DNA of 33,278 bases from Candidatus Aenigmatarchaeota archaeon. Its GTDB lineage: Archaea > Aenigmatarchaeota > Aenigmatarchaeia > CG10238-14 > SCSR01. Both the position numbers and the translations under genes were made by a program. Of this stretch, positions 1 to 33,278 are shown piece after piece. Positions within the stretch are counted from its first letter, which is position 1. Each line of letters begins with the position of its first letter. The notes below the pieces were generated by a model, which was given only the letters and a program-made list of their open reading frames with translations, ran no database searches and was not told the origin of the DNA. Where the stretch lies: positions 1-33,278 of the forward strand of contig JACOWB010000001.1 in the NCBI GenBank assembly GCA_016177025.1, in the 5' to 3' direction.

Positions 1-297
1 TTTTGAAATATCCGATTTGCGTAAAACGAGGATATAAGCCGAGCAGACGCATTTCAGAGCGTTCATTGGTAGTTATTTACATTCGGAACTACTGTTTTGG
101 TTCTGTTAATTTAAAGGGTCTTGAGTAGAATGTTAATTTCGGGTCTTATCTTATTTTCTTTGACACGTTAGTATAAACTAGGTGAAATTGTGTGTAAATA
201 TTATTTGTGAATGGTTCACTCGTCACCCAAGAATTATAGATGTTTTTAAAGGATAAGTAAGTTATTGTATGATTATTAAATAGTTAATGGTCACAAT

Positions 298-1743
298 ATG
301 AAAATTTTTTATGCTATGCCCTTTACTGGTAAAACTTACGAAGAGATAGTTGAAGAAAGAAGTAGAATACTTAGTACAGCCAAATCATTTGGTCTAGATA
401 TAATTGAACAATTTGTTGGTATTGAAGAAAAGGAAAAATTTGAAAGTCATGCTTATGGACCTCTTTTTATCGCAGAAAAAGACCACAATCTTATAAAAGC
501 GTCTGATTTGCTGATTGACGACTTCGAAAATCACTCCATTGGACGTGATTGTGAAATAATCATGGCTAAAGAAATACTTGACAAAAGAGTCATTTCAATT
601 GTTTCGGATTCGCACATGAAAAATCATCCTTGGGTACGACTCTATAGTGATTACATAGTTTTAAATCAAAATGAAGCATTTAAACTTGCATCAAAGTTAT
701 CCCAATTTACACTTTCTTCACAGATATCTCAACTTTCAAGAGAAGAGAAAGATAAAATAGATTTACAAATTACCGAATTACTTAACAATAAAAATTTATC
801 TACCATACTAGAATTGCTACCTACCGAATTAAAGCGACGCTGGCAAATACTTTTTGGTTACGAATATCAAACTATTATAGAATATTCATTTAAAGAATTG
901 CCTAAAACATTGCGAGTCAATACACTTAAAAGTGATATACAGAAATTTTCTGAAATTGTAAATAATTATTCTTGGAAGTTAACTCCTTTAGAAATTTCTC
1001 CAACGGCTTTTCGATTGTCAACGGGAACTAAAATTATTTTTGACGATATTCCAGAGCATAGAGAAGGGCTTTTCTATGTTCAAGAACTTGCATCAATGTT
1101 ACCAACAATAGCACTTGATCCAAAACCTACAGAAACAATACTTGACATTGCTGCTGCACCTGGTTCAAAGACTACTCATATGTCACAGCTTATGGAAAAT
1201 AAAGGGGAAATTTTGGCTAATGATATTTCTGCTGAAAGGTTGGAAAAGCTGAAAAATATTGTAGAAAGATTGGGTGTTAGAAATGTAAAGTATCATTTAG
1301 GAGATGGTACAACGCTAGGCGACACATATCCAGAAAGTTTTGATAAGGTTATGATAGATGGTCCCTGTTCTAATGAAGGTATTATAAGATACAAGGCCCA
1401 CAAGTTTTTTGAATGGACTTTGCTTCAAATTTACCAGCTCATTAAAATACAAAAAAATTTACTTGAATCTGGATATAAAGCTCTTAAACCTGGAGGTGTT
1501 CTTGTTTATTCTACTTGCACATATAGTCCAGAAGAAAATGAAGCAGTTATTGATTACCTTTTAAGAAAATATCCTTCCATAGATGTGGTACCAATAAAAT
1601 TTAATGGGATAAAAACTAGAAATGGTTTAACAAAATGGGAACATTCAAGTTTTAGCGAACGCGTTACCAACACATTAAGGGTTTATCCACAAGATAATAA
1701 TTCGATCGGCTTTTTCATCGCAAAAATTGTTAAACAATATTAG
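298..1743 (+). CDS. Fusion: N-terminal nucleoside 2-deoxyribosyltransferase-like domain + C-terminal NOL1/NOP2/Sun (NSUN/RsmB-like) RNA m5C methyltransferase
   Basis: N-term MKIFYAMPFTGKTYEEI...LLIDDFENHSIGRDCEIIMAKEI; C-term DIAAAPGSKTTHMSQL SAM motif, DGPCSNEG and YSTCTYSPEENE (both catalytic Cys motifs). Confidence 0.85.
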   Translation: MKIFYAMPFTGKTYEEIVEERSRILSTAKSFGLDIIEQFVGIEEKEKFESHAYGPLFIAEKDHNLIKASDLLIDDFENHSIGRDCEIIMAKEILDKRVISIVSDSHMKNHPWVRLYSDYIVLNQNEAFKLASKLSQFTLSSQISQLSREEKDKIDLQITELLNNKNLSTILELLPTELKRRWQILFGYEYQTIIEYSFKELPKTLRVNTLKSDIQKFSEIVNNYSWKLTPLEISPTAFRLSTGTKIIFDDIPEHREGLFYVQELASMLPTIALDPKPTETILDIAAAPGSKTTHMSQLMENKGEILANDISAERLEKLKNIVERLGVRNVKYHLGDGTTLGDTYPESFDKVMIDGPCSNEGIIRYKAHKFFEWTLLQIYQLIKIQKNLLESGYKALKPGGVLVYSTCTYSPEENEAVIDYLLRKYPSIDVVPIKFNGIKTRNGLTKWEHSSFSERVTNTLRVYPQDNNSIGFFIAKIVKQY

Positions 1744-1899
1744 GGAATAAGTTACCCTTTATTCATTCAGTCCTTGATTTTAATTTAATGAAAACTCCTT
1801 CAGTTCAAACCTAAATTCTGGAAACAATTCCCTGTATTTCTCTAAAAATTTAACAGCCTTGTTATAATCACTAAACCGTACCTGAAAATCCCTTACTTC

Positions 1900-2109
1900 T
1901 TAAGCAGGTTCTTTTCTAGCTACTTCTATTACTCTCTTTACGTCTCCAGAAAATATTTTGCTTGCTCTTAAAATCTCAATGCCTGTAATCGTCCCTTTTT
2001 TGCCGATATCAATGACAACCCCATTAGGTAATTCTATACTTTTCCAATACTCGTCATCGCTTATCTCGACATTCAACACATCTTCCTCTTTATCATACCA
2101 TGATTCCAT
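1900..2109 (-). CDS. DUF2283-like small protein
   Basis: WYDKEEDVLNVEIS...ELPNGVVIDIGKKGTITGIEILRASK pattern; overlapping antisense ORF is less protein-like. Confidence 0.75.
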   Translation of the reverse strand: MESWYDKEEDVLNVEISDDEYWKSIELPNGVVIDIGKKGTITGIEILRASKIFSGDVKRVIEVARKEPA

Positions 2110-2117
2110 TCAATCAC

Positions 2118-2351
2118 CTAATCAAGCCAAAATGCTGTAATTATCTTGACTTTATCCTTACTTATTCTTTTGTATACAACTTTTAAAAGTCTTCCAGATG
2201 GAGGTATTCTGGATATTGCATTTAGTGCATCTTCCCAATATTTGTCTCTCATTTCGTTAGAATTCTGTATAGCGTACACAATAAATTCATTCGTAATGTT
2301 TTTTCTCTTAACTCGCTTTCTTTCCCAATGGCGAGATTCAATAAGCTCCAT
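2118..2351 (-). CDS. DUF4258-like small protein, paired with the DUF2283-like gene (toxin/antitoxin-like layout)
   Basis: ESRHWERKRVKRKNITNEFIVYAIQN...GRLLKVVYKRISKDKVKIITAFW. Confidence 0.7.
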   Translation of the reverse strand: MELIESRHWERKRVKRKNITNEFIVYAIQNSNEMRDKYWEDALNAISRIPPSGRLLKVVYKRISKDKVKIITAFWLD

Positions 2352-2400
2352 TTTAATTTAATTTGATTTAGTATATATTTCAAGTTGTTTTATTAAAATA

Positions 2401-3306
2401 CTAAGTTCTCTCATCTATAATCTTTGACAATTCCTTTGAAGAATGAATCTCGGTTAATTCCGATTCTGATACAACAGGCACTCCTTCGACAGATTCTTTG
2501 TAAGACCTTTTTGAAATTAACACAGCTTTAGACGAAAGTATCCCCGATAATTGTTTAATTTCACTCAATTCATTTTTCGCTTCGGATGGTATAGTAGACA
2601 GGCTTGTTATCAGTGAAAAACTTTCCCTTCCTATGATTTCAAATGGCGACGAGTGAACAGAAGAATTATCAATACCTATCCTTGAGAATTCCATACTAAC
2701 AGTCTTTTGGAAATGGTCTTTCGGCTTTAGGTATATAGCTCCTGCGTGCTTCATTTCATAAGGCAAAGTGAATTCAGCTGCAAGCATTCTCTCCAGCTTT
2801 CGAACAGTTTCCCTCTGCGGATTAACGCGCTTGTTTTCAATCTCGTACATCGCCTTCTTGGATATGCCTATCCTTCCGGCCAACTCCTCCAGCGTGAAAT
2901 CCATTTCTTTCCTCTTCTCCTTCAAAACAAAAGTGTTTATCTCCTGTGTGTGCCTTCCCTTCGATGAATGCGTGACAACCATCTCATCCTCTTCGAGCAT
3001 TGACTTGAATAATTGCGGTGTGATAACTGGTAATTCGAACCGTGAATAAACAGTTTCGTCGTCCAGATGCTCCCGGTTATTTCTTTGGGATATCACAAAC
3101 GGGTATGCCGATAAAAAGTAGGACACGGCCCGCAAATCCATTGCATGCGATTCGTCCAAAGCATCGACATTAAGCAAAGTTTTAATCAGGATCAAATACT
3201 CTCTTCTAGCGACGATATCAAAAGCTCCGTGAGTTAGAAAAGTCTCGAACTGGTTCTCCTGCAAAGCATTGATTACCTTGTTCATCAGGATGGTCTTGTC
3301 GAACAT
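2401..3306 (-). CDS. Archaeal XRE-type HTH transcriptional regulator
   Basis: Helix-turn-helix MDFTLEELAGRIGISKKAMYEIENKRVNPQRETVRKLERML. Confidence 0.85.
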   Translation of the reverse strand: MFDKTILMNKVINALQENQFETFLTHGAFDIVARREYLILIKTLLNVDALDESHAMDLRAVSYFLSAYPFVISQRNNREHLDDETVYSRFELPVITPQLFKSMLEEDEMVVTHSSKGRHTQEINTFVLKEKRKEMDFTLEELAGRIGISKKAMYEIENKRVNPQRETVRKLERMLAAEFTLPYEMKHAGAIYLKPKDHFQKTVSMEFSRIGIDNSSVHSSPFEIIGRESFSLITSLSTIPSEAKNELSEIKQLSGILSSKAVLISKRSYKESVEGVPVVSESELTEIHSSKELSKIIDERT

Positions 3307-3365
3307 ATTAAATACTTGTCGTCGAATAATGATATAAATGAGTGGGCGTGTAGCTTAGCCTGGTT

Positions 3366-3380
3366 TTCTCTGTACCAGAG
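3366..3380 (+). other. Putative 15-nt intron in D-loop of tRNA-Ile
   Basis: ctgg/ccag 4-bp helix with 3-nt bulges ttt and aga; removal leaves D-loop agcctggtta. Confidence 0.6.
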
Positions 3381-3397
3381 AGAGCAATTGTCTTATA

Positions 3398-3419
3398 ATG
3401 GCAACTAAGCTAATAAGTG
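3398..3419 (+). other. 22-nt intron at canonical 37/38 of tRNA-Ile
   Basis: ctta/taag central helix, 3-nt bulges taa and tga; removal leaves loop cttataa, anticodon TAT. Confidence 0.8.
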
Positions 3420-3457
3420 AGCAATAGGTCCCCGGTTCAAATCCGGGCATGCCCACT

Positions 3458-3973
3458 TTATCCTAATTTCAATACATCAAAAACCCACTGCCCTAGAAAT
3501 CCTAAAATAAATGGGATAAGTAGGGAAATACCGATTCTAACAAAAACAAATTTCGGTCCTAAGAACGGCAGTTCCCACACTAACACTCTTTGCAACCCGA
3601 GAAGAGACCATGATGTTAAATATGCTATAATAGGACCTATGCCTGTCCCGGCTTTCCAGAAACCAACTAATATTGGGAACGTCAGGAATGGTCCTCCCGG
3701 AGTTACTGCTCCTAATGCTGTTCCGATGGATATGCCTCTCAGTCCTGACTCTTTACCTAACCAAGATGAAATCAGCTCCTTAGGTAGAATCAGCACGAGC
3801 ATGCTTGATATCAAAAATGCTGCAATGATCAGATATGCAAACCCCTGCTGCGGATGAAAAAGCTGGTATATTGTAGAATCGAATGCTATCTTCACATTCT
3901 TTGGATTGACAAAATAAACTGTCGCATACAGAACAATTACTGCTATTATAAATCCTACCATCGTCCAGTTCAT
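3458..3973 (-). CDS. Predicted permease (DUF318/UPF0718-like), multi-TM
   Basis: Hydrophobic segments; LGAVTPGGPFLTFPILVGFWKAGTGIGPIIAYLTSWSLLGLQR. Confidence 0.7.
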   Translation of the reverse strand: MNWTMVGFIIAVIVLYATVYFVNPKNVKIAFDSTIYQLFHPQQGFAYLIIAAFLISSMLVLILPKELISSWLGKESGLRGISIGTALGAVTPGGPFLTFPILVGFWKAGTGIGPIIAYLTSWSLLGLQRVLVWELPFLGPKFVFVRIGISLLIPFILGFLGQWVFDVLKLG

Positions 3974-4000
3974 ACATCTTTTTCTGTAGAATAGTTTAAA

Positions 4001-4921
4001 TCATTTTCTTAATTCAACTTTCATGAAGTCGTGTGCAATTTTTGTATTAGGAAATATTTTTTTAGCTCTTTCTTCCATTTCTTTGATATCATCCTTGTTG
4101 TATCGCCGGCTTAAGTGTGTCAATATTAATTGTTTTACATCCGCTTTTTTTGCAATCTTTGCCGCTTCCGCAACATCAGCATGATATTTGCCTTGAGATT
4201 CGTCCAATTCAAGAAAAGTACCATCATGAATCAAAATATCAGCTTGCTGTGATATCTTCACCACGGTTTCGCATGGTTTGGTGTCGCCTGTATATACAAC
4301 TTTCAGCCCTTCTGTTTTATTGGAAACATCTTCGATTTTAATTTTTTTACTCTTGTATTCGGCTTCACCATGTTTTTTGAGCTTGTTCAACCAGTATCCT
4401 CTTTTTAATCCTAATTCCTTCATTTTATTCAAATCGATGTTCCACCTGTCTTTTTCCTTAAAGCAGTAAGCTGCGCTAGGAACTGTATGCAAAGTTGGGA
4501 TGGACAAAACTTCGAATTCTTCCCCGTCAAAAATTTTTGTTATTTCATCCCCTTCGAATGGGACATTTATAGCATTTACGGGAAATCTCAAGCCGAAATA
4601 CCCCAAATCAATTATATTCGCGACAAATCTTTCTGCTTCAGGACCGAATATTGTAAGTTCTTTCTTCCGTTTCTCCATGTTCATGGTTTGTATCAAAGGG
4701 ATCAATCCTGCGAAATGATCTGCGTGCCAGTGTGAGATGAAGATGTTATCAATGTCCATGAAACTGATTCCAGATTGCATTAATTGTTTTTGTGTCCCTT
4801 CGCCGCAATCGAATAGAAGAGTGGACTTTTTGTCTGTGTAATGCTCGAAAATTATGGCTGAGTGGTTCCTGTCTTTTGTTGGTATTCCCGATACCGTACC
4901 AAGGAAAGTTATTTGTAGCAT
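4001..4921 (-). CDS. rnz: Ribonuclease Z
   Basis: MLQITFLGTVSGIPTKDRNHSA, HWHADHFAGL, VVYTGDTKPCE, LILTHLSRRY. Confidence 0.92.
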   Translation of the reverse strand: MLQITFLGTVSGIPTKDRNHSAIIFEHYTDKKSTLLFDCGEGTQKQLMQSGISFMDIDNIFISHWHADHFAGLIPLIQTMNMEKRKKELTIFGPEAERFVANIIDLGYFGLRFPVNAINVPFEGDEITKIFDGEEFEVLSIPTLHTVPSAAYCFKEKDRWNIDLNKMKELGLKRGYWLNKLKKHGEAEYKSKKIKIEDVSNKTEGLKVVYTGDTKPCETVVKISQQADILIHDGTFLELDESQGKYHADVAEAAKIAKKADVKQLILTHLSRRYNKDDIKEMEERAKKIFPNTKIAHDFMKVELRK

Positions 4922-4956
4922 ACTATCAATTTATTTTAGAAATTTTAATATGAATT

Positions 4957-5190
4957 ATGGTAGAAGTAAGGGAACCACTGCCACAATTTTTGCCGCGCGC
5001 TTTCACGTGGTACAAATCTTGCGGGAGATGTGAAACAGGCGATCTTTATCTAGATACTACCGAAGGGCGTACTCCTAAAAGAGCAGAAATCGCTTGTTAT
5101 CAATGTGGATATAGACTTGCTACTGATAGCTCCCCTGGTGTAAAACTTCTTTCAAGAATGCATTATGAGCTAAATTCCAGTAAAAGATAG
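4957..5190 (+). CDS. Small zinc-ribbon protein, unknown function
   Basis: CGRC...CYQCG motifs; fits between flanking genes. Confidence 0.6.
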   Translation: MVEVREPLPQFLPRAFTWYKSCGRCETGDLYLDTTEGRTPKRAEIACYQCGYRLATDSSPGVKLLSRMHYELNSSKR

Positions 5191-5195
5191 CTTGG

Positions 5196-6644
5196 TTACA
5201 AAAGAGCTTCTTTTTCAAAATAATTCCGTAGAAATACACCGAAGTTCTTATCTTTTTTTATCAAATTCGATATTTTGCTTTCGGGTATCATTTCATATCC
5301 TTTTGCTATTTGCTCGGCTATGTAGTTTGGTATGCCTTTTGCTCTTAGTATTTCTGCGCTCCTCTTAAGGCTGTCTACAAGCTTTTCATGAGATGTAATG
5401 AATTTACGTCTAACCTCTACAATCCAGTTAACATTTTCAACAAACGGTCCTGTCAATGGATTACTGTACTTTTCCAAGAATCTTGCTGAATCGTTCAAAT
5501 CAAATACACTCGGTCCAATTCTTTTCTGTATATGGGGCAGTTTGTCAACTTCCATTTCCAGCAAAATTATTGCAATATTTTTCTCATCTGAATACACATC
5601 TTTTCTGAGGACCTTGAACTCGTACTTGGTTTCTTCCAGAATCTCTTGCAGTCTTTCGGCGAATCTTCTCAATTGCGGCCATAATATATCGGGGACCACC
5701 TTTGGTGGTGTGAATTTAATCAGTAATAACTCTGTTCTTCTCTGTGCCTGCATTTTGGATAGTTCTCTGGTTGTAATCGGTTGCATTTTCTGAGGATAAA
5801 AATATTTTTCATTCGGTCTGTCCAAGAATTGTTTGGCTAATTTTTTGAACCTCAAGAATTTTTCAACGGATATGGGCGAACCGGTATTTCTGTTCCTGTC
5901 AGTCGGATCTATCAGGATTAATGGATTGCTCTTAAACCTGATTTTCAATTGTCTGTATTCCTCTTTTTTATACTGGTTTTTCAGATCTATGATTTCTCCT
6001 GGTTGCCATTTAGCTGCAGCTTTCAGAACTTCCACAAAACCTCCGTATCTAATCGTCAGCAATTCACAAACATAACCAGAAAATCCTTCGGTTTTAGCAT
6101 CGGCGCCATAGATTTTATCGGCTGTGAGAAATTGCTTCAGCAGTCTGACTTCATCTGATAGTGTCGCTTGGAGATTCTTTTCTATATATCTAACATGAAA
6201 TGGAGTTCTATCTACTGCAGATTTTATCCTTTCAGCAGATTCAACCTCATAACAAGGAACTATGTCTATATCCACACCTTGAACCAACCCTGATGCATAA
6301 GGGTGTTGCGCGTATTCTACCGAGAACTTGCCTTTTAGCTGTTTGACAACTTCCCTACCAACCAACAGTCCATATTCCTCCAGTTTGTTTTCTGGCAAAT
6401 CTGGTGAGAATAGAATAAAGACATCAAACTCTCTTTTGCCAGGTAGCCATGTGTTTCTGGTGATGCTGCCTGCTAGAATAGCTTTAGCATGATATTTTTT
6501 GGCTTTTTCTTTGGTAATCTCAAGCGTCTTTTGCGATAGTTCAGTCAGGAATTTTTCCTCTGTCTCTTTTGGTTTGATTTTATTCAGAACTTTTGATAAA
6601 ATCTTCTGATAATTCATTTTCATAATTAATCTATTTGTTTGCAT
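5196..6644 (-). CDS. cca: Archaeal CCA tRNA nucleotidyltransferase
   Basis: AILAGSITRNTWLPGKREFDVFILF and VDIDIVPCY; archaeal class I CCA enzyme architecture; start may be an internal ATG. Confidence 0.92.
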   Translation of the reverse strand: MQTNRLIMKMNYQKILSKVLNKIKPKETEEKFLTELSQKTLEITKEKAKKYHAKAILAGSITRNTWLPGKREFDVFILFSPDLPENKLEEYGLLVGREVVKQLKGKFSVEYAQHPYASGLVQGVDIDIVPCYEVESAERIKSAVDRTPFHVRYIEKNLQATLSDEVRLLKQFLTADKIYGADAKTEGFSGYVCELLTIRYGGFVEVLKAAAKWQPGEIIDLKNQYKKEEYRQLKIRFKSNPLILIDPTDRNRNTGSPISVEKFLRFKKLAKQFLDRPNEKYFYPQKMQPITTRELSKMQAQRRTELLLIKFTPPKVVPDILWPQLRRFAERLQEILEETKYEFKVLRKDVYSDEKNIAIILLEMEVDKLPHIQKRIGPSVFDLNDSARFLEKYSNPLTGPFVENVNWIVEVRRKFITSHEKLVDSLKRSAEILRAKGIPNYIAEQIAKGYEMIPESKISNLIKKDKNFGVFLRNYFEKEALL

Positions 6645-6745
6645 TCTATTTAGATTTGGTCGTATTCCTAGATTTTCAGATTTCGTTACTAATATGTAGT
6701 GAACTACCGAAAAGCTTATATATAAGTAACTACTGTATAGTGACT

Positions 6746-6955
6746 ATGTCTAATGGATTTAGAACTAACGGCAAGATGGCGAATAGCAATGGGTTGATTA
6801 CTGCTCATAATCAGTTTTTACAAGAACAGCTAATGGAAGCCCAACAGTCGTTATTCTTTGCCAGAAGCGTTAAGGAAGCTAAATTCTTGCAGAATAGGAT
6901 AGATTATTTAAAGAGTACCTTGAAAAATATTAATTATAGGAAGACGAGCAGGTAA
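6746..6955 (+). CDS. Small unknown protein, likely leaderless
   Basis: ATG 6746 in the longer 6635 ORF, with TATA-like cttatatataag about 25-30 nt upstream. Confidence 0.55.
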   Translation: MSNGFRTNGKMANSNGLITAHNQFLQEQLMEAQQSLFFARSVKEAKFLQNRIDYLKSTLKNINYRKTSR

Positions 6956-6961
6956 GTTGAT

Positions 6962-7303
6962 ATGACTACGCTTTCACTAACTGAAAGGTTAAACACATAC
7001 GGCGAACGTGTAAGATCTGAACAAGGAGATACACTTTTCTTACCACAGGCAGCTCTGCAACATTTTCCGGAATTGGGTGACGGTACTTCTATGGAAGCTT
7101 ATGCAAATCTGGCAAGGCAAGCAAAGAGTAGAATTGTTCCTTATGAAATTGTTGGTGGGGGCGTAAGTACCGACTTTTGTTATCTTCCTACAGGTAAAGC
7201 TAGAATTTATCCATTCGGAAATCTTGTCAAAGAATTAGAACTTGATTTTATTCAGCGTTTAGAACTCGAAAATAATTTGACACAAAAGGCGACTATTCAA
7301 TAG
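6962..7303 (+). CDS. Hypothetical protein, 113 aa
   Basis: ORF immediately downstream of the small ORF; protein-like composition. Confidence 0.55.
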   Translation: MTTLSLTERLNTYGERVRSEQGDTLFLPQAALQHFPELGDGTSMEAYANLARQAKSRIVPYEIVGGGVSTDFCYLPTGKARIYPFGNLVKELELDFIQRLELENNLTQKATIQ

Positions 7304-7400
7304 CCCCGAGCGGATTCGAACCGCCGTCCCGAGATTTCTTTCATATTGTCCAGAGTCTCGTATCCTTTTATGGCAATTGTGACCACTAGACGACAGGGCT
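7301..7400 (-). tRNA. tRNA-Gln(CUG), interrupted in the D-loop and anticodon loop
   Basis: Minus strand: acceptor agccctg/cggggct, D-stem gtct/ggat, anticodon stem cgaga/tctcg, T-arm ggcgg ttcgaat ccgct; A1-U72 as in archaeal tRNA-Gln; 73 nt after removing 13 + 14 nt. Confidence 0.85.
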
Positions 7401-7451
7401 GCTTGATAACTATTTGATGTGATAAATTAATATTAAGGGTTATCGATTAGA

Positions 7452-7934
7452 ATGGTTGAGGCTATTATACAGAATTTGATAAGCAATTTCTCTTACCTAG
7501 GCGTATTTCTGTCAAGCATAATAACAAGTGCGTCGATTATATTTCCACTTCCAGGGCAATTAGTCCTTGTATTTGCGGTATTGCTTAAACTAAACCCGCT
7601 CTTAACATCTCTTTTGACAGCTGTCGGCTCAATGATAGGTGAGATGACAGGATATGGTGTTGGACTTGCGGGTGGGAAAATAGCTGGAAAAAGGTTCAAA
7701 GGTCATAAAAAACTGGTAAAGACAATTAAAAGATACTATAACAAATACGCTTTTTTGATGATATTCGCGACCGCTTTTCTCTTTTTTCCGTTCGACTTGG
7801 TTGGGATTATTAGTGGCATGAGCAGGTATGATGTCAGAAAGTTCTTGTTGGCTGGGTTTTTAGGCAAATTTTTGAAAACTTTGCTTATCATCTACCTCAT
7901 TCAGAACGGCATTCATCTTTTTGGATTTGCATGA
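7452..7934 (+). CDS. DedA/VTT (SNARE-associated) family membrane protein
   Basis: FPLPGQLVLVFAVLL...GSMIGEMTGYGVGLAGGKIAGKR. Confidence 0.65.
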   Translation: MVEAIIQNLISNFSYLGVFLSSIITSASIIFPLPGQLVLVFAVLLKLNPLLTSLLTAVGSMIGEMTGYGVGLAGGKIAGKRFKGHKKLVKTIKRYYNKYAFLMIFATAFLFFPFDLVGIISGMSRYDVRKFLLAGFLGKFLKTLLIIYLIQNGIHLFGFA

Positions 7935-7980
7935 GGACAAGTTAGAAATACAGATAAATCTAATTTTATAAAGTGATGAT

Positions 7981-8490
7981 ATGCGTGAAAGGGCATCAAA
8001 GTTTGAAATCTTCATTGACGGTTTGATACCAATCGCGCTTGTTCTGCTGGTAGTGATAACTGTAATAGAGTTATTCTTTTCAAAGTTCGCACGACCCTAC
8101 AGGTGGCTAATAGACATTATTGACTTTTGGATTATTCTAATCTTCATTCTGGATCTTATGTTCAAATACAAGCATGCAAAAAGCATCCCGGACTTTCTAA
8201 AGCATTACTGGCCATATATTATAGCGGTCTTCCCATTCTTCCTAGTTATAAGAGTAATAGAAAGGTTCTATCAAATTTCAACAGCATCGGCCAGCTCCAC
8301 CATAATTTTTGGGAGATATATAGCAAACGCTTTAAGCGAAGCTAGAATGGCGAGAATAGCCGAACTCTTCAGATTCATCAACATATCTGCCAGAATGTTA
8401 AGGGCTACCTACTTCTATGAAAACCCCAAAGTAAGGCATAAAATAAATACGACTAAATTGCTAGGATTGGGAACAAAGAGGAAACGATAA
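7981..8490 (+). CDS. Four-helix membrane protein resembling a voltage-sensor domain of ion-channel family, without an evident pore
   Basis: S1/S2-like helices with FILDLMFKYKHAKSIPDFLKHYWPYIIAVFPFF then Arg-rich ARMARIAELFRFINISARMLRA. Confidence 0.5.
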   Translation: MRERASKFEIFIDGLIPIALVLLVVITVIELFFSKFARPYRWLIDIIDFWIILIFILDLMFKYKHAKSIPDFLKHYWPYIIAVFPFFLVIRVIERFYQISTASASSTIIFGRYIANALSEARMARIAELFRFINISARMLRATYFYENPKVRHKINTTKLLGLGTKRKR

Positions 8491-8491
8491 C

Positions 8492-9148
8492 ATGAGGATA
8501 TTACAGTCGCATGCAGATTTCATAGAATTTGAACCCACGCAAAAAGAGATTTCTCAGGCAGAGGAGGTTGAAAAGAAAAAATACAGATATGAAGATATAG
8601 TGGTCTTGTTTGTTTCCGTTGAAAGGGATGACACAGAAGCTGTTGGAAAAAAAGCTATCGATGATGTTAAAGAATTTCTTGGAAAAATCAAAGGAAATAA
8701 AATACTAGTGTATCCCTTTGCGCATCTGAGCAGAAATCTTGCAATGCCGAACGACGCGCTAAAAATTATCAAGGGCATGGAGATGTATGCAAAGTCGATG
8801 AAAATAGAAACTTATCGCGCACCGTTTGGATGGACAAAATCATTGCATATAAAAACCAAAGGTCATCCTCTTGCTGAAACTGCGAAAATATACGGTACGG
8901 AAGCAAAGGCAGAGGTCAGACGAGATAAGACATCATCAAAAAAAATAATTCTTGACAGAAAAGGCCTGCCACCCAACGACCATAGGATACTCGGACAGGA
9001 CCTTAAGATATTCACATTCGCAGACGAAGTCGGCGCTGGTTTGCCGCTTTTCATGCCTAATGGAGAATTCATCAAACACAAGTTGCAAGAGTTCATGAGC
9101 CTGCCCGCACCATCACATGATTTTCAAACAGTTAGTAACAAGCTATAA
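8492..9148 (+). CDS. thrS: Threonyl-tRNA synthetase N-terminal fragment (archaeal editing domain + start of catalytic domain), frameshifted
   Basis: Editing domain MRILQSHADFIEFEPTQ...VYPFAHLS; ADEVGAGLPLFMPNGEFIKHKLQEFM, then frame breaks. Confidence 0.85.
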   Translation: MRILQSHADFIEFEPTQKEISQAEEVEKKKYRYEDIVVLFVSVERDDTEAVGKKAIDDVKEFLGKIKGNKILVYPFAHLSRNLAMPNDALKIIKGMEMYAKSMKIETYRAPFGWTKSLHIKTKGHPLAETAKIYGTEAKAEVRRDKTSSKKIILDRKGLPPNDHRILGQDLKIFTFADEVGAGLPLFMPNGEFIKHKLQEFMSLPAPSHDFQTVSNKL

Positions 9149-10028
9149 TGATTTGCCGTTGCGTTTAGCTGAAGCGGGGACAACTTATAGAAAGGAATTA
9201 TCAGGAGTAACATATGGTCTCATTAGAGTGTTAGGATTCTGCCAAAATGATGCTCACATTTACGTGAGAAAAGACCAGCTGAAGGATGAATTCACAAAGG
9301 TTTTGCAATTGTTCAAAGAAGTTTACAAAATAATGGAGATAAAAGGATATTGGTTCAGGCTTTCTTTGCCTGATTTCAAAAAACATCCGGAAAAATTTAC
9401 AGGAAACGCGAAAGAATGGGAATTTGCATCAGAGGAAATAAGGAAAGCGATGAAAGAATTTGGGCAGAAATTTGTAGAAGAAAGGGGTGAAGCTGCATTT
9501 TACGGGCCGAAGATTGATGTGCAGATAAAGAATACTCTTGGTAAGGAAGAAACTATAGCTACATCCCAAGTTGACATTGTTGTTCCTAAAAGAATTGGAT
9601 TGACCTACAGGGAAAAGGACGGCAAAGATGGAACGGTGATAATAATCCACAGGGCCATTCTTGGTAGCTATGAAAGGTTTATTGCATATCTTCTGGAGCA
9701 GACAAATGGAAACTTGCCCATTTGGTTGTCATCATTGCAAGTCAAGATAGCAACATTGTCGGAGGAAAATGTTAAATATGCTCAAACTGTTGAAAAGGAA
9801 TTGACTGAAAGCGGTATAAGGGCAGAAGGAGATTATGAATCCCACACGATTGAATACAAGATAAGAAGTGCGCAACTCCAGAAAATTCCTTATGTTATTG
9901 TAATTGGGAAGAAAGAGGAAGCAAATAAAACTGTAGCTGTTAGAACGAGGGATGGAAAAGTTAAGTATGGAATGGAATTAGAAAAACTTGTAAAGCAACT
10001 GAATGATGAAATAAAAAATTTTAGATAA
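9117..10028 (+). CDS. thrS: Threonyl-tRNA synthetase C-terminal fragment (catalytic remainder + anticodon-binding domain)
   Basis: Homologous reading starts upstream of the ATG as CPHHHMIFKQLVTSYNDLPLRLAEAGTTYRKELSG; GEAAFYGPKID; anticodon-binding C-terminus. Confidence 0.85.
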   Translation: MIFKQLVTSYNDLPLRLAEAGTTYRKELSGVTYGLIRVLGFCQNDAHIYVRKDQLKDEFTKVLQLFKEVYKIMEIKGYWFRLSLPDFKKHPEKFTGNAKEWEFASEEIRKAMKEFGQKFVEERGEAAFYGPKIDVQIKNTLGKEETIATSQVDIVVPKRIGLTYREKDGKDGTVIIIHRAILGSYERFIAYLLEQTNGNLPIWLSSLQVKIATLSEENVKYAQTVEKELTESGIRAEGDYESHTIEYKIRSAQLQKIPYVIVIGKKEEANKTVAVRTRDGKVKYGMELEKLVKQLNDEIKNFR

Positions 10029-10051
10029 GCTTGAAATAGAATTATTCAAAA

Positions 10052-10870
10052 TTAGTTCACAGGTCTAGAATTGCTCCAAACCATTTTGAAAACAGGTTCT
10101 AACAAATTAGCTGCCGCATGCTCGCTCTTGCTCCAGAACGCCATATGCTGGGTGTCATGGACTTTATGGTCTGTCAACGAGAAAACAATCTCTTTACCAT
10201 CAACAACTGCGAATCTCCCGGCTATCGGCAAATCTTTGCTGTTCAAGCTTCTTACCTCAGCCAGATTGCTTAATCCTTTGACTGCTTCTGTCGATTTATC
10301 CAATCCAGTCACCGCTACTTGTACTTTCACTCCACGCTCGACGGCACGTTTTAGATCGTTATAATGATTCTCAAACAATTCGTCCAATCCCTCTGCTGTT
10401 GTTACTACATTTATTCTTTTGTTGGCAACTTTGAACATGGACGACATCTGCTGCGTGACAGAATACTTGCCTTTCAGCGCGCCTGTGATTTCTTCGGGTG
10501 TAATCATGCTCAATCCTTGCGTATAGACAGAACTCAACTCTCTCATAATTTGCGAAGATTTCAAATCATCCATCCTTTCCATGGTTATCTTCATGTCTTC
10601 TTCGACTTTCTTCTCGGCTCTGTCTAAAGCTTCAGCTGGGTTTATAGCGACGTATCTTAATGGCTTGGCTGTCTGGACAACGACAAATCCCTTTTCAGCA
10701 AGGCTTTGAAGAATATCGTAGCTTCTGGATCGCGGAACATTAGCTATTTCAGACAGCTCACCTGCAGTTGAAGTGCCTCGCGCTAGCAAAGCTACCCATA
10801 ACTTCCTTTCGTATAGGTTCAGACCTATTCCTTTCAATGCATCCATCACTTTTTGCGAAGCTAAAGGCAT
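10052..10870 (-). CDS. TrmB-family transcriptional regulator
   Basis: N-term winged HTH GLNLYERKLWVALLARGTSTAGELSEIANVPRSRSYDILQSLAEKGFV. Confidence 0.85.
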   Translation of the reverse strand: MPLASQKVMDALKGIGLNLYERKLWVALLARGTSTAGELSEIANVPRSRSYDILQSLAEKGFVVVQTAKPLRYVAINPAEALDRAEKKVEEDMKITMERMDDLKSSQIMRELSSVYTQGLSMITPEEITGALKGKYSVTQQMSSMFKVANKRINVVTTAEGLDELFENHYNDLKRAVERGVKVQVAVTGLDKSTEAVKGLSNLAEVRSLNSKDLPIAGRFAVVDGKEIVFSLTDHKVHDTQHMAFWSKSEHAAANLLEPVFKMVWSNSRPVN

Positions 10871-10958
10871 TTTATCACGATGATTTTAATTCTGAATCCA
10901 AGCTTAAAAGCTTTTGTGCCACTCGGTGATAATTAATCCGGGAGAAAAGTATAAAAGC

Positions 10959-12674
10959 TTACCCTATCTTTCCTTGACTCTTGTACAAGGATGTTACTCT
11001 TTCGATGGTGTCTGCATCATTTGGTCCTTTGTCTTCTCGTATTCTTACGAATCTTGGAAATCGCAATCCAAATCCTGATTCATAATTAGGTGATTTTTGA
11101 ATTTCTTGGTATGCAACTTCTAAAACTATTTTTGGCTTAACTGATATTGTCTTTCTTTTTTCGGATACGATGATTTTTTTTAGGATTTTGGTCATTGATG
11201 CGTATTCCTCCTCGCTTAACCCTGTAGACATGTTGCCGCAACTCAGAAATTTACCTGTATCTGGGTCTCTGCATGCCAACTCGTAGCTTGTCAACCATTT
11301 TGATCTCACACCTTCTCCCCATGTTGCACTAATTATGACCAAATCTAAATTTTCCATGACTCCCTTTATCTTATACATTGCACCGACATGGCGACCGAAT
11401 GTGTAAACAGAATCTGGAACTTTCAGCATCAGACCTTCTTGCCTGCCTTTCAGCGCTTCTTGATAAAATTGCTCTAGTTTTTCCGTATCGCTTGTGATAA
11501 TCGATTTGGCCATTTGGAATTTACCAATTATTGGATTCAATATTTTTTCAAGCTCTTTTCTTCTTTCTGTCAATGGCGCATTGAAAAGTGTTTTACCGTG
11601 GATATACATGGCATCGAAAAGATTCACTTGAACCGGAATTTCCTTAGCCATTTTTTCTATGTCATACTTCCTGTGAACCCTCTGACCTAATATCTGAAAT
11701 GGCAAAGGATGTCCTGTTTTAGCATCTATTCCCAACGCCTCACCCTCGACAATGCATTCTTCAGCTTTCAAGCATTTCCTCGCAAGCTCGACTATATCCG
11801 GAAACTGTTTTGTAATGTCTTCTTGCCGTCTTGTGAAGAGCCAGAGACGATTTCCTTTTTTTTCTATTATAACGCGCATGCCGTCGTACTTGTACTCTGC
11901 AATCACCTCACCAAATTCCTTTACAACATCTTCTATTTTTTCTGCAGCTAAACCAAGCATAACCTGCATTGGTTTACCAAATTGTATACCAACTCTCTGC
12001 AATCCTTTAATCCCCATCTCTTTTGCCATCTCAGCTACTGAACCGTAATCGTTAGTCAGGCCCCATGCATTCTCAACAGCTTCGACAGCTTTCCCCTTAT
12101 CCTCCTTTGCAGTTTTTTCATCAATTAGGAAAGCACTAACAATTGCATCTCTAATAATTCCTTCGGCAGCACCGACACGCAACTCGCCTAGGATAGTTCT
12201 CACGATATATCTAGCTTCTTTCGGCTGCGCAGAGATTATCAATTCTGATATCAAACCCAATTTCCTGTCTTGAGAGCCTTCGCCTGTCATAGTGACTAAT
12301 TTCTGCAAATTCTCAAACACATGGTCGGATGATAGTTTCTTTTTTAAAAGGATTGTCTGACTTCTTCCTGCGACACATCGTTCAGCTGTCAATCCCAAAT
12401 CGCCTGTTTTTTTGAATATGCCGTCCACTTTTTCTGATGAAAGACCTGAGGACTTGGAGATGGCTTTGATCATCATCTGTGTAGCTATGCCCAATTCGTA
12501 TTCAGAATAAGACGGGAAAACTCTTCCTTGCAATAGAAGCACAATTTTTGACAGCTCGTTGGACTGCACTGATTTAAGAAATTTGGCTATTATATCGGCC
12601 TTGGCCAGCTTGGAAGATACATTCTCCAGTTTCTCGTATATGTCCGCAAGTATAGAATATTCCATACAATACAT
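10959..12674 (-). CDS. lig: ATP-dependent DNA ligase
   Basis: Nucleotidyl-transfer motif AEYKYDGMRV, EGEALGIDAKTG, EGLMLKVPDS. Confidence 0.94.
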   Translation of the reverse strand: MYCMEYSILADIYEKLENVSSKLAKADIIAKFLKSVQSNELSKIVLLLQGRVFPSYSEYELGIATQMMIKAISKSSGLSSEKVDGIFKKTGDLGLTAERCVAGRSQTILLKKKLSSDHVFENLQKLVTMTGEGSQDRKLGLISELIISAQPKEARYIVRTILGELRVGAAEGIIRDAIVSAFLIDEKTAKEDKGKAVEAVENAWGLTNDYGSVAEMAKEMGIKGLQRVGIQFGKPMQVMLGLAAEKIEDVVKEFGEVIAEYKYDGMRVIIEKKGNRLWLFTRRQEDITKQFPDIVELARKCLKAEECIVEGEALGIDAKTGHPLPFQILGQRVHRKYDIEKMAKEIPVQVNLFDAMYIHGKTLFNAPLTERRKELEKILNPIIGKFQMAKSIITSDTEKLEQFYQEALKGRQEGLMLKVPDSVYTFGRHVGAMYKIKGVMENLDLVIISATWGEGVRSKWLTSYELACRDPDTGKFLSCGNMSTGLSEEEYASMTKILKKIIVSEKRKTISVKPKIVLEVAYQEIQKSPNYESGFGLRFPRFVRIREDKGPNDADTIERVTSLYKSQGKIG

Positions 12675-12720
12675 TTATTAGGAAATATTTTAAACAATTA
12701 TTAGGTTGGTCGAGAAAAGG

Positions 12721-12897
12721 ATGGCTCTTAGTCACAGGTTTTTGAACAGTTGGCGACACTCTTGCTGCGAGAGTTGCCTTAAAAATGCGCACAGAGAGGA
12801 AAAAATGATTTTAAAGAGAGTGGTCTCTCCGAATGACGAATCCAAATATCTCGATCTTTACGTATGCACAAAATGCGGATCCACCAGAAGATTGTGA
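12721..12897 (+). CDS. Small Zn-finger protein
   Basis: CCESC...CTKCG; likely ATG 12721 within ORF 12706, preceded by aaaagg. Confidence 0.55.
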   Translation: MALSHRFLNSWRHSCCESCLKNAHREEKMILKRVVSPNDESKYLDLYVCTKCGSTRRL

Positions 12898-12937
12898 AAG
12901 GATTTACATTTAACTAACAAACTATTTTTAAGATAAT

Positions 12938-13561
12938 ATGGACTTTTTCAACGCTGTCACATCACAGGCTGACGTTAAGAAATATGAGAAAAGAGGGGTC
13001 GATGATAAACTAATCGGTGTCATGCTTTACATGGCTAACCATGCGGAATCATCTGGAAACTTGCAGGGATGGGAATTCATTGTTGTCAGAGACCCTGAAA
13101 TCAAAAAAAAATTGCATAAAGCTGCTTTGAAACTTGATGTTGTAAGGGATGCTCCTGTTGACATTGTTGTTTGCGCGGATTTGAAAAAATTCAGCATTAA
13201 ATACGAGGAAAGAGGCGAGTATCTGTATTCTATACAGGACACCGCTGGAGCTATAACTATAATGATGCTGGCGGCACAAATCCTTGGCCTTGGAACCAAT
13301 TGGGTCAGGGCGTTTGACGAGCAGGATGTAAAAGTGACACTAGGCCTGCCGAATGAAGTCAGGCCAGTTGGCATTATAACCGTCGGCTATCCAGCTGACA
13401 AGACTGGAAAAAAGAGCCCTAAACCATTTGAATACATGACATCGTTGGATATGTTCAAGAGAAAGTATGATATCTCGTACTTGTTCCAAATCGGACCCAA
13501 GGAAGAAGTGTTCAAACCTATACTCAACCAGATAATCGACAAGCTGAAGAAAGAAAAATAG
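12938..13561 (+). CDS. Nitroreductase-family protein
   Basis: NLQGWEFIVVRDPEIKKKL, DTAGAITIMMLAAQILGLGTNWV, PVGIITVGYP. Confidence 0.85.
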   Translation: MDFFNAVTSQADVKKYEKRGVDDKLIGVMLYMANHAESSGNLQGWEFIVVRDPEIKKKLHKAALKLDVVRDAPVDIVVCADLKKFSIKYEERGEYLYSIQDTAGAITIMMLAAQILGLGTNWVRAFDEQDVKVTLGLPNEVRPVGIITVGYPADKTGKKSPKPFEYMTSLDMFKRKYDISYLFQIGPKEEVFKPILNQIIDKLKKEK

Positions 13562-13611
13562 CGGCTAATAAGTTTAAGATATAAAGAAACGAAAATATTA
13601 TTAGTGAATCT

Positions 13612-15048
13612 ATGAGCAAGCTTCTGGTTTCTGCCTTTTTCATCACGCTGTTTATAAGCGTGTCTATAGTATTTGCTGCAGGAGTAGAACTTTCCTTACC
13701 AAGCAGTGCTGCAGGATACACAACAGAAACATCCGGTATAGACGTGACTGTTAAAAATACGCAGGATAAGACAGATACCTTCACATTGTCATTATTCCCG
13801 ACTCAATTCGAGAAGGTAAGCGCTAATCTGGACACTTTTCTCATAACTCTCAAACCTGGCGAGGAAAAAACTGGAAAATTAACCTTTTCCATACCTATAG
13901 ATGCTGAACCCGGCTCTTTGAGATTTGATGTGACTGCCAAATCGACCTCCGACGAGTCTTTGTCAGATGCGAAAAGTGTTATACTAAATGTACAAAGAAT
14001 AACTTCGGTTTATATTCCGGGACTATCGCTGGTGAAGTACACGCTCAATCCCGGTGAGGAAGTTGAAATAACGTCCAAAGTTTTCAATCTTGAAGACGCA
14101 TTATCCGGCAAAAATTTCCTGAAAATAACTGTAAGAAAAGGCACTGCTGTAGTGAAAACATTTGACGAGAGTCTGGATTCTATTGGCGCAAAATCGTCTG
14201 TTTCTGTAGTTAAAAGCTTCGCTCTTGACAGATATGATGCACCGGGAAGTTATGTCATTGAAGCTGAGCTCAGGGATGTGTCCAACCAACTGAAATATTC
14301 AAAGTCAATCAACTTTCAGGTAAATACAATTACCCAACCGCCAACTGAATATACGCAAAAATCCGGCGGCTATAATGTTCTTTTCTCTTCTGTAACTATC
14401 AAAGTGAAGAATGAAGGAAATGTCGAACTGCCTGCATTCACAGTAACTGAAAATATTCCAAAGTTCGCACAGGGTTTGTTTGATCCTGATATAGAACCTT
14501 CAACTACAGATTCGTCTGGCAATAGCGTTGTGTATACATGGTCTGTACCGGCACTGTCACCTGGAGGACAATATACAATTGGATATAAACTCGCTATCTG
14601 GAGAATCTGGATGACACTTGGTTTGGTTGGGGGTATTGGCTATGGTGCTTATAGATGGCTATCAAAACCAAGGATTGGCAAAGCAGTAAGGCACGAAGGT
14701 GAGATAAGAAGAGGTAAGGAAATAGTAGTTCTGCTTGAAGTGAAGAATAGGGCTTTGCATGAAATCAAGGATGTGGAAATTATTGATGTTGTGCCGCAGA
14801 TTGCTAGAGTTGTTGATAAGTTCGATACTTTGCGACCGAAGGCGAAGAGAGTTGTGAATGGTACGGAATTGAGATGGAATCTCGGTGCTATGCGATCGGG
14901 TGAAGAGAGAGTGGTGACATACAGAATAAGATCGGTAGTTGATATTGTTGGGCATTTGGCTCTGCCAGAGGCGCAGATGGTTTTCTTGGACAGGCATAAG
15001 GTAAAGAGAATGAGCGTGTCGAAGCAGGCTCTGGCGAAGGCCGAGTAA
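13612..15048 (+). CDS. Secreted/membrane-anchored beta-sandwich protein with central TM helix
   Basis: Signal peptide LLVSAFFITLFISVSIVFA; Ig-like repeats; TM IWMTLGLVGGIGYGAYRWL followed by a further DUF11-like segment. Confidence 0.7.
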   Translation: MSKLLVSAFFITLFISVSIVFAAGVELSLPSSAAGYTTETSGIDVTVKNTQDKTDTFTLSLFPTQFEKVSANLDTFLITLKPGEEKTGKLTFSIPIDAEPGSLRFDVTAKSTSDESLSDAKSVILNVQRITSVYIPGLSLVKYTLNPGEEVEITSKVFNLEDALSGKNFLKITVRKGTAVVKTFDESLDSIGAKSSVSVVKSFALDRYDAPGSYVIEAELRDVSNQLKYSKSINFQVNTITQPPTEYTQKSGGYNVLFSSVTIKVKNEGNVELPAFTVTENIPKFAQGLFDPDIEPSTTDSSGNSVVYTWSVPALSPGGQYTIGYKLAIWRIWMTLGLVGGIGYGAYRWLSKPRIGKAVRHEGEIRRGKEIVVLLEVKNRALHEIKDVEIIDVVPQIARVVDKFDTLRPKAKRVVNGTELRWNLGAMRSGEERVVTYRIRSVVDIVGHLALPEAQMVFLDRHKVKRMSVSKQALAKAE

Positions 15049-15082
15049 GATTTTTATATTAGCGATTTGCTTATTCTATTAA

Positions 15083-15193
15083 CCCCGCTTAGCTCAATGG
15101 TGGAGCGCGCCGCTGTAGCCTAGTACTGTTGTGCTAGAGATCAGCACTCTACCGGATACGGTGAGGTTGTGAGTTCAAGTCTCACAGCGGGGA
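15083..15193 (+). tRNA. tRNA-Tyr(GUA) with 39-nt anticodon-loop intron
   Basis: Acceptor ccccgct/agcgggg, D-stem gctc/gagc, anticodon stem cgccg/cggtg, T-arm gtgag ttcaagt ctcac; 72 nt after intron removal (15119-15157). Confidence 0.9.
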
Positions 15194-15231
15194 CAAATCT
15201 TTAAAAACATTTACTTACAGTATTATTTTAT

Positions 15232-15346
15232 TGACGACCAAAGCGAAGGTGAAACACCCGTTCCCATTCGAACACGGAAGTTAAGACCTTCAGCGTAGTG
15301 GTCTGTACTAATGCGAGAGCGTTGGGAAATCCACTGCGTCGTCAGC
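15232..15346 (+). rRNA. rrf: 5S rRNA
   Basis: Terminal helix tgacgac/gtcgtca; acacccgttcccattcgaacacggaagttaag signature. Confidence 0.9.
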
Positions 15347-15404
15347 CTCTTTTAGATTTATAAACACGCTTCTCATATTATTCAATCAAGCCCGGATCGT
15401 CTAG

Positions 15405-15426
15405 ACTAGCTTTTAACTAGGGACAA
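15405..15426 (+). other. Putative 22-nt intron in D-loop of tRNA-Asp
   Basis: gtct[aga]ctag / ctag-ggac[aat]: 4-bp central helix with two 3-nt bulges; removal leaves D-loop agtggccta. Confidence 0.75.
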
Positions 15427-15457
15427 TGGCCTAGGATAAAGCCCTGTCACGGCTTCG

Positions 15458-15479
15458 ATCAGGTAACCCCTGAGAGTAT
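15458..15479 (+). other. Putative 22-nt intron in variable loop of tRNA-Asp
   Basis: tcagg taacc cctga hairpin; gctt[cga] / gagt[ata] weak central helix with 3-nt bulges; removal leaves 4-nt variable loop cgac. Confidence 0.7.
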
Positions 15480-15593
15480 ACGCGGGTTCAAATCCCGCTC
15501 CGGGCGCTTTCATTTTTAGATAACAGCGAACCTTTTGCAAACATATTTAAAACATTAGTTCCATTTTAAAAGAAATGAAAGGAGGTGTTAAGA

Positions 15594-15704
15594 TTGGCAA
15601 AGTGTGAAATGTGTGGGGTTGAATATCCAGACGGAGAAGAACACACATGTGAAACTAGCGAGTCGAGCGAAAGCACGGCAAAAACTCAAGAACAAACTGA
15701 ATAA
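15594..15704 (+). CDS. 36-aa zinc-ribbon microprotein, TTG start
   Basis: ggaggtg Shine-Dalgarno then TTG; LAKCEMCGVEYPDGEEHTCETSESSESTAKTQEQTE (CxxC...HxC). Confidence 0.65.
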   Translation: MAKCEMCGVEYPDGEEHTCETSESSESTAKTQEQTE

Positions 15705-15773
15705 GATTTAAATTTGGGTTGGGGTTTTTCGGTTGCGGGTACAATTTTCATCATCTATTTCTATGACCGATAG

Positions 15774-15782
15774 CTTTAAAAA
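15774..15782 (+). promoter_or_regulatory. Putative TATA box for RNA polymerase operon
   Basis: ctttaaaaa about 30 nt before a purine at the start of a roughly 100-nt leader. Confidence 0.45.
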
Positions 15783-15898
15783 GTTCTGAATCTCTAATAT
15801 AGGATATCCAATCGGCCTCGTGGGGATAACATTTTCAAAAGACCAATTGCTGTTCTTCACGTAAGTACGCACATCCTACCAGCCGATAGTATCGGGGC

Positions 15899-16144
15899 GT
15901 GGTTATGAAAGAGATAGACATAACTAAGAATGATCTGGTACCGAAACATACATTATTGAATGACGGTGAGAAGCTGGAACTTTTTAATCAGTACGAGATC
16001 ACATTAAGGCAGTTACCGAGAATTCTTGTGAACGATCCTGTCGTCCAAAACATTGGCGGGAAAGTAGGGGATGTTGTGAAAGTTGTCAGAAAATCACCTA
16101 CTGCTGGCGAAGCTCTGTATTATAGAGTTATTGTGAGGGGATAA
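15899..16144 (+). CDS. rpoH: DNA-directed RNA polymerase subunit H
   Basis: LVPKHTLLNDGEK...LPRILVNDPVVQNIGGKVGDVVKVVRKSPTAGEALYYRVI; ATG 15905 may be the true start. Confidence 0.93.
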   Translation: MVMKEIDITKNDLVPKHTLLNDGEKLELFNQYEITLRQLPRILVNDPVVQNIGGKVGDVVKVVRKSPTAGEALYYRVIVRG

Positions 16145-16181
16145 AATCAAAGATGGATTTGTAACCTTACTGGACACCTTT

Positions 16182-17621
16182 GTGCGCGAGAATGGATTTG
16201 TAACCTTCCAGATAGATTCTTATAATGATTTTATCACAAGAAGAATACCGAAAGTTCTAAGTGAAATCGGGATGATCAAACCCGACGTTCCAGATTTGGG
16301 GGATATAAAACTGAAGCTCGGCGATTTCAAAATAGGTGAACCGACCGTAAAGGAAGCTGATGGAAGTGTGAGACCGATTCTTCCTTCGGAGGCCAAAATA
16401 AGAAATCTTACTTATTCTGCACCAATGTACGTTGAGATAACGCCTGTGATAAACAAGCAGGAGGGTGAACCTGTAATTGTGAACTTTGGGGACATGCCTG
16501 TGATGGTCAAATCGAAGATATGTCCTCTTTCGCAGATGTCAAAGGATGAACTGATTGAAGCTGGCGAGGATCCTGACGATCCAGGCGGATATTTCGTTGT
16601 TAACGGCACTGAAAGGTTACTGATTTTGGTTGAGGAAATTGCACCAAATAGGATAATCGCTACCAAGGCTGGATCAGGCAACATTACGGAAATTGCAAGG
16701 GTGCATTCCGAGAAGGACGGGTATGTGCAGAGGCACTTGATTGAAAGAAAAATGGACGGGACCATAACAATAAGTTTTGCGAACATAACCAGATTGCCAG
16801 TTGGTATTTTGTTGAAAGCGTTGGGATTGGAAAATGACAAGAACATTGTCACAACTGTGTCTCAAGATGAAGCGGTGCAAGAGGAATTTTACATAAACTT
16901 GTACGAGACTACTGCGGTGAATAAGGATGAAGGATTGGATGAAATAGGACAGCATCTGAAAATACCTCAGAAGGAGTATAGAGTTGAAAGGGCTGTCAAA
17001 ATTGTGGACAAGTATTTGCTGCCCCATCTTGGACAGGAAACTTCCGACAGACTTTCCAAGGCGATGTTCCTGTCGAAAGCTGTGGAGAAAGTGATAAAAC
17101 TCCATTTGGAAAAGATTGATGAGGACGATCTTGACCATTATGCGAACAAGAGGCTGAGGCTATCAGGAGACCTGCTTGAGATATTGTTGAGATCCATTCT
17201 GCTTGGCAAATGGGGATTGATAACTAGGGTTACTTATAATTACCAGAAACTTACGAAAAGAGGGAGACTGCCACCATTGCAATCAATCATCGAGTCAAAT
17301 GTGTTAAGCAACCAGCTTATCTCCGCGCTTGCAATAGGTTCATGGGTCGGCGGAAGAACTGGTGTAAGCCAGAGACTGGAGAGGGGGAGTTACATAAAAA
17401 CAATTTCGCATATGAGAAATGTTCTATCGCCATTAACATCTACTCAAGAACACTTTGAAGCACGAGAGCTTCATCCTACACATTTCGGCAAATTGTGCAC
17501 AAGCGAGACACCGGAAGGTGCCACAATCGGTCTGAGAAAATATCTTGCAATAATGACTGAAGTTACAAAAAGTCTGCAGGAAAAAGAACTGAAACCTGTG
17601 ATGGAGTTACTTAAAAAGTGA
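16182..17621 (+). CDS. rpoB2: DNA-directed RNA polymerase subunit B''
   Basis: RENGFVTFQIDSYNDFI, GGYFVVNGTERLLI, HPTHFGKLCTSETPEGATIGL; start ambiguous, homologous reading continues upstream. Confidence 0.92.
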   Translation: MRENGFVTFQIDSYNDFITRRIPKVLSEIGMIKPDVPDLGDIKLKLGDFKIGEPTVKEADGSVRPILPSEAKIRNLTYSAPMYVEITPVINKQEGEPVIVNFGDMPVMVKSKICPLSQMSKDELIEAGEDPDDPGGYFVVNGTERLLILVEEIAPNRIIATKAGSGNITEIARVHSEKDGYVQRHLIERKMDGTITISFANITRLPVGILLKALGLENDKNIVTTVSQDEAVQEEFYINLYETTAVNKDEGLDEIGQHLKIPQKEYRVERAVKIVDKYLLPHLGQETSDRLSKAMFLSKAVEKVIKLHLEKIDEDDLDHYANKRLRLSGDLLEILLRSILLGKWGLITRVTYNYQKLTKRGRLPPLQSIIESNVLSNQLISALAIGSWVGGRTGVSQRLERGSYIKTISHMRNVLSPLTSTQEHFEARELHPTHFGKLCTSETPEGATIGLRKYLAIMTEVTKSLQEKELKPVMELLKK

Positions 17622-17625
17622 TTGT

Positions 17626-19422
17626 ATGACGTCGATATTCTTTGATGGCAAATTCGTGGGGAACACATCAGAACCGCAGAGACTTGTAGATGAAATCGTA
17701 TCTAAGAGAAGGGCAGGGACAATACCGTACCAAGTCAATGTAACATACCACGAACACTTGGATGAAGTGAGAATAATTTCTGAATCTGGGAGAGTTAGAA
17801 GGCCTTTGATTATTGTGGAAAATGGCGTGCCCAAGCTTACAAATGAACACGTTGAGAAAATGAAAAAGGGCGAGTTGAAATGGGCTGATTTGGTCAAGAC
17901 AGGAATTGTTGAGTTCCTCGACAGCGAGGAAGAAGAGAATGCATATATAGCGCTGACAGAAAAAGAATTGACAGTTGAACACACTCATCTCGAATTTGAT
18001 CCGTCCGTTATTCTGGGATTGTCGGCTTCGTTCATTCCATTCCCTGAATTCAACAGAGGCGACAGAGTCAACTACGGGGCTAAAATGGTCGGCCAATCAA
18101 TCGGAGTTTTTGCAACAAATTATCTTCTGAGGACAGATACAAAATCAAACGTTATGGTATATCCGAACAAGCCACTTGTGAAGACGCATGCCTATTCCAT
18201 AGTCCCGTATGATAAACATCCGAATGGAAACAATGTAGTCATTGCAGTCGCGTCTTTCGATGGATATAATATGGAAGATAGCATTGTGATCAATGCTGGC
18301 TCTTTGCAGAAAGGGTTATTCTGGTCTTTCATGCACAGATCTTACGAGGCTGAGCAGAAGAGATACCTTGGAGGACAGGAAGATATTATAGACATGCCTG
18401 AAGCGGGCGTCAGAGGTTATGCGGGTGAGGATGCGTACAAACATCTGTCAGAAGATGGAATGTCATTTCCTGAAACCGATTTGGATTCGGACCAAGTTAT
18501 AATAGGTCGTGTGTCGCCGCTAAGATTCTTGGGGACAATGGACAGATTTGTCACGGGGTTGGAAAATATACGAGAAACTTCTGTCAGGCTAAGACATGGT
18601 GACAAAGGAATTGTCGACAGGGTTTTTGTAACGGACACGACGGATGGCACCAAATTGATAAAAGTTGTTGTAAGAGATTTAAAAACTCCTGAAATAGGCG
18701 ACAAACTCGCCTCAAGGCACGGACAAAAGGGTATCATAGCGTTAATTGTATCGCCTGAGGATATGCCATTTACCGAAAGCGGTGTTGTTCCGGACATAAT
18801 TTTCAATCCGCATGGCATCCCATCAAGAATGACTATCGGCCAGATGCTTGAGATTATAGGGGGAAAAGTCGCCGCCATTACAGGAAGGCCTGTTCTGGCT
18901 CCTGCTTTCAGTCCGACACCAGAAAAGGAGTTGCGTGAGACTCTTGTCAATAACGGCTTTAGAAATGACGGGAAGGAGATCATGTACGACGGCAGGACTG
19001 GAAGGAGATTTGAAAGTCAGATTTTCATCGGTTCGGCATTTTATCAGAAACTTGACCACCTTGTGTCAAACAAAATACATGCCAGATCTCGCGGGCCTGT
19101 AACTTTGCTGACAAAACAACCGACAGAAGGCAGAAGTAAAGAAGGCGGTTTAAGACTTGGTGAAATGGAGAAGGATTGCCTGATAGCGCATGGCGCGTCT
19201 CTGGTATTGAAGGAGAGGTTTGATTCTGACAAGACCACGGTTTTGGTGTGCTCCGTATGCGGGCTAGTTGCTGTTCAGGATAAAATTAAAAACAAAAGGG
19301 TCTGCCCGATTGACGGCGAAGTAAAGATAAACGAAGTCCAGATAAGCTATGCATTCAAACTGATGCTTGACGAGCTGAAGAGCATGCTCATTTATCCGAA
19401 AGTTGTGGTGGGTGAAGAATGA
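17626..19422 (+). CDS. rpoB1: DNA-directed RNA polymerase subunit B'
   Basis: GYNMEDSIVINAGSLQKGLF, KLASRHGQKGIIALI, PHGIPSRMTIGQMLE. Confidence 0.95.
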   Translation: MTSIFFDGKFVGNTSEPQRLVDEIVSKRRAGTIPYQVNVTYHEHLDEVRIISESGRVRRPLIIVENGVPKLTNEHVEKMKKGELKWADLVKTGIVEFLDSEEEENAYIALTEKELTVEHTHLEFDPSVILGLSASFIPFPEFNRGDRVNYGAKMVGQSIGVFATNYLLRTDTKSNVMVYPNKPLVKTHAYSIVPYDKHPNGNNVVIAVASFDGYNMEDSIVINAGSLQKGLFWSFMHRSYEAEQKRYLGGQEDIIDMPEAGVRGYAGEDAYKHLSEDGMSFPETDLDSDQVIIGRVSPLRFLGTMDRFVTGLENIRETSVRLRHGDKGIVDRVFVTDTTDGTKLIKVVVRDLKTPEIGDKLASRHGQKGIIALIVSPEDMPFTESGVVPDIIFNPHGIPSRMTIGQMLEIIGGKVAAITGRPVLAPAFSPTPEKELRETLVNNGFRNDGKEIMYDGRTGRRFESQIFIGSAFYQKLDHLVSNKIHARSRGPVTLLTKQPTEGRSKEGGLRLGEMEKDCLIAHGASLVLKERFDSDKTTVLVCSVCGLVAVQDKIKNKRVCPIDGEVKINEVQISYAFKLMLDELKSMLIYPKVVVGEE

Positions 19423-21902
19423 AAGTAGAAAGAATAGAATTTGGAATAGTTTCGCCTGAGATGGTAAAAGGAATGTCGGCTGCCAAAATTACAAAGACCG
19501 AACTCTACGACCAAGAGGGATATCCGATCGAAGGCGGACTTATGGATCCGAGGCTCGGTGTCATAGATCCTGGAGTAAGATGCAGAACATGTGGCGGTAA
19601 CATGGGTGAATGTTTTGGACATTTCGGTTTCTTGGAACTAACAAGACCGGTAACACATGTTCACTATTCAAAAATCGTGTTCGCGCTTTTGAAGGTGTTC
19701 TGCAGGAAATGCAGCAGGATTTTGGTTGACCCGAGGGACATGGAAAAAGTGAAGGGCAGAAAACTGAGCTTCAAAGAGTTCGTGACCCTGTCCAAGAAAA
19801 AGTGTCCGTACTGCAATACTGAACAGAAAAAACTGAAGATGATAAAACCGTACACATTCATTGAAGGCGCAGATACATTGAATGCAGCCGTAGTAAGGGA
19901 AAGATTGGAGAAGATAACTGAAGAAGACCTGACCCTTATCGGTATAAAAGCAAGACCTGAATGGCTTGTTTTGACATTGCTTCCTATACCGCCGGTAACT
20001 GTTAGACCGTCGATAACATTGGAGACAGGTGAAAGAAGTGAAGACGATCTTACGCACAAGCTTGTCGACATAGTTAGAATCAATGACAGGTTGAAAGAAA
20101 ACATAGATCTTGGCGCTCCAGATTTTATCATAGAGGACCTCTGGGAATTGTTGCAATATCACATATCGACTTATTTTGACAACGAGCTTTCTGGCGTCCC
20201 CCCTGCAAGACACAGATCGGGAAGAGTGCTGAAAACATTGTCACAAAGACTGAAAACCAAAGAAGGCAGGTTCAGAGGCAACTTGGCGGGAAAGAGGGTA
20301 AACTTTTCAGCGAGAACTGTCATATCCCCAGATCCAAAGATTGATTTGGATGAGGTTGGCGTACCTAAAGTGATTGCGAAGGAATTGACAGTGCCGGTCA
20401 GAGTCAACGAAACAAACATAGAAAATGTGAAGAAACTTGTTTTAAACGGTTCTGAAAATTGGCCCGGTGCAAACTACGTCATAAGACCTGATGGGAGAAG
20501 GAAGAAGATAACCGACATGAACAAGGAAGAAATATCCAATGAGCTAACACCGGGATATGTTGTGGAAAGGCATCTGCAGGACAATGACATTGTACTTTTC
20601 AACAGGCAACCAAGTCTTCATAGAATGAGCCTTATGGGACATAGGGTGAGGGTTATGCCTTTCAAGACATTCAGGATGAACCTAAGTGTCACAACGCCGT
20701 ATAATGCAGATTTTGATGGAGACGAGATGAACCTTCATGTACCGCAGACCGAGGAAGCGAAAGTCGAGGCTGAAAATTTGATGATGGTGCCCAAACATAT
20801 TAGAAGTCCCAGATTCTCTGGCCCTATCATTGGAGTTATACGCGATCATATAACAGGTTTGTATCTTTTGACGAAGGATGATGTAAAACTATCGAGGAAG
20901 GAATTCACTCAGATCATAAGATCGATTGATACAACAATAGAAATGCCTGATAAAGAGACTTTGACCGGGAAAGAGTTGTTCAGCCTGTTTCTGCCAAAAG
21001 ATCTTTCGCTAGAATTCAAATCAAACTCCGGCGAGCTGGTTGTAATAGAAAATGGTAAGCTGGTCAAAGGTGTGGTTGACAAAGTTGCAATGGGTGCGGA
21101 AAGTGGCAAGCTTATAGACAAGATAGAAAAATTGTACGGAAGCGAAGTCGCAAAGAAATTTATTTATAATTCTGCTAGGCTTGCAATAGAGTTTCTGATG
21201 AAAGGCGGTTTTTCGATAAGCATATCTGACCAGGATCTGCCGGACGCTGCAAGAAAGGAGATAGCTGAAATAATAGAAAAAATTAGGAAGGATGTTGATG
21301 ATATAAATAGACAATATGAAAAAGGGGAACTGAAACTTCTGGTTGGCAGGTCGCCGAAAGAAAGTTTGAATCATATGATAAAAACTGTCCTAAGAAATGG
21401 ATTGAATGATGTACAGAAAGTTCTGGAGAGGCATATAAAAGACAATCCGACGTTGGCTATGGTTAAAAGCGGTGCAAGAGGATCTTTGGTCAATATGGTG
21501 CAGACTGCTGCTATGGTAGGACAAGAGATGGTGATGGGTGAAAGGATTGAAAGGGGATACTACCAAAGAACATTCCCTCATTTCAAGAAAGGAACTGTCA
21601 GTCTGGAAGCAACGGGGTTTGTAAGCAGAGGATTTAAAGACGGTGTGACGCCGTTTGAATTTTTCTTCGATGCGATAAATAGCAGAGAATCTCTGATGGA
21701 TAAATCGCTGAAAACAAGGCATAGCGGATATATGGAAAGAAGACTTGTTGGCGCATTGCAGGACTTGAAAGTTGAGTATGATGGTACTGTGAGGGATAGT
21801 GCAAACAGAATAATAGAGTTTTCTCCTGGTGAAGACGGTTTGGATCCGTCAAAAATCGAAAAAGTTGGTGTAGATGTCAGAACAATCGCAAAAAGAATTT
21901 GA
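19419..21902 (+). CDS. rpoA1: DNA-directed RNA polymerase subunit A'
   Basis: Active site NADFDGDEMNLHVPQ; NLAGKRVNFSARTVISPDP. Confidence 0.96.
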   Translation: MKVERIEFGIVSPEMVKGMSAAKITKTELYDQEGYPIEGGLMDPRLGVIDPGVRCRTCGGNMGECFGHFGFLELTRPVTHVHYSKIVFALLKVFCRKCSRILVDPRDMEKVKGRKLSFKEFVTLSKKKCPYCNTEQKKLKMIKPYTFIEGADTLNAAVVRERLEKITEEDLTLIGIKARPEWLVLTLLPIPPVTVRPSITLETGERSEDDLTHKLVDIVRINDRLKENIDLGAPDFIIEDLWELLQYHISTYFDNELSGVPPARHRSGRVLKTLSQRLKTKEGRFRGNLAGKRVNFSARTVISPDPKIDLDEVGVPKVIAKELTVPVRVNETNIENVKKLVLNGSENWPGANYVIRPDGRRKKITDMNKEEISNELTPGYVVERHLQDNDIVLFNRQPSLHRMSLMGHRVRVMPFKTFRMNLSVTTPYNADFDGDEMNLHVPQTEEAKVEAENLMMVPKHIRSPRFSGPIIGVIRDHITGLYLLTKDDVKLSRKEFTQIIRSIDTTIEMPDKETLTGKELFSLFLPKDLSLEFKSNSGELVVIENGKLVKGVVDKVAMGAESGKLIDKIEKLYGSEVAKKFIYNSARLAIEFLMKGGFSISISDQDLPDAARKEIAEIIEKIRKDVDDINRQYEKGELKLLVGRSPKESLNHMIKTVLRNGLNDVQKVLERHIKDNPTLAMVKSGARGSLVNMVQTAAMVGQEMVMGERIERGYYQRTFPHFKKGTVSLEATGFVSRGFKDGVTPFEFFFDAINSRESLMDKSLKTRHSGYMERRLVGALQDLKVEYDGTVRDSANRIIEFSPGEDGLDPSKIEKVGVDVRTIAKRI

Positions 21903-22986
21903 ATTGCCAGTAAAAATAACGGAAGAGATAGAGCAGATTAGCAAAGAGCTGAGATTAAGCAAAGAAAAAAAGGAAAAATTGGTAGAAGAAGTTAGGAAAT
22001 CCTACACACGAGGTATGTTTGAACCTGGCGAGGGAATAGGCATTATTGCCGCGCAAAGCATATCCGAACCGTCTACTCAGATGACAATGCGTACTTATCA
22101 TTTTGCCGGGACTGCTGGAATAAGAGTAACATACGGCCTGCCGAGATTGATAGAAATCTTCGACGCAAAAAAAGAACCCGAAACCCCGATGATGACCATT
22201 TATCTTAAGAGAGAATTCAACAATGCATCAGAAGCTGCAAACCTTGCAGAGAATCTTGTAGAAAAGAAAGTTCTCAACATAGTAAAGAGAATTTCATTGA
22301 ATTTGAATGAAAACTCAATTGAGGTGGAAGTGCTAGACAAGAGAAAGATCGAAAGTGTTTCGAAAGTTGTAAAAGAGATGATAAAGAACTCCAACGTCAA
22401 AACAAAGGAAGACAAAGTCATGGTCGCTGTGAAAACTGAAAACGTCAAGGAATTGCAGAAAGTGAAGGAAAAAATTCTCAGCCTACAAGTCGGTGGTGTC
22501 AAGGGGGTGAAGAATGCTATAGTCAGAAAGGAGGGGGATGACTGGATAATCAATACTATCGGCACAAACCTGAGCGACGCATTGAAAATCAAAGAAGTTG
22601 ATGAGAGGAAGACGTATACAAATGACATACATGAAACGGCGAGTGTGTTCGGAGTGGAAGCCGCACGAAATGTAATTATCCGAGAAGCCATGAAGACAAT
22701 GCAGGAGCAAGCACTTGATATAGATCCGCGTTATGTCATGCTCGTAGCTGATATGATGACATTTGCAGGGGATATAAATTCTATAGGGCGATATGGTGTA
22801 GCGGGTGCAAAAACTTCGATTTTATCTAGAGCTGCCTTTGAAGAGACGATAAAACATCTTGTGCGCGCATCAATCAGAAACGAGGTCGACAACCTTCAGG
22901 GAATCTTCGAAAATGTTATGATAGGACAGGTGGTTCCAGCCGGAACAGGGATGTTCGAACTGATCGTCAAACCTGATGAAAGTTGA
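21874..22986 (+). CDS. rpoA2: DNA-directed RNA polymerase subunit A''
   Basis: PGEGIGIIAAQSISEPSTQMTMRTYHFAGTAG; overlaps end of A'. Confidence 0.95.
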   Translation: MSEQSQKEFELPVKITEEIEQISKELRLSKEKKEKLVEEVRKSYTRGMFEPGEGIGIIAAQSISEPSTQMTMRTYHFAGTAGIRVTYGLPRLIEIFDAKKEPETPMMTIYLKREFNNASEAANLAENLVEKKVLNIVKRISLNLNENSIEVEVLDKRKIESVSKVVKEMIKNSNVKTKEDKVMVAVKTENVKELQKVKEKILSLQVGGVKGVKNAIVRKEGDDWIINTIGTNLSDALKIKEVDERKTYTNDIHETASVFGVEAARNVIIREAMKTMQEQALDIDPRYVMLVADMMTFAGDINSIGRYGVAGAKTSILSRAAFEETIKHLVRASIRNEVDNLQGIFENVMIGQVVPAGTGMFELIVKPDES

Positions 22987-23042
22987 GCTGCAAAATTGTC
23001 AAGTATTTAAATCCTTTTTACGATTAACTTGAGTAGATAAAA

Positions 23043-23306
23043 ATGTCATTGACAGACGATATACAAAGCGCGATAAAATCGGACAAAGCGATAGTAGGAT
23101 ACAATGAATCAATTGATTATATAAGAACAAGTTCACCTAAAATGATAATTATGTCCAACAATCTACCTGGCAGCAGGAAGAATGAGATCGAGCATAATGC
23201 GCAAGTTTCAAAAACTGAAATTAAAATGTTTGATGGCACCAGCAGGGAATTGGGAACTGTCTCCGGTAAACCATTTCCTGTATCTACGCTTTTGATACGT
23301 GAATGA
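23043..23306 (+). CDS. rpl30e: Ribosomal protein L30e
   Basis: IVGYNESIDYIRTSSPKMIIMSNNLP; operon position between rpoA'' and nusA. Confidence 0.85.
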   Translation: MSLTDDIQSAIKSDKAIVGYNESIDYIRTSSPKMIIMSNNLPGSRKNEIEHNAQVSKTEIKMFDGTSRELGTVSGKPFPVSTLLIRE

Positions 23307-23310
23307 TAGT

Positions 23311-23733
23311 ATGCCTGTAACACTAGATACAGAAACTATAAGGCTGATTACGCTCTTCGAGAATGTCACAGGGACTGGTGTTAAGGATTGCCTTGTAGAC
23401 AGCCAGAATAATACCGCCTACTTTGTAATAGAAGAAGGCTGGCTTGGAAAGGCTATAGGGAAAAATGGATCGATTGTGAAAAGAACCGAGGGTTTGATAA
23501 AGAAAGGCGTTAAGATTTTCGAATTCTCTGGAGATTTGGAACGATTTGTGAGAAATCTCATACCTCAAGCGACCGCGACGAAATTCAGAAATGAGGATGG
23601 AAAGATAGTGGTAGATGTTTGGGTTGGAAAAAGCGACAAGGCTATTGTAATTGGAAGAGATGGGAAAAATTTAAAAGTCTTCAAAGAACTATTACAGAGA
23701 AGCCATAATGTGAATGAGGTTGTAGTTAGGTGA
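23311..23733 (+). CDS. nusA: NusA-like KH-domain protein
   Basis: Two KH motifs LGKAIGKNGSIVKR and AIVIGRDGKNLKVFK; ATG 23311 preferred over GTG 23299. Confidence 0.88.
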   Translation: MPVTLDTETIRLITLFENVTGTGVKDCLVDSQNNTAYFVIEEGWLGKAIGKNGSIVKRTEGLIKKGVKIFEFSGDLERFVRNLIPQATATKFRNEDGKIVVDVWVGKSDKAIVIGRDGKNLKVFKELLQRSHNVNEVVVR

Positions 23734-23737
23734 TATT

Positions 23738-24160
23738 GTGCCCGGAGAATTTTCAGGAAGAAAACTGCATAAGACAAGGAAGCATTTCAGATGGAAGAAG
23801 ATTGCTTATGTTAGAAAGAAGACCAAACTTTGGAAAAACGAACCTCTGGGTGGAGCACCGCAGGCGAGAGGACTGGTTATAAGTAAAAGGACTGTAGAAC
23901 AAAAGCAGCCTTCCTCGGGACTGGTTAAAGCTGTTAGGGTGCAGCTAATTAAGAACAACATCCAAGTAACAGCGTTTGTTCCGGGAAATCATTCGATTGA
24001 TCAGATAAATGAGCATGACGAAGTCACCATTGTTGGCGTTGGGGGGTCACAGGGCGGATCTGTTGGCAGCATGTGGGGACTGAAGTACAAAGTTATCGGA
24101 GTGAACGGTGTTGACCTCGGGGAAATAATGAGTGGGAAGAAGCAAAAACCTGCAAGGTGA
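23738..24160 (+). CDS. rps12: Ribosomal protein S12, GTG start
   Basis: PLGGAPQARGLV, VTAFVPGNHSIDQINEHDEVTIVGVGGSQGGSVG. Confidence 0.94.
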   Translation: MPGEFSGRKLHKTRKHFRWKKIAYVRKKTKLWKNEPLGGAPQARGLVISKRTVEQKQPSSGLVKAVRVQLIKNNIQVTAFVPGNHSIDQINEHDEVTIVGVGGSQGGSVGSMWGLKYKVIGVNGVDLGEIMSGKKQKPAR

Positions 24161-24164
24161 TTGA

Positions 24165-24764
24165 ATGGATATGAAAATTTTTGACAAATGGGATGTAAGT
24201 GGTGTGACTGTGAATGATCTCGGGTTAAGGAATTACATCACTATAACACCTTCCTTGATGCCGAAAAGTTCTGGGAGATTCTCAAAACACCAGTTCTATA
24301 AATCCAAGATGAACATTGTTGAAAGGCTGATAACAAAGATGATGGTGCCCGGGCATAAGAGCAAAAAACATTTCCTTACATCTGGAAGAGTAGTCGGGAG
24401 ATATATCACAACTTATAACATTGTAAGAACTGCTTTCGACAGGATATACGAAAAAACGAAAAAGAATCCCGTAGAGGTTCTTGTCAGAGCTCTGGAGAAT
24501 GCCGCGGTAAGAGAGGAGATCGCTGGTTATCAGGTTGGTGGGATAATTGTCAGGAGGGCTGTCATCACTTCACCTCAGAGAAGAGTGGATGCGGCATTGA
24601 GAGTCCTGGTTCAGGCCACTTATAAGAAAGCGTTCGGCAAGAAGGATACCATTGTCGATGCGCTCACGAATGAAATAATTGCAACGTATAATAATGACAA
24701 CCAGAAGAGCGATGCGATAAAAGAAAGGGAAAGATTGGAGAAGGAAGCTGAAGGCGCTCGATAA
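24165..24764 (+). CDS. rps7: Ribosomal protein S7
   Basis: NPVEVLVRALENAAVREEI, ITSPQRRVDAALRVLVQATYKKAFGKK. Confidence 0.94.
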   Translation: MDMKIFDKWDVSGVTVNDLGLRNYITITPSLMPKSSGRFSKHQFYKSKMNIVERLITKMMVPGHKSKKHFLTSGRVVGRYITTYNIVRTAFDRIYEKTKKNPVEVLVRALENAAVREEIAGYQVGGIIVRRAVITSPQRRVDAALRVLVQATYKKAFGKKDTIVDALTNEIIATYNNDNQKSDAIKERERLEKEAEGAR

Positions 24765-24836
24765 TAGTTATCCGAACCTTCTAAACTATTTTATAAATTT
24801 TGGATTACAAATCCTAATTCAAGCTAAAGGATCAAA

Positions 24837-27029
24837 ATGGCAAAAAAAGAAATGACAGAAAGGATTACTGAAGCGATGAAGGATCCTACGAGAATTCGCA
24901 ATATCGCGACTTCCAGCCATGTTCATCATGGAAAAACAACACTTACGGATAACCTTATGGCCGGCGCGGGGATGATCGCAGAAGAAATGTCTGGTAAGGC
25001 GATGGTAACTTGGTTTGACCCTGAAGAAAGAAAGAGGGAGCTGACTGTATATGGCGCAAATGTTTCAATGGCACATGAGTTCGAAGGTAAAGATTATCTA
25101 ATAAATCTTGTTGATACTCCAGGTCACGTTGACTTTGGAGGTGACGTAACTAGGGCGATGCGTGCTGTCGATGGCACAATTGTATTAATCGATCCTGTTG
25201 AAGGTATAATGCCGCAGACAGAAACTGTACTTAGACAGGCACTGAGAGAGTACGTCAAGCCTGTTCTGTTTATCAACAAAGTTGACAGGTTTATTCGCGA
25301 GTTGAAATTGACGCCGGAACAGATGATAAAAAGATTTGAGGAAGTCATACGTGATGTCAATATTTACATCCAAAAGTACGCTCCAGAGGAATACAAACAG
25401 AAATGGGTTGTGAACGTGATGGACGGTTCGGTCGCGATGGGTAGCGCTTACCGAAAATGGGCGATATCAATCCCTTACATGAAAAAGACCGGAATCACTT
25501 TCAAAGATATAATAGACTTGACGCTTCAGGAAAAGGAGGACGAACTTGCGAAAAGAGCTCCTATGCATCAAGTTGTTCTCGACATGATAATAACTCATTT
25601 GCCGAATCCTGTGGATGCGCAGAAATATAGAATTGAGAAAATATGGAAAGGTGATCTGAATTCTGATGCAGGGAAAGACATGGTTGCATGCAATACTGAC
25701 GGGACACTTGCAATGATAATAACTAAAATGGTTCCTGACCCGCATGTCGGTTTTGTAGCTACTGGAAGGATATTCTCGGGAAAAATTTTCAAGGGAAAAA
25801 ATGTCCATCTTCTTACGATGCACAAGGATGAAAAGCTCCAACAGGTTGTTGTCTATAAGGGAATACAAAGGATACCTGTAGATGAAATTCCTGCCGGCAA
25901 TGTCATTGGCATAGTTGGCATACCTGATGCATTCACAGGTGAGACTGTCACTGATGTTGGAAAAGTTATCGAACCGTTTGAAGAGATCAAGCATTTGTTC
26001 GAACCCGTTGTTACGAAATCTATTGAGCCCAAGAACCCTATGGAACTGCCGAAGTTGGTTGATACCCTGAAAAGACTGGGTAGAGAAGATCCGACTATGA
26101 TAGTTAAAATAAATCAAGAAACCGGCGAGTACCTTGTTTCGGGATTGGGCGAATTACATTTGGAAATTAAAGTTGAGCACAAGCTACGCGACTTGGGTAT
26201 AGATGTTGAAATGTCTAAACCGATAGTTGTTTATCGCGAAACCCTGTTTGAGAAATCGCCCGAACTGGAAGGCAAGTCGCCGAACAAGCACAACAAGTTT
26301 GAAATTATTGTTGAACCGCTGGAGGATGGCGTGTATCAAGCGATGGTTAATGGCGAATTACCGAGCGAAGGCGAAATTAAAAAGAAAAATATAGGATTGT
26401 TTCAAGACTTTAAAAAATTTGGCATGGACTATGACGAAGCTAAGAGCATACAGCTTATGCACAATAAAAGCGTTCTGCTTGACCAGACAAAAGGCATTCA
26501 ATTTCTCAACGAGGTTATTGAGATGATTAAAGACGCGTTCAAGGATGTCATGGAAGACGGGCCTCTGGCAAGGGAACCGTGCACGAAATTGAAAGTGAAA
26601 TTGATGGATGCCGAACTGCATGAGGATCCTGTGCATAGAGGCGAGGGCCAGATACGACCTGCAGTAAGGTGGGGCATAAGACAGGCTATGCTGTTGGCGA
26701 ATGCACAAATTCTGGAACCGAAACAGATTATCAGGATAGATATACCGAGCGAACTGATTGGTGAGGCTATCAGGGAAGTTGAAAACAGAAGAGGGCAGAT
26801 TATAGATATGAAGGAAGAGAGAGGGGCGTCAGTAATTACTGCGAAATTGCCTGTTAGCGAAATGTTTGGGTTCGATGCGACATTGAAATCTGCGACGAGC
26901 GGAAGAGGATTCTACTCGCTGATAGAGACCGCATTCGAAAAAGTGCCGAAGGAATTGTTTGAATCGACTGTCAGAGCAATCAGAAAAAGGAAGGGCCTGT
27001 CTGAGGATATACCCAAGCCTGAAGTTTAG
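24837..27029 (+). CDS. fusA: Elongation factor 2
   Basis: NLVDTPGHVDFGGDVTRAMRAVDGTIVL, LFINKVDR, LHEDPVHRGEGQIRPAVR diphthamide-site motif. Confidence 0.95.
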   Translation: MAKKEMTERITEAMKDPTRIRNIATSSHVHHGKTTLTDNLMAGAGMIAEEMSGKAMVTWFDPEERKRELTVYGANVSMAHEFEGKDYLINLVDTPGHVDFGGDVTRAMRAVDGTIVLIDPVEGIMPQTETVLRQALREYVKPVLFINKVDRFIRELKLTPEQMIKRFEEVIRDVNIYIQKYAPEEYKQKWVVNVMDGSVAMGSAYRKWAISIPYMKKTGITFKDIIDLTLQEKEDELAKRAPMHQVVLDMIITHLPNPVDAQKYRIEKIWKGDLNSDAGKDMVACNTDGTLAMIITKMVPDPHVGFVATGRIFSGKIFKGKNVHLLTMHKDEKLQQVVVYKGIQRIPVDEIPAGNVIGIVGIPDAFTGETVTDVGKVIEPFEEIKHLFEPVVTKSIEPKNPMELPKLVDTLKRLGREDPTMIVKINQETGEYLVSGLGELHLEIKVEHKLRDLGIDVEMSKPIVVYRETLFEKSPELEGKSPNKHNKFEIIVEPLEDGVYQAMVNGELPSEGEIKKKNIGLFQDFKKFGMDYDEAKSIQLMHNKSVLLDQTKGIQFLNEVIEMIKDAFKDVMEDGPLAREPCTKLKVKLMDAELHEDPVHRGEGQIRPAVRWGIRQAMLLANAQILEPKQIIRIDIPSELIGEAIREVENRRGQIIDMKEERGASVITAKLPVSEMFGFDATLKSATSGRGFYSLIETAFEKVPKELFESTVRAIRKRKGLSEDIPKPEV

Positions 27030-27080
27030 GAAATTATTTAAACCTATCTGATATATTAGATTAAGTAAATTGGTGAACAG

Positions 27081-27386
27081 ATGCCAACAAAACCGCACAT
27101 TAACATAATGACAGCAGGACATGTAGACGCAGGAAAGTCTACCCTAGTCGGACGACTTTTGTACGATACAGGCGCCATCAGGGAAGAAGAAATGAGAAAG
27201 CTGAAGGAAATCGCCACTGAATTGAAAAAGGAAACGTTTGAATTCGCATTTGTGATGGACAAGGTCAAGGAAGAGAGGGAGAGAGGCGTTACGATTGACA
27301 TCATGCACAGGCCGTTCGAGACGCAGAAATGGTATTTCACTCTTATCGATGCCCCAGGTGAACAAGATGGATGCCGCAAATTATGA
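27081..27386 (+). CDS. tuf: EF-1A N-terminal fragment (G1-G3), frameshifted after DAPG
   Basis: [33 protein letters not shown] then frame lost. Confidence 0.88.
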
Positions 27387-28200
27387 CCAGAAGAGATTTG
27401 ACGAGCTCAAGGGCGAAGTTTCGAAGCTCCTGCAGGGGATCGGGTACAAAATAGATGAGATAACATTTGTTCCTGTATCGGCTTATGTCGGTGACAATGT
27501 TGCGAAAAAATCCGACAAGATGCCTTGGTATACGGGCCCTACATTGATAGAGGTTTTGGACCAGCAAATCAAGGAGCCTGCTAAACCATTGGACAAGCCG
27601 TTGAGATTGCCGATCCAAGATGCATATTCAATCACAGGCGTTGGAACTGTCCCTGTTGGAAGAGTTGAAACAGGCGTGATGAAGATAAACGACAAGATCA
27701 TTTTCATGCCTTCCGGAGCAATAGGTGATGTCAAGTCCATAGAGATTCACCATCAGCAATTACCGCAAGCAATACCAGGCGACAATGTCGGGTTCAATGT
27801 CAGGGGCGTTGACAAGTCGCAGATAAAGAAAGGCGATGTTGTGGGCCATCCTGACAGTCCACCATCTGTAGTTTCCGAATTTACAGCGCAGATAATTGTT
27901 TTGAACCATCCAACTGTAGTGACTGCCGGATATACGCCAGTTTTCCATGCGCATACTGCCGCAGTTGCATGCACGATTGAAGAGATAATCGCGAAGATAG
28001 ATCCGAAGACTGGGCAAGTTGTGCAGGAAAAGCCAGACTTCATCAAGACTGGCGATGCCGCAAGAATCAAGGTAAAACCATTGAAGCCCTTTGTAATTGA
28101 AAAGCAGTCGGACTTTCCGCAGATGGCGAGATTTGCTATCAGGGATATGGGAATGACAGTTGCGGCTGGGATAGTTCTCGATGTGGTTAAAACCAAGTAA
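27295..28200 (+). CDS. tuf: EF-1A C-terminal fragment from G4 onward; homologous reading begins about 27358
   Basis: [31 protein letters not shown], domains 2 and 3. Confidence 0.88.
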
Positions 28201-28253
28201 TCTAATTCTCTGCGCAACAAACCTTTTTAAATTAATCGGCTAATTAAAAGAGT

Positions 28254-28574
28254 ATGCAAGTCGCAAGAATAAAACTCAGCGGGAAGAATTCGGAAGAGCT
28301 GGATGCCGTATCAACAGAGATCAAGGAAATTGCCAAGAAATTTGGCATTGATTATCACGGCCCTATACCACTTCCAACAAAGAAGATGAAGATAACAACT
28401 CTTAAGACGCCCTCGGGGGACGGCACGGGTCATGGCAATGCGACTTGGGAAAAGTGGGAAATGCGTATCCATAAGAGGGTATTGGATGTTCAAGCTGATG
28501 ACAGGGCGCTGAGACAGATAATGAGGGTTAACATACCGAATGAAGTCCGCATAGAAATTAAACTGCTGGGATAG
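28254..28574 (+). CDS. rps10: Ribosomal protein S10
   Basis: GPIPLPTKKMKITTLKTPSGDGT...WEMRIHKRVLDVQADDRALRQIMRVNIPNEVRIEIKL. Confidence 0.93.
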   Translation: MQVARIKLSGKNSEELDAVSTEIKEIAKKFGIDYHGPIPLPTKKMKITTLKTPSGDGTGHGNATWEKWEMRIHKRVLDVQADDRALRQIMRVNIPNEVRIEIKLLG

Positions 28575-28605
28575 GATTATATTCTTCTTTGCCGAAATAA
28601 GTTCT

Positions 28606-29178
28606 ATGGCAAAGAATGTGATCGTTATTTCTGGTCCTGCGGGTGTCGGAAAGTCGACGCTCGCAATGATGATTTCTAAAAAGTACAAAACAAAATTTTA
28701 TACTGGCAGCGAATTCTTCAAAGAAATAGCACGCGGACTTGGATACAATCCTGTAGGTAAAGACTGGTGGGACACTAAAGAGGGATTGCGGTTTTTGCGG
28801 GAAAGGGGGGGAAATCCTGAAATCGACAGGGAAGTGGATAAAATAATGATCCGGAAGGTAAATGAGGGCAATGCAGTCGTGACATCGTGGACATTGCCTT
28901 ATCTTGGCGTGGATGGCGTTAAAATATTCATTACAGCCTCGCCTGAGGAAAGGGCGAGAAGAATCTCCAGAAGGGACAGAATTCCATTTGGCAAGGCTAT
29001 GAAAATCATAAAAGAGAGGGACGGTGAAAATGAAGAACTTTACAAAAAAATTTACGGCTTTGATATCGGTAAGGATTTGAAAGCGTTCGACTTTGTTTTG
29101 AACACAGACCGCATGTCGGCAAAAGAAGTTATGAATGCTGTAGTGGAATTTATAGAAACCAAGAAAATAAGGGAGTAA
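28606..29178 (+). CDS. cmk: Archaeal cytidylate kinase
   Basis: VIVISGPAGVGKSTLAMMISKKY...TGSEFFKEIARGLG; RRISRRDRIPFGKAM. Confidence 0.87.
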   Translation: MAKNVIVISGPAGVGKSTLAMMISKKYKTKFYTGSEFFKEIARGLGYNPVGKDWWDTKEGLRFLRERGGNPEIDREVDKIMIRKVNEGNAVVTSWTLPYLGVDGVKIFITASPEERARRISRRDRIPFGKAMKIIKERDGENEELYKKIYGFDIGKDLKAFDFVLNTDRMSAKEVMNAVVEFIETKKIRE

Positions 29179-29218
29179 TCTTTTAATTCTTGAAGCTTGA
29201 ATTCTCAAGAAGGATTAT

Positions 29219-29689
29219 ATGCTGTTGCTTGGACATATAGGACTCACCGCATTCGTTTCTTCGATGTTGTATCTGCCTATCTTGGGAGGCGTCATAGGCG
29301 TATTGATTCCTGACATAATAGACAAGGGTTTGTTTGTTTTGGGATACTCGCCTTGCGGTAGATTCCTTGCGCATTCTGTGTTTTTCTTCCCGCTGGCGGG
29401 GATTGTGGCATATGCTATAACAAGAAACAAGAAGTTCGCCATAGCGGTTGCTCTCGGTGCGCTCCTGCATCTGGTTGAGGACATGCACGACAACGTGCCA
29501 TTCCTTTTCCCAATGAAATACTACACGTTCTTTGATACATGCGAGGAGTTTAAAGTCTCGTTTACACCTTATGTAATAACCACAGAAATCATAGGCGGTC
29601 TGATATTGGTTTCTATGAGTGCGTTTAATTCAAAATTTGTTAAATTGAGAAAACTCATATGGATGAAAATCTTCAGAATAGTGGGTTGA
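29219..29689 (+). CDS. YdjM/DUF457-like membrane-bound metal-dependent hydrolase
   Basis: LGHIGLTAFV...IPDIIDKG...AHSVFFFPL...LLHLVEDMHD. Confidence 0.6.
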   Translation: MLLLGHIGLTAFVSSMLYLPILGGVIGVLIPDIIDKGLFVLGYSPCGRFLAHSVFFFPLAGIVAYAITRNKKFAIAVALGALLHLVEDMHDNVPFLFPMKYYTFFDTCEEFKVSFTPYVITTEIIGGLILVSMSAFNSKFVKLRKLIWMKIFRIVG

Positions 29690-30325
29690 ATGACAAAAGA
29701 ATTGCTAGAAATATACAAAAATAAAAAGTGGGAAATCAGAAAACGGTTAGATGAGTTCAAGTCAGTAATTAACCTGTCTGATGAAAAACTGTTTGTTGAA
29801 CTTGCCTTCTGCATTTTAACTCCACAGTCGAAAGCAACGACAAGTTGGAATGCTATACAAGCCTTGGATAGAAATAACCTTTTATTGAGTGGGACGGAAA
29901 AGGAAATACTTCCCTTTCTGCAGGCCATAAGATTCGGCGAAACGAAGAGTAAACGAATTGTAACAAACAGGAAATTATTTATTGAAAATGGGAAATTGAA
30001 AATAAAAGACAAACTTTCCAATATGGACGCACATGAATTGAGAGGATGGTTGGTAGAGAACATAGACGGTTATGGTATGAAGGAAGCTTCCCATTTTATC
30101 AGGAATGTGGGATTGAGCGACAACAAGCTGGCAATATTGGACAGGCATATTCTGAGAAACCTTAAAGAGCTTGGTGTCATTGATGATATGCCGAAATCAC
30201 TGACCAAGAAAAAATATCTTGAAATAGAGGAGAAGATGAAGGGATTTTCCAGAAAAATAGGTGTGATGATGGATGAACTGGACCTGCTGTTGTTTTTCAA
30301 GGAAACTGGAATGATTTTTAAATAG
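29690..30325 (+). CDS. ogg: N-glycosylase/DNA lyase (archaeal Ogg2-type)
   Basis: HhH-GPD VENIDGYGMKEASHFIRNVG...LAILDRHILRNL (Lys and Asp catalytic pair). Confidence 0.88.
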   Translation: MTKELLEIYKNKKWEIRKRLDEFKSVINLSDEKLFVELAFCILTPQSKATTSWNAIQALDRNNLLLSGTEKEILPFLQAIRFGETKSKRIVTNRKLFIENGKLKIKDKLSNMDAHELRGWLVENIDGYGMKEASHFIRNVGLSDNKLAILDRHILRNLKELGVIDDMPKSLTKKKYLEIEEKMKGFSRKIGVMMDELDLLLFFKETGMIFK

Positions 30326-30329
30326 AAAA

Positions 30330-30434
30330 ATGCAATCTAATTCCATGGCAGCCGGAGAAAAAAGGCGAAGAAGGAAAAAGACCAAGAAACAGAGAATGCG
30401 AAGAAGAAAGAGAGAGCGAAGAAGGCATCACTAA
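30330..30434 (+). CDS. 34-aa extremely basic microprotein
   Basis: MQSNSMAAGEKRRRRKKTKKQRMRRRKRERRRHH; alternative ATG at 30345. Confidence 0.5.
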   Translation: MQSNSMAAGEKRRRRKKTKKQRMRRRKRERRRHH

Positions 30435-30521
30435 TCATTTCCTAGGTTTACTACTCCTGTATTTTGCCAATACCATTCTGATCCAAGTTTTGTTGCCCAT
30501 AATTTCACCGATAACTGCCAT
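30435..30521 (-). CDS. 28-aa basic microprotein candidate
   Basis: MAVIGEIMGNKTWIRMVLAKYRSSKPRK; stop abuts the convergent plus-strand stop. Confidence 0.25.
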   Translation of the reverse strand: MAVIGEIMGNKTWIRMVLAKYRSSKPRK

Positions 30522-30655
30522 TTTGAGGGATAGAGAAGGGGATTTTTGATTGAAGGAAACCTCCAAGGGGATTGTCCACTATCCTGTCTCAAGGAGTTTG
30601 TCAACGAATGCAAAATTGTTAAGCAAGGGTCATCCGGAAGAATTGAGAAAAGGAA

Positions 30656-30743
30656 TCATCCCCAATCAACATTTAATTGATTGATAGACTACCTTAGCAA
30701 AATTAACTAGTACGAGATTTCTGTGCACTAAGGTATGGGATGA
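30656..30743 (-). ncRNA. Candidate structured RNA, three-way junction
   Basis: P1 30656-30662/30737-30743, P2 30663-30669/30677-30683, P3 30690-30697/30728-30735, all perfect; minus-strand TATA-like ccttttaaattt just upstream. Confidence 0.45.
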
Positions 30744-30783
30744 CATTTCGATTGATTATTAATTGCTTTTCAAATTTAAAAGG

Positions 30784-31395
30784 TTATCGTTCCCAATTGG
30801 CATATCCATGTATTTCAACTCTATGCCTCCTGTGTCCGTATTTTTTTTCTTGTTTGCGTATGTACAATCCATATAAAATTCCGATGAAAAGCCCTGCCAG
30901 ATGCGCGCCACGAGCTATTCCGCTTGGATAAAACAACCCCAAGAATTCGGATACGCCCCAGAAGAATACCGCGAATATCATTGGCATTGGGAAGAATCCT
31001 CCGATGAAAACCATGGTCCCTGGCATTATCATAGCCAAAGCGCCCATTATCCCGTATATCGCACCGCTCATACCTACCGCTGGAGTGTTTGGGTTTCCTG
31101 CTGTAAACATGTAACCTATGCTTCCTAGCATGCCTGCAAGAAAAAATATTACCAGATAATTTTTTGGACCTATCCTATTTTCCAATGACAGACCGAACAT
31201 CAAAAGCGCGAACATGTTGAAAAAGAGGTGAGAAAATCCTCCGTGAAGGAATATTGATGTGATGAATGTCCAGGGCATGTCAAATGCGAGTGCAGGCGTG
31301 AATGCGAACAATCTCCAGTCGAAAATATTTGTTAGCTGAAGAAAGAAAACTGCCAATGCAATTATAAAGAATGTCAGTGTCAAATTCAGCCGCAT
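30784..31395 (-). CDS. Rhomboid-family intramembrane serine protease
   Basis: FLHGGFSHLFFNMFAL, AVGMSGAIYGIMGA (catalytic Ser), GAHLAGLFIG (catalytic His). Confidence 0.9.
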   Translation of the reverse strand: MRLNLTLTFFIIALAVFFLQLTNIFDWRLFAFTPALAFDMPWTFITSIFLHGGFSHLFFNMFALLMFGLSLENRIGPKNYLVIFFLAGMLGSIGYMFTAGNPNTPAVGMSGAIYGIMGALAMIMPGTMVFIGGFFPMPMIFAVFFWGVSEFLGLFYPSGIARGAHLAGLFIGILYGLYIRKQEKKYGHRRHRVEIHGYANWER

Positions 31396-31433
31396 AAGAT
31401 ATGATTTAAACTTTGTTTTATAAATGATGAAAC

Positions 31434-32297
31434 ATGGAAAAGGAAGAATTGCAATCCTATGAGAAGGCTTTTCTAATCGCGGAAGACGCTGTAGGATTTG
31501 CGCAGAAGCTGGTTAAAGAGAATGTAAAGGTTCTGAAGCTGGCCCAGGATATAGAAAATAGAATCTTGGATTTGGGCGGAAAGCCGGCGTGGCCTGTGAA
31601 TGTTTCCATAAATGAAATTGCTGCGCACTATACACCGTCTATCGGCGACCAATTAATTCTGAAGGGAGATGATTTTGTCAAGGTCGACATAGGCGCGCAG
31701 GTCAATGGATATGTCTGCGACAGGGCTTTTACTGTGAAAATCGGCTCAAAGTCTGATCCTATGATTGAAGCTTCGGAGAAGGCTTTGGAAGAATGCCTGA
31801 AATTAATCAAACCCGGGACAAAAGTGCATGAAATCTCTGAAGTGTGTGAAAATACTGTGAATGAAATGGGATTTAATGTTATAAGAAATCTCGCTGGGCA
31901 TAGAGTAGAAAGATATAATCAGCATGCTCATCCATCGATACCAAATGGGAAAAATACGATACAAGATGAAATCCGAGCTGGGAATGTTTATGCGATGGAA
32001 GTGTTCGTTACTAATGGTAGTGGGCTCGTTGTAGAATCGTCGCCGACAGAGATATTCCAATATAATCAGGATGTTGCTGTAAGACTGTGGGAAGCAAGAA
32101 AAATTTTAGAGCTAGCGCGAGATTCATTTGAAAAACTTCCATTCACAAAAAGATGGGTTACCGGCATATCACCGTTGAAGATCGGGATGGCGTTTCAGCA
32201 ACTGATAGAATCAGGAGCGCTGATAGAATTTCCTCCGCTGAAGGAAGAAAGCAATGGATTGGTCGCTGTAACGGAGAAAAGTGTGATCATAAAATAA
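31434..32297 (+). CDS. map: Methionine aminopeptidase type 2
   Basis: WPVNVSINEIAAHYTP, VKVDIGAQVNGYVCDRAFTV, GHRVERYNQHAHPSIPN, YAMEVFVTNGSG. Confidence 0.94.
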   Translation: MEKEELQSYEKAFLIAEDAVGFAQKLVKENVKVLKLAQDIENRILDLGGKPAWPVNVSINEIAAHYTPSIGDQLILKGDDFVKVDIGAQVNGYVCDRAFTVKIGSKSDPMIEASEKALEECLKLIKPGTKVHEISEVCENTVNEMGFNVIRNLAGHRVERYNQHAHPSIPNGKNTIQDEIRAGNVYAMEVFVTNGSGLVVESSPTEIFQYNQDVAVRLWEARKILELARDSFEKLPFTKRWVTGISPLKIGMAFQQLIESGALIEFPPLKEESNGLVAVTEKSVIIK

Positions 32298-32334
32298 TTT
32301 TAGCTTTATATTCTTGGAATTGAAATTATAAATT

Positions 32335-32451
32335 GTGCATATAAAGTGTGACTCCTGTGGATTGAATGTGAAAACTGTTGGTAAACTATTCAAAACTGGA
32401 TATCTCTGGTTGTGCAAGAGCTGCAGGGCGAAGAGAAAGAAGAGACGATAA
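32335..32451 (+). CDS. 38-aa zinc-ribbon microprotein, GTG start
   Basis: VHIKCDSCGLNVKTVGKLFKTGYLWLCKSCRAKRKKRR; two CxxC knuckles and a basic tail. Confidence 0.6.
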   Translation: MHIKCDSCGLNVKTVGKLFKTGYLWLCKSCRAKRKKRR

Positions 32452-32483
32452 AGAATTTATCCTTAAAATTTTACTATTAGCTT

Positions 32484-33278
32484 ATGAGTAGAGAAATTGT
32501 AGATTCTTATTCCAGAACTTTACAGGAATATATTTTGCTGACTGGTCTGATACCTGATGATGTTTCTAGTGATGACATAGACCTGTCAACTGATATGTTG
32601 ACCAAGGGAAAAGTAAGACTGAATATACCTGTACTTACTGCGGCTATGCAAAGTGTGACTGGTCCTCGCATGGCTATTGCTATCGCAAAATTAGGTGGCT
32701 CTGGTGTGATTTATTGTAGTCAACCTGTAGCCGATGAGGTAAGGATGATAGGGGAGGTTAAAAAGTACAAGGCTGGATTTGTTGTGCCAGAAGTTTTATC
32801 ACCCCGGGACACGATTTATCATGTCATTCAGAGGATGTCAGAAACCGGATATTCCAAATTCCCGGTCACAGATGATGGGAAAAGTGATGGAAGATTATTA
32901 GGGTTGCTGACTGACAACGATTTTGATCCGCAAGTGCATGCGGACTATAGTGTTCAAGAAAGAATGCGAAGAGTTCAGGAACTGGATGTTGTAGATGAAA
33001 ATGAAATAAACGATGACATTAGGATGGCGAATCGAAAATTGCGAGAAGGCCATCACAGTGTTTTGCCTATAATTGACAGAGATGGGAGATTAAAGGCTCT
33101 TGTTTTTAGAAGGGACATGCTGGAACATGAAGCAAATCCTTATGAGCTTTTGGATGAGGAAAAAAGGTATATCGTTGGAGCGGCTATAAACACTCATGAC
33201 TTTAGTGAAAGAGCTCCTGCTGTAGTTGATGCTGGGGCAGATTATTTAGTGATTGATACGTCTCAGGGCCATTCACCC
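32484..33278 (+). CDS. guaB: IMP dehydrogenase with CBS domains, truncated by window end
   Basis: MSREIVDSYSRTLQEYILLTGLIPDDVSSDDIDLSTDML...NIPVLTAAMQSVTGPRMAIAIAKLGGSGVI...DAGADYLVIDTSQGHS; not in ORF track because it runs off the end. Confidence 0.88.
   Translation, partial: MSREIVDSYSRTLQEYILLTGLIPDDVSSDDIDLSTDMLTKGKVRLNIPVLTAAMQSVTGPRMAIAIAKLGGSGVIYCSQPVADEVRMIGEVKKYKAGFVVPEVLSPRDTIYHVIQRMSETGYSKFPVTDDGKSDGRLLGLLTDNDFDPQVHADYSVQERMRRVQELDVVDENEINDDIRMANRKLREGHHSVLPIIDRDGRLKALVFRRDMLEHEANPYELLDEEKRYIVGAAINTHDFSERAPAVVDAGADYLVIDTSQGHSP

Follow-up and report, generated by a model that had tools for sequence, protein, structure and literature searches.

Can a tRNA gene that is interrupted twice outside the anticodon loop be functional in a DPANN archaeon, and which enzyme would remove the introns? 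In the textbook view, non-canonical tRNA introns are tied to heterotetrameric or epsilon2 forms of the splicing endonuclease, EndA. The gene that raises the question is a tRNA-Asp(GUC) gene of 117 bases at 15390-15506 on the + strand of the window, the whole 33,278-nucleotide stretch of DNA analysed here. The window is contig C2 of a Candidatus Aenigmatarchaeota MAG (G000; 571 kb, 23 contigs, 86.3% complete), in agreement with the DPANN-like gene context noticed earlier from the letters alone. We consider it highly probable (about 0.92) that this is a functional tRNA-Asp(GUC) gene, the sole one detected, with two bulge-helix-bulge (BHB) introns that are spliced out to leave a tRNA of 73 nt. 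On the + strand the gene runs exon GCCCGGATCGTCTAG, intron ACTAGCTTTTAACTAGGGACAA, exon TGGCCTAGGATAAAGCCCTGTCACGGCTTCG, intron ATCAGGTAACCCCTGAGAGTAT, exon ACGCGGGTTCAAATCCCGCTCCGGGCG, and its parts are:

15357..15364, + strand: TATA-box-like TTTATAAA, 33 nt upstream of tRNA-Asp
15390..15404, + strand: exon 1 of tRNA-Asp(GUC), with the acceptor 5' strand, positions 8-9, the D-stem 5' strand, A14 and G15 (sequence, solver, DP alignment)
15405..15426, + strand: intron 1, 22 nt, at D-loop position 15/16, with a BHB motif (solver, DP alignment, shuffles)
15427..15457, + strand: exon 2, with the D-arm remainder, the anticodon arm AAGCC CUGUCAC GGCUU, C44 and G45 (sequence, solver, DP alignment)
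15458..15479, + strand: intron 2, 22 nt, at variable-loop position 45/46, with a BHB motif (solver, DP alignment, shuffles)
15480..15506, + strand: exon 3, with A46, C48, the T-arm, the acceptor 3' strand and discriminator G73 (sequence, solver, DP alignment)

The earlier note had proposed precisely these two introns, at non-canonical positions and with none in the anticodon loop, and its boundaries are exact to the base. A solver that scores cloverleaf and BHB together, and that was blind to this proposal, ranked 15405-15426 and 15458-15479 first. When the gene was aligned by dynamic programming (DP) with the uninterrupted tRNA-Asp of three relatives (G006, G009, G010), the identical two 22-nt insertions appeared with each reference, at a best score of 49 against a maximum of -1 among 100 shuffles. 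Excision of both introns shortens the D-loop from 31 to 9 nt and the variable loop from 26 to 4 nt, as had been claimed. It produces a D-stem GUCU/GGAU, the loop AGUGGCCUA and the variable loop CGAC, next to an acceptor stem, T-arm and anticodon arm (anticodon GUC) that are fully paired. Thus a standard tRNA is restored, as judged by the solver, the DP alignment and comparison with uninterrupted family members. CCA is not encoded at the 3' end.

Both exon-intron junctions lie in 3-nt bulges set apart by a 4-bp helix. At the D-loop site the 5' bulge AG|A and the 3' bulge AA|U flank the central helix GUCU/GGAC (4 bp), with an inner helix CUAG/CUAG (4 bp), the arrangement that had been described from the sequence. 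The variable-loop site was said to be similar in layout but weaker; we found bulges CG|A and AU|A, a central helix GCUU/GAGU of 4 bp, two of them wobble pairs, and an inner helix UCAGG/CCUGA of 5 bp. When 20,000 shuffles were made of each intron and both helices were required at the exact register, P was 2.5e-4 for the D-loop site and 1.5e-4 for the variable-loop site (~2e-4 per intron). The outer helix of the hBHBh' motif is just 2 bp at each site, so that both motifs are complete apart from a short outer helix. In the central helices, exon bases 10-13 and 40-43 are paired with the intron, so that the D- and anticodon stems of the mature tRNA can form completely only after excision.

Comparison with relatives was based on a tRNA-Asp pattern search over 59 related genomes, with the matches then read. 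Uninterrupted tRNA-Asp genes occur in members of the same family and order (G006, G007, G008, G009, G010, G017); in G006, G010, G017 and G009 the exons of the window gene are joined gap-free, the D-arm being of the GTCTAGTGGYCTAGGAT type and the variable loop 4 nt long. Within the genus, tRNA-Asp has 1 to 5 introns per gene at eight positions. The window gene has 15/16 and 45/46, G001 has 29/30, 37/38 and 45/46, G002 has 15/16, 29/30 and 45/46, G003 has about 27/28 and 45/46, and G005 has 45/46 alone. The 15/16 intron of G002 differs in sequence from intron 1, and the 45/46 site shared with G001, G002, G003 and G005 has covarying helices. Among the five congeners with this intron, the 3-4-3 layout is kept while the pairs change: the central helices are GCUU/GAGU, GCUU/GGGU, GCUG/CAGC, GCUG/CAGA (3/4 pairs, G003) and GCCG/CGGU, and the inner helices vary with compensation. 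The layout is also kept at the D-loop site, where the inner helix is CUAG/CUAG in one gene and CAGG/CCUG in the other. This covariation, in a sample of five variable-loop and two D-loop sequences, supports both predicted helices.

The most heavily interrupted gene is that of congener G004, which has introns at 5/6, 29/30, 37/38, 53/54 and about 59/60-60/61.

G004:C1:66200-66550 (L179), - strand: tRNA-Asp with five BHB-like introns, of which the acceptor stem holds one and the T-loop region two

It holds 105 nt of intron within a 73-nt tRNA. The 5/6 intron is 34 nt long, and its central helix has 3/4 pairs and uses one leader base. Spliced by hand, the gene reads GCCTTGG TC GTCTAGTGGCCTAGGATA AAGCC CTGTCAC GGCTT CGAC GCGGG TTCAAAT CCCGC CCAAGGC G, and the acceptor, anticodon and T stems pair fully. 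Unguided DP alignment gave four insertions, one of them a 43-nt gap, because the two T-loop introns were merged into a single gap with the T-loop thereby altered. The two T-loop introns are our own parse, which is supported by putative BHB motifs of 4+5 bp at both. A review gives three introns per tRNA as the archaeal maximum (PMC4033280), whereas this gene has five.

These relatives bear on two other readings of the window gene. It might be a decaying pseudogene that has acquired insertions, with Asp codons read by another tRNA absent from the assembly. A second, intact tRNA-Asp(GUC), which the earlier note had named as evidence against its proposal, was searched for, and a single copy was found in this genome; as the assembly is rated 86% complete, a second copy could be absent from it, which leaves the pseudogene reading some room. 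Nevertheless, every stem is intact in the spliced form, the insertions sit on exact BHB boundaries, the promoter is retained, and the congeners' tRNA-Asp genes are interrupted too, with no intact copy detected in their assemblies, so we regard decay as very improbable. We give as little credence to an unspliced tRNA that functions as it stands, its D-loop enlarged and its variable arm long and class-II-like. The predicted fold of the 117-nt RNA does retain the acceptor and T-arm. Against this, the variable loops of relatives are of the standard 4 nt, and in a single genus the extra segments are gained and lost at eight positions, some of which, in G004, lie inside the T-loop and the acceptor stem; furthermore, a long variable arm is not known from tRNA-Asp.

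Standard tools overlooked this gene. ARAGORN, by default and with introns allowed, did not detect tRNA-Asp, nor did Rfam RF00005 at its gathering score; below that score the 3' part alone was matched (E 0.15). The other tRNA genes of the window are also interrupted (four of four in all):

3344..3455, + strand: tRNA-Ile(UAU), with introns in the D-loop (about 3366-3380) and at 37/38 (3398-3419) (solver)
5196..6644, - strand: archaeal CCA-adding enzyme, 482 aa (Pfam PF09249, 8e-39; PF21133, 4e-30)
7301..7400, - strand: tRNA-Gln(CUG), with introns in the D-loop (about 7368-7380) and at 37/38 (7336-7349) (solver)
15083..15193, + strand: tRNA-Tyr(GUA), with one 39-nt intron at 37/38 (about 15119-15157) (Rfam, ARAGORN, solver)
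15230..15347, + strand: 5S rRNA gene, flanked by tRNA-Tyr and tRNA-Asp (Rfam RF00001, 84.9 bits)

The call of tRNA-Leu (anticodon CAG) that ARAGORN made by default for 15083..15193 was rejected in favor of tRNA-Tyr(GUA) with its 39-nt intron. A search of the genome for TiaS (PF08489) found none; together with the UAU anticodon of the spliced tRNA-Ile, this is consistent with AUA being decoded by UAU, instead of by an agmatidine-modified CAU. Across the genome 28 tRNA genes were solved, including three window genes that Rfam missed or scored poorly. About 23 of the 28 are interrupted, and of the approximately 27 introns some 12 lie outside 37/38, although the exact ends of several are ambiguous. 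The introns of tRNA-Trp, tRNA-Lys and elongator tRNA-Met (L006, L009, L012; 33-43 nt) have similar GATGAYAG-AAGRA ends, which might reflect copying of introns between tRNAs or a common box-C-like element. Two protein-coding genes of the window also appear broken when read by eye. The elongation factor 1-alpha gene (27081-28200, + strand) is divided into two ORFs that differ in frame, and part of the GTPase domain seems to be absent between DAPG and NKMD, either through assembly error or in reality; threonyl-tRNA synthetase (8492-10028, + strand) is similarly split into two ORFs in different frames, its central part seemingly absent.

The route from gene to tRNA can be outlined from established knowledge of EndA and RtcB, from which we infer transcription, ligation and cleavage by the sole detected EndA. 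The tRNA-Asp gene would be transcribed from its own TATA promoter into a 117-nt precursor; the TTTATAAA octamer is present at -32/-33 in all six congeneric orthologs. The precursor would fold into the two BHB motifs, recruiting D-stem bases 10-13 and anticodon-stem bases 40-43, and EndA would cut after the second of the three bases in every bulge (AG|A...AA|U and CG|A...AU|A). RtcB would then ligate the exons, the cloverleaf would refold, and the CCA enzyme encoded in the window would add CCA to finish the 73-nt tRNA. EndA and RtcB are both encoded in the genome (PF01974, 2.4e-28; PF01139, 5.7e-164), the latter in one copy.

The earlier note had expected an epsilon2 or heterotetrameric EndA. 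The genome instead has a single PF01974 gene (L001:145-714, - strand), which encodes an EndA of 189 aa. The PF02778 and PF01974 domains occur together in this one chain, as in one-chain alpha4 enzymes with N- and C-terminal domains. The predicted structure of its closest named ortholog (L088, 88% identical; pLDDT 87, pTM 0.86) has as its top fold match the alpha4 EndA of Methanocaldococcus jannaschii (1a79; TM 0.79/0.87). Among named records, the closest EndA sequences come from groundwater MAGs of Ca. Aenigmatarchaeota. No epsilon2 EndA (~390 aa, three units) was found in this genome or in G001-G004, nor was a gene for the structural subunit of an (alpha beta)2 enzyme, as each of these genomes has one PF01974 match, although such a search could overlook a beta subunit that has diverged strongly. 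A second EndA, too, could be absent from an 86% complete assembly; congeners rated 91-93% complete likewise have one EndA alone.

Only (alpha beta)2 and epsilon2 enzymes are described as removing relaxed introns efficiently, and alpha4 enzymes are classed as narrow in specificity (PMC6379350); PMC4033280 adds a Korarchaeal alpha2 EndA with a specific loop. The enzyme found therefore differs from the one expected. The stated need for a relaxed enzyme is not strict, since both tRNA-Asp sites are near-complete BHB motifs; many other introns of this genome (12-15 nt, inner helix 0-2 bp) are of the relaxed kind.

The active site of the enzyme is also altered. EndA was aligned with the M. jannaschii enzyme, and 72 relatives were read (among loci L088-L167). 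These were fetched with search patterns built from this very enzyme type. They are non-independent samples, so that the counts that follow do not measure independent events. Tyr115 and His125 (M. jannaschii numbering; Y119 and H135 here) are kept in the window organism and in 72/72 relatives. The position of the catalytic Lys156 is Ala here and Ala in 63, Thr in 6, Ser in 2 and Lys in 1 of the 72; the Tyr-His-Lys triad of alpha4 enzymes is thus incomplete here and in 71/72 relatives. Between the catalytic Tyr and His is an insertion, GVKLKRGPK, whose Lys130 is present in 71 relatives. The insertion is missing solely in L164, a Hydrothermarchaeota record, which is also the sole relative to keep the Lys. 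The Lys-less, insertion-bearing form spans Aenigmatarchaeota and Nanohaloarchaea records. In the same class, eight epsilon2 enzymes have retained the Lys, with YK in their ASL region, and three tandem-gene enzymes and one fused enzyme have the Ala/Ser and G(P/K/Q)K pattern. The Lys-rich insertion was considered as an ASL/CSL loop and rejected, as that loop lies near residue 34 according to the literature. There, K34 in YGKPLPEEEPN is conserved in 66/72, in the region of ARMAN-2 K161 and A. pernix K44, with a register against ARMAN-2 that varies between alignments. Four genomes of the class (G025, G027, G040, G053) each have a second, short EndA beside the epsilon2 enzyme. Interrupted tRNA-Asp seems rarer in epsilon2-bearing genomes, in a small sample uncorrected for relatedness.

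As the catalytic Lys is replaced by Ala and the alpha4 architecture is nominally narrow, the activity of this EndA is an assumption. Our tentative proposal, held at slightly under even odds, is that Aenigmatarchaeota and Nanohaloarchaea have a rewired single-gene EndA in which the role of the triad Lys has moved to GVKLKRGPK, with Lys130 the best candidate, and that this alpha4 architecture cuts both non-canonical and relaxed introns, allowing up to five per tRNA. The simplest reading of the alignment is that the insertion may have come first and the old lysine was lost later, with one of the lysines in the insertion taking over from it. It is considerably less likely, yet deserves weight, that the introns are real and the Ala-type EndA is a non-catalytic partner, with a second, unrecognised endonuclease making the cuts. 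The loss of the catalytic Lys from the only EndA found would fit this, as would the tandem PF01974 neighbour in three genomes of the class, where a partner role is conceivable; but the 91-93% complete congeners carry solely this EndA, its Tyr and His are invariant, and among the relatives read the Lys-bearing insertion between these two residues is present in all that have lost the old Lys and only in those.

The introns are of a known kind, BHB introns at non-canonical positions, here in a little-described lineage. As in Thermoproteales (PMC4033280, PMC6379350), they have BHB motifs, occur several per tRNA and outside 37/38, and affect most tRNA genes; in contrast to Thermoproteales, no heterotetrameric EndA was found in this genome. 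ARMAN-1/2 (Micrarchaeota; PMC4033280, PMC12397907) are also DPANN with multiple-intron tRNAs, but their EndA is epsilon2. Enzymes of ARMAN type occur in other genomes of the class and keep the catalytic Lys that the present type lacks. The M. jannaschii EndA (1a79) is alike in its chain of ~180-190 aa, its N- and C-terminal domains and its catalytic Tyr and His, whereas the present enzyme has Ala for K156 and the insertion GVKLKRGPKAA between Tyr and His. In the catalytic subunit of Nanoarchaeum equitans EndA (3iey_A), Tyr and His are likewise separated by an insertion of this sort, KKG-K, but the catalytic Lys (STRKKM) is retained and the enzyme acts as a heterotetramer. Searching the open-access literature by title, abstract and term counts, on which priority cannot be asserted, we found neither tRNA introns described for Ca. 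Aenigmatarchaeota nor an archaeal tRNA with more than three introns, nor any account of the EndA lysine change. The five-intron tRNA-Asp appears new, as does the EndA variant, possibly with a relocated catalytic lysine.

That standard tRNA finders overlook essential tRNAs is a warning for work on DPANN genomes. In contrast to the textbook association, a single alpha4-like EndA without the textbook catalytic lysine is accompanied by introns in most tRNA genes, and how the tRNAs of this lineage are cut is a testable puzzle. The Lys-less single EndA and the turnover of introns within the genus lead to three directly testable questions: the course of intron gain and loss, whether an essential RNase can move its active-site lysine, and whether substrate range may be set by loop insertions rather than by subunit type.
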